Assembly: GCA_005880615.1 (NCBI GenBank) | Contig: VBID01000135.1 | Coordinates: 1-42,154 of the forward strand | Direction of reading: 5' to 3' | Source: Chloroflexota bacterium | Lineage (GTDB): Bacteria; Chloroflexota; Dormibacteria; CF-121 | Length of the DNA: 42,154 nucleotides | Part shown: in pieces, positions 1-42,154 of the stretch | Numbering within the stretch: position 1 is the first letter of the stretch | Layout: every line of letters starts with the position of its first letter | Notes under the pieces: generated by a model | What the model was told of the DNA's origin: nothing | The model's database searches: none | What the model saw: the letters and a program-made list of their open reading frames with translations, nothing else | Made by a program: the position numbers and the translations under genes

Positions 1-673
1 TATCGACCGTGAGCAGCTTGCCATGATCGATAATCGCCACCCGGTGACAGACAGCCTGGGCCTCTTCCATGGAGTGGGTGGTAAGCAAGATGCTCCGGCC
101 GGTGTCGCGTAGCCGCTCGATCCGATCCCACAACTGCCGGCGAGCTTGCGGATCCAGGCCGGCGGTTGGTTCATCGAGGAGCACAAGTGGTGGGTCATGG
201 ATGGTTGCAATCATCAACGAGACGCGTTTCTGCTGTCCACCGGACAGCTGGATGAACCGCTTTGCGGCTTCCTCCCCCAGGTGGATGTCGTCGAGGAGCT
301 CGTCGATTTCGGTTCGGGAGAGCCGCACGCCGTAGAGGCCCGCGTAGAGCCTGACGATCTCGCGGATCGTGAGATCGGATTGGAAGCTCGTCGACTGGAG
401 CTGGACGCCCATCCGTGCTTTCGCGGCGATAGGATTTGCTTGAGCGTCGATATCGCCGATTCGGATGGAGCCCGAGTCGGGCCGCAGCAACCCCTCAATC
501 GCGCTGAGCGTGCTCGTCTTCCCGGCTCCGTTCGGGCCCAACAGGCCAAAGATCTCTCCCTCATTGATGGCGAGGGACACGCCGTCAACGGCCCGCTTCG
601 GACCATAGCTGACGTGGAGGTCGTCGACGTGAAGGGCCAAACCCGCCGCTGCCGGCTGGCCGGAGGCTGTCAC
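1..673 (-). CDS. ABC transporter ATP-binding protein, C-terminus cut by window edge
   Basis: This is the ATPase subunit of an ABC exporter of the drug/antibiotic (DrrA/CcmA-like) type; it would power a separate permease lying beyond the left edge. Reading the minus strand from a GTG at 673 gives about 224 residues with every ABC hallmark: Walker A GPNGAGKTS, Q-loop VQLQ, signature LSGGQQKR, Walker B VLLDEPTAGLD and the switch histidine in LLTTHSMEEA. The reading frame is still open at base 1, so the C-terminus is missing. No good Shine-Dalgarno precedes the GTG. It lies 82 bp downstream of the AraC-type regulator gene on the same strand, so co-regulation is likely. The substrate cannot be told from the ATPase alone. 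Family assignment is very secure. Confidence 0.93.
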   Translation of the reverse strand, partial: MTASGQPAAAGLALHVDDLHVSYGPKRAVDGVSLAINEGEIFGLLGPNGAGKTSTLSAIEGLLRPDSGSIRIGDIDAQANPIAAKARMGVQLQSTSFQSDLTIREIVRLYAGLYGVRLSRTEIDELLDDIHLGEEAAKRFIQLSGGQQKRVSLMIATIHDPPLVLLDEPTAGLDPQARRQLWDRIERLRDTGRSILLTTHSMEEAQAVCHRVAIIDHGKLLTVD

Positions 674-743
674 TCTGGAAGCCACATTATGGGCGATCCA
701 GCCGCCCTTACCCCGTGGCCAAGGAATCGATAAGGGAACTGCG

Positions 744-761
744 ACCTAACCGCAGTTAGGT
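744..761. promoter_or_regulatory. inverted repeat at the araC-type stop codon
   Basis: ACCTAAC-CGCA-GTTAGGT is a perfect 7-bp inverted repeat with a 4-nt loop. It contains the TAA stop of the AraC-type gene and lies about 70 bp before the ABC ATPase start. There is no T-run, so it could be an operator for the downstream gene or a weak mRNA hairpin. Confidence 0.4.
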
Positions 762-1745
762 GACGACCGTCGCGGTCCTTTCTCCACTGGCGGCGCTCGG
801 CGCCATCGCACTCTTTCGATAGGCGCCGGGTGAGGTTCCATAGTGCCGCCGGAAAGCCTTGGTCACGGAAACCTCGGAGTCGTATCCCGTCAGGCGCGCG
901 ATCTCGCGGACGCCCGCCCTGGTAGCGCGCAGATATTCGGCGGCTCGCGCCATGCGGTAACGCGTCAGGTTCTGCATGGGGGTTTCCCCGGTGGCGGCCC
1001 GGAAACGTTCGGCAAACGCCGATCGAGAAAGCGAAACGGCCGAAGCCATCTTGGGCACCGTCCAGCGGCGGTCTGGATGCTCGCGGATCAGGCGGAGCGC
1101 CCGAGCAATCTGCGGATCGCTCACCGCCGTGGACCCGCCGACGGCTCGATCGGCCTCCGCCAGGCACTGACGGAGCGCCTGAGCAAGAAGCGCATCGGTC
1201 AGCCGGGTGACCACCGCCTCCGAGCCGGGGCCGGTCGATGCCATCTCGACGGCAATCATCCGGATCAGGCTCGAGAGCCACTCCGGCGCGCGACCGCCAC
1301 TTCCGCGAAGGTGCACCACGGTGGGCAGGGCTTCCAGCAACGGCCGCGCGGTGAGCCTCTCGACGGCAAACCCGCCGCACAGCAGCTCGGTGCGGTCACC
1401 GCCGCCGCCGTGGCTCAGGTGTCCGTTGACCGGCGGTGTTTGGGCCAGGATGCTGTCCAACCACGTCACCGCACTTTGCGGCGAGTCCCTGACCACGTGA
1501 CCTTCGCCCCGGGGCAGGATCACGAGGTCGCCGGCTGTCAGCCGGACTGGATCTGGCTGCCCATCCACTTCCAGCCACGCCGAGCCCGCCGTCAGAAGGT
1601 GATATGCCGGACCGGAACGCGCCGCCACCTGGAAGCCCCACGGGGCCGTCATCTCCGACAGGCAATAGACGGTGCTGTTGACCGTCAGCCGCAGGAGAAG
1701 CTGGCTCAACCCGTCCGAATCTGAAAAGGCACCAAGGCTCCGCAT
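756..1745 (-). CDS. AraC-family transcriptional regulator with cupin sensor domain
   Basis: A 329-aa DNA-binding regulator. The N-terminal two-thirds look like the AraC-type cupin sensor, including LTAGDLVILPRGEGHVVRD. The C-terminal ~100 residues carry the double helix-turn-helix: the first helix pair around WTVPKMASAVSLSRSAFAER and the second around VREIARLTGYDSEVSVTKAF, ending in the typical FRRHYGTSPGAYR. I chose the ATG at 1745 because GAGGAG lies 5 nt upstream; an in-frame start 14 codons further upstream has less support. The ATG shares one base with the TGA of the glycosylase-like gene, so the two are translationally coupled. The ABC ATPase follows on the same strand and is a plausible target. 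The inducer is unknown. Confidence 0.92.
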   Translation of the reverse strand: MRSLGAFSDSDGLSQLLLRLTVNSTVYCLSEMTAPWGFQVAARSGPAYHLLTAGSAWLEVDGQPDPVRLTAGDLVILPRGEGHVVRDSPQSAVTWLDSILAQTPPVNGHLSHGGGGDRTELLCGGFAVERLTARPLLEALPTVVHLRGSGGRAPEWLSSLIRMIAVEMASTGPGSEAVVTRLTDALLAQALRQCLAEADRAVGGSTAVSDPQIARALRLIREHPDRRWTVPKMASAVSLSRSAFAERFRAATGETPMQNLTRYRMARAAEYLRATRAGVREIARLTGYDSEVSVTKAFRRHYGTSPGAYRKSAMAPSAASGERTATVVT

Positions 1746-2176
1746 CACATCTCCTCGTGCGCCGGAACCTTCCGCCCGACCATCCACAGGAAGTACCAGC
1801 TGCCGGAATCGCCAACGAAGGCGAAGCGCTTGTGCAGCGCTTTCTTCGTGGCCTCGAAGTCACCCAGAGAATCGAGGTAGCGCCTGAAACCCTTGCATTC
1901 AATATCGAGCGCCAACATCTGGCGGGCGTTCTCGCGGATGGCTTCGAGTTTCCTCCGATTTCGAATCACGCGTGTGTCGCCCATCAGCCGGTCGATATCG
2001 CTGTCGCGCAACTTCGCGACGCGGGCGACATCAAACCCGTGAAAGGCCTCACGGATGCCTGGCCATTTCGCCTCAACGACCCGCCAGCTGATGCCGGTCT
2101 GGAACATCACCCGCGCCAGTGCGTCCAGGTAGCCGGATAGACCCTTCGGCGGGGGTGGCTGCTTGTGGTGCTCCAT
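1745..2176 (-). CDS. DNA-3-methyladenine glycosylase I (Tag)-like protein, divergent
   Basis: This 143-aa protein matches the core of the Tag family, which excises 3-methyladenine from alkylated DNA: FQTGISW, FHGFDVARVA and the DNA-contact stretch TRVIRNRRKLEAIRENA, closing with YFLWMVGRKVPAHEE. It is shorter than E. coli Tag (~187 aa). It lacks the N-terminal segment with the zinc-ligand Cys and His, and the position equivalent to the base-recognising Glu38 appears to be Val in my alignment by eye. It may therefore be a divergent subfamily or have a different activity. A TAAGAT hexamer ends 9 nt before the ATG and no Shine-Dalgarno is seen, suggesting a very short leader. It is first in an operon with the AraC regulator. 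Confidence 0.82.
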   Translation of the reverse strand: MEHHKQPPPPKGLSGYLDALARVMFQTGISWRVVEAKWPGIREAFHGFDVARVAKLRDSDIDRLMGDTRVIRNRRKLEAIRENARQMLALDIECKGFRRYLDSLGDFEATKKALHKRFAFVGDSGSWYFLWMVGRKVPAHEEM

Positions 2177-2311
2177 CCCAACTGGATCTTAGGTCGGCGC
2201 CAGCTGGCCTGCACTTTGCCAACTCGCTTCCAGAATTCATCCAGGCGCCGAAGCGGCGTCTTGGCTAACGGTGGCAGCGTCCTGGACATTTCCCCCACTC
2301 CGGCGTTCGCC

Positions 2312-2317
2312 TAGGGT
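2312..2317 (+). promoter_or_regulatory. putative -10 element of a leaderless start
   Basis: TAGGGT lies exactly 6 nt before the ATG of the SnoaL-like gene, which has no Shine-Dalgarno. This fits transcription starting at the A of the ATG. Confidence 0.4.
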
Positions 2318-2323
2318 CGTCGT

Positions 2324-2674
2324 ATGGTTAAGACGAGTGCGACTGACGTCGTCGATCGATACTCGAAAGCCCTCGCATCTCGCGATTTCGCCGCGGCGCG
2401 CTCATTCCTGGCGGACAACCTGCGCTTCGAGGGCCCCATCGACCGGTTCGACCGCGCCGACGACTACATCAAGGCCATCTCGGCTCTGTATGGGATGGTC
2501 AAGGGGGTCGAGCACCAGGCGACGATCGCGGAGGGCGATGACGTGGCCGTCTTCTATGTGCTCGATACGCCGGTGGCCAAGGCGCCGGTGGCGGAGTGGT
2601 ACACCCTCGCGGGCGGCAAGATCGTGCGCATCCGGACCTACTTCGACGCCCGGCCGTTCGCCAGGCCGTCCTGA
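2324..2674 (+). CDS. SnoaL/NTF2-like domain protein
   Basis: A 116-aa single-domain protein of the NTF2-like superfamily. It opens with the usual helix (VVDRYSKALASRDFAAARSFLADN), then LRFEGPIDRF, and ends in a strand pair with IVRIRTYFDARPF. Such proteins are small alpha+beta cones that act as isomerases, hydrolases or ligand binders; residues alone do not fix a function. There is no Shine-Dalgarno; a TAGGGT hexamer 6 nt upstream suggests leaderless expression. It stands alone between the minus-strand glycosylase gene and the VOC gene, which has its own ribosome site. Confidence 0.82.
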   Translation: MVKTSATDVVDRYSKALASRDFAAARSFLADNLRFEGPIDRFDRADDYIKAISALYGMVKGVEHQATIAEGDDVAVFYVLDTPVAKAPVAEWYTLAGGKIVRIRTYFDARPFARPS

Positions 2675-2780
2675 ACCCACGGCCGACATTTTCTGCTTGA
2701 GGGGTGCAGAATAGGGCTGCACCCGGCTCCGCCGTGGTGACGTTCGTCCGCTTCGTTACCAGGGCATGAGGAGGCAAGCT

Positions 2781-3560
2781 ATGGCGGAAGCCAAGACTGC
2801 AGTCGCGAATAAGCCGATATGGGTCGATCTCTCGACCACCGACGCGGCGGCAGCCCGCGAGTTCTACGCGAAGGTGTTTGGCTGGAAGATCGAGGTCAAT
2901 CCGGATCCGCAATACGGCGGGTACGGGATGGCCACCGTAGGCGGCAAACAGGTGGCGGGGGTTGGACCCAAGATGTCACCGGAGGCGCCCACCGCGTGGT
3001 CGGTCTACATCGGCACCGATGATGCCGACGGCCTGGCCAAGAAGGTTCAGGCTACGGGTGGCAAGGTCGTCGCGCCGCCCTTCGACGTCGGTGATCAGGG
3101 CCGCATGGCGGCCTTCCAGGATCCGAGCGGCGCGGTCATTTCTGCCTGGCAGCCGCGGGCCATGCGAACCCCCATGCCTGTCGGCGAACCGAACACCTTC
3201 GGATGGGCGGAGCTCAACGCGCGCGGCGTCGACAAGGCGATCCCCTTCTACCAGAAGGTGTTTGGGTGGACCCCCAAGCCCCAATCGATGGGCCCGGACC
3301 AACCGCCGTATACCGAGTTTCAGCTCAGCGGCGAGAGCATCGCCGGCGGGCAGGAAATGCAGGCCATGGTTCCGGCCCAGGTCCCCAGCTACTGGCTGGT
3401 CTATTTCGCGGTTGGCGACGTCGACAAGTCGTTCAAGGCCGCCACGCAGGCCGGCGCACGCGAGATGGTCGCGCCCATGGAGTTTCCGGGCGGTCGCTTT
3501 GCCATCGTGAGCGATCCGCAGGGCGCAGCCTTCGGGCTTCTCAAGATGGCGCCCCGCTAG
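2781..3560 (+). CDS. VOC family protein with two glyoxalase-like domains
   Basis: A 259-aa protein with two tandem vicinal-oxygen-chelate modules, residues ~10-125 and ~135-258. Each opens with a helix of the form REFYAKVFGW or IPFYQKVFGW and ends with a FQDPSGA or VSDPQGA strand. The layout matches the CFP-30B/27-kDa-antigen-like group of double-VOC proteins, many of which lack a proven reaction. The ATG at 2781 is chosen because AGGAGG lies 7 nt upstream. The product has no signal peptide or membrane segment and is probably cytoplasmic. A strong GC hairpin follows the stop. Confidence 0.9.
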   Translation: MAEAKTAVANKPIWVDLSTTDAAAAREFYAKVFGWKIEVNPDPQYGGYGMATVGGKQVAGVGPKMSPEAPTAWSVYIGTDDADGLAKKVQATGGKVVAPPFDVGDQGRMAAFQDPSGAVISAWQPRAMRTPMPVGEPNTFGWAELNARGVDKAIPFYQKVFGWTPKPQSMGPDQPPYTEFQLSGESIAGGQEMQAMVPAQVPSYWLVYFAVGDVDKSFKAATQAGAREMVAPMEFPGGRFAIVSDPQGAAFGLLKMAPR

Positions 3561-3575
3561 GAAAGACTCACGGGT

Positions 3576-3601
3576 GCGGGCCGGCGCTGGTGCCGGCCCG
3601 C
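3576..3601 (+). terminator. GC-rich hairpin between convergent genes
   Basis: GCGGGCCGGC and GCCGGCCCGC form a perfect 10-bp stem around a 6-nt loop, 15 bp after the VOC stop and before the convergent membrane-protein gene. There is no T-tract. The position suggests a bidirectional terminator or 3'-end stabiliser. Confidence 0.6.
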
Positions 3602-3638
3602 CGTCGCCATGGAAGCCACGGCGTCCATGGTCTCGATC

Positions 3639-4151
3639 TCATCCGGCTGCCCTTGCGCGACCGACCTCCGCCTTTCCGACACCGACCAGCAGCAGCCAGG
3701 CCCCCGTCACCATGAAGATGAACGACGACATCATTCCGATGCCGACCAGGTAGAGGCCCCATGCGCTGCCGACGAATAGAATGAGGGCGCCGGTCTGCTC
3801 CAGGACGAGGCAGGCGAAACTTCCCAGCGTGCGAAGCAGCACGCCCTGGTCCGCACTGTTCATCGCCTGCCGAATGCTCCGGTAGAGGACGACCTCGACC
3901 ACGAAAAGGACGAAGATCAGCTCCACCGCGATCGCCTGCCCGTTCTGGCCTCCCATCAGCGCGAGCGCACAGCGAATGAAGACGGCGGTCAAGCCGGTGA
4001 GGATGGTTCGGGCTCGATGGCGATGGACGGGGTCGGTGACGATGTCATCCAGGTGCAGGGTCATCGCCACGAACACGAGGCCCGTCAGGGCCGCGGCACC
4101 ACCGCCCACCACCATGAAGTAGTCATGCCAACCAGCGAGCTGGGCCATCAT
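3639..4151 (-). CDS. hypothetical integral membrane protein, four predicted helices
   Basis: I do not recognise this 170-aa protein. It has about four hydrophobic stretches: ~12-30 (GGGAAALTGLVFVAMTL), ~72-90, ~108-128 and ~133-160. A polar linker holds RHRARTILTG. The N-terminus (AQLAGWHDYFMVVGGGAAALTGLVFVA) resembles small uncharacterised bacterial membrane proteins. Two adjacent ATG codons could start it. A TACCCT hexamer sits 7 nt before the first ATG and there is no Shine-Dalgarno, as at other leaderless-looking starts here. It is convergent with the VOC gene and follows the kinase gene on the same strand. Confidence 0.78.
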   Translation of the reverse strand: MMAQLAGWHDYFMVVGGGAAALTGLVFVAMTLHLDDIVTDPVHRHRARTILTGLTAVFIRCALALMGGQNGQAIAVELIFVLFVVEVVLYRSIRQAMNSADQGVLLRTLGSFACLVLEQTGALILFVGSAWGLYLVGIGMMSSFIFMVTGAWLLLVGVGKAEVGRARAAG

Positions 4152-4222
4152 GGATCAGAGGGTACCCCTTTTCCGAACCCCCACGACTCAGGAAGGAGTG
4201 CGACGGATGCAGCCCACTGAGT

Positions 4223-5935
4223 TCAGCTCGTGTTTTTCGCGCTCACCAGTGCCGGAGCAGGCTCGTGCCGTTGGTCACGGGCCGCTGTCGCAACGAACAG
4301 CGGGAGGGCAAGCGCGAAGACGGTCCCGTCACCCGGCGAGCTGCTTTCGATCGCGAGGCTGCCTCCATGACCTTCGGCCAGCTGCCGGCCGATGTACAGT
4401 CCGAGCCCGGTGCCCGGAACATTTCGAAAAGCCGGGTCGTTTGTTCGGTGGAAGCGCTCGAAAACCCGCTCCCGCTCGTCCTCGGGAATCCCAGCCCCGT
4501 TATCGGCCACCCGGACGAACGCCCGGTCCCGGTCGCTAGAAACGGCGATCGACAGCCGGGGCGCCCGGAGGTTGTACGTCAGCGCGTTGTTGATCAGGTT
4601 GTCCAGGATGCGACCCAGTTCCTCCGCGTCCGCCTCCACTTTGATTGGATCACCGGTCAGAGTCGTGGCAATCTCGGCCGCCAGCAGATCGGCCTGCGGC
4701 CGAGCCCGTTCACAGGCTTCCCGGACAACCGTGCGCAGGTCCGTCAGGCTGCGGCTGCGCGGCAGCGGATTGGCCTCCACCCGCGAAGCCTCCAGGAGGC
4801 TGGTCACGATGTGGTTCAGCTCGCGAGTCTTGGTGGTCAGAACCTCGAGCGGCCCCTTCCATCGTTCGGGAGCCGGGCCGAGCGACCCATCGGACAGCAT
4901 CACCAGGTAGCCAGTCAGCACCGAAATCGGGTTTCGCAACTCGTGGGCCGCCATGTGCAGAAACTCGGTCTTCGCCTCGCTGGCCAGCCTGGCGGAATCG
5001 TACAGGCGCGACATCTCTTCCTTCCGTTCCTGGGTGTCGACAAAAGAGGCGAGCAGGAATGACGCCAGCGCGACGCTCACGTTGAAGACCTGGAGGGTGA
5101 CCATCTTCTGGAAGAGCGTTTCGCCAGCGAACGGGCCGGCCCCCTGGGTGGCCGACCAGATGGCGACCCCGGACGCAATCAGGGCAGCCGGGGCGGCGCC
5201 TCGCAGCCGAAACCGCCAGGCGATGGTCATGATCAGCGGAAGAACCAGGTATTCGAGCCGCAGCCGATTCTGGAAAAGCACGTAGGTCACGACCGCCGTG
5301 GCGGCCAGCAGCCCCATCAGCTCCAGCCCCCGTCGCCAGGTAAAGGCTAAAGGCATCGAAGGGCCGGCGAGCAGGCTCAGGAGGAATGGCGCCACCAGCA
5401 GGATGCCCATCGCATCGCCCACCCACCAGACCGCCCACGTCGGCCAGAATTCGGTCGGCGAGACGGCTCCGGAGAAGACGAGGACGGCACTCCCAATGGT
5501 CGCGCTGATGGTCATGCCGGCCAGTGCCGCCAGGATGATGAGGGCGATCGCGTCGCGGAGCCGGTTTAGCTCGCGGTAGAAGCCAACCCGCCGCAGGAGC
5601 TCGACCGAAACCAGGGGAGCCAGCGTGTTGCCGGCGGCAATCAGAGCCGCGCCCAGGGGTGATGGGCCAATCGGAAGATTGACCGCGAATGCAGCGACGG
5701 CAATGGCCGGCCAGACCCGGCGGCCGATGACCAGCATGGCCACCAGGGCGATCCCGGTCGGGGGCCAGATGGGCGTCACCTGACCGTGCACCAGCGCCAG
5801 GTTCAGGCTCAGGCGAGCCGCCAGCCAATAGGCCAGGGCGACTAGGGCTAGCCGGATGAGCTCCCTGGCTGGCCGTTCGAGGGGACCGGGCGCGCGGATG
5901 CCTAGGTATTTACCAGATTGTCCAGATTTAATCAA
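4223..5935 (-). CDS. MASE1-domain sensor histidine kinase
   Basis: A 570-aa membrane sensor kinase. Residues ~25-310 form a MASE1-type multi-helix sensor (YWLAARLSLNLAL, TPIWPPTGIALVAM and further helices). The dimerisation domain has the phosphoacceptor His in MAAHELRNPISVL (~330). The ATPase domain has N-box LDNLINNAL, G1 VADNGAGIPEDE and G2 GTGLGLYIGRQLAEGHGG. It should autophosphorylate and pass the phosphate to a response regulator, but none is adjacent. The only plausible start is TTG at 5935, with no clear ribosome site; the first hydrophobic helix begins ~25 codons later. The signal is unknown. Confidence 0.92.
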   Translation of the reverse strand: MIKSGQSGKYLGIRAPGPLERPARELIRLALVALAYWLAARLSLNLALVHGQVTPIWPPTGIALVAMLVIGRRVWPAIAVAAFAVNLPIGPSPLGAALIAAGNTLAPLVSVELLRRVGFYRELNRLRDAIALIILAALAGMTISATIGSAVLVFSGAVSPTEFWPTWAVWWVGDAMGILLVAPFLLSLLAGPSMPLAFTWRRGLELMGLLAATAVVTYVLFQNRLRLEYLVLPLIMTIAWRFRLRGAAPAALIASGVAIWSATQGAGPFAGETLFQKMVTLQVFNVSVALASFLLASFVDTQERKEEMSRLYDSARLASEAKTEFLHMAAHELRNPISVLTGYLVMLSDGSLGPAPERWKGPLEVLTTKTRELNHIVTSLLEASRVEANPLPRSRSLTDLRTVVREACERARPQADLLAAEIATTLTGDPIKVEADAEELGRILDNLINNALTYNLRAPRLSIAVSSDRDRAFVRVADNGAGIPEDERERVFERFHRTNDPAFRNVPGTGLGLYIGRQLAEGHGGSLAIESSSPGDGTVFALALPLFVATAARDQRHEPAPALVSAKNTS

Positions 5936-5999
5936 GCACGTGTACGGAGCGTGAATTAATGAGGGATCGCACCTCCCTGGAGGAGGGTAGAGGACAGTG

Positions 6000-6923
6000 T
6001 CAGCTTGCCGGGCCGGCGATCATCAGGCCGTCGTCCCAGCGGCCGAGGCGAGAGCCAGCTTCGAACAGGCTGTCACAAAATTCGAGGATCGCCCGGCGTG
6101 GGGACGCGGCACGGCGGACGTCATCGTACGGAAGGAGGAACTCCCGCACGGCCGGATCCCAGTGGGCGCCGGCGGGCCGGACGGGTTCCCTCTCGATTCC
6201 CACCGGCGCCGGATACGCATAGCCAAAGAAGGTCGGCGCCGGGACTTGCGCGCTGCCCGGCCAGAAGCCGGTGCAGATCACCTCGGCGTCCCCGCCTCGA
6301 CGCGCAATGACCCCGGCGTTCACGGGGGGCTCCACCGCACGACCCGAGTACAGGGAGAGGGCCAGGTCGAAGGTGCCCCAGAAGAAGCTGACCAGTGACG
6401 TCTTGCCGCGGAATCGTGCCCGGTGCTCCTTGAGGACGAGGTCGACCTGCGACAGGACGTGGAAGAACCGGGTGGCCCAGGTCGGGTCGTAGGCCGAATG
6501 AATGATATCCTCCGCGAACGGGACTGGGTCCGCGACCTCGGACGGCCGCGGCGAGATCTGGACCTCGATGCCGAGCGAGCGCAGTGCCGCGGTGAAGTCG
6601 CGATAGAAATCTGCCACCGGCCGCCCGGTCAGGGCCACTCGCCGCGAGTCGCCGGCTGTGGTCAGTACGACGACCTGGTGATCGATCAGGTCGACGTCGA
6701 TCTGGAAGATCTGGTCGCCCGATGCCATCGGAGTGGTGGTGAGGCCGCGGGCGGTCAGGTAGAGCGGGACGTTGGCCCACTGGGGTTCGAAAGGGGAGAG
6801 GGCCAGGCGCACCTTCCCGACGATCTGGAGCTCCATGTGGAGGGTGTCCATGGTGTCCTTCCACGCGGCGTAGGGAAGTTCCAGCCAGGTGCCGGTGGCG
6901 ACGCCGGCCGAGCGACTCGTCAC
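6000..6923 (-). CDS. DUF5996 family protein
   Basis: A 307-aa cytoplasmic protein matching the DUF5996 family as I recall it: WLELPYAAWKDTMDTLHM at the N-terminus, KVRLALSPFEPQWANVPLYL, and near the C-terminus FWPGSAQVPAPTFFGYAYP and WDPAVREFLLPYDDVR. The family has no established reaction. No signal peptide or membrane helix is seen. The GTG start at 6923 has a TAACCT hexamer 6 nt upstream, consistent with a leaderless mRNA. The gene stands alone between the histidine kinase and the divergently placed GGDEF-EAL gene. Confidence 0.85.
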   Translation of the reverse strand: MTSRSAGVATGTWLELPYAAWKDTMDTLHMELQIVGKVRLALSPFEPQWANVPLYLTARGLTTTPMASGDQIFQIDVDLIDHQVVVLTTAGDSRRVALTGRPVADFYRDFTAALRSLGIEVQISPRPSEVADPVPFAEDIIHSAYDPTWATRFFHVLSQVDLVLKEHRARFRGKTSLVSFFWGTFDLALSLYSGRAVEPPVNAGVIARRGGDAEVICTGFWPGSAQVPAPTFFGYAYPAPVGIEREPVRPAGAHWDPAVREFLLPYDDVRRAASPRRAILEFCDSLFEAGSRLGRWDDGLMIAGPAS

Positions 6924-7048
6924 CTTTACAGGTTAACTTTCCCCTTCCCCAACGGGGGGAAGATCGTCTGGCCTCTACCTCGGACGAGGGAGACGTTCCG
7001 GTGCCCCCGGCTGCTCGGTTGCGGGCCATATCGGTCCATTTTCTGAAG

Positions 7049-7068
7049 CCTAGGCAAGAGTGCCTAGG
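7049..7068. promoter_or_regulatory. perfect 8-bp inverted repeat upstream of the GGDEF-EAL gene
   Basis: CCTAGGCA-AGAG-TGCCTAGG is a perfect inverted repeat about 100 bp before the c-di-GMP gene, in the 246-bp gap between divergent genes. It may be an operator or a hairpin. The rest of the gap shows only a C/G-rich palindrome near 6939-6962. Confidence 0.5.
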
Positions 7069-7157
7069 TCGCATGGACCCGCCCTGGAACTCGTTGACCG
7101 ATCAGACCCATGGGCGGCTGGCTGATCCGCAACCGTCCTTCGCAGCGAGCGGCCGCC

Positions 7158-7163
7158 TAGGTC
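7158..7163 (+). promoter_or_regulatory. putative -10 element of a leaderless start
   Basis: TAGGTC lies 6 nt before the ATG at 7170, with no Shine-Dalgarno. The same hexamer at the same distance precedes the Mrr-like gene at 25304. Confidence 0.35.
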
Positions 7164-7169
7164 ACCGCC

Positions 7170-10100
7170 ATGGCACTAGGACGGCTTCACCTCCTGCTGC
7201 TCGAAGACCGGCCGGACGATGCCGAGCTGATCATCGCGCAGCTCAAGCGGGACGGCTTTGACATTACTTCGGAGCTGGTCAACACGGCCGAAGCCTATGA
7301 GCGCGCGCTCGAGACCTCGCCCGACGTGATCCTTGCCGATTACCACCTGCCCCAGTTCGGGGCCGTGCCCGCGCTCAAGATCCTAAAAAAGCGCGGCACG
7401 GACGTTCCCTTCATTATCGTGTCAGGGTCGATCGGCGCGGATGCGGCCGCGGCCGCCATGCGCGCCGGCGCCCACGACTACGTGCTCAAGGACAATCTGT
7501 CGCGCCTCGCACCCGCCATCGAACGCGAGCGTCGCGCCTGGGAAGAACGCACCGCCGCCCGCACCGCAAAGGAAGACCACCTCGAGCGCCTCAGCACCAT
7601 CTTCGATTCGGCGATCGACGCGGTGGTGGCGATGGACCAGGAGGGGCGGATCATAGACTGGAACCCCCAGGCGGAAGCCACCTTCGGCTGGTCCCGGGCG
7701 GAAGCGGTCGGACGCCTCCTGGAAGAGACCGTCATCCCAGGCCGGTACCGCGAGGCTCACCGTCGAGGCCTGGCCGGGTTTCTGGCTACCGGAAAGGGAC
7801 CGCTCCTTGGCCGGCGCGTCGAGATCGAAGCGCTCCATCGGAGCGGGCACGAGTTCCCGGTCGAGCTCTCGATCGCAGTCGCGCGGTCCGGCGGCCGATA
7901 CGTGTTCAGCAGCTTCTTACGAGACATTACGGAACGACGGCGGGCGGAGGCGGCGCTGCGCGCGAGTGAGGAGCGGTACCGACGGATTGTGGAGACGGCC
8001 TTCGAAGGCATCTGGGTGATCGACGCGGAGAACCGGACTACGTTTGTCAATCCGCGCATGGCGAGCATGCTTGGCTACACGGTGGACGAGGTGATCGGCC
8101 GATCCGTGCTCGACTTCATGGACGCGGATGCCCAGGCGATGTTCGCGACCAATGTCAGCAGGCGCCAGGCAGAACCCCAGGCCCATCACGAGACGCGCTT
8201 TCGACGCAAGGACGGATCCGAGCTGTGGACCGAGCTGGAGGCCAGTCCGTCGCGGGCTGAGGACGGGACCTACACGGGCTCCCTGGCCATGGTGACCGAC
8301 GTGACCCAGCGCCGTCGAGCCGAGCTGGCGCTCCGTGAGAGCGAAGAGCGGTTTCGCGGTCTCTTCTACGGCGTGGCGGCCGGCCAGGTCCTGGTGGCAC
8401 CGGACGGGCGATGGCTGGCGGTTAACCCGGCGTTCTGCCAGATGGTCGGCTACGAGGAGAGCGAGCTGCTAGTCAACGGGTGGCAGGACATCACGCACCC
8501 GGCCGACCAGGACCTAGCCGTCGCTCCGTTGACGGACCTCATCGCGGGCAAGATCGGCTACTTCCACCTGGAGAAACGCTGCGTCCACAAGAATGGGAAG
8601 GCCCTCTGGGTGCTGCTCAGCGTGTCATCCGTTGTCGGGGAGGACGGCACGGTCAAGTATCTGGTCAACCAGGTCCAAGACATCACGGCCCGCAAGCAGG
8701 CCGAGCACGAGCTCAAGGAGCAGACCAGCATGTACGGGGCCCTGATCAAGGCGCAGAGTGACCTCGACCAGATCATCATCCTGACGGACGGGACCCGGCC
8801 GATCTACATCAACGAAGCATTCAGCCGAATCACCGGCTTCAGCTCGGACGAGCTGATGCAAAAGGAATCGCTCTTCGACCTGGTGGCCTCGGGAGAGTAC
8901 AAGGGATCAGCGCCCAACCTCCTCGAGCGATTGCAGGGCCAAAAGGCCAAAGCGTTCGCGACCACGATCACCACCAAGAATGGACGCATCATCGAGCTCG
9001 AGGGGACGGACATGCAATTCGAAGCCGGGGGGCGGGATCTCGTCTTCACGCTAGCCCGCGACATGACCGAACGGAACGAAGCCCGCCGGGCACTGGAGTA
9101 CCAGGCCCAGCACGACGCGCTCACGGGGCTGCCAAACCGTACCCTCATCCACGCCCAGCTGGGCGCCGCCCTGGACGACGGCCGAACCCGGAATCATGCG
9201 GTGGCCCTCCTCATGTTGGATGTCGACCACTTCAAAGAGGTGAATGACACCTTTGGCCACGACGCCGGGGACGTGCTGCTGCGACAGATCGGCCCTCGGT
9301 TGGGGGAGGTGCTCCCCAAAGGGGCCGTGGTGGCGCGGCTCGGCGGAGACGAGTTCGGGATTGTCCTCCCGGAGACGGACGAGGCCGGGGCCAGCGCCGC
9401 CGCGGGACGGCTGCTGGTTGCCCTCGAGCGCCCGTTCGAAGTGCACGGTCAGCTGCTCGACATCGCCAGCAGTATCGGGATCGCTGTCTACCCCCGCCAT
9501 GGCGACACGGCCGACAGCCTCCTGCGCTGCGGTGACATCGCCCTGTTCGTGGCCAAGCGCTCGCGTGGTGAGTCCGTGGTCTATGCACCGGAGTACGACC
9601 GGCGAGGCTTAAGTCGCCTCACCCTGATGGCAGAGCTTCGTCAGGGGATCGCCGGAGGCCAGCTGGTCCTGCACTATCAGCCCATCATCAGTCTTCGCGA
9701 CCGACGCATCACCGGCGTGGAAGCCCTGGTCCGCTGGAATCATCCACTCCGGGGGATGGTTCCTCCCATGGAATTCATTCCGTTTGCCGAGAAGACGCGA
9801 TTGATCCAGCCGTTGACGCAGTGGGCGCTCGGCGCCGCGTTGCGCCAGTGCCGGTCCTGGCACGCAGCTGGTCATACCATCCCGGTCGCCATCAACATTT
9901 CGATGCGCGATCTTGTTGATCCGGGATTCCCAGATCTGGTGGCCACCACCCTGCGCGAGACGCAGGCAGAGCCGTCCTGGCTCCGCCTGGAGATCACGGA
10001 AGGCATCATCATGTCCGAGCCCGAGCGCGCCATCGAAACCTTGGGGCGGCTACGGAAGCTGGGCGTTCGCCTGGCGGTGGACGACTTCGGGACCGGGTAC

Positions 10101-10400
10101 TCCTCGCTGGCCTACTTGCACCGGCTGCCCGTGCACGAAATCAAGATCGACAAGTCGTTCGTTTCGCGGGTGGCGGGGGCGACCGGTGGAGCCAGCATCG
10201 TCCGGGCGTCGGTCGAACTTGGCCACAGCCTGCGCCTGGAGACGGTGGCCGAAGGGGTCGAAGATGCTCGCACCTTGGATTTGCTGGCCGCGCTGGGCTG
10301 CGATTCGGCCCAGGGGTTTTACATCAGCCGGCCGATGCCGGCGGCTGGCCTCCTGTCCTGGCTGGCCGAGTGGGAACGCACGCAGGACCGGGCAGCCTAG
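7170..10400 (+). CDS. REC-PAS(x4)-GGDEF-EAL cyclic-di-GMP signalling protein
   Basis: A 1076-aa soluble c-di-GMP enzyme. The receiver domain (~5-120) has acidic residues ED near the start, phospho-site Asp in DVILADYHLPQ and the conserved Lys in DYVLKDN. Four PAS domains with linking helices follow (~145-630; linkers such as DITERRRAEAALRASEERY). The GGDEF domain (~640-800) keeps the cyclase motif LGGDEFG. The preceding LPKGAVVARL lacks the RxxD inhibitory site, so product feedback is probably absent. The EAL domain (~815-1060) keeps GVEALVRWNHP, NISMRDL, LEITEG, DDFGTGYSSL, KIDKSFV and ETVAEGVED, so phosphodiesterase activity is likely. Both enzyme halves look intact. There is no Shine-Dalgarno; a leaderless start is likely. 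No partner histidine kinase is adjacent. Confidence 0.95.
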   Translation: MALGRLHLLLLEDRPDDAELIIAQLKRDGFDITSELVNTAEAYERALETSPDVILADYHLPQFGAVPALKILKKRGTDVPFIIVSGSIGADAAAAAMRAGAHDYVLKDNLSRLAPAIERERRAWEERTAARTAKEDHLERLSTIFDSAIDAVVAMDQEGRIIDWNPQAEATFGWSRAEAVGRLLEETVIPGRYREAHRRGLAGFLATGKGPLLGRRVEIEALHRSGHEFPVELSIAVARSGGRYVFSSFLRDITERRRAEAALRASEERYRRIVETAFEGIWVIDAENRTTFVNPRMASMLGYTVDEVIGRSVLDFMDADAQAMFATNVSRRQAEPQAHHETRFRRKDGSELWTELEASPSRAEDGTYTGSLAMVTDVTQRRRAELALRESEERFRGLFYGVAAGQVLVAPDGRWLAVNPAFCQMVGYEESELLVNGWQDITHPADQDLAVAPLTDLIAGKIGYFHLEKRCVHKNGKALWVLLSVSSVVGEDGTVKYLVNQVQDITARKQAEHELKEQTSMYGALIKAQSDLDQIIILTDGTRPIYINEAFSRITGFSSDELMQKESLFDLVASGEYKGSAPNLLERLQGQKAKAFATTITTKNGRIIELEGTDMQFEAGGRDLVFTLARDMTERNEARRALEYQAQHDALTGLPNRTLIHAQLGAALDDGRTRNHAVALLMLDVDHFKEVNDTFGHDAGDVLLRQIGPRLGEVLPKGAVVARLGGDEFGIVLPETDEAGASAAAGRLLVALERPFEVHGQLLDIASSIGIAVYPRHGDTADSLLRCGDIALFVAKRSRGESVVYAPEYDRRGLSRLTLMAELRQGIAGGQLVLHYQPIISLRDRRITGVEALVRWNHPLRGMVPPMEFIPFAEKTRLIQPLTQWALGAALRQCRSWHAAGHTIPVAINISMRDLVDPGFPDLVATTLRETQAEPSWLRLEITEGIIMSEPERAIETLGRLRKLGVRLAVDDFGTGYSSLAYLHRLPVHEIKIDKSFVSRVAGATGGASIVRASVELGHSLRLETVAEGVEDARTLDLLAALGCDSAQGFYISRPMPAAGLLSWLAEWERTQDRAA

Positions 10401-10423
10401 CCGGATCCACCGAATCGAACGTG

Positions 10424-11035
10424 TCAGAACCGGTGCAGAATCGGGATGCGCGGGGCGACCACGTAATTCAGCTGGACCAGGAAGATGAGCGTGATGCTCA
10501 CCCAGGTCGGAAAGACGAGGCAGGTGGCCGTGGCGATCGCGTACAGGGACTGGGCGATGAAAATCCGGCCGCGCATCAGCGGGGCCACCTCGGGCATCTC
10601 TGCCTCCTTGAACAGGTGCGCCCGAAGACCGTATTGGAGTCCTGCCAGCAGCGTCATGCCCAGGAGCAAGATGTTGAGCCAATATTCGACGAGAGCCACG
10701 CGATAGGTTGGAAAATGCGCCAGCAACTGGGTCGAGAAGGGGACGACGGTGACGGCGAAGAGAAAGACGAGCTGCAGCCACGAGTAGTTGCGATTACTCC
10801 GCGCCAGCAGATTGAGCTGCGTCCCCTGGCCAACCCAGAAGATGCCGAGGGTCATGAAACTCAGCGTGTACACCAGGACATTCGGGCCCAGCCCCAGCAG
10901 CGCCCGCCAGAGGTCTCCCTCTGTGCCGTGAGCGCTCAACGTCGGTAGCGCCAGGCCCAGGACGAGCAAGGTCATGCCGACGGAGAAGATGCCGTCTGAA
11001 ATTCCGGCGAGGCGGTCGATGTTCGTGCCCGCCAT
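10424..11035 (-). CDS. TMEM175-family (DUF1211) potassium-channel-like membrane protein
   Basis: A 203-aa protein with about six hydrophobic helices. Near the N-terminus it has the family motif: DRLAGISDGIFSVGMTLLVL corresponds to the RxxxFSD pore-lining signature of bacterial TMEM175 K+ channels, with Ile in place of Phe. Bacterial members form tetrameric, weakly selective cation channels. The open frame extends ~80 codons upstream, but that part is Pro/Arg-rich and overlaps the neighbouring gene, so I start at the ATG at 11035, just before the motif. Ribosome-site support is weak. It faces the GGDEF-EAL gene tail to tail. Confidence 0.85.
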   Translation of the reverse strand: MAGTNIDRLAGISDGIFSVGMTLLVLGLALPTLSAHGTEGDLWRALLGLGPNVLVYTLSFMTLGIFWVGQGTQLNLLARSNRNYSWLQLVFLFAVTVVPFSTQLLAHFPTYRVALVEYWLNILLLGMTLLAGLQYGLRAHLFKEAEMPEVAPLMRGRIFIAQSLYAIATATCLVFPTWVSITLIFLVQLNYVVAPRIPILHRF

Positions 11036-11206
11036 CTCGTTGAAGCGGCGCCGGTAGCCCGGGATCCGATTCACCCGGTAAGAATGACAGAGGGCATTGC
11101 CTTCAGGACACGGTTGCTCGGCTTGACTTTCGGGACGCGGTGGCCGCAGGGTACCTCGAGCCTGAATGCGAAACTTGTCCGGGACGGACGGAATGAGGGA
11201 CGAGCG

Positions 11207-11665
11207 TTGAGCGCCGAGAGTGCCGGCCTGCTCCTGTTCCGGCAGCGGGACGGGAAGCTGGAAGTGCTCTTGGTCCATCCTGGGGGTCCCTTCTGGCAGA
11301 GACGCGACGACGGCGTCTGGTCGATCCCGAAGGGGGAGCTCGCCGAGAATGAAACGGGCATTGCTGTGGCGCGCCGCGAGTTTCAGGAAGAGCTCGGCCT
11401 ACCGCCGCCTGATGGTGAGCCGACAGCGCTCGGTGCGGTACGCCAGGCGGGAGGCAAGATCGTCCATGCCTGGGCGGTTCCGGGCGACCTGGACGTGACG
11501 CGAACGCGGAGCAACACGTTCGAGCTCGAGTGGCCGCCCCGGTCCGGGAGGGTGCGGTGGTTTCCCGAGGTCGATCGAGCCGGCTGGTTCGACCTGGACG
11601 CGGCGCGCCGCAAGCTGCTGCCCGCACAGCGCCGCTTCATTGATCGGCTCGAAGAGCTGCGGTGA
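11207..11665 (+). CDS. NUDIX hydrolase
   Basis: A ~152-aa NUDIX pyrophosphohydrolase. The catalytic Nudix box is complete: GELAENETGIAVARREFQEE fits Gx5Ex7REUxEExGU and is followed by LGL. The N-terminal strand SAGLLLFRQRDGKLEVLLVHPGG resembles Ap4A- or NTP-hydrolysing MutT-like proteins. I place the start at TTG 11207, just before the first strand and after GAGGGA; the frame is open back to 11084, but that extension shows no family similarity. The stop overlaps the ligase start (GTGA), so the two are translationally coupled. Ap4A-type hydrolysis next to an ATP-dependent ligase is suggestive, because ligases can form dinucleoside polyphosphates. Confidence 0.88.
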   Translation: MSAESAGLLLFRQRDGKLEVLLVHPGGPFWQRRDDGVWSIPKGELAENETGIAVARREFQEELGLPPPDGEPTALGAVRQAGGKIVHAWAVPGDLDVTRTRSNTFELEWPPRSGRVRWFPEVDRAGWFDLDAARRKLLPAQRRFIDRLEELR

Positions 11666-13395
11666 CATTCCCCGAGCTGAGCGGATACCTCGACCGGCTG
11701 GAGTCGACCACCAGCAGGAATGACCTGGTCAAGACGCTTGCGGAGCTCTACACGAAGACCTCGCCCGACGAGATTCAGCCGCTGACCTACCTGATCCAGG
11801 GAAGGTTGGTTCCTTTCTTCGAGCCGGTTGAGATCGGCCTCGGCGAGAAGCTTGTCGTGGCGGCCATTGCCCAGGCATTCGGGACGCCGCTCGACGACGT
11901 CGCGAAGCTCTTCGGCCGGGTGGGTGATCTGGGGTTGGTAGCGGCCCAACTCGCCGGACACGGCTCGAGTTCGGCGCTCCCGGTCACGGAGGTCCACGCC
12001 AGGTTAATGGACATCGCCGGGGCGGCTGGGGCCGGGTCGGTCGAGAAGAAGCGCTCGCTCTTCGCCGCCTTGTTGAAACACGCGGACTCCGCCTCGGCCA
12101 AGCACCTGGTGCGCATCGCGCTGGGACGCCTGCGGCTGGGCATCGGCGATCCGACCGTGCTCGATGCGCTGTCGTTCGCCAGGAAAGGCGACCGCTCCCT
12201 CCGGCCGGTGCTGGAAGCCGCATACAATCGTGTGTCCGACCTGGGGCTGATCGCGAGGACCTTCTGGGCTGGTGGGGAACCCGAAGTCAACGCCCTCGAG
12301 GTTACGGTCGGCAGGCCGATCCGGAGCCAGCTCGCCGAGCGCTTGCCGAACCCGGAAGCGGTGATCAAGAAGCTGGGGCCGGTTGCCGTGCAGCCGAAGT
12401 ACGACGGAATCCGGGTGCAGATCCACAAGAGCGGCGAAGTCGTGCGCGTCTTTTCCCGGAACCTCGAGGACTACACCCGTATGTTCTCCGAGCTCACGGC
12501 GGCGGCCCGGGGGCTGACCGACGACACGCTGATCCTCGATGGCGAGGCCATCGCCTACAGCAAGGAATTGGAGGAGTACCTACCCTTCCAGCTGACCGCC
12601 AGCCGCCGGCGGCAGCACGGGATCGAGCAGGCCGCGCGGGAGCTGCCCCTGGTCGCCTTCGTCTTCGACATCCTTTACCGCAACGGCCGCGACCTCACCG
12701 ACCTCCCGTATGAGGAGCGGCTCGCGCTGGTGGACGAGGTGATCGCCGGCTCCACGGTGCTGCTCCCGGCTCCAATCATCAAGACCGACTCGGTCGAGGT
12801 CCTCACCAAGACGCTCCTCGACTACATCAGCCAGGGTCTGGAGGGTGTCGTGGTCAAGCGACCGGACTCCAAATACCAGGCCGGTGCGCGCAACTTCAAC
12901 TGGGTCAAGCTGAAGCGCCACACCAGCGGTGAGCTCAGCGACACGGTCGACCTCGTGCTGCTCGGCTACTACTTTGGAAAAGGCAAGCGCGCGGAGTTCG
13001 GCGTGGGTGCGCTGCTTGCCGGCGTCTACGACGCGGAAAACGACCGGTTTGCCACCATCACCAAGCTTGGCACCGGCTTGTCCGACGCCGAATGGCGGCA
13101 GATCCACGAGCGGGCGGACACGCTGCAGGTCGATCAACGGCCGGCGCGGGTGGATTCCATCCTCGTGCCCGATGTGTGGCTCAAGCCCGAGGTGGTGGTC
13201 GAGGTGATGGCCGACGAGATTACGCCCAGCCCACGACATACGGCTGGCAAGGTGGGCGATGAGCCTGGGTTTGCGCTCCGTTTTCCTCGGGTGGTCTCTT
13301 TCCGGGGAGCGGACAAGCGGGCGGAGGACGCCACGACAGTGCACGAGATCGCCGAGCTGTTCCGTCAGCAGCGGGAGCGCAAACAACCCGCCTGA
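11662..13395 (+). CDS. lig: ATP-dependent DNA ligase, archaeal type
   Basis: A 577-aa ligase that seals nicks in duplex DNA using ATP. The N-terminal ~210 residues are the DNA-binding domain (LTYLIQGRLVPFFEPVEIGLGEK). The adenylation domain has motif I QPKYDGIRVQIHK with the lysine nucleophile, motif III LDGEAIAY, motif IIIa VFDILY, motif IV EGVVVKR and motif V NWVKLKR. The OB-fold follows (LGYYFGKGKRAEFGVGALLAGVYD). The length and order match archaeal/LigB-type enzymes, which in bacteria accompany the essential NAD-dependent LigA. The GTG start overlaps the NUDIX stop by 4 bases. Its stop abuts the broken end of an AroE-like gene on the other strand. Confidence 0.96.
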   Translation: MTFPELSGYLDRLESTTSRNDLVKTLAELYTKTSPDEIQPLTYLIQGRLVPFFEPVEIGLGEKLVVAAIAQAFGTPLDDVAKLFGRVGDLGLVAAQLAGHGSSSALPVTEVHARLMDIAGAAGAGSVEKKRSLFAALLKHADSASAKHLVRIALGRLRLGIGDPTVLDALSFARKGDRSLRPVLEAAYNRVSDLGLIARTFWAGGEPEVNALEVTVGRPIRSQLAERLPNPEAVIKKLGPVAVQPKYDGIRVQIHKSGEVVRVFSRNLEDYTRMFSELTAAARGLTDDTLILDGEAIAYSKELEEYLPFQLTASRRRQHGIEQAARELPLVAFVFDILYRNGRDLTDLPYEERLALVDEVIAGSTVLLPAPIIKTDSVEVLTKTLLDYISQGLEGVVVKRPDSKYQAGARNFNWVKLKRHTSGELSDTVDLVLLGYYFGKGKRAEFGVGALLAGVYDAENDRFATITKLGTGLSDAEWRQIHERADTLQVDQRPARVDSILVPDVWLKPEVVVEVMADEITPSPRHTAGKVGDEPGFALRFPRVVSFRGADKRAEDATTVHEIAELFRQQRERKQPA

Positions 13396-13397
13396 CG

Positions 13398-13537
13398 GGC
13401 ACGTCGCAGTTGATGTAACGGGCGTCGATCCGGTGGTGGCGGTAGGCAGCCTCGATCATCACCACCGTCGGGTTTCCGGCCGCCGGAGAAGAGAAGGAGC
13501 CGGTCAGCACACTGACAAACGTCGGAGAATCGATCAC
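13398..13537 (-). pseudogene. truncated shikimate-dehydrogenase (AroE)-like gene, N-terminal remnant
   Basis: A GTG overlapping the xylulokinase stop (GTGA) opens a frame whose first ~46 residues look like the N-terminus of an AroE-like dehydrogenase: TFVSVLTGSF, then NPTVVMIEAAYRHHRIDARY and INCDVP. After that the similarity stops at the position of the convergent ligase stop codon, and the frame continues antisense to the ligase as unrelated Arg/Pro-rich sequence. The substrate- and NAD(P)-binding parts are gone, so it cannot be active. It was probably the fourth gene of the lacI-pfkB-xylB operon, cut when the ligase segment arrived or by deletion. AroE similarity is from memory of family patterns. 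Confidence 0.6.
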
Positions 13538-14955
13538 GGATGCATGCGGCGCTGGTAGAGGGCTGCGTACTCGTTGGCTCTGGCACCAGGTTCGGCGACA
13601 ACCGCGGTAGACAGATCCCCGGCGGGGGAGTCACTGATGCCCTTGTAGATTCCCGCGCTCACCCCGGCGAGGAGGGCGGCGCCGCGAGCAGACCCAACCC
13701 AGCTGGGGGTCGCCCGCAGGGGCTTGCCGAGCACGTCGGCAAGCAGCTGTCGCCAGGCCCCGTCGACCGCTCCACCGCCGGCCAGGCGCAGCTCCACGAC
13801 TGGGATGCCGGCGGCTTCCAGCCGTTCCATCGCCTCTCGCAAAGCAAACGCCACCCCTTCTAGGACCGCCTTGAGCAAATGCTCCCTCCGATGATGGAGG
13901 GCGATTCCCGACCAGCGCGCATCTGCCCCGGATTCAAGGTGCGGAATCCGCTCACCAACGAGGTGGGGCACAAAGGTGACCCCACCGGCTCCAGGAGGGA
14001 CCTCCGCGGCACTCCGATACAGAACGGGCCACTCGACTGCAAACACGGTGCGGGCCCAATCGAGCGCCAGGCCGGCGTTGAGAATGGCCGCCATGGCATA
14101 CCATTTGCTGCTTTCGACCGTTCGATACAGATTGGTTCGGGCCGTGGGGTCGGGGTGTAGCTCGGTCCGAATCGAGCTGAGCTGCGCGCCGGTCCCAATG
14201 GTCAGCAGCACCGTGCCCGGGTCCAGCACTCCGTGACCGAGGAGCGACGCCGCCGCGTCGGCGGCGCCCGCCGCCACCGGCAAGCCTGGCGCGAGCCCCA
14301 GCTCCTGCGCGGCCACGTCCGTGAGACGCCCCGCCAGTTCATGGCTTGCGATGACGTCCGGAAGCAGGCTGGGGCGAATGTCGAGCTCGCGCAACACGTC
14401 CTGCGCCCAGGTGTCCTTTCCGAGGTCATACAGCAACGTGGCTGAGGCGTCGGTTGGCTCGGTTCGCGCCTGGGAGGTCAGCCGCAGGCGCAGCCAGTCC
14501 TTTGGCTGTAGGGCCCAGCGAGCGGCGTCGTACAAGCGGGACTCATGCCGGCGAATCCAGAGCAGGGTTGGTCCGGCCATGCCGGGGGCAAGGGGATTCG
14601 CCAGGAGTTCTCGAAGGCGTGGAGGGAGCTTTTGGTAGCGAGCGAGCTCGCCCGCGGCGCGGCCATCGGCCCACAGGATGGCGGGCCGCAGCGGCTGGCC
14701 GTCTGCGTCGGTCAGCACCACGCCGTGCATCTGGCCGGACAGCCCAATGGCCGCGATCTCCTGCCGGTGGTTCGCGGCCAGACTCGTGACCACCTGCCGG
14801 GTGGCCTGCCACCAGTCGGCCGGGTCGGTCTCGGCCCACCCCGGAGCCGGCGACTCCATCGGATAGCTGGCCGACGTGACTTCCTCGACGGATCCGTCCT
14901 CGGCCATCACGGCGGCCTTGACCGAAGACGTCCCGAGGTCAATCCCCAGCAGCAT
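13534..14955 (-). CDS. xylB: xylulokinase-like FGGY carbohydrate kinase
   Basis: A 473-aa sugar kinase of the FGGY family, closest in pattern to xylulokinase (D-xylulose + ATP to xylulose 5-phosphate). It has the N-terminal phosphate-binding GIDLGTSSVKAAV, then GLSGQMHGVVLTD with the MHG motif typical of xylulokinases, AILWADGRA, TIGTGAQLS and C-terminal LRLAGGGAVDGAWRQLLADV. I take the ATG at 14955; a TTG five codons upstream is possible. Its 5' end overlaps the pfkB-type gene by 17 bp. With the PfkB kinase and sugar ABC importer it suggests a pentose or polyol pathway. No dehydrogenase for a polyol is present in the window apart from the AroE-like remnant. Confidence 0.93.
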   Translation of the reverse strand: MLLGIDLGTSSVKAAVMAEDGSVEEVTSASYPMESPAPGWAETDPADWWQATRQVVTSLAANHRQEIAAIGLSGQMHGVVLTDADGQPLRPAILWADGRAAGELARYQKLPPRLRELLANPLAPGMAGPTLLWIRRHESRLYDAARWALQPKDWLRLRLTSQARTEPTDASATLLYDLGKDTWAQDVLRELDIRPSLLPDVIASHELAGRLTDVAAQELGLAPGLPVAAGAADAAASLLGHGVLDPGTVLLTIGTGAQLSSIRTELHPDPTARTNLYRTVESSKWYAMAAILNAGLALDWARTVFAVEWPVLYRSAAEVPPGAGGVTFVPHLVGERIPHLESGADARWSGIALHHRREHLLKAVLEGVAFALREAMERLEAAGIPVVELRLAGGGAVDGAWRQLLADVLGKPLRATPSWVGSARGAALLAGVSAGIYKGISDSPAGDLSTAVVAEPGARANEYAALYQRRMHP

Positions 14956-15892
14956 CGTGCGTTCTCGCAATCGCCTCCATGGGGCCGAGCTCCGACCGCC
15001 AGGGCGGGTCGGCGCCCGGCCGGGTGCAGGTGAGAGACGCGGCGAGGCAGGCGAAGTCCAGCACCGACCTCAGGTGCGCCGCGTCGAGGCTGAGATCCGT
15101 CGTCAGGGCGCCATGCTCATGCAGCCACGCCAGCACCGCCGCGCCAAAGGCATCGCCCGCGCCGATGGTGTCAACGACGTCGACGATGGGCGCGGGCACC
15201 CGCACCCGAATGCCGGCGCTGGCGCCGAGCGCCCCCTGGGCACCCAGCGTCGCGATCACCAACCGAGGCCCAAGGCCAAGCAGCCGTTCCGCAGCGGCCT
15301 CCACCTCGAGCTCGGGATAGAGCCAGGCCAGGTCGGCCTCGCTGCCTTTGACGATCGTGCTGTGCGCCATGATCGCGTCCAGGCGATCACGGTACGGTGG
15401 GACGTTTGTGAGCAGCGCCGGCCGGATGTTTGGGTCCACCATGACCAGCCGCCGGCCGCCTTCCCGCTGCACCAGATGGAAGAGGGTGGCCGCGATCGGT
15501 TCGAGCAGCAGTCCCAGGGTGCCCACGTGCAGGGCGTTGACGTCGGGAGCCAGTGACGCGGGGAGCCCGGCGGGGGTCAGGTTGGGGGCCGACGTCCCGG
15601 CGGTGACGAATCGATAGGCTGCATACCCACGGCTATCGACCTCGGCGATCGCCAGCGTTGTGGGCTCAGGACCAAGGCTGGTCAGGGAGAGGTCGGCCCC
15701 ATCCGCTACGAGCGCAGCGGCTAGCTGGCGGCCGAAAGCGTCGGTTGAGAGGCGACCGAGGAAGGCCGTAGGCACGCCCAGCCGCGCGAGCGCGCGCGCC
15801 GTGTTGAACGGCCCGCCGCCCGGCCTCGGTTGCTGGGTCCCGTCGCGGGTGGCGACCATGTCCATCAGCGCCTCACCCGCGACCACGATCAC
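14939..15892 (-). CDS. PfkB-family carbohydrate kinase (fructokinase-like)
   Basis: A 317-aa ribokinase/PfkB-fold kinase. The first PfkB signature is visible in PGGGPFNTARALARLGVPTAF; the second holds the catalytic base and anion hole in DTIGAGDAFGAAVLAWL. The start IVVAGEALMDMV is typical of bacterial fructokinases and 2-keto-sugar kinases, so phosphorylation of fructose or a related ketose is the likely role. The GTG start at 15892 overlaps the LacI-type stop by 4 bases, and the 3' end overlaps xylB, so the three are one translationally coupled operon. Pairing of a fructokinase with a xylulokinase is known from mannitol/arabitol loci; applying it here is inference. Confidence 0.93.
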   Translation of the reverse strand: MIVVAGEALMDMVATRDGTQQPRPGGGPFNTARALARLGVPTAFLGRLSTDAFGRQLAAALVADGADLSLTSLGPEPTTLAIAEVDSRGYAAYRFVTAGTSAPNLTPAGLPASLAPDVNALHVGTLGLLLEPIAATLFHLVQREGGRRLVMVDPNIRPALLTNVPPYRDRLDAIMAHSTIVKGSEADLAWLYPELEVEAAAERLLGLGPRLVIATLGAQGALGASAGIRVRVPAPIVDVVDTIGAGDAFGAAVLAWLHEHGALTTDLSLDAAHLRSVLDFACLAASLTCTRPGADPPWRSELGPMEAIARTHDAAGD

Positions 15893-16929
15893 GGACGGAT
15901 CTCGCCTGAGCCTCGGGCGATCAGCCGGGTGGCGATCACCCGGTGGACCGATGGTGACCGGTCACCGTCGAGGCGGCGGAAGAGCAGCTCGGCGGCGGCT
16001 CGACCCATGGCCGCCGGGTCCTGGGCCATCACCGTAATCCCGGGCTCTAGCAGGTCGCCAAGCGGCACGTCGTCGAAGCCCACCAGGGCGATTTTGTGGT
16101 GGATCCCCAGGCGCCGTAGCGCCTGGTAGGCCCCGATGGTGAGCAGGTTCTGCCCGGCGAACAGGGCCGTTGGTGGCGGCTGCTTGGAGAGGAGATCGAG
16201 GGTCGCCGCCTCGGCCCGCTCGGTGCCGCGCAGGTTCAGTCGGGTCAGGCGCTCGTCGCCCGGTATGCCCTGGGCGACGAGCTCCTCCAGGTAGCCCTGA
16301 TACCGGAGCGCGGCGGTGGTGATGGTCTGCAGGTCCCCCAGGTACCCGATCCGCCGGTGGCCGTAGGACACGAGGTGGCGGATGCCGCGGCGGACGCCAT
16401 CGGCGTTATCGGTGAGAACCGTGTCCGCATCGAGGAAGGCGGGAGGGCGGTCCACGAACACCATCGGGGTGCCGGCCCGGCGTTCGGTCAACAGATAGCT
16501 GTGGTCATGGCTGGCGGGCATGATGACCAGTCCGTCCACGCGCCGGGAGGCGAGCGCGGCGATCAATTCGCGCTCGCGGGTTTCGCTCTCCTCGAGGCTA
16601 CCGGCCAGCACCAGGACCCCGCGGGTAAGGGCCAGGTCTTCGATAGCGCGGTGCAGCATGGAATCAAAAGGGTTGGCGATGTACTCGAGGACTACGCCAA
16701 TGGTGGCGCTTTTACCGTCGGCCCGCCGAAGGCTGCTGGCCGTCAGGTTGTGCCGGTAGTCGAGGCGTTCCACGGCGCTGTTCACCCGGGAGCTCAGTTC
16801 GGCGGACACCCCCGGCTCCGCGTTTATCACCCGAGATACCGTCTTGACGCTGACCCCGGCTAGGGCAGCCACCTCCCGCATCGTGGGCCGCGCCCGGGTC
16901 TGGCCCTCGTCGGGAACTCCTTTTGTCAA
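15889..16929 (-). CDS. LacI-family transcriptional regulator
   Basis: A ~346-aa repressor. The N-terminal headpiece TMREVAALAGVSVKTVSRVI is a classic LacI helix-turn-helix with hinge, followed by a periplasmic-binding-like sensor domain (IGVVLEYIANPFDSMLHRAI; MVFVDRPPAFLDADTVLTDN; GYLGDL; ALVGFDDVPLGDLLEPGITV). The frame is open to an ATG at 16971, but a -10-like CATAAT overlaps that ATG. GGAGGG lies 9 nt before a TTG at 16929, so I prefer the latter. It heads the pfkB-xylB operon and is divergent from the ABC importer. Near-palindromic sites at 16924-16937 and 17011-17024 are probable operators, implying autorepression and control of the importer. Confidence 0.93.
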   Translation of the reverse strand: MTKGVPDEGQTRARPTMREVAALAGVSVKTVSRVINAEPGVSAELSSRVNSAVERLDYRHNLTASSLRRADGKSATIGVVLEYIANPFDSMLHRAIEDLALTRGVLVLAGSLEESETRERELIAALASRRVDGLVIMPASHDHSYLLTERRAGTPMVFVDRPPAFLDADTVLTDNADGVRRGIRHLVSYGHRRIGYLGDLQTITTAALRYQGYLEELVAQGIPGDERLTRLNLRGTERAEAATLDLLSKQPPPTALFAGQNLLTIGAYQALRRLGIHHKIALVGFDDVPLGDLLEPGITVMAQDPAAMGRAAAELLFRRLDGDRSPSVHRVIATRLIARGSGEIRP

Positions 16930-16937
16930 CGTTAACA
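16924..16937. promoter_or_regulatory. probable LacI-type operator 1
   Basis: TGTCAACGTTAACA is a near-palindrome centred on AACGTT, the same core as the perfect site at 17011-17024. It overlaps the proposed TTG start of the LacI-type gene, a position suited to autorepression. Confidence 0.6.
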
Positions 16938-17009
16938 GCCCTCCCGCTTCCAGGCCATTATGGGCCCCCAAGGGAATCTATCTTGCGCTCCCCACAAGGA
17001 TATGCTAGG

Positions 17010-17039
17010 TTGACAACGTTGTCATCCCCGGGGTAGCAG
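17010..17039 (+). promoter_or_regulatory. importer promoter with perfect LacI-type operator 2
   Basis: The perfect 14-bp palindrome TGACAACGTTGTCA at 17011-17024 has the CG-centred form of LacI-family operators. It overlaps a TTGACA -35 hexamer (17010-17015); a weak -10, TAGCAG (17034-17039), follows at 18 bp. An alternative -10 is TATGCT at 17001-17006. Either way a bound repressor would block importer transcription. Confidence 0.7.
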
Positions 17040-17063
17040 CTTTGGGAAACGGGAGGTAGCGTG

Positions 17064-18110
17064 ATGGGGAGTTCTGGGCTTCGGCGCACCATTGAAGGGA
17101 TCGGAGGGCGGCCGAGGTGGCGGCTTTCGGCGGGGGCTTTCAGCGCAGTGGCGGTGCTCGTGACGGCCGGCTGCGGCAGCAGCGCGACCCCGGCAGCCTC
17201 GGCATCGCCCAAGCCGGTGATCATCGGGTTGATCACCAAAACGGACGCGAATCCATTCTTCGTCAAGATGCGGCAGGGGGCCGAGCGGGAAGCCCTCTTG
17301 AAGGGCGCCGTGCTCATGACCGGCGCCGGCAAGGACAGCTCGGATGCCGCCGGAGAGGTGACCGCGCTGGAGAACATGGTGAGCGCCGGCGCCAAGGCGA
17401 TCCTGATCACCCCGGACTCGGCGGGGGTCACGGCCGCGGTCAAGAAGGCGCGCTCCCAGGGGGTCCTCGTGATCGCGCTCGACAGTCCGACCGACCCGGT
17501 CGATGCGGCCGACGCACTGTTCGCCACCGACAACAAGAAGGCCGGCCAGCTGATCGGCCAGTACGCCAAGGCCGCCGAGGCGGGCAAGACGGGGATCAAG
17601 ATCGCACTCTTCGACGAGGCGCCAGGGAGCACGGTCGGCAAGCTCCGCCACGATGGCTTCCTGCTGGGCTATGGCATCGCCGACGGGGACCCGCAGATCG
17701 TCTGCGTCGCAAACGGTGGCGGGAACCAGACGGATAGCCAGACGCAGATGGAGAACTGCCTCACCAAGGATCCGGGTATCAACGTGGTCTATACGATCAA
17801 CGAGCCGTCGGCGTTCGGGGTCTACAAGGCGCTCCAGAACCGGGGCAAGCAGAACGGCGTCCTGATCGTTTCGGTAGACGGCGGCTGCACCGGCGTCGGC
17901 GGGGTGAAGGACGGTCGAATCGCGGCCACCTCGCAGCAATACCCGCTGAACATGGCCAAACTGGGCGTTGACGCCGGGGTCGACTTCGCCTTGAATGGGA
18001 AGCGTGTATCCGGCTACACCGACACCGGCGTGACCCTCATCAGTGACAAGCCCGTCAGCGGGGTCGACTCGAAGGACACGACCTTCGGCCTCGCCAATTG
18101 CTGGGGCTAA
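17064..18110 (+). CDS. sugar ABC transporter substrate-binding lipoprotein (FrcB-like)
   Basis: A 348-aa secreted binding protein. The N-terminus is a lipoprotein signal: basic residues, a hydrophobic stretch FSAVAVLV, then the lipobox TAGC with the Cys to be lipidated. The mature part is a periplasmic-binding type 1 domain (IIGLITKTDANPFFVKM; GAKAILITPDSAGVTAAVKKA; FATDNKKAGQLIGQYA; TINEPSAFGVYKAL), closest in pattern to fructose/ribose-type proteins. GGGAGG lies 7 nt before the ATG at 17064; a GTG directly before it is possible. It is first in the importer operon and faces the LacI regulator. Exact substrate unknown; the kinases suggest a ketose, pentose or polyol. Confidence 0.93.
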   Translation: MGSSGLRRTIEGIGGRPRWRLSAGAFSAVAVLVTAGCGSSATPAASASPKPVIIGLITKTDANPFFVKMRQGAEREALLKGAVLMTGAGKDSSDAAGEVTALENMVSAGAKAILITPDSAGVTAAVKKARSQGVLVIALDSPTDPVDAADALFATDNKKAGQLIGQYAKAAEAGKTGIKIALFDEAPGSTVGKLRHDGFLLGYGIADGDPQIVCVANGGGNQTDSQTQMENCLTKDPGINVVYTINEPSAFGVYKALQNRGKQNGVLIVSVDGGCTGVGGVKDGRIAATSQQYPLNMAKLGVDAGVDFALNGKRVSGYTDTGVTLISDKPVSGVDSKDTTFGLANCWG

Positions 18111-18129
18111 TCGACGACACCAGGACCGG

Positions 18130-18156
18130 CCGGCCCGCTCCCTAAGGGCGGGCCGG
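18130..18156 (+). terminator. intercistronic GC hairpin between binding-protein and permease genes
   Basis: CCGGCCCGC and GCGGGCCGG form a 9-bp stem around a 9-nt loop, with no T-run. Hairpins here commonly protect or partly terminate the binding-protein mRNA, giving more binding protein than permease. The hairpin ends 2 nt before the permease GTG, so it may also limit permease translation. Confidence 0.55.
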
Positions 18157-18158
18157 TC

Positions 18159-19157
18159 GTGTTAGCCCGGCTTCGGTGGACCGAGTTCGGCAGGGATCCT
18201 GGCGCAGCCATTGCCCGGGCCCGCCTGATCTCGACGCTTGGTCCGCTGATCGCGCTGCTCCTGGCGTCGATCTTCTTCTCGATCCGGACCGACCGGTTCC
18301 TGACCACGGAGAACCTGTCGCTGATCACCCAGCAGGTGGCCGTGGTCGGTGTCCTGGCCATCGGCCAGACCCTGATCATCCTGACCGCCGGCGTCGATCT
18401 CTCCTGCGGCGCCGTAATGGCGTTCGGGACCATCGTGATGACCAAGCTGGCCGTGACGCATGGCGTCAATCCGTTCCTGGCCATTGCGCTCGGCATCGGG
18501 GTCTGCCTTGGATTCGGTGTCCTCAACGGCCTCCTGGTCACGGTGCTTCGCCTCCCACCCTTCATCGTGACGCTCGGGACGCTCAACATCGCCTTTGCCC
18601 TGACGCACATCACCTCCAACGAGGAGACGATCGCCAATCTGCCGGACCCCGTGGTGTTTTTTGGCAACACCTTCCGTTTCGCCGGCACCACCATCACCTA
18701 TGGCTCGGTGCTGGCCGTGGCGTTGACGCTGATCACCTGGTTCGTGCTGACGAAGACGGTGGGGGGGCGCCATGTCTACGCCACCGGGAATAACCCGGAC
18801 GCCGCCCGGCTAGCCGGTGTCCGCACACGTCGCGTCTTGCTGGCTGTCTACGCGACCGCCGGTCTCCTCTACGGCATCGCCGCCCTAGTACTGGTGGGGC
18901 GCACCGGCGTCGGCGATCCACAGGCGGGACAGTCGGCCAACCTGGACAGCATCACCGCGGTGGTGGTAGGGGGGACCAGCCTGTTCGGCGGTCGGGGCAG
19001 CGTCCTCGGCACCCTGGTCGGCACATTGATTGTCGGCATCTTCCGAAACGGTCTGCAGCTGTTGGGCGTGGCCGCCATCTATCAGTTCCTGATCACCGGC
19101 GTGCTGGTCATCCTCGCGGTGGCGGTCGACCAGCTGTCCAGGCGGCGGCAAGCGTGA
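18159..19157 (+). CDS. sugar ABC transporter permease (FrcC/RbsC-like)
   Basis: A 332-aa inner-membrane permease of the ribose/fructose class (BPD_transp_2 type) with about eight to ten hydrophobic helices, starting at LGPLIALLLASIFFSI. Family markers include QQVAVVGVLAIGQTLIILT, GVDLSCGAVMAFG, NPDAARLAGVRTRRVLLAVY (the coupling loop to the ATPase) and VVVGGTSLFGGRGSVLGTLVG. The GTG at 18159 is preceded by AAGGG at about 10 nt. Its stop overlaps the ATPase start (GTGA). A homodimer of this subunit would form the channel for the importer. Confidence 0.94.
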   Translation: MLARLRWTEFGRDPGAAIARARLISTLGPLIALLLASIFFSIRTDRFLTTENLSLITQQVAVVGVLAIGQTLIILTAGVDLSCGAVMAFGTIVMTKLAVTHGVNPFLAIALGIGVCLGFGVLNGLLVTVLRLPPFIVTLGTLNIAFALTHITSNEETIANLPDPVVFFGNTFRFAGTTITYGSVLAVALTLITWFVLTKTVGGRHVYATGNNPDAARLAGVRTRRVLLAVYATAGLLYGIAALVLVGRTGVGDPQAGQSANLDSITAVVVGGTSLFGGRGSVLGTLVGTLIVGIFRNGLQLLGVAAIYQFLITGVLVILAVAVDQLSRRRQA

Positions 19158-19942
19158 GTGCGGTCGCGGCGCGAGTCCCGGTCCTCGAGGCGCGCGGGCT
19201 GGTCAAGCACTACGGGGTGGTCACCGCTCTCGACGGCGCCGATTTCGATCTCTACCCAGGCGAGATCCTGGCGCTGATCGGGGACAACGGGGCCGGCAAG
19301 TCCACCTTGATTAAGGCCCTGTCGGGGGCGATCGTCCCCGACCGAGGCGAGATCTTTCTGAACGGTACGCCGGTTCACTTCCGCAACCCGCTGGAAGCAC
19401 GGCGCAACGGGATCGAGACCGTCTACCAGGACCTGGCCCTGGCCCCCGCCCTGGACATCGCCGAGAACCTTTTTCTGGGGCGCGAACTGCGCCGACGTGA
19501 CATCATCGGGATCGTGCTCCGAGTGACTGACCGACCGCGCATGTTGCGGGAGGCCCGGGCGCACATCGCCGACCTTAAGATCAATGTGGGCTCGATGAAG
19601 CAGTCCGTGGAAACCCTATCGGGCGGCCAGCGTCAGGGGGTGGCCGTCGCCCGGGCGGCGGCCTTTGCCAGCCGGGTCGTGATCATGGACGAGCCGACCG
19701 CGGCGCTGGGCGTCCGCGAGTCGGGCATGGTGCTGGACCTGATCCGGGAAGTCCGCGCCCGCGGCACGCCGGTGGTCCTGATCAGCCACAACATGCCGCA
19801 GGTGTTCGAGATCGCCGACCGGCTGCACGTGATGCGCCTCGGCCGCCGAGTCGCGACCATCACCCCCGCGTCGCACAGCATGACTGAAGCGGTCGCTCTG
19901 ATGACGGGGGCCGCGTCGTCCCAGGGTCCAACCAAAGGGTAG
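19154..19942 (+). CDS. sugar ABC transporter ATP-binding protein (FrcA-like, single domain)
   Basis: A 262-aa ATPase with Walker A GDNGAGKSTLIKALSG, signature LSGGQRQGVAVARAA, Walker B VVIMDEPTAAL and switch His in VLISHNMPQVF. Most ribose/xylose-type importers use a ~500-aa protein with two ATPase domains; this one has a single domain, as in the fructose importer FrcA. It closes the importer operon, with a GTG start overlapping the permease stop. Its own stop lies 3 bp from the convergent nuclease-helicase gene. Confidence 0.95.
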   Translation: MSAVAARVPVLEARGLVKHYGVVTALDGADFDLYPGEILALIGDNGAGKSTLIKALSGAIVPDRGEIFLNGTPVHFRNPLEARRNGIETVYQDLALAPALDIAENLFLGRELRRRDIIGIVLRVTDRPRMLREARAHIADLKINVGSMKQSVETLSGGQRQGVAVARAAAFASRVVIMDEPTAALGVRESGMVLDLIREVRARGTPVVLISHNMPQVFEIADRLHVMRLGRRVATITPASHSMTEAVALMTGAASSQGPTKG

Positions 19943-19945
19943 CCA

Positions 19946-22900
19946 CTATTGGGCCTCGGGCTGGGCCTCGACCTCGACGAACCGGCATAACGCGCTGGCC
20001 AGGTGCATCTGGTCTGGCGTCCGGCAGCGCGCCTTCAGGAGCTCCGGGCTGCAGATGATGATCACTAGGCCTTGGGCCCGCGAGGTCGCGACGTTCAGGC
20101 GGTTGAGGCTGAACAGGAAGTCCATGCCGCGGGGCGCATCATCGATGGATGAGGTGGCCATCGAGTAGATGACGACGGGCGCCTCCTGCCCCTGGAACTT
20201 GTCGACCGTCCCGACACGGGCTCCAGTTGGGAGGGTTTCGATTAACCGCCGGACCTGGGCGTTATAGGGCGCCACCACCAGGATGTCCTCGACCCGAAGT
20301 GGGCGGGTGGCGCCGTCGCGATCGGTCCAGGCCAGGCCGCGGAGCGACCGAAAGATCTGACCGAGCCGATCGGCTTCTTCCGGCGAAACGGTGCGGTTTC
20401 CGGCATGGTCAACCGGGACAAACCGTAGGCCGACGCCACCGGCGCCGTTGCTGGTCGCTAGCGACTGCCGGGCGCACGATGGGTCGGCCTCCAGCTTGCC
20501 GTCGTAGAAGACCTCGGAGATGAAGCTGGACAGGGCCGGGTGGAGCCGGAAGGTGGTCTCCAGGAAGAGGCCGTACTCCGGTGGCATGGTGGGCTGCTCC
20601 TGGATGACGTGGTCCAGGACGGATCGGTCGACCCCCTCGGGATGAATCCCGTGCGAAGGCTGGCGGAGTTGATTCGGGTCGCCCAGCAGCACCACGCTCT
20701 TGGCCGTCTGGGCGATGGCCAGGAGATTAGCCAGCGCCATCTGGCCGGCTTCGTCGACCACCAGCACGTCCAGCCGGTCGCGCATCCCGCCGCGGGCGTA
20801 CAGCCAGGGGGTGCCGGCGACAATATCCGCATCGTCGGCGTCGAGCGCGTCCTCGACCTCCCCGGCGCTGCTCACGCAGCGGACCTCCTGGGAGGCGCAC
20901 CGCTCGCGCTCGTCCGCTTTCTGGATGGCGCGCAACGGCTGGCCATCACGCGGTGCCCTGTCCATCACCGTGTCCAGCAGGTGGCCGATCACCTTATGGC
21001 TGTTGGCGGTAATGCCCACCCGCTTGCCACGCTTTACCAGCTCCAGAAGGATTTCGGCACCGGTCGTGGTCTTCCCTGACCCGGGGGGTCCCTGGATGGC
21101 GAGGTATGACGCGTCCAAGGCGGGCGCGAGTCGGGTGGCTGCGTCCTTTGCGCGCTCACCAGGTTGGAGGAGGGAACCACCCCCACCCTGACCCTCCCCC
21201 TGAGGGGGAGGGAGATCCTGCTGCCGCTCCTCCTGAGAGGGACGGAAATCCCGGTCAGGGAGCGCCGGCGAGATTCTCGGCGGCCGCAGGAAGAGCAGGT
21301 CGCGGGCGGCCCGGTACGGGCCCGGGCCGTCGAAGCCGTGGTCGGCTACCCACTGCCCGACTCGCAGCAGGGCGTCGCGGAGATCCGTTGTCGGGATTGG
21401 ACTCTCAGGAATAAGTGACGTGGGGTGCGGAACCTCCATCTTCACGCCGCGGCTGACTTCGATCCAGCCGGCGATCGGATCCAGCGCGATCACGTGGCCG
21501 GCCTCCTTCTCGCGCCGAGGGTCGTGGGGCCGGTCGCCGACGCCGATTTTGTACTCCTGGTTCGGGTCGAAGTAGTAGCGAAAGATGTTCGACTGCCTGT
21601 CCTGGCGGACCTCGCCGCGGAACTCGAGCCCGCCGATCGAATCGCGTTCGTCGATCAGCTGCTCATCGGTGAGCGAGCATTTGCGGTAGTACTCCCACCA
21701 TTCGGATTTAGCTTCCCGACGGTGCCAGTTCAGGCTGTGTCCGAGCAGATAGGCGGCGCGCTGCTCGGGTGACCGATCGTTGTTCTCCTCGGGAACCCCG
21801 GTCAGCAGCTGGTCTACGACGGCTGCCGTCCGCTCGTCGATGTCGCGCAAGGTGTCGCTGGGCTGACCCTCTTCGGATTGTGGGCGCGGGATCTCGCCGA
21901 ACTGCGTGATCGCCTCTCGCCGTCGAGCCTCCAGCCAGTCGCGCAGCTGGGCGGTGGATAGGCAATCGTCCTCGTTGTAGCGGGCGATCTCATCGAGCCG
22001 CCGCTGCTCGCGCGACTGGAGCCAGTCCTCATAGGCGACCAGGCTGCCGGCCGCATCGACGATGGCCGTGGTGCGCTTGCCTCGGTAGAACGCCTCCAGC
22101 TCCTTGAGCGAGTACGACTCGAGGGAGACCCGAACCGCCTGCCGGACCACACGATAGAGATCGACCAGGACCACGCCGCGCAACAGGCGATCGACTTCCT
22201 GCTCGCGGGTGGCGTAGGTACTGGACAGCTCCTTGAGGACGTTCGGCTCGTAGGAGGCGTAGTGATAGATGTGCAAGTCGGGGCTGCCGTCGAGCCGCTC
22301 GATCAGGAAGTCGACGAGCTGCTCGAAGGCGCGCTTCTCGGCATCGGGGTCGTGCCCCCAGAAGTCGTGGTAGCGAGGGGCGCCATCGACCATCTCCAGG
22401 ACGCCGAACAGGTACTCCAGGCCGCCGTCGCCCACGAACGGGTCGCCCTCGATGTCGAAGAACAGGTCGGCGGGGGAGGGGGGAGGGAGGGCTTCGAACC
22501 CGAGGCGGGCCCCGAGCGGCGCCAGGACTTCGTACGTAGGGTTGTCGGTCTGGCGCTGGGTGACCTGCAGGCGAGCCTGCTGGCGGAGGCGCTCCAGCGC
22601 CGGATCGCCGATGCCGGCCACCGGCTGTCCGATGGGGCTGGCCCCCAGCTCGGCGACGGTCGTGATCCCTACGGCCTGGAGTAGCCGGGTCTGGTCCCGG
22701 CGCATGCCGGCCACCAGGCAGAGATGATCGTCCTGCCGCCGCCGCACCTTGCAGACGTCGATCCAGCGGCAGATGTCACAATGGTCGACCGGATCAGGGT
22801 AGGTCGTGATTGCTGAAATACCCCCACCCTGGCCTCCCAGCAAGGGGGAGGGAGAGTCGACATCCGCAAGGGGGGACTGGGGGGAGAAAATGGTCTCCTC

Positions 22901-23494
22901 GAAGCGGCGCTTCACGCTGCGGTAATAGGCGGCGTAGTCCTTGTAGCGGAGAACCTCCTCGGTCCGGTCGCCCAGGATGAGGCGGATGTACTCGGGTTCA
23001 ACACCCTGGACGGCGGCCAATTGCTCCGAGTAGACGCAGCACTGGAGGACGGCCGATGCCTTGGCCTTGCGGGCCAGTTTAGTGTCCGCCACTTCGTAGC
23101 TGTAGCGCCCGAGAGCACTCGGGCGGTCGACCCGGAGTAGAAAGTCAGCGTGGCAGCGCCAGCGGCCGTCGAAGAACGTCGCCTGGTAAATCACATCAGC
23201 CCCCTCTCGCATCGCCGCGACCGTGCGGGCATGCGCCTCTTCGAGGCCGCCCAGGGTGCCGTCGGGATAGGCGAACTCGACCACCCGCCGATCGTCAGTC
23301 CGCAACCGGTCGAGATGCCGAGCCTCGTGCTCGCGCCCTCGGCGAGCCAGGATTTCCAGCTCCGGATCCTCGCGTTCCGGCCGTTCCAGCCCGCCCCGGG
23401 CCGCCGCCAGCTCCAGCTGGGTGAGGTGCTCGCATTCCAGGAAGCCCGTTAAGTCTGTCGGGCTCATGATCAGCCGGCCGTCCAGATATTGCAT
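19946..23494 (-). CDS. TM0106-family RecB-like nuclease fused to SF1 helicase
   Basis: A 1182-aa nucleic-acid enzyme. The N-terminal ~260 residues are a RecB/Cas4-like nuclease of the TM0106 type (MSPTDLTGFLECEHLTQLEL) with an iron-sulfur-type cysteine cluster HCDICRWIDVCKVRR. Residues ~340-540 look like an RNase H-like exonuclease module (LFFDIEGDPF; YHYASYEPNVLKEL; RYNEDDC). The C-terminal ~430 residues are an SF1 DNA2-type helicase: Walker A IQGPPGSGKTT, motif II VVDEAGQMA, motif III LLGDPNQLRQP, motif V VDKFQGQEA and motif VI LNVATSRAQ. Two copies of the C/G-rich repeat sit in frame and encode Pro/Gly-rich linkers (PPPQGEGQGGGG and SPSPLLGGQGGG). It probably works in DNA repair or processing. 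The ATG at 23494 follows GAAGGCAGA. Confidence 0.92.
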   Translation of the reverse strand: MQYLDGRLIMSPTDLTGFLECEHLTQLELAAARGGLERPEREDPELEILARRGREHEARHLDRLRTDDRRVVEFAYPDGTLGGLEEAHARTVAAMREGADVIYQATFFDGRWRCHADFLLRVDRPSALGRYSYEVADTKLARKAKASAVLQCCVYSEQLAAVQGVEPEYIRLILGDRTEEVLRYKDYAAYYRSVKRRFEETIFSPQSPLADVDSPSPLLGGQGGGISAITTYPDPVDHCDICRWIDVCKVRRRQDDHLCLVAGMRRDQTRLLQAVGITTVAELGASPIGQPVAGIGDPALERLRQQARLQVTQRQTDNPTYEVLAPLGARLGFEALPPPSPADLFFDIEGDPFVGDGGLEYLFGVLEMVDGAPRYHDFWGHDPDAEKRAFEQLVDFLIERLDGSPDLHIYHYASYEPNVLKELSSTYATREQEVDRLLRGVVLVDLYRVVRQAVRVSLESYSLKELEAFYRGKRTTAIVDAAGSLVAYEDWLQSREQRRLDEIARYNEDDCLSTAQLRDWLEARRREAITQFGEIPRPQSEEGQPSDTLRDIDERTAAVVDQLLTGVPEENNDRSPEQRAAYLLGHSLNWHRREAKSEWWEYYRKCSLTDEQLIDERDSIGGLEFRGEVRQDRQSNIFRYYFDPNQEYKIGVGDRPHDPRREKEAGHVIALDPIAGWIEVSRGVKMEVPHPTSLIPESPIPTTDLRDALLRVGQWVADHGFDGPGPYRAARDLLFLRPPRISPALPDRDFRPSQEERQQDLPPPQGEGQGGGGSLLQPGERAKDAATRLAPALDASYLAIQGPPGSGKTTTGAEILLELVKRGKRVGITANSHKVIGHLLDTVMDRAPRDGQPLRAIQKADERERCASQEVRCVSSAGEVEDALDADDADIVAGTPWLYARGGMRDRLDVLVVDEAGQMALANLLAIAQTAKSVVLLGDPNQLRQPSHGIHPEGVDRSVLDHVIQEQPTMPPEYGLFLETTFRLHPALSSFISEVFYDGKLEADPSCARQSLATSNGAGGVGLRFVPVDHAGNRTVSPEEADRLGQIFRSLRGLAWTDRDGATRPLRVEDILVVAPYNAQVRRLIETLPTGARVGTVDKFQGQEAPVVIYSMATSSIDDAPRGMDFLFSLNRLNVATSRAQGLVIIICSPELLKARCRTPDQMHLASALCRFVEVEAQPEAQ
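21177..21213. repeat. C/G-rich palindromic repeat, in frame inside the nuclease-helicase gene
   Basis: Core CCCTCCCCCTGAGGGGGAGG. It encodes the linker PPPQGEGQGGGG between the exonuclease and helicase parts without breaking the frame. Confidence 0.7.
22821..22854. repeat. C/G-rich palindromic repeat, in frame inside the nuclease-helicase gene
   Basis: A diverged copy (CCTCCCAGCAAGGGGGAGGG) encoding SPSPLLGGQGGG just before the cysteine cluster of the nuclease domain. Confidence 0.6.
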
Positions 23495-23581
23495 TCTGCC
23501 TTCTGCCCCAGCATCACTTTACGGGCGTGCCGTGACAGCTGTCTGTCAGTGGGCAGAGGCATACTCTGGACGAAGCCAAGC

Positions 23582-24605
23582 ATGGGAGCGCGAAGCACTG
23601 GGAGCGGAGCCGACGCGGGACCCTCTGTGGCGGTCCTGTATTCGGATGGGTACCGCTTGGCCGCGGTGCCCAGGCTTTCCATGCTGACCTGGCTCCATCC
23701 GTTCGACGTCAACAAATATGAGCGGATCGCAAAGCAGTTGGTCGATCAGGGGCATATCATGCGCGAGGAGTTCATCGACCCGGGCCCGCTCGACCCGGAC
23801 GACCTCAGGCTCGTGCATTCGGCTGCGCATTGCGGAGGCTCGCCGACTCGGGCTACGTCGCAGGCGCCATCGAGATTGGCGCGCTTGCGTTTGTGCCTCG
23901 GCCCATGCTGGAGCTGGGCCTGCTGCAGCCGATGCGTCGGGTAACGGCTGGGACCGTGGCGGCGGTGCCTTTGGCCCTCCGGCGGGGGATCGCCATCAAT
24001 CTGGGCGGTGGGTACCACCACGCCCATCCGGAGCTGGCCCACGGGTTCTGCCTGTACGCGGATGTTCCCATCCCATTGTGAAAGCCATCCGGGACGGCCT
24101 CGTGAAGCGGGTGTTGATCGTGGACCTTGACGCCCATCATGGTGACGGACATGCTGAGGCGCTTCGGCAATGTGTTGAGGTCAAGATCCTGGACTTCTAT
24201 GGCGCTGACCTCTTCCCGGTGGTCGTGGGGCCTATTTGGCGAGGCGTCCCGTTCGAGAGGGGTTCCCGGGGTACCGAATATCTCGCCACACTTCGGCGCG
24301 AACTTCCTGCCGCACTCAACACGCTCAGCCCAGACCTTGTCGTCTACGTAGCCGGGGTTGACGGCTACGAAAGGGATCCGCTCACGGCGGGATATTTTCG
24401 GCTAAGCCGGGAGCAGATCCTGGAGCGAGACCGGTTCGTGTTTGAGCAAGCGCGATCGGCCTCAATCCCGATCATCATGGTCTTGGCCGGCGGCTACGGT
24501 CCCTTCGCCTGGGAGTTGCAATACGAGACCGTGGCGTGGGTTTTGCGTCGTTTCAACGACGAACACCCTGTCCCCGGAGACACACCCTCCCCCGCCCCTC
24601 CCTAA
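23582..24605 (+). pseudogene. class IV-like histone deacetylase family gene with two frameshifts
   Basis: Three frames together spell one HDAC/acetylpolyamine-amidohydrolase-fold protein. Frame A has WLHPFDVNKYERIAKQLVDQ and ends at LVHSAAH. From ~23830 frame B has LRRLADSGYV, INLGGGYHHAHPELAHGFCL and ADVPI. From ~24073 frame C has IVKAIRDGL, LIVDLDAHHGDGHAEA, VYVAGVDGYERDPL and IIMVLAGGYGP. Metal-ligand and catalytic His/Asp motifs are present but split. Each shift behaves like loss of one base (near 23828 and 24072), so no full product can be made unless these are sequencing errors. HPFD..KY is typical of class IV (HDAC11-like) members. The start is uncertain: ATG 23582 or GTG 23627. Its 3' end runs into a C/G-rich repeat. 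Confidence 0.75.
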
Positions 24606-24613
24606 AGGAGGAG
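24583..24613. repeat. C/G-rich palindromic repeat copy
   Basis: ACCCTCCCCCGCCCCTCCCT followed by AAAGGAGGAG, overlapping the 3' end of the HDAC-like pseudogene, whose last residues (TPSPAPP) come from it. Confidence 0.5.
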
Positions 24614-24653
24614 ACTTGCCGGCCTGTTCGAGTGCATGCTCCCGGTTAGAGGG

Positions 24654-25235
24654 CTATCGAACGCTGACCCAGATAACACCCGGCGGTAGCTCCTTGGCAG
24701 ACCCGGCTGCCAGCATTGGCGTGGGGGATAGCTGCTGATTCTGGAGGACGTGGAGGATGTATCTCCCGACCTCCTTCGTTGCCTGCTGGTATTTCCGCCA
24801 CTGGTCATCGGCATCGGGCTCCAGGCTGGGAGCGAAGTTGAACGACCACGTATCGCCCTTCAACTGTGGGTTGGCGTGCCGATGCACCTCCTCGGAGGGC
24901 ACCGGAAAGACCGGATCCGCGTAACCCATCGCCGCCACGTCGAGGTAGCCGAAGAAATACCAGAACAGCGGATGGGAGATGAGACGGGCTTTCGCCACCG
25001 GGAAATGAATGGACAGCCGGCGGGCCTTGAAGCGATGGTCCAGGTAGGTCGTGCTCTTGACCTGGAAGATCAGCCCGGATGTGAACTGCCCGCGAATATG
25101 CGTTTCCAGGTCCCGGCGCTCGTCATCGGTCACGGGAGCCGACACTTCGAGTTGGCCGTCGCTGCCCAGCATCAGGAGCTTCATGAACTCGCGCTCGGCG
25201 ATGATCCCCTGCTGGGTCGTGCTGATCGGCGACAC
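24654..25235 (-). CDS. uncharacterised protein with QVKS motif, possible nuclease fold
   Basis: I do not recognise a named family in this 193-aa protein. The layout GIIAEREFMKLLML (helix), then DLETHIRGQF and LIFQVKSTTYLDHRF, resembles the start of PD-(D/E)xK nuclease-like folds, where an acidic residue precedes a strand ending in (E/Q)xK. The rest includes SIHFPVAKARLISHPLFWYFF and a Trp-rich WSFNFAPSLEPDADDQWRKY. No membrane helix or signal is seen. The GTG start at 25235 has CATACT 6 nt upstream and no Shine-Dalgarno (leaderless pattern). It is divergent from the membrane-anchored Mrr gene. The nuclease idea is weak inference. Confidence 0.65.
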   Translation of the reverse strand: MSPISTTQQGIIAEREFMKLLMLGSDGQLEVSAPVTDDERRDLETHIRGQFTSGLIFQVKSTTYLDHRFKARRLSIHFPVAKARLISHPLFWYFFGYLDVAAMGYADPVFPVPSEEVHRHANPQLKGDTWSFNFAPSLEPDADDQWRKYQQATKEVGRYILHVLQNQQLSPTPMLAAGSAKELPPGVIWVSVR

Positions 25236-25303
25236 GCCACCAGTATGAGGGCTTTACCGCAAGAGAGCGACGGCCAGCGGGTTGTTGTTCGTAGGTCCAA
25301 GGC

Positions 25304-26101
25304 ATGGCGCCACGAAGAGCCTCGGAGTCACCCTTTGAGGAATTGTTGCTTGTGCTGACCGACCAGCCCCTATGGGTATCGGTAGCTGCCGCCGTAGTAT
25401 TTCTGCTCGCCGGTTGGGTTCCCTTGCCGGTGGCCGGAGGTCGACCGACCCAACCAATATGGGACGAACTCCGACATGGATTGGCCCTGGCTCTGACGGT
25501 TTTGGTCATTCTGGCTGGCCTGGTTGGCGTGGTCAAACGTCTTGCCCGCCGACATCTCCCGATTGGCTATGAAGGTCTCGGAGACATCCGTGACATGAAG
25601 TGGCAAGAGTTCGAGAAACTTGTCGGGGAGGCATATCGCCGGCTCGGTTATACCGTGGCCGTGACGGGAGGCGGCGGCCCGGACGGTGGCTTCGACCTGG
25701 ACCTTCGAGGAAAGGATGGCAGAACTCTGGTCCAATGCAAGCAGTGGCGGAGCTTTCAGGTTGGAGTGCGTGAAACGCGGGAGTTGCTGGGTGTGTTGGT
25801 CCACGAGGGGGCTGACCGAGCAGTCCTGATCACGACGGGGTCGTTCACCCCTGACGCCCTGGCCCTGGCCCGGGGAGAACCAATCGATCTGATCGATGGA
25901 AACGGCCTGGCGAAGCTCATCAAGGAAGTCCGCATGGCTCCTCAAGCTACCGTCGCTCCAGCCCCAGCGCTATCTCCGACTTGTCCCAAGTGCGGAAACG
26001 AGATGGTGCGCCGTATAGCACCCCGTGGACCGGATGCCGGCTCAGCCTTCTGGGGCTGCTCGACCTACCCGGCCTGCACAGGAACGCAGCGCGTCGCCTG
26101 A
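25304..26101 (+). CDS. membrane-anchored Mrr-like restriction endonuclease with C4 zinc finger
   Basis: A 265-aa protein in three parts. Residues ~18-42 and ~62-80 are two hydrophobic helices, which would anchor it to the membrane. Residues ~95-215 are an Mrr-type catalytic domain: MKWQEFEKLVGEAYRRLGY, GGGGPDGGFDLDL with the catalytic Asp, and LVQCKQW (QxK), followed by AVLITTGSFTPDAL. The C-terminus is a topoisomerase-type C4 zinc finger, CPKCGNEMVRR to FWGCSTYPACTGT. Mrr enzymes cut modified DNA, and soluble Mrr is the classic form; the two helices and zinc finger are a recurrent variant. No methyltransferase is nearby. A TAGGTC hexamer sits 6 nt before the ATG, with no Shine-Dalgarno. Confidence 0.9.
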   Translation: MAPRRASESPFEELLLVLTDQPLWVSVAAAVVFLLAGWVPLPVAGGRPTQPIWDELRHGLALALTVLVILAGLVGVVKRLARRHLPIGYEGLGDIRDMKWQEFEKLVGEAYRRLGYTVAVTGGGGPDGGFDLDLRGKDGRTLVQCKQWRSFQVGVRETRELLGVLVHEGADRAVLITTGSFTPDALALARGEPIDLIDGNGLAKLIKEVRMAPQATVAPAPALSPTCPKCGNEMVRRIAPRGPDAGSAFWGCSTYPACTGTQRVA

Positions 26102-26186
26102 CCGTCCGCGCCCCATCTTCGTCCCCCTCCATGCTTCCGCGAGGGTAGGGAAGCGGACGGGTCGAGTCAAGGTCTGGTCTTGACAT

Positions 26187-26220
26187 GTGACCATACGGGG
26201 TAATTATCCCCTGACTGGAG
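26187..26220 (+). repeat. left terminal inverted repeat of the transposon
   Basis: 34 bp starting GTGACCATACGG and ending CCCTGACTGGAG; it differs from the right end at four positions. A TTGACA hexamer (26180-26185) lies just outside. Confidence 0.9.
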
Positions 26221-26229
26221 AAAAGGTGC

Positions 26230-26235
26230 TATAAT
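26230..26235 (+). promoter_or_regulatory. -10 element of the transposase gene, leaderless
   Basis: A consensus TATAAT lies exactly 6 nt before the transposase ATG, with no Shine-Dalgarno; transcription should start at or next to the ATG. Confidence 0.6.
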
Positions 26236-26241
26236 ACGGCT

Positions 26242-27255
26242 ATGGCAGGCAACCGAAAGCGACCAACCAGGGGGACGGCTTCGGAGTCCCGGTACTCGCT
26301 TATGGAGTTCACGCGGGAGTTTCCCGACGATGCCGCCTGCCTGGACTACCTGTGGCGCGCTCGCTACTCCTCTGACGGCAGGCACGCCGACTGCCCAGAG
26401 TGCAAGCAGCGCCGGATGTTCAAACGGTACGAGACCGCTCAGCAGCGCCAGTCGTGGTCTTGCACCCATTGCGGCCATCACCTGCATCCGACCGCCGGGA
26501 CGATCTTCCACAAGTCGTCCACGGCGCTCCACCTGTGGTTCTACGCCATCTACCTGATTACCAGCACTCGCTGCGGAATCTCTGCCAAGCAGCTGGAGCG
26601 AGAGATCGGCGTGGGCTACAAGACCGCGTGGCGCATGTTCAACCTCATCCGCAATAGCCTGATGACGGAGACACCCGCGCCCCTCTCGGGCAACGTTGAG
26701 ATGGACGAGACCTACGTCGGCGGCAAGCCTCGCGCCCGCGAGATTCAGGCGATGGCGCGGATGGGACTCGGCCCGATGCAGGCTGGTCAGGCAGCGGCAC
26801 GTGCCAAGAAAACAACCGTGTTCGGCATGGTCGAGCGTGGTGGCAAGGTCGTCGCACGGGTCGTGCCGTCCGAGTTCCAGGCATCGGCCTTCGGGCACAT
26901 CGAAGCCCATATCCTCCCGGCCTCGCACATCTTCACGGACGAAGCGGCCGCCTACTCCGCGCTGGCTAGGAAGGGCTACGCGCATCGGCGCATTCAGCAT
27001 GCCGCCAGGGTCTACGTCGATGGCGACGTTCACACGCAAACCATCGACGGATTCTGGTCGCTGCTCAAGAGCGGGATTCGCGGCGTCTATCATTCGGTTT
27101 CCGCCAAGTGGCTCCAGTCGTACCTGGACGAATACGCGTGGCGGTACAACCACCGGGAACACACCGAACGCGGGACCGGCCAGCGCCGGATGCCGGTCGG
27201 TGAGGCGAAGTTCCGGCTACTGCTGGCTCGGGCGGCAGCGCCGCTTGCGGTCTGA
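26242..27255 (+). CDS. IS1595-family transposase
   Basis: A 337-aa DDE-type transposase. The N-terminal zinc ribbon has CPEC (near residue 50) and SCTHCGHH (near residue 75). The linker GTIFHKSSTALHLWFYAIYL and KQLEREIGVGYKTAWRM are hallmarks of IS1595 elements. The catalytic ISXO2-like domain has VEMDETYVGG (first Asp), HIFTDEAAAY (second Asp) and TIDGFWSLLK, the region of the third acidic residue. The end YLDEYAWRYNHRE is also typical. The frame is intact and it is flanked by matching terminal repeats, so the element may be active. Expression is probably leaderless from TATAAT. Confidence 0.95.
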   Translation: MAGNRKRPTRGTASESRYSLMEFTREFPDDAACLDYLWRARYSSDGRHADCPECKQRRMFKRYETAQQRQSWSCTHCGHHLHPTAGTIFHKSSTALHLWFYAIYLITSTRCGISAKQLEREIGVGYKTAWRMFNLIRNSLMTETPAPLSGNVEMDETYVGGKPRAREIQAMARMGLGPMQAGQAAARAKKTTVFGMVERGGKVVARVVPSEFQASAFGHIEAHILPASHIFTDEAAAYSALARKGYAHRRIQHAARVYVDGDVHTQTIDGFWSLLKSGIRGVYHSVSAKWLQSYLDEYAWRYNHREHTERGTGQRRMPVGEAKFRLLLARAAAPLAV

Positions 27256-27257
27256 GC

Positions 27258-27431
27258 ATGAGTGATGAGCAGCAGCCGCCCGAGCCCCCTCCGGACAAGG
27301 GCGGGGACAGCGACGACTTCCCCTTGGAGAAGGAAACGCCCTACGATGACGGCGAAACTGAGATTAGGGCCCGGCCTATACCCTGGCGACCAGCCAGAGG
27401 CCCACGACCAGAACGAGAGTCTCAACGATAA
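27258..27431 (+). CDS. possible 57-aa acidic/proline-rich protein after the transposase
   Basis: An ATG 3 nt after the transposase stop opens a 57-aa frame: acidic and Pro-rich first (MSDEQQPPEPPPDKGGDSDD), then Arg-rich (RPIPWRPARGPRPERE). It overlaps the end of the opposite-strand membrane-protein gene by about 55 bp. Close spacing to the transposase is the only support; the composition is unlike a folded domain. It may be a small accessory protein of the element or chance. Confidence 0.35.
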   Translation: MSDEQQPPEPPPDKGGDSDDFPLEKETPYDDGETEIRARPIPWRPARGPRPERESQR

Positions 27432-27840
27432 GCAGCCGAAGGCCCCATTCGGCTGCCCACACCTTTTGCCCGTATGCGGCCTTGTTTGACTCAAAGTCCT
27501 TATGGAACTTAACAGCCATGTTTTCTTTGATGACATGGAGCGAGGTTCGGTTATAGCCTTTGGCAACGTCACTGGCCTTGGGGCCTTTTCCCCATTTGCG
27601 GGGTCTCAGACCGAAGAGCGTTACTCCGGCCAGAAGGACGTAAGGGATGGCACATAAGACTAATGGCCAAAGGTTCGGATGGGTTGACGGACGGAGGGCG
27701 ACGACCGCGGCAACGATGCTGACCAATCCACTCCCCACCGCTAGAAAGAGACCCAGCTTTGCGTCCAGCGAATCCACCGATGACATTTGGGACGTTAGTT
27801 GGTCGCGAGTGAGGTCGTACATCGGTTGGGGGTCGTTCAC
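27376..27840 (-). CDS. transposon cargo: three-helix membrane protein, SLATT/PycTM-like layout
   Basis: A 154-aa protein unlike any transposition protein. An amphipathic N-terminal helix (MYDLTRDQLTSQMSSVDSLD) leads into two close membrane helices (LGLFLAVGSGLVSIVAAVVA and LWPLVLCAIPYVLLAGVTLF). A ~55-residue charged cytoplasmic segment follows, then a final membrane helix (LLIVETLVLVVGLWLVARV). This order resembles membrane effectors of nucleotide-signalling defence systems (SLATT, PycTM), but the resemblance is topological and unproven. The GTG start overlaps the stop of the 57-aa basic protein (GTGA), so it is translationally coupled and third in the cargo operon. A fixed trio suggests a shared function. 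Confidence 0.8.
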   Translation of the reverse strand: MNDPQPMYDLTRDQLTSQMSSVDSLDAKLGLFLAVGSGLVSIVAAVVALRPSTHPNLWPLVLCAIPYVLLAGVTLFGLRPRKWGKGPKASDVAKGYNRTSLHVIKENMAVKFHKDFESNKAAYGQKVWAAEWGLRLLIVETLVLVVGLWLVARV

Positions 27841-28010
27841 GGCTTCCCCTGCTTGGGGCTGTCCTTCCCCTCGCCCGAGGAGTCGAACTTGGACGCCTTG
27901 CGGAGATCGCGGATGAAGTTGCGCCGCGAAGGGACGGGGATTTCAAGCCCCTGGTCGGTCTTTTGTGTCGGCTGGCCCTTGCGGATGCTGAGCTTTGGCT
28001 TGCGACCCAT
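27837..28010 (-). CDS. transposon cargo: 57-aa basic protein
   Basis: A small gene between the DUF4145 and membrane-protein genes: MGRKPKLSIRKGQPTQK, then GLEIPVPSRRNFIRDLRKAS and a Ser/Gly/Lys-rich tail. It is strongly basic and probably unstructured outside the RNFIRDLRKAS helix. TGGAGG lies 4 nt before the ATG, and its TGA overlaps the GTG of the next gene, so a real gene is likely despite its size. The family is unknown to me. Confidence 0.68.
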   Translation of the reverse strand: MGRKPKLSIRKGQPTQKTDQGLEIPVPSRRNFIRDLRKASKFDSSGEGKDSPKQGKP

Positions 28011-28022
28011 GCGACCTCCATT

Positions 28023-28832
28023 CTAGGCAGGATCATTCGGCAGTGGCTTGATCGGTTTGCGATCCGCTGCCTTCAACTTTCCATCGATGGCGTCACGCAT
28101 CTTCTTGTCAGCGGCAGGAGTCGCGATTAGATGGTCAAAGAGACGCTGGACTAGATCGAGGGTCCAATCGGCCTCCGCGCGTTCGATCTTGATGATCTGG
28201 CCGTGATCGCTCGTCTTTTTATGTGCCCCGAGGTCGGCTATTTCCCGGAAGTGGTGGAGGTTCTCCCGCAACGTTCGCGGGTGGGCTGGCTGCTTGTTGA
28301 ACGCGTCGATCCGATCAGTCAGGCTAAATTGGGTATGGCCCGCATACCGTTCTAGGAGATCGGCCAGGATGCTCCGCGCCAGCACCGCAGACATTCGTGG
28401 GCTGAGGTCAAGGATGGCAGCGGCTTCCTGATAGTCCTCGACCATGCTGCGCGGCACAGTGGGATCAACTGGCTCCCGACCTCCCGTGCGCGGCCATACG
28501 ATCACGGACAGGGTTTCGAGTAGCGGAGCGTCGCCCGCCATGCGAAAGTCGCTACGATTCAGCCGGATCACTGTTTCCCCGCATTCCTCGTTGGCACACA
28601 ACATCCACTCGACCGTAAATCGGATGTTGCCCTTGCCGGGAATCTTCTCAGCGCCATGCACCTGCCTAAGTACCTGACCAGGCCCAGCGTCGAGAGCGTT
28701 CCACGAGTCCGGCGTGTTCTGGCTACAAGTCGGGCACTTCATCTCTTGATCCCAAGCAACCGGAGCGCCCCCCCACAGGTCGGCCCATTTCCCGTCCCCA
28801 TTCTCGTACTCCCCTGTCTCCCTGTCACGCAA
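28023..28832 (-). CDS. transposon cargo: zinc-ribbon DUF4145 protein
   Basis: A ~269-aa protein. Near the N-terminus CPTC and CANEECGE form a zinc-ribbon-like cysteine pair set. The C-terminal ~140 residues fit DUF4145: DYQEAAAILDLSPRMSAVLA, then ILADLLERY, and HFREIADLGAHKKTS, followed by a helix with RAEADWTLDLVQRLFDHLI. DUF4145 is found alone or fused to restriction and helicase proteins and is suspected in defence; its biochemistry is unknown. I choose the TTG at 28832 because GGAGAGGAGGAG lies 8 nt upstream; the frame is open to a GTG that is the very first codon of the right terminal repeat (28883). The ribosome site thus lies next to or within the inner edge of the terminal repeat. Confidence 0.85.
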   Translation of the reverse strand: MRDRETGEYENGDGKWADLWGGAPVAWDQEMKCPTCSQNTPDSWNALDAGPGQVLRQVHGAEKIPGKGNIRFTVEWMLCANEECGETVIRLNRSDFRMAGDAPLLETLSVIVWPRTGGREPVDPTVPRSMVEDYQEAAAILDLSPRMSAVLARSILADLLERYAGHTQFSLTDRIDAFNKQPAHPRTLRENLHHFREIADLGAHKKTSDHGQIIKIERAEADWTLDLVQRLFDHLIATPAADKKMRDAIDGKLKAADRKPIKPLPNDPA

Positions 28833-28849
28833 ATTAGGATACTCCTCCT

Positions 28850-28883
28850 CTCCAGTGAGGGGATAGTTACCCCATACGGTCAC
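28850..28883 (-). repeat. right terminal inverted repeat of the transposon
   Basis: The reverse complement begins GTGACCGTATGGGGTAACTA; 30 of 34 positions match the left end. It lies inside the open frame upstream of the DUF4145 gene. Confidence 0.9.
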
Positions 28884-28884
28884 C

Positions 28885-28890
28885 TATACT
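28885..28890 (+). promoter_or_regulatory. -10 element abutting the transposon end
   Basis: TATACT begins 2 bp after the transposon and ends 7 nt before the ATG of the ArsR-type gene, a leaderless arrangement. Any -35 element would have to lie inside the transposon's terminal repeat. Confidence 0.5.
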
Positions 28891-28897
28891 GCTGGGC

Positions 28898-29686
28898 ATG
28901 GACGAGGTGTTCAGAGCTCTCGCCGATCCGACGAGGCGGAGCCTTCTCGACGAGCTCTTCCGCCAGGACGGACAGACCCTGACCGCCCTGGAGGCGCACT
29001 TTTCGATGACGCGATTCGGCGTGATGAAGCACCTGAAGCTGCTAGAGAAGGCGGGGCTGGTGGTGACCAAGCGGCGAGGGCGCGAGAAGCTCCATTTTCT
29101 GAACCCGGTTCCAATCCGGCTTGTCCACGACCGGTGGGTGAGCAAGTACGCCCAGCCTTGGGCCGCGGCACTGAGCGGCCTCAAAGATCAATTGGAGGAA
29201 CGACGCATGGAAAAGGTATTCGAGATTTACATCAAGACCACTCCCGAGCGGCTGTGGCAGGCGATCACCGACCCGGAGATGCGAAGCAAGTACCAGTTCG
29301 GCTCCCAGTTCAGCGCGGACTTCACGCCCGGGTCGCGCTACGAGATGACCCGCCCGGACAATGGCGGGCTCCTGGGAGAGGGCGAGAACCTCGAGGTCGA
29401 CCCGCCGCGCCGGCTGGTCCAGAGCATGCGGGCACTGTGGGGCGAGGATGTAAAGCGTGAGGGAACCTCGAGGATCACCTGGGAAATCGAACCGGTCGGT
29501 GACTCCTGCCGCCTGACCGTCACTCACGACCAGCTTCGCGAGCGCGCACACGACCAGCTGTACGGTGGCTGGCCGATGATCCTCTCCGGCCTGAAGACGC
29601 TGCTCGAGACGGGCGAGCTGTTGACCACCCCGGGGTCGCTGATGTACGGCTACCCGACCCAACCGGCAGGAAGGCGCAGCCGCTAA
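28898..29686 (+). CDS. ArsR-type regulator fused to SRPBCC (AHSA1-like) domain
   Basis: A 262-aa two-domain protein. Residues 1-95 are an ArsR-type winged helix (FRALADPTRRSLLDELF; ALEAHFSMTRFGVMKHLKLL; GLVVTKRRGREKLHFLNP) without the metal-binding cysteines of classic ArsR. Residues ~100-245 are an SRPBCC/AHSA1 domain (EKVFEIYIKTTPERLWQAIT; GSRYEMTRPD; SRITWEIEPVGDSCRLTVTH; GGWPMILSGLKTLLETGE). These are usually two neighbouring genes; here an internal Met at the junction could still start the second domain, with GGAGG upstream (near 29208). The ligand is unknown. The ATG lies 15 bp after the transposon's right end, so its native upstream control has been replaced. Confidence 0.9.
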   Translation: MDEVFRALADPTRRSLLDELFRQDGQTLTALEAHFSMTRFGVMKHLKLLEKAGLVVTKRRGREKLHFLNPVPIRLVHDRWVSKYAQPWAAALSGLKDQLEERRMEKVFEIYIKTTPERLWQAITDPEMRSKYQFGSQFSADFTPGSRYEMTRPDNGGLLGEGENLEVDPPRRLVQSMRALWGEDVKREGTSRITWEIEPVGDSCRLTVTHDQLRERAHDQLYGGWPMILSGLKTLLETGELLTTPGSLMYGYPTQPAGRRSR

Positions 29687-29694
29687 CCACCGCA

Positions 29695-29728
29695 GACACT
29701 CCCTTCCCCGATGTGGGGAGGGAGTGTC
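29695..29728 (+). terminator. strong hairpin after the ArsR-SRPBCC gene
   Basis: GACACTCCCT/TCCCC pairs with GGGGAGGGAGTGTC around a GATGT loop, a ~14-bp stem with one bulged T, 8 bp after the stop. It lacks a T-tract and shares CCCTTCCCC/GGGGAGGG with the dispersed repeat family. Confidence 0.6.
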
Positions 29729-29816
29729 GGGGCCTCGGTGCGTGCAGTCTTCGCCGTCGGGTCTTCTGGCGTACGACCCAAGGGCAGCTGGACGTCTTGC
29801 AGAACAAAGCGCTGAT

Positions 29817-29854
29817 TTCCCTGCCGCTCAGGGGGAGGGTCGGGGTGGGGGTGT
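29817..29854. repeat. C/G-rich palindromic repeat copy
   Basis: CCGCTCAGGGGGAGGGTCGG followed by GGTGGGGGTG, lying between convergent genes and ending 2 bp before the next stop codon. Confidence 0.6.
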
Positions 29855-29855
29855 G

Positions 29856-30677
29856 CTAGGCGGCGAAGGGAAACCACTGTTCCCGCAGCGGGAACAGGTA
29901 GCGGTCCGTGAGGAAGTTGAGGACCCGACGAGAGCGGGCGAAGCCCTGGCCACCCAGATCGTCCAGCAGACCGGGGCGCTGAGTGGCCTTCGACGCGGCC
30001 TGGTACGCGCGGCGACCGATCAGCTCAAACAGCTCGAGCGCGGGGGGCAACTCACCCTCGCTCCGCAGTAGCTGACGCCGCAGGCGCTCCCGGCTAATGG
30101 GGGAGAGGAGGCGGCCGCCGCCTGTGTAGTCGGGGAAGACGCCGGTCAGGAAGAGCGCCAAGTCGCCCAGCCGGCGATAGACGGAGGGCCGCTCCGGCGC
30201 CGTCACCACGTCGAGGAGCTCGATCAGGTGCATGGGGTCGAGCTCGCTGAAGCGGTGACGCCGCCAGCCGCGACTCCCGCGCGTGAAGTAGCTGCCGCTG
30301 GCGACATGGGTGTACGAGGCGAGCAGCTCGGCCAGGAACAGCCGGCGGGCTGGGTCGTCGGTAAACTCCCGAAGCGCCGCAATGTCGAAGACGGGTACGC
30401 GCTGACCCGGACCGACCCATTCATCGATGAAGCGGAGGTCATCGAGGTCCCGGCGCACGCGATGGACGAGGACCGCGAACACCAGGAATGGCGAGGCGTG
30501 CAGAAACGCCTCCTGGGTGCCGGTGCCAAAGATGCTGGCGAAGACCGCCGGTTCGGCGAGGATCTGCTGGATGCGATCGGGATCGCCGCGTAGTGCGCCG
30601 GATGTCTCGCCGCCATTGGCCGCCAGCAGCGAGAGGTCCTGGTCGCTCAGATGCTCCAGATAGAGAACGCCGCTCAC
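29856..30677 (-). CDS. uncharacterised 273-aa protein
   Basis: I do not recognise a family. The protein is soluble, mostly helical by composition, and has well-conserved-looking stretches such as DPDRIQQILAEPAVFASIFG, FLHASPFLVFAVLVHRVRRD, GPGQRVPVFDIAALREF, SYTHVASGSYFTRGSRGWRR and a C-terminal NFLTDRYLFPLREQWFPF. Codon use is like its neighbours and there is no signal peptide. The GTG start overlaps the dienelactone-hydrolase stop (GTGA), so the two are co-translated. Its function may relate to that hydrolase, but nothing in the sequence shows it. Confidence 0.78.
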   Translation of the reverse strand: MSGVLYLEHLSDQDLSLLAANGGETSGALRGDPDRIQQILAEPAVFASIFGTGTQEAFLHASPFLVFAVLVHRVRRDLDDLRFIDEWVGPGQRVPVFDIAALREFTDDPARRLFLAELLASYTHVASGSYFTRGSRGWRRHRFSELDPMHLIELLDVVTAPERPSVYRRLGDLALFLTGVFPDYTGGGRLLSPISRERLRRQLLRSEGELPPALELFELIGRRAYQAASKATQRPGLLDDLGGQGFARSRRVLNFLTDRYLFPLREQWFPFAA

Positions 30678-31513
30678 CGTCTCATCCCCTCCCTGCCCTC
30701 TCCCTGAGGGGGAGGGACATTCGTGGCGAATGCCCTGAGGATCTGGTCCAGGAACTCGAACGTCTTGCGCAGCGCGTCATCAATGACCACCTGGTGCTCG
30801 CTTGGGTTGTAGCGGATGAATCCGTGGGGCATGCCTTCGTAAATCTCGATCTGGGCGGTCTTGCCCGCCTTTTCCAGCCGGAACTCAAAGTCCGCGATCT
30901 GTTCCAGCGGGATGCCCGGGTCGGCGCCGCCGAAAATGCCCAGCACCGGCACCTGGATCTGGTCGACGATGTCGAGGGGGGACGTGCGGGGCGGCCCGAC
31001 TTTAAGGAAGCCGTAGTAGGCAATCACGCCGGCTAGCCCGCGGACCCGTGCCCCGGCCATGTAGGTGACGGTGCCACCCCAGCAGAAGCCCCAGCAGACG
31101 ACCCGCGGCGCTCCCTGCTTCTGCAGGTCGTCGACCGCCAGCTGGATGTCCTTCAGGATCCGATCCTCGGAGGCCTTCGCCGCCCGGTCCCGCGCCAGCG
31201 CCATGGCGTCAGCGGTGGCCGGCTTCCGCTCCGGAGTCCGCAATTCGGGAGGCAGGTCGCCCTGGCGAGCAAAGAGATCGATCAAGACGCCCGCGTAGCC
31301 CTCGGCGGCAATCCGGCGGGCCAGGTCCTTATAGAAGTCGGTGTAGCCCCAGATGTCGTGGATGATCAGGACGGCACCGGCGCCCAGCCCGCCCTCGGGC
31401 TCGGCCGTAAAGAGACGGATCGACGCGCCGTCGTCAGCCTGCAGCCGGCGCTCCGATTCGCGGGCCGCCTTCGGCGTGCCAGGGTCCTGATAGTCGTCGG
31501 GGGAGACGCACAT
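30674..31513 (-). CDS. dienelactone hydrolase family protein
   Basis: A 279-aa alpha/beta-hydrolase. The nucleophile elbow GFCWGG uses Cys, as in dienelactone hydrolase (carboxymethylenebutenolidase); the acid is probably Asp in GIFGGADPGIP and the base His in GMPHGFIRY. VLIIHDIWGYTDFYKDLARR at the front is also typical. Such enzymes open lactone rings in chloroaromatic breakdown or act as general esterases. The last ~15 residues (NVPPPQGEGREGMRR) come from a C/G-rich repeat that has extended the gene. CATACT lies 8 nt before the ATG, with no Shine-Dalgarno. It is first in an operon with the 273-aa gene. Confidence 0.9.
   Translation of the reverse strand: MCVSPDDYQDPGTPKAARESERRLQADDGASIRLFTAEPEGGLGAGAVLIIHDIWGYTDFYKDLARRIAAEGYAGVLIDLFARQGDLPPELRTPERKPATADAMALARDRAAKASEDRILKDIQLAVDDLQKQGAPRVVCWGFCWGGTVTYMAGARVRGLAGVIAYYGFLKVGPPRTSPLDIVDQIQVPVLGIFGGADPGIPLEQIADFEFRLEKAGKTAQIEIYEGMPHGFIRYNPSEHQVVIDDALRKTFEFLDQILRAFATNVPPPQGEGREGMRR
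30681..30722. repeat. C/G-rich palindromic repeat copy inside the hydrolase 3' end
   Basis: CTCTCCCTGAGGGGGAGGGA; it encodes the C-terminal PPPQGEGREG tail of the hydrolase. Confidence 0.65.
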
Positions 31514-31792
31514 ACGAACCCAGTATGGCTAAGCGTTCCCGCCGCTGCCAGCTGGGGGATGAGGGAAGGGAGGGACGCGGCCGCCCCATATGGGGAGCGA
31601 CTCGTGGACCAAAGGCCGGATGCGCGGCGGAGGTTTCACCCCAATCCCTCCGCTCTTCTCCCGGGGGTCAGGTCGCGTCCGTGACTAGCCTACTGCATGC
31701 CAGTTGGTGCTGTCATCTCCCGGCAGTCGACGAGGAACGGGAGCGTCAGGCGGGCCTTGCCAGGACGGGGCGTTCATGAACGAAGCCTCCGA
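31514..31792. other. intergenic stretch with no recognisable gene
   Basis: The 407-bp gap between the divergent hydrolase and TetR genes holds short overlapping open frames of Arg/Pro-rich composition that look like chance. Apart from the repeat copy at 31793-31834 and the TetR promoter at its right end, I see nothing in it. Confidence 0.5.
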
Positions 31793-31834
31793 CTCTCCCT
31801 CCCCCTTGCGGGGAGGCAACCCCCCGGCCCTGAC
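31793..31834. repeat. C/G-rich palindromic repeat copy
   Basis: CTCCCTCCCCCTTGCGGGGA followed by GGCAACCCCCCGGCCC, upstream of the TetR promoter. Confidence 0.55.
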
Positions 31835-31884
31835 TGAACACCACGCAGGCTGAATGTACGAAAAACGGGTACGATCACGGACCC

Positions 31885-31919
31885 TTGACAACTCGAGCTA
31901 GTTAGTGAATAATCACTTA
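31885..31919 (+). promoter_or_regulatory. TetR-gene promoter and operator
   Basis: A consensus -35 TTGACA (31885-31890), a 17-bp spacer and -10 AATAAT (31908-31913) end 7 nt before the ATG, so the mRNA is probably leaderless. The -10 lies inside an inverted repeat AGTGA-ATAA-TCACT (31904-31917). A similar sequence precedes the MFS gene. Binding there would shut off the promoter, so autorepression is expected. Confidence 0.7.
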
Positions 31920-31920
31920 C

Positions 31921-32553
31921 ATGAAGACGGCGATCAAGGCCTCCGGCGCATCCCACCGGATGTCGGCCGAGGATCGGCGGGAGCAGGTTCTCAAGGCGGC
32001 CATGGCCGAGTTCGCCATCCACGGCCTGGATGGGACGTCCACCGAGGCCATCGCCGAGCGGGCCGGCATCTCCCAGCCCTACATCTTCCGGCTCTGGCCC
32101 AATAAGAAGGATCTCTTCCTGGCGACCGTAGACGCTTGCTTCGACCGATTCGAGGCGGTGCTGAAGAAGACGGCGGAGGGTCGCTCGGACGCCGAGATCG
32201 GGGCCCAGCTCCAGGCCGTCGGCCACGACCCGTCGGGGCACCCGCACCTCACCGGTCCTGGGGCTCGCCTGCATGCGATGGGCCATGCGTACATGCGGCT
32301 GCTTGCCAAGCCGGAGGCCCCCCTGATGCAGATGCAGGCTTACGCCGCGTGCTGGGACGATGACGTTCGTCGTCTGGTGCGAGATCGGTGGAACCGGCTC
32401 CGCACCCTGGTGTCGGAACTGAGTGGGGTGGAAGGCCGCGAATTGAGCGAGTTCTTCGCCCGCGGCATGCTGCTCAACGTGGCGGCCTGCATGCACCTGC
32501 CGGCGACCGGCGATCCTGCCCGCTGGGCGCACGAAGTCCTTGGATTCGCGTAG
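31921..32553 (+). CDS. TetR-family transcriptional regulator
   Basis: A 210-aa repressor. The N-terminal helix-turn-helix is clear: EQVLKAAMAEFAIHGLDGTS, then TEAIAERAGISQPYIFRLWP and NKKDLFLATVDACFDRF. The remaining ~140 residues are the variable ligand-binding helices. The ATG at 31921 directly follows the operator and has no Shine-Dalgarno. It lies 62 bp before the MFS exporter gene on the same strand; similar TGAxTAATCA sites precede both genes, so it probably controls itself and the exporter in response to an exported drug. Confidence 0.94.
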   Translation: MKTAIKASGASHRMSAEDRREQVLKAAMAEFAIHGLDGTSTEAIAERAGISQPYIFRLWPNKKDLFLATVDACFDRFEAVLKKTAEGRSDAEIGAQLQAVGHDPSGHPHLTGPGARLHAMGHAYMRLLAKPEAPLMQMQAYAACWDDDVRRLVRDRWNRLRTLVSELSGVEGRELSEFFARGMLLNVAACMHLPATGDPARWAHEVLGFA

Positions 32554-32582
32554 ACCGATGGAATTTTTTTGGTCTCAGATGT

Positions 32583-32603
32583 TATTGAGTAATCAGTCAC
32601 ATG
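32583..32603 (+). promoter_or_regulatory. probable TetR operator upstream of the MFS gene
   Basis: TATTGAGTAATCAGTCACAT matches the site upstream of the TetR gene (TAGTGAATAATCACTTACAT) at 15 of 20 positions. It ends about 12 bp before the MFS start. Confidence 0.65.
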
Positions 32604-32615
32604 AGGAGGGAAACA

Positions 32616-34229
32616 ATGACTGAAACCACCCGGAACCCGTGGGCGATCTTGCTGGTGCTGAGCCTCGGGTTCTTCATGATCCTGCTGGACATGACCATCG
32701 TGTACGTGGCCACGCCCAGCATCCTGACCAGCCTGCACACCTCGCTGGACCAGGTCCTGTGGGTCTTCAACGGCTACCTGCTCGCCTTTGCCGTCCTGCT
32801 GATCACGGCCGGCCGGGTGGGCGACATCTTCGGCCCCCGGCAGTTGTTCGCCGCCGGGCTCGTGCTCTTTACGGTGGCGTCTGCCCTGTGCGGGCTATCG
32901 CAAACAGACACCCAGCTGATCGCCGCGCGGGTTCTTCAGGGTGTCGGCGGTGCGATGCTGGCGCCGCAGACGCTTACGATCATCACCTCGATCTTTCCGG
33001 CGGAACGCCGGGGCGCCGCCTTCGGAATCTGGGGCGCGGTCGCCGGTATCTCGACCATCCTGGGTCCCACCCTGGGCGGCCTGATCGTTACCAACTGGGA
33101 GTGGCGCTGGATCTTCTACATGAACGTGCCGCTGGGCGTGATCGCGTTGATCGGCACCTTCGTGCTCATCCCGGACCTGCGCCCGGGCCGGCGCCATCGC
33201 CTGGACCTGGTGGGCGTCGCGCTGTCCAGCGTGGCCCTGTTCGCCATTGTCTACGGCCTGATCGAAGGCCAGCGCTATGACTGGGGCACCATCACCGGTT
33301 GGCTGACCATCCCCATGGTGATCGGCTTCGGCATCGTGCTCCTCGCCGTCTTCCTCGTCTTCGAGCAGTTCCAGGCCGAGCCGCTGCTGCCGCTGCGCCT
33401 CTTTACCATCCGCAACTTCTCGATCATGAACTGGGTCGCGGCCGCCATGGCGTTCGGGATGCAGGGAATCATGCTGCCCCTGATCATCTACACCCAGTCG
33501 GTCCTGGGCATGTCGCCGCTGCTGTCGGGGCTGACCTTCGCGCCCATGTCGGTCGCCTCCATGTTCGTGGCCCCCTTCGCCGGCCGTCTGACGGACCGGT
33601 TCGGCGGCAAGTACTTCCTGATGGGGGGCCTCACCCTCTTCGGGACCGGGATGGCCGTCGTCGCGGCACTGGCGACGGTGCATTCGACCTGGCAGACCTT
33701 CGTGCTGCCGCTGGTCGTGTCCGGGGTTGGGATGGGGATGATCTTCGCTCCCATGACCACCACGGCTTTGCGCGACATCCAGCCGCACCAAGCCGGGGCC
33801 GCCTCGGGCGTCCTCAACACCACCCGGCAGCTGGGGGCGGCGTTTGGCGCCGCCGGCGTTGGGGCCGTGCTTCAGAACCGACTGGCGGTGTCCCTGCACG
33901 ACCAGGCGGTGACCGCCTCGGCGCAACTGCCGCTGGCATTCCGTTCGCCGTTTGTCAACGGCTTCAGCAACGCGGCCAAGACGGGTTTCCAGGTGGGGCG
34001 TGGGCAAACCGGCGGCATCCACCTGCCCGCGAACGTGCCGGCGCAGGTCGCCACCCAGCTCCAGTACCTGGTGCACGACGTGTTCAATCAGGGATACATC
34101 CTGGCTATGCGGCCCACGATTGGGGTTGGCGTCGCTATCCTGGCGCTCGCCGCACTGAGCTGTGTGCTCGTCTCGAACAAGAGGGCGGTGGCCGCGGAGC
34201 CTGTGGCTGCCGAGGCGGCCGTCGCTTAA
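32616..34229 (+). CDS. MFS drug exporter, DHA2/EmrB-QacA type, 14 helices
   Basis: A 537-aa proton-coupled efflux pump with about 14 hydrophobic helices. Family motifs: LDMTIVYVATPSI in helix 1, WVFNGYLLAFAVLLITAGRV, GDIFGPRQLF (motif A-like), ARVLQGVGGAMLAPQTLTII, GPTLGGLI and FYMNVPLGVIAL, all typical of the DHA2 family. I choose the ATG at 32616 because AGGAGG lies 7 nt upstream; an ATG at 32601 is in frame but would be inside the operator-promoter zone. It is preceded by the TetR repressor gene. Substrates are probably lipophilic or cationic toxic compounds. Confidence 0.95.
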   Translation: MTETTRNPWAILLVLSLGFFMILLDMTIVYVATPSILTSLHTSLDQVLWVFNGYLLAFAVLLITAGRVGDIFGPRQLFAAGLVLFTVASALCGLSQTDTQLIAARVLQGVGGAMLAPQTLTIITSIFPAERRGAAFGIWGAVAGISTILGPTLGGLIVTNWEWRWIFYMNVPLGVIALIGTFVLIPDLRPGRRHRLDLVGVALSSVALFAIVYGLIEGQRYDWGTITGWLTIPMVIGFGIVLLAVFLVFEQFQAEPLLPLRLFTIRNFSIMNWVAAAMAFGMQGIMLPLIIYTQSVLGMSPLLSGLTFAPMSVASMFVAPFAGRLTDRFGGKYFLMGGLTLFGTGMAVVAALATVHSTWQTFVLPLVVSGVGMGMIFAPMTTTALRDIQPHQAGAASGVLNTTRQLGAAFGAAGVGAVLQNRLAVSLHDQAVTASAQLPLAFRSPFVNGFSNAAKTGFQVGRGQTGGIHLPANVPAQVATQLQYLVHDVFNQGYILAMRPTIGVGVAILALAALSCVLVSNKRAVAAEPVAAEAAVA

Positions 34230-34235
34230 GGCCGG

Positions 34236-34286
34236 ACTTCCCTCAGGGAACCCTCCCCCCGTGCGGGGGAGGGCCGGGGGAGGGTG
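34236..34286. repeat. C/G-rich palindromic repeat copy after the MFS gene
   Basis: CCTCCCCCCGTGCGGGGGAG followed by GGCCGGGGGAGGG; the stem could serve as a terminator for the exporter mRNA. Confidence 0.65.
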
Positions 34287-34303
34287 CCGCGGATCAGGTT
34301 GGG

Positions 34304-34552
34304 CTATTTCTTGGCGGGCCCGCCACCGACTCGGTTTTGCATGTCGCGCAGGAACTCGAGTGCAGGCTGATAGGTACGCTCGTTCATCTCGCTGAGGGCC
34401 TCGACCAGGGCCAGGGTCTGTTCATGGAGTTGGGCGAGCAAGTCGAGAACGGTCTTGACCTCCCCGCTGAGGTCGTCGAGGTTCGGCTGAGCAGGCGCGT
34501 CAACCTCGAATTCAGGGCGGGACTCGTTGGTGACTCTCGGTGGTGTGCTCAT
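34304..34552 (-). CDS. small hypothetical protein with coiled-coil segment
   Basis: An 82-aa acidic protein. Residues ~25-70 (LSGEVKTVLDLLAQLHEQTL, then ALVEALSEMNERTYQPALEF) form heptad-like leucines suited to a coiled coil; both ends are Pro-rich and polar. No named family. There is no clear Shine-Dalgarno (the upstream CTCCTT is the complement of one) and no -10-like hexamer at the usual distance, so expression evidence is weak. It is convergent with the MFS gene. Confidence 0.5.
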   Translation of the reverse strand: MSTPPRVTNESRPEFEVDAPAQPNLDDLSGEVKTVLDLLAQLHEQTLALVEALSEMNERTYQPALEFLRDMQNRVGGGPAKK

Positions 34553-34612
34553 ACCAAGGAGACGTCCGAACAGCTGAGTTTTTGACAGCGTGCTAGTTTT
34601 CGTCAGCTTCTT

Positions 34613-34652
34613 GTCCCCCCTTGCGGGGAGGGTCGGGGAGGGGGTCTCGGAG
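34613..34652. repeat. C/G-rich palindromic repeat copy, first of a tandem pair
   Basis: CCCCCCTTGCGGGGAGGGTC followed by GGGGAGGGGGTCTCGG. With the next ~28 bp it is repeated at 34691-34740. Confidence 0.65.
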
Positions 34653-34680
34653 CTCCTTGTTAGTCAGCGGGCCCGCCGCT

Positions 34681-34720
34681 CTCTCCTCACGCAGGAGGGT
34701 CGGGGAGGGGGTCTCGGGGT
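34681..34720. repeat. C/G-rich palindromic repeat copy, second of a tandem pair
   Basis: GAGGGTCGGGGAGGGGGTCT again, followed by a near-identical GTTAGTCGGCGGGCC that forms the end of the cNMP-protein gene. Confidence 0.65.
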
Positions 34721-34721
34721 C

Positions 34722-35171
34722 CTAGTTAGTCGGCGGGCCGCTATCGTCCCGCAGCCGCTGGACGACCTCGACCAGCATCTTGTAGGTCAGGCTGGCGTTC
34801 CTGTTCAGGAGGGGTTTGATCTCCCAGGATGCCAGGGTGTAGCAGACGGTGTCCTCGTCGGCGATCACGCTGGCGGTCCGAGGCCCGCCGCCCAGGACGG
34901 CGATCTCGCCGAAGAAGTCGTTCGGGCCGATGTGGTTGAGGATCCGTCCCTGCTTCTTGACCGACGCCCGGCCGGACCGGATCACGTACAGACCCAGGCC
35001 CGTCTGGCCTTCCTCGACGATCGGGGCGCCGGCCTTGTAGCTCTGCTCCTTGACCAGCTGCGACAGTTGCTGCAGCTCGTCGTTGGATAGGCCCTTGAAC
35101 AGTGGGACCCGCCTCAGCTGCTCGCGGGCGTCCATCCTGGCCATGACTGCCGACACTATACCTTTCAGCAT
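34722..35171 (-). CDS. stand-alone cyclic-nucleotide-binding domain protein
   Basis: A 149-aa protein that is almost entirely one cNMP-binding domain (EQLRRVPLFKGLSNDELQQL; GAPIVEEGQTGLGLYVIRSG; the phosphate cassette FFGEIAVLGGGPRTASV). The cassette keeps Glu and Arg, so cyclic-nucleotide binding is plausible. No DNA-binding domain follows, so it must act by contact or as a sensor subunit. GAGGGGA from the adjacent repeat precedes the ATG at 35171; a start at 35144 is also possible. It is one of four neighbouring genes with this domain and is divergent from the next. Confidence 0.88.
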   Translation of the reverse strand: MLKGIVSAVMARMDAREQLRRVPLFKGLSNDELQQLSQLVKEQSYKAGAPIVEEGQTGLGLYVIRSGRASVKKQGRILNHIGPNDFFGEIAVLGGGPRTASVIADEDTVCYTLASWEIKPLLNRNASLTYKMLVEVVQRLRDDSGPPTN

Positions 35172-35210
35172 TCCCCTCCCTCTGAGGGGGAGGGTCGGGG
35201 AGGGGCGCTT
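35171..35210. repeat. C/G-rich palindromic repeat copy
   Basis: CCCTCCCTCTGAGGGGGAGG followed by GTCGGGGAGGGG, between two divergent cNMP-protein genes; it supplies a purine-rich stretch before the minus-strand ATG. Confidence 0.65.
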
Positions 35211-35235
35211 CGTTCACCTCTACTTCTGGTCGCCT

Positions 35236-35241
35236 TATGAT
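35236..35241 (+). promoter_or_regulatory. putative -10 before a five-codon ORF
   Basis: TATGAT lies 6 nt before an ATG (35248) that reads MEMRF, then TAG, directly and in frame with the GTG of the next cNMP gene. Confidence 0.4.
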
Positions 35242-35265
35242 TCCGTCATGGAGATGCGGTTCTAG

Positions 35266-35676
35266 GTGGCCCCAAAGAAAGTCGACAGCCTGCGCAAGGT
35301 CCCGCTATTCTCGCATTGCTCGTCAAGCGAGCTCGACTTCCTGTCCACGCGAATGGACGAGGTCAGCCTGGACCCTGGGAGGATCCTGATCTCGGAAGGC
35401 CAGCCGACCGACTCGTTTTTCGTGCTGCTGGCGGGCGAGGTGGAGGTCTCGCGCAAGGGCCAGCCGGTCCGGCGGATGGTTGCTGGGGAATTCTTCGGGG
35501 AGATCGGGATGCTCGATCGCGGGTCGGCCACGGCGACGGTGAAGACCACACAACCGGCGGAGGCGCTGGTGATGAGCCATGCGCAGTTCCGCGACGCGAT
35601 CAAAGCGAATGACGCGCTGGCCTTGAAGGTCATTGCGGCGATGGCCGAACGGCTTCGGGCGACCGACCCGGGGTAG
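35266..35676 (+). CDS. stand-alone cyclic-nucleotide-binding domain protein
   Basis: A 136-aa protein consisting of one cNMP-type domain: DSLRKVPLFSHCSSSELDFL, then GRILISEGQPTDSFFVLLAG and the cassette FFGEIGMLDRGSATATV. The cassette Arg that contacts the cyclic phosphate appears replaced (SATATV in place of PRAATV), so it may bind weakly or not at all. The GTG start at 35266 follows an in-frame ATG...TAG mini-ORF; there is no clear Shine-Dalgarno for the GTG. The neighbouring cNMP genes suggest a shared signal. Confidence 0.86.
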   Translation: MAPKKVDSLRKVPLFSHCSSSELDFLSTRMDEVSLDPGRILISEGQPTDSFFVLLAGEVEVSRKGQPVRRMVAGEFFGEIGMLDRGSATATVKTTQPAEALVMSHAQFRDAIKANDALALKVIAAMAERLRATDPG

Positions 35677-35690
35677 GAGCAGCGTCAGTG

Positions 35691-35732
35691 AGACCCCCTC
35701 CCCCACCCTCCGCGCAAGGGGGAGGAGACATA
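35691..35732. repeat. C/G-rich palindromic repeat copy
   Basis: CCCTCCGCGCAAGGGGGAGG after the cNMP gene stop; a second copy follows 18 bp later. Confidence 0.6.
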
Positions 35733-35749
35733 AGCGCCTCGCCGTCTAG

Positions 35750-35795
35750 AGACACCCCCCGCCCTGCCCTCCCCTGAGGGGGAGGGAGAGACAAG
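35750..35795. repeat. C/G-rich palindromic repeat copy
   Basis: CCCTCCCCTGAGGGGGAGGG between the cNMP gene and the convergent 66-aa gene; it may terminate both. Confidence 0.65.
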
Positions 35796-35806
35796 CGATA
35801 CCAGAG

Positions 35807-36007
35807 TCAGCTTCGCAGGATGGCAAGCGCCGCCGACGCCAGAACCCAGGCCTGCCGGACGGGGCGGCGCAGGGTCGCCGTGGCCACTCGCTCGCGCCTG
35901 ATCGTTTTCCGTTCGCGGAGTGCCTTGGAGGCGAGGGTGATGCGCTCCGCCTCCCGGAGGAAGTCGTTGACGCGGATGTGTGCCAGCTCGCCGGAGTACG
36001 GATTCAT
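35807..36007 (-). CDS. small basic protein, 66 aa
   Basis: MNPYSGELAHIRVNDFLREAERI begins a charged amphipathic helix; the middle is Arg-rich (RERKTIRRERVATATLRRPV) and the end is hydrophobic (WVLASAALAIL). AGGAGG lies 6 nt before the ATG at 36007, a strong ribosome site that decides this start over the longer frame. Similar short LREAER-type proteins occur widely in Chloroflexota and Actinomycetota without a known role. It is divergent from the M50-cNMP gene. Confidence 0.72.
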   Translation of the reverse strand: MNPYSGELAHIRVNDFLREAERITLASKALRERKTIRRERVATATLRRPVRQAWVLASAALAILRS

Positions 36008-36107
36008 TTCACTCCTCCTGTCTCGGTGATAGGGGCAGGCTAGTCCCGCTCGTCGTGACGGCCTATGCCAAGCGGCACCGGTGCCCTGTGTCATTTGTCA
36101 CCGCGGC

Positions 36108-36136
36108 TTGACATCTCTCCGGTGCCCTCCCATAGT
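36108..36136 (+). promoter_or_regulatory. sigma70-type promoter of the M50-cNMP operon
   Basis: TTGACA (36108-36113), a 17-bp spacer and CATAGT (36131-36136). Transcription should start near 36143, followed by GGAGAGGAGGGGA and the TTG start. Confidence 0.7.
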
Positions 36137-36156
36137 CGGGCGGAGAGGAGGGGAGA

Positions 36157-38313
36157 TTGCCGACGAGCGAGCAGGTGGACGCGGTCGCGCCACCGGCCGA
36201 ATCAACCGTCTGGGAAGCGCTGGCGGAGCGGCTCGACCCTGCCAACTACGTGCCACACCTGCGGCCCGGCCTGACCTGGGCGCGGCTGCGGAGCCGCCAC
36301 GGCGAGCGGTACACCATGATCGGCCGTGACGGCACATACCTGCGTCTGACCGAGGAGGAGGACCAGGTGGCGACCAGGATGGATGGCACCCGGAGCCTCG
36401 CCGTCCTGGAGGCCGACCTCGTCGAGTCGTCGGGCAGCATGGACCTCAACGGCGTCACCGAGCTGGTGGCCGACCTGCGGGAGGCCGGCTGCCTCCTCGA
36501 TCCGCCGCGCGACATCTTCGACGACCTCCGCCTGCGGCTGCATCCGCCCAAACGGCGCCGCCGGGCGCTGACCGAGGGTGGCCTGCTGATGATGCGCGTC
36601 CCGCTGCGCGGCATCGACCGCTTCGTGACGTGGATGCACGACCACATCGGCTGGATCTTCTTCACCCGCCCGGTCCTGGTGGCCACGGTCGTGATCACCG
36701 TCGCTGGCATCGCTACGGCCACCCGCGAGATCCTGAGTGGGCGCGATCCGTTTGCGCCGATTGCCGGGTCTGGGATCGCCGGGCTGCTGGCCCTGGTCGT
36801 CGCCTACTACGTGGTCACCTTCGTCCACGAGAGCGCCCATGCCGTGACCTGCAAGCATTTCGGCGGGCGCGTCCCCGAGGGCGGCTTCCTGCTCTTCTAC
36901 TTCATGCCCGCCTTCTACGTGGACGTGACCGACGCGTGGCTGCAGCCGTGGCGGCGGCGGATCGCCGTCTCCTGGGCCGGCCCCTACTCGGGCTTCATGC
37001 TGGCCGGGGTCAGCGCCATCCTGGTCTTCATCCTGCCGCCCGGCTGGCTGATCACCACCGTGCTGTTCAAGCTGGCGATCGTCTCGTACATCGATGACGC
37101 GTTCAACCTGATGCCACTCCTCAAGCTGGACGGCTACTACATCCTGATGGACTGGCTCGAAATCCCCGAGCTCCGAGAGCGAGCCATGGGCTTTATCAAG
37201 GGCCCCATGTGGCGCCAGTTACTGGACCGGCAGCGGTTCACGCGGCGCGAGGTCCTGTACGCCGTGTTCGGCATCCTGGCCGCCCTCTACTCATCCCTCT
37301 CTATCTACTTCGCGGTCCTTTTCTGGATGCGCCGGCTGCGGCCCATCGTGCGCCCGCTGTGGCAATCGCCTGGCTTCCTCGGGCGGGCCTTCGCGGTCGT
37401 GGTGGTGGCGGTGATCTTCGTGCCGATTACGATCACCCTGGGGCGGCGTCTCTGGCGCTACCAGCAGCGCCTTCGCCAGGCACCCGGAGCGGCCCGTCAG
37501 GCCATCGAAGGCATCCTCGTCCGCGACCGGCTGCGTCTGCTCGAAGACTTGGCCTTCCTCGAGAGCCTGCCGGCGCCCGCCATCGACCGCCTGGCGCGCT
37601 CGGCTCGGCTCAAGCGCTATCGCCGCGGCAACCAGGTGGTGCGGCAGGGGGACCAGGGCAGCCAGTTCTTCGTCATCGCCTCCGGGCAGGCGACGGTGCT
37701 GGTGGACGATCGCGAAGTCGCGCACCTGGGCAAAGGAGACTTCTTCGGTGAGCGGGCGCTGCTGGGGGCCGGCCGCCGAGCCGCTACCGTTCTCGCCGAG
37801 ATTGATTTGACCGTGCTGATCTTCGAAGAACGCGCGTTCTGGCAGGAGCTGGCCGGGACGGTCGAGTGGCAGACCCGAGTGCGGGCGGCACTGGAGGAGC
37901 GTGGGCAGCTTTCGGAGGTGGGACTGTTCCAGGATCTCGACGAGCGGGAGCTGGATCTGCTGGCCGTCAAGCTGACAGTCTCGGATTTCGACCGCGGGGA
38001 CGCCCTCGTCCGCGAGGGCGAGCCGGGGGATGCGTTCTATGTCGTTCGCGAGGGGACGGTCGAGGTGCGCCGGGAAGGGGTTCAGCGGCGGCTGCGCCTC
38101 CTCCACCCGGGCGACTACTTCGGCGAGCTCGCCCTCCTGCACGGGACGCCCCGAAATGCCACCGTCCAGGGCGTCGAGCCAGGTTCGGTCTGGCGGCTGG
38201 GCAGCCGGGATTTCCGCGACCTGGTGGGCGGCTACCTGCGGCTGGACGAGGAGATCGCCGCGACCGCCGCGGCGCGACAGGTTGGTGGCCATCGGATGCG
38301 GAGGCGCTCCTGA
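36157..38313 (+). CDS. M50 site-2-type metalloprotease with PqqD-like N-terminus and two cNMP-binding domains
   Basis: A 718-aa membrane protein. Residues ~30-115 resemble the PqqD-like winged domain of peptide-linked M50 proteins (LRPGLTWARLRSR; YLRLTEEEDQVATRMDG). Residues ~165-440 are the intramembrane protease: zinc site HESAH, then FMPAFYVDVTDAW, and LLKLDGYYILMDWLEIPELR supplying the third ligand Asp. Two cNMP domains follow (~470-590 and ~595-710), with intact phosphate cassettes FFGERALLGAGRRAATV and YFGELALLHGTPRNATV. A cyclic nucleotide thus probably gates proteolysis of a membrane substrate. The TTG start has GGAGAGGAGGGGA upstream and its own promoter. The zinc-knuckle gene overlaps its stop (TGATG). 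Confidence 0.9.
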   Translation: MPTSEQVDAVAPPAESTVWEALAERLDPANYVPHLRPGLTWARLRSRHGERYTMIGRDGTYLRLTEEEDQVATRMDGTRSLAVLEADLVESSGSMDLNGVTELVADLREAGCLLDPPRDIFDDLRLRLHPPKRRRRALTEGGLLMMRVPLRGIDRFVTWMHDHIGWIFFTRPVLVATVVITVAGIATATREILSGRDPFAPIAGSGIAGLLALVVAYYVVTFVHESAHAVTCKHFGGRVPEGGFLLFYFMPAFYVDVTDAWLQPWRRRIAVSWAGPYSGFMLAGVSAILVFILPPGWLITTVLFKLAIVSYIDDAFNLMPLLKLDGYYILMDWLEIPELRERAMGFIKGPMWRQLLDRQRFTRREVLYAVFGILAALYSSLSIYFAVLFWMRRLRPIVRPLWQSPGFLGRAFAVVVVAVIFVPITITLGRRLWRYQQRLRQAPGAARQAIEGILVRDRLRLLEDLAFLESLPAPAIDRLARSARLKRYRRGNQVVRQGDQGSQFFVIASGQATVLVDDREVAHLGKGDFFGERALLGAGRRAATVLAEIDLTVLIFEERAFWQELAGTVEWQTRVRAALEERGQLSEVGLFQDLDERELDLLAVKLTVSDFDRGDALVREGEPGDAFYVVREGTVEVRREGVQRRLRLLHPGDYFGELALLHGTPRNATVQGVEPGSVWRLGSRDFRDLVGGYLRLDEEIAATAAARQVGGHRMRRRS

Positions 38314-38540
38314 TGCAGTGCTGGGTCTGCGGCTTAGCCGCCCAGGGGGTCTGCCGCTTCTGCGGGCGGGCGATCTGCAAGGACGATGCCAAGACCCTGC
38401 CCTTCTTCCTGGAGGTGTTCCCGTCAAACGGGCACCTGCTGGGCCTGGCGCTCGATGACGCCCTCTACTGCGGGATCTGCCAGCCCAAGCCCGAACCGGT
38501 CCCCATGGAGTTTCTGGAGAAGCCGAGTGAGGGCGAGTGA
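38313..38540 (+). CDS. small zinc-knuckle protein coupled to the M50 protease
   Basis: A 75-aa protein with cysteine pairs CWVCG, CRFCGRAICKDD and CGICQP, giving two likely zinc sites in a B-box/ribbon-like layout, joined by LPFFLEVFPSNGHLLGLALD. The ATG shares a base with the protease TGA (TGATG), so the two are translated together, which suggests a cofactor or substrate of the protease. Family not recognised. Confidence 0.78.
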   Translation: MQCWVCGLAAQGVCRFCGRAICKDDAKTLPFFLEVFPSNGHLLGLALDDALYCGICQPKPEPVPMEFLEKPSEGE

Positions 38541-38631
38541 CGAACGGCACACCTGGGGTGTGATGAACGGCATGGTAGTCAGATCAAGGTGAGTCCATCG
38601 TGGTGGCAGCTCAAAGAAAGGAGGTGACAGT

Positions 38632-38859
38632 ATGGCCGAAGGTACCGAAACCGTGAGTGTGAGAAAGAGTCCGAAGCGCATTGCGACCAAGCGGGCGGCG
38701 AGCAAACGAATCGCTAGCAAGCGCGTAGCCAGCAAGCGCATCGCGAGCAAGCGAGTGGCGAGCAAGCGCGTAGCCAGCAAGCGTGTGGCCAGCAAGCGTG
38801 TGGCTAGCAAGCGAGTCGCGAGCAAACGTACCGCTGCGAGCAGGTCGTCTCTTTCGTAA
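38632..38859 (+). CDS. 75-aa lysine/arginine-rich protein made of ASKR(V/I) pentads
   Basis: After a 12-residue head (MAEGTETVSVRK) the protein is eleven consecutive pentads (residues 13-67), mostly ASKRV or ASKRI, ending AASRSSLS. Net charge is strongly positive and there is no hydrophobic core, as in histone H1-like tails. It probably coats nucleic acid. AAAGGAGGTGA lies just before the ATG, an almost perfect ribosome site, and an intrinsic terminator follows, so this is a well-expressed single gene. Codons vary between pentads (AAG/AAA, CGC/CGA/CGT, GTA/GTG/GTC) while the amino acids hold, arguing for selection on the protein. Confidence 0.85.
   Translation: MAEGTETVSVRKSPKRIATKRAASKRIASKRVASKRIASKRVASKRVASKRVASKRVASKRVASKRTAASRSSLS
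38668..38832 (+). repeat. eleven 15-bp tandem coding repeats
   Basis: Units of the type GCGAGCAAGCGCGTA encode ASKRV; synonymous changes keep the peptide constant. Copy number could change by slippage in steps of five residues. Confidence 0.85.
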
Positions 38860-38891
38860 AGGGCCCTTCCGATCACTACCCGAGCGCGCTT

Positions 38892-38920
38892 GGGCAGCCC
38901 GGTGGCTGCCCTTCTCTTTT
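38892..38920 (+). terminator. intrinsic terminator after the pentad-repeat gene
   Basis: GGGCAGCC-CGGT-GGCTGCCC forms a perfect 8-bp stem followed by TTCTCTTTT, the best Rho-independent terminator in the window. Confidence 0.85.
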
Positions 38921-38934
38921 CCCCTGCGCCGACC

Positions 38935-38940
38935 TATCAT
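38935..38940 (+). promoter_or_regulatory. -10 element of the Crp/Fnr gene, leaderless
   Basis: TATCAT ends 6 nt before the ATG at 38947; no Shine-Dalgarno is present. Confidence 0.5.
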
Positions 38941-38946
38941 GCCGCC

Positions 38947-39627
38947 ATGGATCCCCTGCCGGTCCTCTCCCGGACGGCCCTGTTCCAGGGGATACCGGCT
39001 GGTGAACTCGAGCCGCTGGCTGCGGCCGCCAGGGTGCGCACCTACACCGCTGGCTCATATCTCTTCCACGAGGGCGATCCGGCTGGCGTCCTGTATGTCA
39101 TCATGCGAGGCCAGGTCAAGATCGCCCGGATGGGGACAGGTGGCAACGAGGCGGTCTTCGCGGTACTCCTTCCGGGCGACAGCTTTGGCGAGGTGAGCCT
39201 CTTCGACGACGAGCCGGTCCGAAGCATGGACGCCGAAGCGATGGAGCCGACCGAGTGTCTGACTCTGGAGCGGCAGGCACTGCTGGACTTCCTGGAGCGG
39301 AACCCAGCCGCGGTCCGGCATATCATCCGAGTGCTGTGCGGACACCTGCGGCGGGTGGACGAGAGTTTCTCCGAGGCGGTGTTCCTCGACATCCCCGGCC
39401 GGGTGGCGCGGAAGCTGCTCGATCTCGCCGCCGAGCACGGCCAGAAGACCAGCCAGGGCGTCCGGATCGATATGCACCTCACCCAGCGAACCCTGGCGGG
39501 TATGGTTGCGGCCAGCCGTGAGAACGTCAACCGCGCGCTGTCTCGACTCGCCGGCCGCGGCGACATCATCCAGGAGGCCGGCTACATTACAATCGTCCGT
39601 CCCGCCGAGCTGCGCAAACGCAGCTGA
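38947..39627 (+). CDS. Crp/Fnr-family transcriptional regulator
   Basis: A 226-aa regulator. The N-terminal domain (RTALFQGIPAGELEPLAAAA; GSYLFHEGDPAGVLYVIMRG; FGEVSLFDDEPVRS) is a cNMP-type sensor; the cassette lacks the R-[TS]-A pattern of true cAMP binders, so the ligand may differ. There are no Fnr-type iron-sulfur cysteines at the N-terminus. The C-terminal winged helix is clear (DIPGRVARKLLDLA; LTQRTLAGMVAASRENVNRA, then LSRLAGRGDI). The ATG at 38947 is used; the open frame before it crosses the preceding terminator. It probably regulates the surrounding cNMP genes, which is inference from proximity. Confidence 0.93.
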   Translation: MDPLPVLSRTALFQGIPAGELEPLAAAARVRTYTAGSYLFHEGDPAGVLYVIMRGQVKIARMGTGGNEAVFAVLLPGDSFGEVSLFDDEPVRSMDAEAMEPTECLTLERQALLDFLERNPAAVRHIIRVLCGHLRRVDESFSEAVFLDIPGRVARKLLDLAAEHGQKTSQGVRIDMHLTQRTLAGMVAASRENVNRALSRLAGRGDIIQEAGYITIVRPAELRKRS

Positions 39628-39714
39628 CCCGCCCCCTTGTCGATTTGCGGCGCCCGCCGTTCGTCGACAGGGCAGAATAGATAACGGGCCGACGAGGGTC
39701 CGAGGAGGATGGAC

Positions 39715-40074
39715 ATGAAGTACATGCTGTCGTTTATTGAGGAAGGGTCTCCGGACCAGGTTCCCGAGGCGAAACGCAATGAGACCTATGCCCGCATCGG
39801 GGAGTGGTGGACCGACCTGGCCCAGAAGGGCAAGATCACCGAGGGACACCAGCTCCAGCCGCCGCACACGGCGACCACCGTCAAAGTGAACGGTGGAAAG
39901 GCGGTCGTCACCGATGGACCATTCTCGGAGTCCAAGGAGACGGTTGGCGGGTTCGGGATCGTGAACGTGGCCAACCTCGATGAGGCGATCGCCATCGCCA
40001 AGACCTGGCCGGGAGTCGGAGTGTTCAACCGCAAGGTCGAGATCCGGCCCGTCATCGAGCGCGAGGGCATGTAG
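39715..40074 (+). CDS. YCII/DGPF-domain protein, ECF42 partner
   Basis: A 119-aa YCII-like protein: MKYMLSFIEEG at the start, ARIGEWWTDLAQKGKITEGH, then the diagnostic VTDGPFSESKETVGGF and RKVEIRPV. DGPF proteins are the constant genomic partners of ECF42 sigma factors; their exact role is unproven. AGGAGG lies 6 nt before the ATG at 39715, which decides against the in-frame ATG two codons upstream. The TAG stop is followed, in the same frame, by the sigma factor coding sequence. Confidence 0.92.
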   Translation: MKYMLSFIEEGSPDQVPEAKRNETYARIGEWWTDLAQKGKITEGHQLQPPHTATTVKVNGGKAVVTDGPFSESKETVGGFGIVNVANLDEAIAIAKTWPGVGVFNRKVEIRPVIEREGM

Positions 40075-40077
40075 GCG

Positions 40078-41325
40078 ATAGCGGAACCCAAGCATCACCC
40101 TCCTCCGCAAGGACGACGGAATACCCAGGTCGATCTCGCTCTCACCAAGGTTTTTCGCGAGGAAGCGGGCCGGCTAACCGCAGCCCTGGTCCGCTTCCTC
40201 GGCGACTTCGATCTGGGCGAGGAACTGGTGCAGGAGGCCGTGGTCGAGGCGCTCGAGCACTGGCCCACCGATGGGATCCCGGACAAGCCTGGAGCGTGGC
40301 TCCTCACCACGGCCCGGCGGAAAGCTCTGGACCGCCTTCGGCGGAAGGCGAAGTACCAGGAGAAGCTATCGCTCCTGGTCGGGTCGCGGCCCCAGGAGAT
40401 CCGCGGCGAGGGCGACGACCGTCTCCAGCTCATCTTTACGTGTTGCCACCCGGCGCTGTCGCGCGAGGCGCAGGTCGCTCTCACCCTGCGGGCGGTCATC
40501 GGCCTGACCACCAGCGAGATCGCCCGAGCGTTCCTCACCAACGAAGCCACGATCGCGCAGCGCATCGTGCGCGCCAAGCGCAAAATCGTCGAAGCCGGCA
40601 TCCCGTACCGCGTGCCGCCGCCCGAGGAGATGGCCGATCGGCTCGGACAGGTCCTGGCCGTGCTCTACCTGACTTTCAACGAGGGCTTCCTGGCCAGCGG
40701 CGGAGCCCTACCGGAGCGCCGCGAGCTGGCCGAGGACGCGCTCTGGCTGACCAGTCTCCTGGTGCGGCTGATGCCGGGGGAACCCGAGGCGATCGGCCTG
40801 CTGGCCCTGATGCGGCTGCATCTGTCGCGCGCCCAAACTCGGTTCGATGCCAGCGGTGGGATAGTGCTGTTGAAAGACCAGGATCGCAGCCGGTGGGACC
40901 ATGCGGCCATCAACGAGGCTCGCCAGCTGATCGAACAGGTTGCCCGGCTCGGGCGCCCTGGTCCGTACCAGGTCCAGGCATCGATTGCCGCCGTGCACGC
41001 CCAAGCGCCGTCGTGGGTGGAGACGAATTGGCTCGAGATCCTCATCTTCTATGACTCGCTTCTGGCGTTCTGGCCGACACCGGTGGTGCGGCTGAACCGC
41101 GCCATCGCCCTCTTCCATGTCGCCGGCCCGATTCCAGCCCTGGAGGAAGTCGACAGGCTGGTCGCCGACCTGGATGACTACCACCTGTTCCACGCGACGC
41201 GAGCCCAATTTCTCCGGGCGCTGGATCGAAATCAGGAAGCCCGAGAGGCTGACGCCCGGGCGTTGGAGCTGGCGACCAACCCGGCCGAGCGGGCGCTGAT
41301 CGAGCACCGGCTGGGCGATTTGTAG
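40078..41325 (+). CDS. ECF42-type RNA polymerase sigma factor
   Basis: The protein has sigma region 2 (VFREEAGRLTAALVRFLGD; DLGEELVQEAVVEALEHWP; GAWLLTTARRKALDRLRR), region 4 (LTLRAVIGLTTSEIARAFLT; TIAQRIVRAKRKI) and the long C-terminal helical/TPR-like extension of ECF42 (VLYLTFNEGFLAS; EDALWLTSLLVRL; RLNRAIALFHVAG; NPAERALIEHRL). Sigma factors of this group direct RNA polymerase to DGPF genes. The start is a puzzle: no ATG, GTG or TTG lies in frame between the TAG of the DGPF gene and a GTG at 40228, which falls inside region 2. I list 40078 (ATA, right after the TAG) as the earliest possible codon. A rare start, readthrough or an error must be involved. Confidence 0.88.
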   Translation: MAEPKHHPPPQGRRNTQVDLALTKVFREEAGRLTAALVRFLGDFDLGEELVQEAVVEALEHWPTDGIPDKPGAWLLTTARRKALDRLRRKAKYQEKLSLLVGSRPQEIRGEGDDRLQLIFTCCHPALSREAQVALTLRAVIGLTTSEIARAFLTNEATIAQRIVRAKRKIVEAGIPYRVPPPEEMADRLGQVLAVLYLTFNEGFLASGGALPERRELAEDALWLTSLLVRLMPGEPEAIGLLALMRLHLSRAQTRFDASGGIVLLKDQDRSRWDHAAINEARQLIEQVARLGRPGPYQVQASIAAVHAQAPSWVETNWLEILIFYDSLLAFWPTPVVRLNRAIALFHVAGPIPALEEVDRLVADLDDYHLFHATRAQFLRALDRNQEAREADARALELATNPAERALIEHRLGDL

Positions 41326-41331
41326 GACCTG

Positions 41332-41370
41332 GCTCCCCCGGGTCCCTCCCCTGAGGGGGAGGGACATGAA
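41332..41370. repeat. C/G-rich palindromic repeat copy after the sigma gene
   Basis: GTCCCTCCCCTGAGGGGGAG between convergent genes, 7 bp after the sigma stop. Confidence 0.65.
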
Positions 41371-41405
41371 GCGGGGAGGATTTCGAACGCGCCTGCCGTA
41401 AGCGC

Positions 41406-41873
41406 TTATTGCACTCGCAGCCGAACCGCGGTGCCGAGGAAGTCAGCGTGCGCCGTCTTCTCCGCCTGGTTGATCACGATCGAAACGATGCCCTTCTCCC
41501 GTGGCCCGAGCGTGGGCTGACCGACGACCACCCCGGCAATCTTGACGGTATCGCCCGAGCGCTGCACGCCAGTCACTCGGATCGATCGCACGGTACCGGG
41601 GAACAGGATGGTGCTCATGGCTTCCGGGGCCCCCGCAAAGAGGCTCTTGGTCACGGTCCCGGTACCGCGATCCAGGTTCACGGCGCCCTCGACCACGAAG
41701 GACGCATACACCGGTAGTGGATGCTTCGGCAGACCGGCCACGGCTCGGAATGTAAGGGCCCGCTCGCCGGTCCAGGTCAGAATCCCGCTCATCGGGACGG
41801 CGGCGCTGGCGAGAGCGACGGCCGAGCCGGCCGCGGCCATCCCCAGGAATTGGCGTCGATCGAGCTGCTTCAT
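41406..41873 (-). CDS. Tat-exported uncharacterised protein
   Basis: A 155-aa protein with a twin-arginine signal: DRRQFLGMAAAGSAVALASA fits the RRxFL consensus followed by a hydrophobic stretch and an Ala-rich cleavage region. The mature ~120 residues are beta-rich (ALTFRAVAGLPKHPLPVYAS; VRSIRVTGVQRSGDTVKIAG; GIVSIVINQAEKTAHADF), with no family that I recognise. The ATG at 41873 is chosen to begin the signal; AGGAGG lies 11 nt upstream. It follows the DUF4331 gene by 13 bp, so both are probably exported and co-transcribed. Confidence 0.78.
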   Translation of the reverse strand: MKQLDRRQFLGMAAAGSAVALASAAVPMSGILTWTGERALTFRAVAGLPKHPLPVYASFVVEGAVNLDRGTGTVTKSLFAGAPEAMSTILFPGTVRSIRVTGVQRSGDTVKIAGVVVGQPTLGPREKGIVSIVINQAEKTAHADFLGTAVRLRVQ

Positions 41874-41886
41874 GGCTCCCACCCTC

Positions 41887-42154
41887 CTAGTGCGGTGTCC
41901 CGGCGTACGGGAAGCGGTCAAGGTAGTCCGTGTGCGGTCCTACGTTGTCGGTCGTCAGGCCACCGTTGGTCACCAGGCTGAGCGAAATGCTGATCACGTC
42001 GTCTCGCAGCCGGCGCCCATTCAGCTTCGCGTAATCGGTTGGCTTGGAAAAGTCGTAGTTGAGGACGTCCGGGAGGAGTACGGTGGCGAGAGCCGGCGAT
42101 CCGCCCAGCGCGCTCAGCGTGTTCATGAAGCTCTGGACAAAGGTCATCCCTTCG
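41887..42154 (-). CDS. DUF4331 family protein, C-terminal part only
   Basis: The visible ~88 residues match the end of DUF4331 proteins: VLLPDVLNYDF, then LNGRRLRDDVISISLSLVTN and a short tail. The frame is open across the right edge (Glu-Gly precede the first Met), so most of the protein, usually 400-600 aa with a signal peptide, lies outside the window. DUF4331 proteins are secreted and of unknown function. They are often found near ECF sigma factors, as here. Confidence 0.78.
   Translation of the reverse strand, partial: EGMTFVQSFMNTLSALGGSPALATVLLPDVLNYDFSKPTDYAKLNGRRLRDDVISISLSLVTNGGLTTDNVGPHTDYLDRFPYAGTPH

Follow-up and report, generated by a model that had tools for sequence, protein, structure and literature searches.

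We assign a probability of roughly 0.7 to the reading that the window (the whole stretch of 42,154 nucleotides analysed here, from a Chloroflexota bacterium) holds a passenger-carrying IS1595 transposon in the operator of an ArsR-SRPBCC gene, with a constant core of transposase and microprotein and with exchangeable passengers that are separate from one another. An earlier note on the same DNA had thought it plausible that three of its genes are a sensor or adaptor, a linker and an effector of one undescribed module; its observations are partly confirmed and its interpretation is partly supported.

The element is real, with inverted ends, a transposase in an open reading frame and three genes on the minus strand, which show the 12-bp gap and the GTGA overlap described before (Table 1). 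Its assignment to IS1595 also holds: the transposase matches Pfam PF12762 over the full domain (positions 1-153, E = 6.7e-41) and NCBIfam NF033547 (185.8 bits, cut-off 75), inverted ends of this kind have an expected count of 0.00 when the window is shuffled and thus greatly exceed chance, and an 8-bp target duplication is present. The inverted repeats had been given as 34 bp long, and it is this extent that does not stand. A search for duplications across the ends found a perfect 8-bp duplication, CCATACGG, inside them; hence the element extends from 26199 to 28871, its ends (GGTAAYTATCCCC) lie 12 bp inward of those reported earlier, and the repeats measure 23 bp. They looked like 34 bp because a palindrome of the host, split in two, supplies their outermost bases. 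Eight sister elements end alike (GGTAA, GGCAA or GGTAG), each with 7-8 of 8 duplicated bases. The transposon is single-copy in its genome bin (3.6 Mb). A viral collection also contains contigs with elements of this IS1595 lineage (L203, L204 and L205); the ends of L203 match perfectly (20/20), an 8-bp duplication is present, and a membrane protein is added to its passengers.

Table 1. The transposon, its genes and its insertion site, in coordinates of the window
Feature	Position	Strand	Remarks
Host -35-like box TTGACA	26180..26185	+	severed from the -10 box by the insertion
Left half of host operator palindrome, GTGACC	26187..26192		empty site conserved in relatives
Left target-site duplication CCATACGG	26191..26198		
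IS1595-family transposon, corrected boundaries	26199..28871		2673 bp, ends GGTAA; 8/8 target duplication and terminal repeats; same rule in eight sisters
Left terminal inverted repeat GGTAATTATCCCCTGACTGGAGA	26199..26221	+	21/23 match to right end
IS1595 transposase, 337 aa	26242..27255	+	third catalytic position Asp instead of Glu
Possible 57-aa acidic, proline-rich ORF	27258..27431	+	status uncertain; absent from the earlier note
Three-helix membrane protein, 154 aa	27376..27840	-	variable passenger between transposase and microprotein; distantly PycTM/2TM-effector-like
Basic microprotein, 57 aa, motif Q.T..G.EIPVP.R	27837..28010	-	constant gene of this IS1595 lineage
DUF4145 protein, 239 aa, N-terminal CxxC residues	28023..28742	-	variable passenger, weakly PD-T7-4-like
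Right terminal inverted repeat GGTAACTATCCCCTCACTGGAGA	28849..28871	-	21/23 match to left end
Right target-site duplication CCATACGG	28872..28879		
Right half of host operator palindrome, GGTCAC	28878..28883		empty site conserved in relatives
Host -10-like box TATACT	28885..28890	+	18-nt spacer once the flanks are joined
Host ArsR-type HTH and AHSA1/SRPBCC gene	28898..29686	+	promoter interrupted

The host palindrome, GTGACC-N4-GGTCAC, is split by the transposon between the -35 and -10 boxes. Joining the flanks gives the transposon-free site TTGACATGTGACCATACGGTCACCTATACT and the promoter TTGACA-TGTGACCATACGGTCACC-TATACT, directly upstream of the ArsR-SRPBCC gene. By pattern search, the uninterrupted promoter-operator (TTGACANGTGACCNNNNGGTCACCTAT) was found in 24 of the 110 class genomes, compared with 0 for the reversed control pattern, and the gene downstream belongs to the same ArsR-SRPBCC family at all 15 loci read (L206-L220). 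This sequence is probably an autoregulated ArsR-type operator. Inspection by eye of the right end of the transposon revealed no -35-like hexamer at the proper distance, and a hybrid promoter is therefore not obvious. Directly left of the transposon, and outside it, lies a host gene (25304-26101) for an Mrr-type nuclease (PF04471, E = 7e-30) with a Top1-like zinc ribbon and a hydrophobic N-terminus.

Another element, found in G054 and with a transposase 64% identical, has inserted into this operator as well, in reverse orientation. L143 and L144, which carry different cargo in two genomes of one genus, are likewise inserted in similar target sequences (ATTACACAGACT[AG]G...GTAGTGCGTC) and in opposite orientations, while L060 is placed before a clpP-like gene (named by reading its protein), within a long palindrome that is nearly perfect. 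Target palindromy is pronounced for the window, L147, L060 and L145 and weak or absent at the remaining sites, and of nine target sites no more than three or four show a clear operator-like palindrome; we regard palindromic target choice as a tendency and not as a rule. The occurrence of two different elements in one regulatory palindrome, in opposite orientations, makes target recognition testable. The literature retrieved, which did not include the key 2009 paper on the IS1595 family, contains no description of operator targeting by IS1595 or of the microprotein.

The transposase had been called intact, and this is correct for its reading frame. The first two residues of the catalytic triad (D, D) are also present, but the third position reads IDGFWS (Asp), compared with IEGFWS in most relatives, and because of this residue the current activity of the transposase is uncertain. 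The transposase of L060 shares the Asp at the third position, and L060 has a perfect duplication too. A possible additional ORF (27258-27431) begins two bases past the transposase stop and is convergent with the membrane-protein gene; domain and profile searches gave no family match for it. A short, disordered-looking ORF adjoins the membrane homologues L190, L192, L195, L196 and L198 too.

The 57-aa basic protein is encoded with the position and spacing that the earlier note gave, but instead of linking cargo proteins it appears to belong to the transposition module, as it adjoins the transposase and diverges with it. Two relatives were detected in 300 genomes of the phylum, both next to an IS1595 transposase sequence and with differing neighbours. 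Further copies were sought with a degenerate pattern for the GLEIPVPxR core over the GTDB collection and then with profile scans, and among the matches listed they occur in Chloroflexota, Actinomycetota and viral contigs. When the entire class was searched by profile, nine genomes proved to have the microprotein, and in these it adjoins an IS1595 transposase or remnant unless the copy is decayed or lies at a contig end. A transposase or remnant is present on the expected side in 21 of the 25 copies listed, the other four being contig-cut or decayed; these copy counts combine several modes of search and do not represent random sampling, whole genomes were sampled within the phylum Chloroflexota, and MAG contigs are fragmentary.

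Within the transposase lineage, 11 of 12 elements possess the microprotein, compared with 0 of 13 outside it; the element without it, L148, counts against its constancy. Its presence on the transposase tree requires 2 changes, against 8.5 with shuffled labels. Distances of the microprotein and the transposase are correlated (r = 0.85, 14/5000 permutations, for 7 elements; r = 0.39, 88/5000 permutations, for 11 elements), while those of cargo and transposase are not (r = -0.29). For instance, L145 and L146 are 82% identical in the transposase and 81% in the microprotein but 25% in the cargo. As judged from these sequence comparisons, the divergence of the microprotein tracks the transposase and not the cargo. 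Linkage alone may account for some of the shared divergence, because the microprotein gene, typically antiparallel to the transposase gene, overlaps its 3' end by ~30-45 bp. In the window and L143 the membrane-protein gene lies between the two, and the microprotein overlaps or closely trails a same-strand passenger, an arrangement that would also suit a passenger partner. No domain can be recognised in the microprotein, no toxin-antitoxin homology was detected for it, and plasmid searches with it and with the membrane protein gave no match. A ~75-aa HTH-like ORF (IAxxAGLSRQ) was also observed between transposase and microprotein in two elements (L204:5065-5367 and L065:3678-3986), and is possibly another recurrent passenger.

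Passenger-bearing members of IS1595 were reportedly known to Siguier et al. in 2009. In the lineage studied here, sister elements whose transposases are related and whose ends are alike in kind carry unrelated cargo. The commonest passenger is a ~260-aa family with the signature NLRSALDHLxWEL...DKHR, which accompanies 17 of the 25 microprotein copies listed and spans Chloroflexota, Actinomycetota and viral contigs; it gave no match to Pfam, PADLOC or PDB folds. An HNH-like passenger (CxFC...EH...CNxGW), recognised by eye and without a profile match, occurs in three elements (L060, L232 and L234), and L143 carries a RelA/SpoT protein that matches PADLOC PDC-S33 (E = 1e-105). DUF4145 is carried in the window alone among the 25 copies listed. 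Since the same transposase and microprotein occur with different passengers, those in the window do not form one conserved defence module. Fast turnover of cargo, with most passenger types in few elements, together with the decay of several copies elsewhere (L234 and L236), would agree with passengers that are neutral hitchhikers between the transposon ends and have no selected function. However, nearly all elements keep open frames with a coding-like base composition, and the ~260-aa family recurs in two phyla and in viral contigs, so we consider such neutrality unlikely.

Alternatively, the microprotein could be a promiscuous antitoxin that neutralises diverse toxic passengers, in which case the transposon would be an addiction element. 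In almost all intact elements that encode the microprotein, a passenger is its neighbour, the RelA/SpoT passenger (PF04607, PDC-S33) belongs to a group with known toxin members, and its gene overlaps the microprotein gene; moreover, toxin-antitoxin pairs are known within Tn3 transposition modules, according to the available part of the source (PMC7157771). This role nevertheless seems quite unlikely, because in most elements transcription of the microprotein gene leads away from the cargo, because microprotein and cargo sequences do not vary together, and because the commonest passenger is without a known family or solved fold.

It is plausible that single passengers are defence-like, as their profile matches (PD-T7-4, PycTM and PDC-S33) offer hints, not proof. 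The DUF4145 domain of the first cargo gene, as previously noted, is found (E = 1.4e-9), but the start at 28883 is not tenable: a GTG at this position was rejected because it falls in the host operator, and the ORF likely starts at the ATG at 28742, given that the homologue L202 also begins MKCPxC. The protein matches the PADLOC profile PD-T7-4 with E = 2.1e-7, at profile positions 15-115 of 211 only and hence not over its full length. L202, the nearest homologue in the class, does not adjoin IS1595 or the other two cargo genes. A HEPN-like fold shared by DUF4145 and the commonest passenger was suspected and found no support from profile comparison.

The membrane protein had been likened to SLATT and PycTM effectors. 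A distant match to the PADLOC PycTM profile is compatible with the second likeness (10 of 14 family members, best E = 3.9e-9; window protein E = 1.2e-4 at residues 9-78, half the profile), whereas none of the 14 members matches a SLATT or PycTM family of Pfam at E up to 1, and the protein gave no match below E 0.5 in a fold search and nothing significant in a sequence search against the PDB. Its AlphaFold model (mean pLDDT 82.5) has predicted helices at residues 5-49, 58-78, 89-96 and 101-153. No pyrimidine cyclase (PycC) was found among the genes of the element or the scanned neighbours. The gene is present in one other element only, L143, on the opposite strand; a scan of the genome collection with the protein found no relatives, and for most of the other phylum homologues the DNA read showed no linkage to IS1595. 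Three small single-contig genomes (L187, L188 and L189) have it at a conserved chromosomal position between genes identified, by reading their proteins, as type-IIA topoisomerase-like and RelA/SpoT-like, and this placement suggests a housekeeping rather than a mobile role there.

That a DUF4145 sensor, a 57-aa linker and a membrane effector make up one undescribed defence or addiction module, as the earlier note proposed, accords with their tight spacing and with the PD-T7-4 and PycTM matches but is highly improbable, since the trio was found once and recurs neither with nor without the transposase among the 25 microprotein copies listed, the phylum membrane homologues and the DUF4145 homologue, since other cargo lies beside the microprotein in all other elements, and since homologues of the two larger proteins are placed apart as described above. 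The three observations that the earlier note named as refuting its proposal were all made: unrelated cargo in elements with ends of this kind, no second occurrence of the trio, and no PDB fold match for the membrane protein. The case serves as a warning that tight gene spacing inside a transposon need not mean a functional module.

In the preferred reading of a constant core with separate, exchangeable passengers, the sequence itself shows that the transposon inserted, with an 8-bp duplication, into a palindromic operator in the spacer of the ArsR-SRPBCC promoter and parted -35 from -10. The core consists of the transposase and a basic microprotein of ~45-60 aa, whose gene lies past the 3' end of the transposase gene and on the other strand, and passengers are exchanged at two positions, the interval between transposase and microprotein and that between microprotein and right end. 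The microprotein may act with the transposition module, as a partner or regulator of the transposase that aids or restrains transposition, and the DUF4145 and PycTM-like passengers are probably separate host-benefit genes, defence-like or stress-related, and not a three-part machine. The ArsR-SRPBCC gene would lose its native promoter, and its expression may be reduced or rewired. Possible, though doubtful, is the wider proposal that this lineage has a new class of transposition-linked microprotein, swaps cargo and repeatedly takes up defence-like genes (DUF4145/PD-T7-4-like, PycTM-like and PDC-S33 RelA/SpoT), and prefers palindromic operators between -35 and -10 boxes; if true, operator landing could change the wiring of a regulator in the host while sparing coding sequence. 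Constant parts (transposase and microprotein) are here told apart from exchangeable ones in a small bacterial transposon, and an uncharacterised conserved protein of ~50 aa gains concrete candidate roles in transposase control, target choice or cargo neutralisation.

Among known systems, PD-T7-4 is an anti-phage protein linked to mobile elements (PADLOC PDLC04109; PMC9519451). The DUF4145 passenger resembles it in its weak profile match and in its location on a mobile element, but covers about half of the profile. The membrane family resembles PycTM of Pycsar in its profile match and in being predicted all-helical with long first and last helices; unlike in Pycsar, the element and scanned neighbours lack a cyclase, the match of the window copy is partial, and Pfam gives none. 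PDC-S33, a RelA/SpoT candidate defence protein (PADLOC PDLC04999), is a passenger of the sister L143 and is absent from the window. The Tn3 family with toxin-antitoxin pairs also has small extra genes within its transposition core, as far as the available part of that source (PMC7157771) goes, but it uses another transposase family, and the microprotein is without detected toxin-antitoxin homology. IS1595 members are characterised by a zinc-ribbon and DDE transposase and an 8-bp target duplication, and the related Merlin elements have ends that begin GG (PMC8101967); the element in the window shares the transposase family with both domains, the 8-bp duplication and ends beginning GG. Usual IS1595 members, however, consist of a single transposase gene, whereas this lineage adds a microprotein and exchangeable passengers.

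Follow-up and report, generated by a model that had tools for sequence, protein, structure and literature searches.

A Chloroflexota operon encoding an M50 peptidase with tandem cNMP domains and a possible role in processing leader-tagged repeat peptides

Intramembrane peptidases fused to an RRE domain are known from daptides, where they serve in leader removal, and removal of the leader by the daptide site-2 peptidase has been reported to be RRE-dependent (PMC10036551). The Os1348 cluster of Pseudomonas Os17 likewise contains a predicted peptidase (PMC7726476). In a different protease fold, cNMP, FHA and Zn-ribbon domains carried by PrsW proteases have led to their interpretation as signalling peptidases (PMC3482391). 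Here we describe an operon from a Chloroflexota bacterium, located on contig VBID01000135.1 within a stretch of 42,154 nucleotides that we refer to as the window. The operon has the appearance of a signal-controlled peptide-processing system that has not been described before, and a literature search of limited scope returned no paper combining site-2 protease, cyclic nucleotide-binding and intramembrane. The preliminary description of this DNA, as a sensor-equipped membrane protease with a small Cys-rich protein, was right in outline, while an RRE-like domain of the protease and the leader peptides of related loci had been overlooked.

The first gene (36157-38313, + strand) encodes a protein of 718 residues and begins with a TTG start codon preceded by a AGGAGGGGA ribosome-binding site. 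Searches of the reading frame against Pfam, named families and orthologues gave the domain order of a PqqD/RRE-like region, an M50 core and two cNMP domains. The core matches Pfam Peptidase_M50 with 31.9 bits, above the cut-off, and contains six hydrophobic segments as judged by hydropathy. The HESAH zinc-binding motif (residues 224-228; 36826-36840, + strand) follows immediately C-terminal to the hydrophobic segment of residues 205-223. An LDG-type third-ligand motif occurs in the sequence LKLDGYYIL, residues 322-330, with LDGYY itself at residues 324-328 (37126-37140, + strand). Both motifs are intact, as the earlier claim of an active M50 protease required, and by sequence the protein is an M50 (site-2-type) protease. 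Within the taxonomic family, orthologues from other genomes share 52-61% identity over the M50 part, and HExxH is intact across the complete homologues compared, with the exception of that at locus L082. One scan of genome contigs returned mostly cNMP matches and no orthologue, and Cupin and Sensor matches on the protease fell under the cut-off and were disregarded. A second, distant M50 protein, in a 643-aa frame with 28% identity, is encoded in the window's genome on contig C213 (15450-16025, locus L004).

The N-terminal PqqD/RRE-like domain (36259-36558, + strand) was assigned from Pfam PqqD matches of homologues, 11 of the 25 aligned N-termini matching with a best value of 8.9e-7. The window copy of the domain alone gave no PqqD match at E 0.1, being too divergent to match by itself, so the assignment rests on homology. 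AlphaFold single-sequence models of this domain (pLDDT 43) and of the small protein described below (pLDDT 54) were too poor and were not used. Outside the cNMP part, the best named match is the daptide RRE-peptidase family NF041824 (daptide_HExxH, MpaP/DapP), with 192.2 bits over residues 56-422, the N-terminal two thirds of the protein and a stretch that includes most of the PqqD/RRE-like domain; membership was rejected at the cut-off of 300. Like MpaP/DapP, the window protease has an M50 core, with a putative RRE-like domain N-terminal to it, and lies near small precursor genes; unlike them, it also has two cNMP domains and a zinc-type partner. Daptide decarboxylase, aminotransferase and methyltransferase genes and ELExMEAP precursors were not noticed among the neighbours scanned, a part of all neighbours, and the leaders of related loci belong to the Os1348/NHLP clan rather than to the ELExMEAP type. 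A further likeness is to the YydH/LiaK epipeptide maturation protease (NF058609), also an M50 metalloprotease of a peptide-maturation cluster; however, the match of 46.6 bits is below the cut-off of 225 and is limited to the M50 core (residues 212-341), leaving the cNMP part outside.

The C-terminal part comprises two cNMP_binding domains (Pfam PF00027, 134 bits against a gathering score of 27.5), domain A at 37537-37872 with the cassette FGERALLGAGRRAAT and domain B at 37909-38241 with the cassette FGELALLHGTPRNAT, both on the + strand. In the cNMP family, the cassette Glu and Arg bind the cyclic phosphate. Both residues are found in each domain, bearing out the proposal that the two phosphate cassettes are complete. 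Among the C-terminal cNMP pairs of homologues, the acidic residue of the cassette is invariable and the Arg nearly so, the exceptions being the Chloroflexaceae-like L075 and one domain of L089. With this conservation, the cNMP domains of the M50 protein are probably functional, and gating of the protease by a ligand is plausible; since L075 is without the cassette Arg, nucleotide gating, if real, would not be universal. The tandem arrangement resembles TIGR03896 (cyc_nuc_ocin), a protein with tandem cNMP domains whose name refers to bacteriocin-type transport, with 44 bits; the match nevertheless covers the cNMP part alone and lies below the cut-off of 161, and no gene for a peptide transporter was identified next to the operon in the window. 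Two single-domain cNMP proteins are encoded just upstream in opposite orientations (34722-35171, - strand; 35266-35676, + strand), the latter with a 71% identical relative 3' of the module at L066.

As a source of ligand, four proteins of the window's genome with a class III cyclase domain (PF00211) could serve, all of them encoded on other contigs. The same placement bears on whether the locus belongs to anti-phage signalling related to Pycsar, with the protease as a cNMP-triggered effector. PADLOC returned matches to Pycsar effectors, but its best stretches span the cNMP part alone (residues 475-583), the matches arising from the common cNMP fold, and no cyclase lies beside the effector. We consider this explanation very improbable.

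The second gene (38313-38540, + strand) encodes a zinc-type protein of 75 residues and starts inside the stop codon of the M50 gene through an ATGA overlap, so that the translational coupling noted earlier stands; the pairing is also conserved in relatives. Its putative ligands are spaced CX2C-X7-CX2C-X4-C-X2-[D/H]..CX2C. Residues C3, C14, C17, C22, C53 and C56 and an invariant CRFCGR block are common to the 14 family members, and C6 is kept in 13 of them. The label of zinc knuckle was not upheld, as the CCHC spacing (CX2CX4HX4C) is absent and CxxC, CxxC, C..[D/H] and CxxC occur instead. Pfam C5HCH was likewise rejected (23.5 bits against a cut-off of 26.3). No evident transmembrane segment is present. 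From its sequence pattern, the protein is of the zinc type, conserved and with multiple cysteines as putative metal ligands.

The small protein and the protease co-occur widely. Among 18 genomes of the taxonomic family searched, the eight with a close M50 orthologue are the same eight that have the small protein. Across 400 genomes of the phylum, a related M50 protein was found in 57, the small protein in 65 and both in 47 (Fisher 3e-36, uncorrected for phylogeny and partly reflecting shared ancestry); most M50 genomes (47 of 57) thus keep the small gene, a co-occurrence that the preliminary description had put forward as a check, and the case that would have refuted its proposal, orthologous loci mostly without the small protein, was not borne out. 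The two genes are adjacent in 18 of the 47, spanning nine taxonomic families, mostly with the small gene downstream and with it upstream in G183, G205 and G080. In Chloroflexaceae- and Roseiflexaceae-like genomes, they lie far apart and are without an adjacent leader gene.

The small protein also occurs in 18 genomes without an M50 match, 15 of which carry a PrsW-type operon comprising a PrsW metalloprotease (PF13367), a cNMP protein, a ParA/MinD ATPase, the small protein and usually a protein of about 130 residues. The PrsW-linked copies of the small protein form one clade of 16 members with support of 0.91, and genome G080 carries both M50 and PrsW modules, each with its own copy. These operons resemble the PrsW signalling peptidases described previously in that a zinc domain and a cNMP sensor accompany an intramembrane protease (PMC3482391). 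PrsW and M50 are unrelated protease folds, and in this phylum PrsW is encoded in an operon of several genes, alongside ParA and a member of the same small-protein family. One such operon lies at L103 (4989-8247), with similar loci at L104 and L113-L126, and the M50 form is absent from most of the genomes concerned; the L104 operon (genome G407) has no cNMP gene within the region covered, and L125 and L126 show a permuted gene order.

This distribution bears on what the small protein does. Translational coupling and co-occurrence with M50 would fit a substrate of the protease, as was first suggested, or a dedicated chaperone for it. Set against such a role are the conserved cysteine ligands, the lack of an evident transmembrane segment and, in 15 genomes where this M50 protein is missing, the equal pairing with unrelated PrsW operons, and we find it improbable that the small protein is either. 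The invariance of the metal-ligand cysteines and the pairing with an unrelated PrsW speak in particular against a natural substrate. Because the small protein follows cNMP-linked intramembrane proteases of either fold, its occurrence points to a partner dedicated to the protease, not to a substrate of M50. A broader possibility, which we hold with some reserve, is that the CRFCGR protein defines an undescribed Chloroflexota module of cNMP-linked intramembrane proteolysis, being a common adaptor that would link the sensing of nucleotides with cleavage inside the membrane and would work either with RRE-M50-cNMP proteins on leader-tagged repeat peptides or with PrsW, a separate cNMP protein and a ParA ATPase.

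The unit reaches beyond the small gene to include a third gene and a terminator-like hairpin (38892-38911, + strand; 1.1 such sites expected by chance). The third gene (38632-38859, + strand) has a GGAGGTGA ribosome-binding site and encodes a leaderless, basic repeat peptide of 75 residues, (SKRVA)n, with nine SKR-type units formed by a 15-bp tandem repeat. Differences between the repeat units number 18, 8 and 94 at the first, second and third codon positions, respectively; being mostly at third positions, they indicate that the repeat is kept at the protein level, under selection. In relatives, the gene at the same position encodes an Os1348/NHLP-clan leader (NF038399) followed by short tandem repeats that vary by genome (STVESQ, NSAEAL, AQSDTL, DTGTV, GSAEA and ARNT). 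The third genes of L067, L068, L069 and L080 score 42.7, 40.5, 41.6 and 60.9 bits against NF038399 (cut-off 40), those of other relatives score under the cut-off, and more distant forms encode leader and tail proteins of some 200-500 residues. These leaders resemble Os1348 NHLP-clan peptides and Franean1_4349 (PF14407), from which the loci here differ by their variable tandem-repeat tails and, in the window, by a leaderless copy. Among the leaders listed, an NF038399 leader lies within 5 kb of 18 of the 56 M50 loci, where about 0.2 would be expected, and leaders of this family were found in 161 of the 400 phylum genomes at E 0.001. Past the leader, at residues ~54-59, a motif of the DQRMSK, ERLSK or PERQAA type is common to leaders with unrelated tails, and we infer that it is a natural candidate for the cleavage site. 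The NHLP-clan leader peptides beside the protease in relatives would form, on genomic context, a better substrate class than the small protein. A search of the window's genome at E 0.001 gave no NF038399 leader, so the substrate there is a guess; in the related genome G006, a 32-residue basic peptide occupies the place of the third gene.

The leader linkage also bears on classical regulated intramembrane proteolysis, in which a nucleotide-gated site-2 protease would cut a membrane anti-sigma factor or receptor and the leaders would be passengers or separate signals. An M50 core joined to sensory domains is what such a protease would look like; PrsW proteins with cNMP, FHA and Zn-ribbon domains have been read in this sense (PMC3482391), and PrsW operons combine a cNMP protein with the same small-protein family. 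However, the shared-neighbour comparison gave no recurrent membrane-protein neighbour among those listed, and the PqqD/RRE-like domain together with the repeated leader linkage indicates soluble precursors. We regard the classical scheme as unlikely.

Several homologues depart from the window's arrangement. At L082 (6947-9178), YQVAQ replaces HExxH in a pseudo-protease that retains the cNMP domains, the small-protein gene and the leader gene. At L083 (7163-16946), the gene for an FHA-PqqD-M50 protein precedes those of three leader-bearing proteins of ~320-1020 residues, two of which have OCRE-like WxDPxTGxxYDP repeats. The M50-cNMP2 protein of L076 (3192-6095) has an extra C-terminal AhpC/TSA (peroxiredoxin-like) domain. 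In L090-L095, L097 and L098, the protein is rearranged, with the cNMP domains N-terminal to the PqqD-M50 part; L090-L095 have adjacent, usually divergent leader genes and no small-protein gene nearby. The retention of every other part in the pseudo-protease and the large, partly OCRE-like leader proteins beside the FHA-PqqD-M50 protein could be taken to mean that the M50 fold is a nucleotide-responsive membrane scaffold or peptide conduit, passing or retaining leader-tagged repeat proteins with proteolysis secondary. The intact HExxH of the remaining complete homologues examined argues against this, and we give it little credence.

A sigma70-type promoter, TTGACA-17-CATAGT, precedes the operon at 36108-36136 (+ strand), as the preliminary description had proposed; it agrees with the consensus at 10 of 12 positions (0.2 expected in shuffles), and TTGAC and CATAGT-like hexamers occur at equal spacing upstream of the orthologues compared. 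Just 5' of the promoter is a CRP-like palindrome, GTGTCATTTGTCAC (36088-36101; 0.00 expected in shuffles), and a second, degenerate one, GTGACGAACGGCAC (38537-38550), lies 5' of the third gene; orthologues L066-L072 have a similar palindrome in the corresponding position. Over the whole genome, the perfect palindrome TGTGTCN4GACAC occurs in G007 and G013 at two positions each, which are at this locus and correspond to the two palindromes just described, and in G016 at four positions, these two and two others. A Crp/Fnr-family regulator with cNMP and HTH_Crp_2 domains is encoded at 38947-39627 (+ strand) and is a candidate for the operator-binding protein; Crp-family orthologues adjoin the module in L067-L069 and L073.

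We speculate, with confidence just short of even, that the operon encodes an intramembrane peptidase, guided by an RRE and regulated by cNMP, for the processing of leader-tagged repeat peptides. In such a mechanism, the PqqD/RRE-like N-terminal domain would bind the leader of a cytosolic precursor, and the M50 core would cleave near the DQRMSK/ERLSK/PERQAA-type motif, where the leader gives way to the repeat tail. Nucleotide occupancy of the two cNMP domains would gate the reaction, and the small zinc-type protein would serve the protease as a dedicated partner or adaptor. Both the third gene and the transcript of the protease would be controlled by the neighbouring Crp-type regulator, acting at the CRP-like palindromes. 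The leader would have been lost in this genome, and the substrate would probably be the basic repeat peptide, or some other. The proposal draws on the daptide family match, the leader linkage and shared motif in relatives, the conserved cassettes, the four cyclase-domain genes, the co-occurrence of the small protein and the palindromes, which are largely confined to the locus. Counting against it are the missing NF038399 leader in the window's genome, the lack of a PqqD match for the window's own N-terminal domain, the wide separation of the two genes in Chloroflexaceae- and Roseiflexaceae-like genomes, the lost cassette Arg of L075, the pseudo-protease of L082 and the part that shared ancestry has in the co-occurrence.

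If this proposal is true, the tandem cNMP version of an RRE-fused peptidase puts peptide maturation under direct second-messenger control, and the orphan Os1348-type leaders that are common in the phylum gain a candidate protease. The gene for the 75-residue protein, common to two unrelated protease families, offers a handle for finding and testing such modules.
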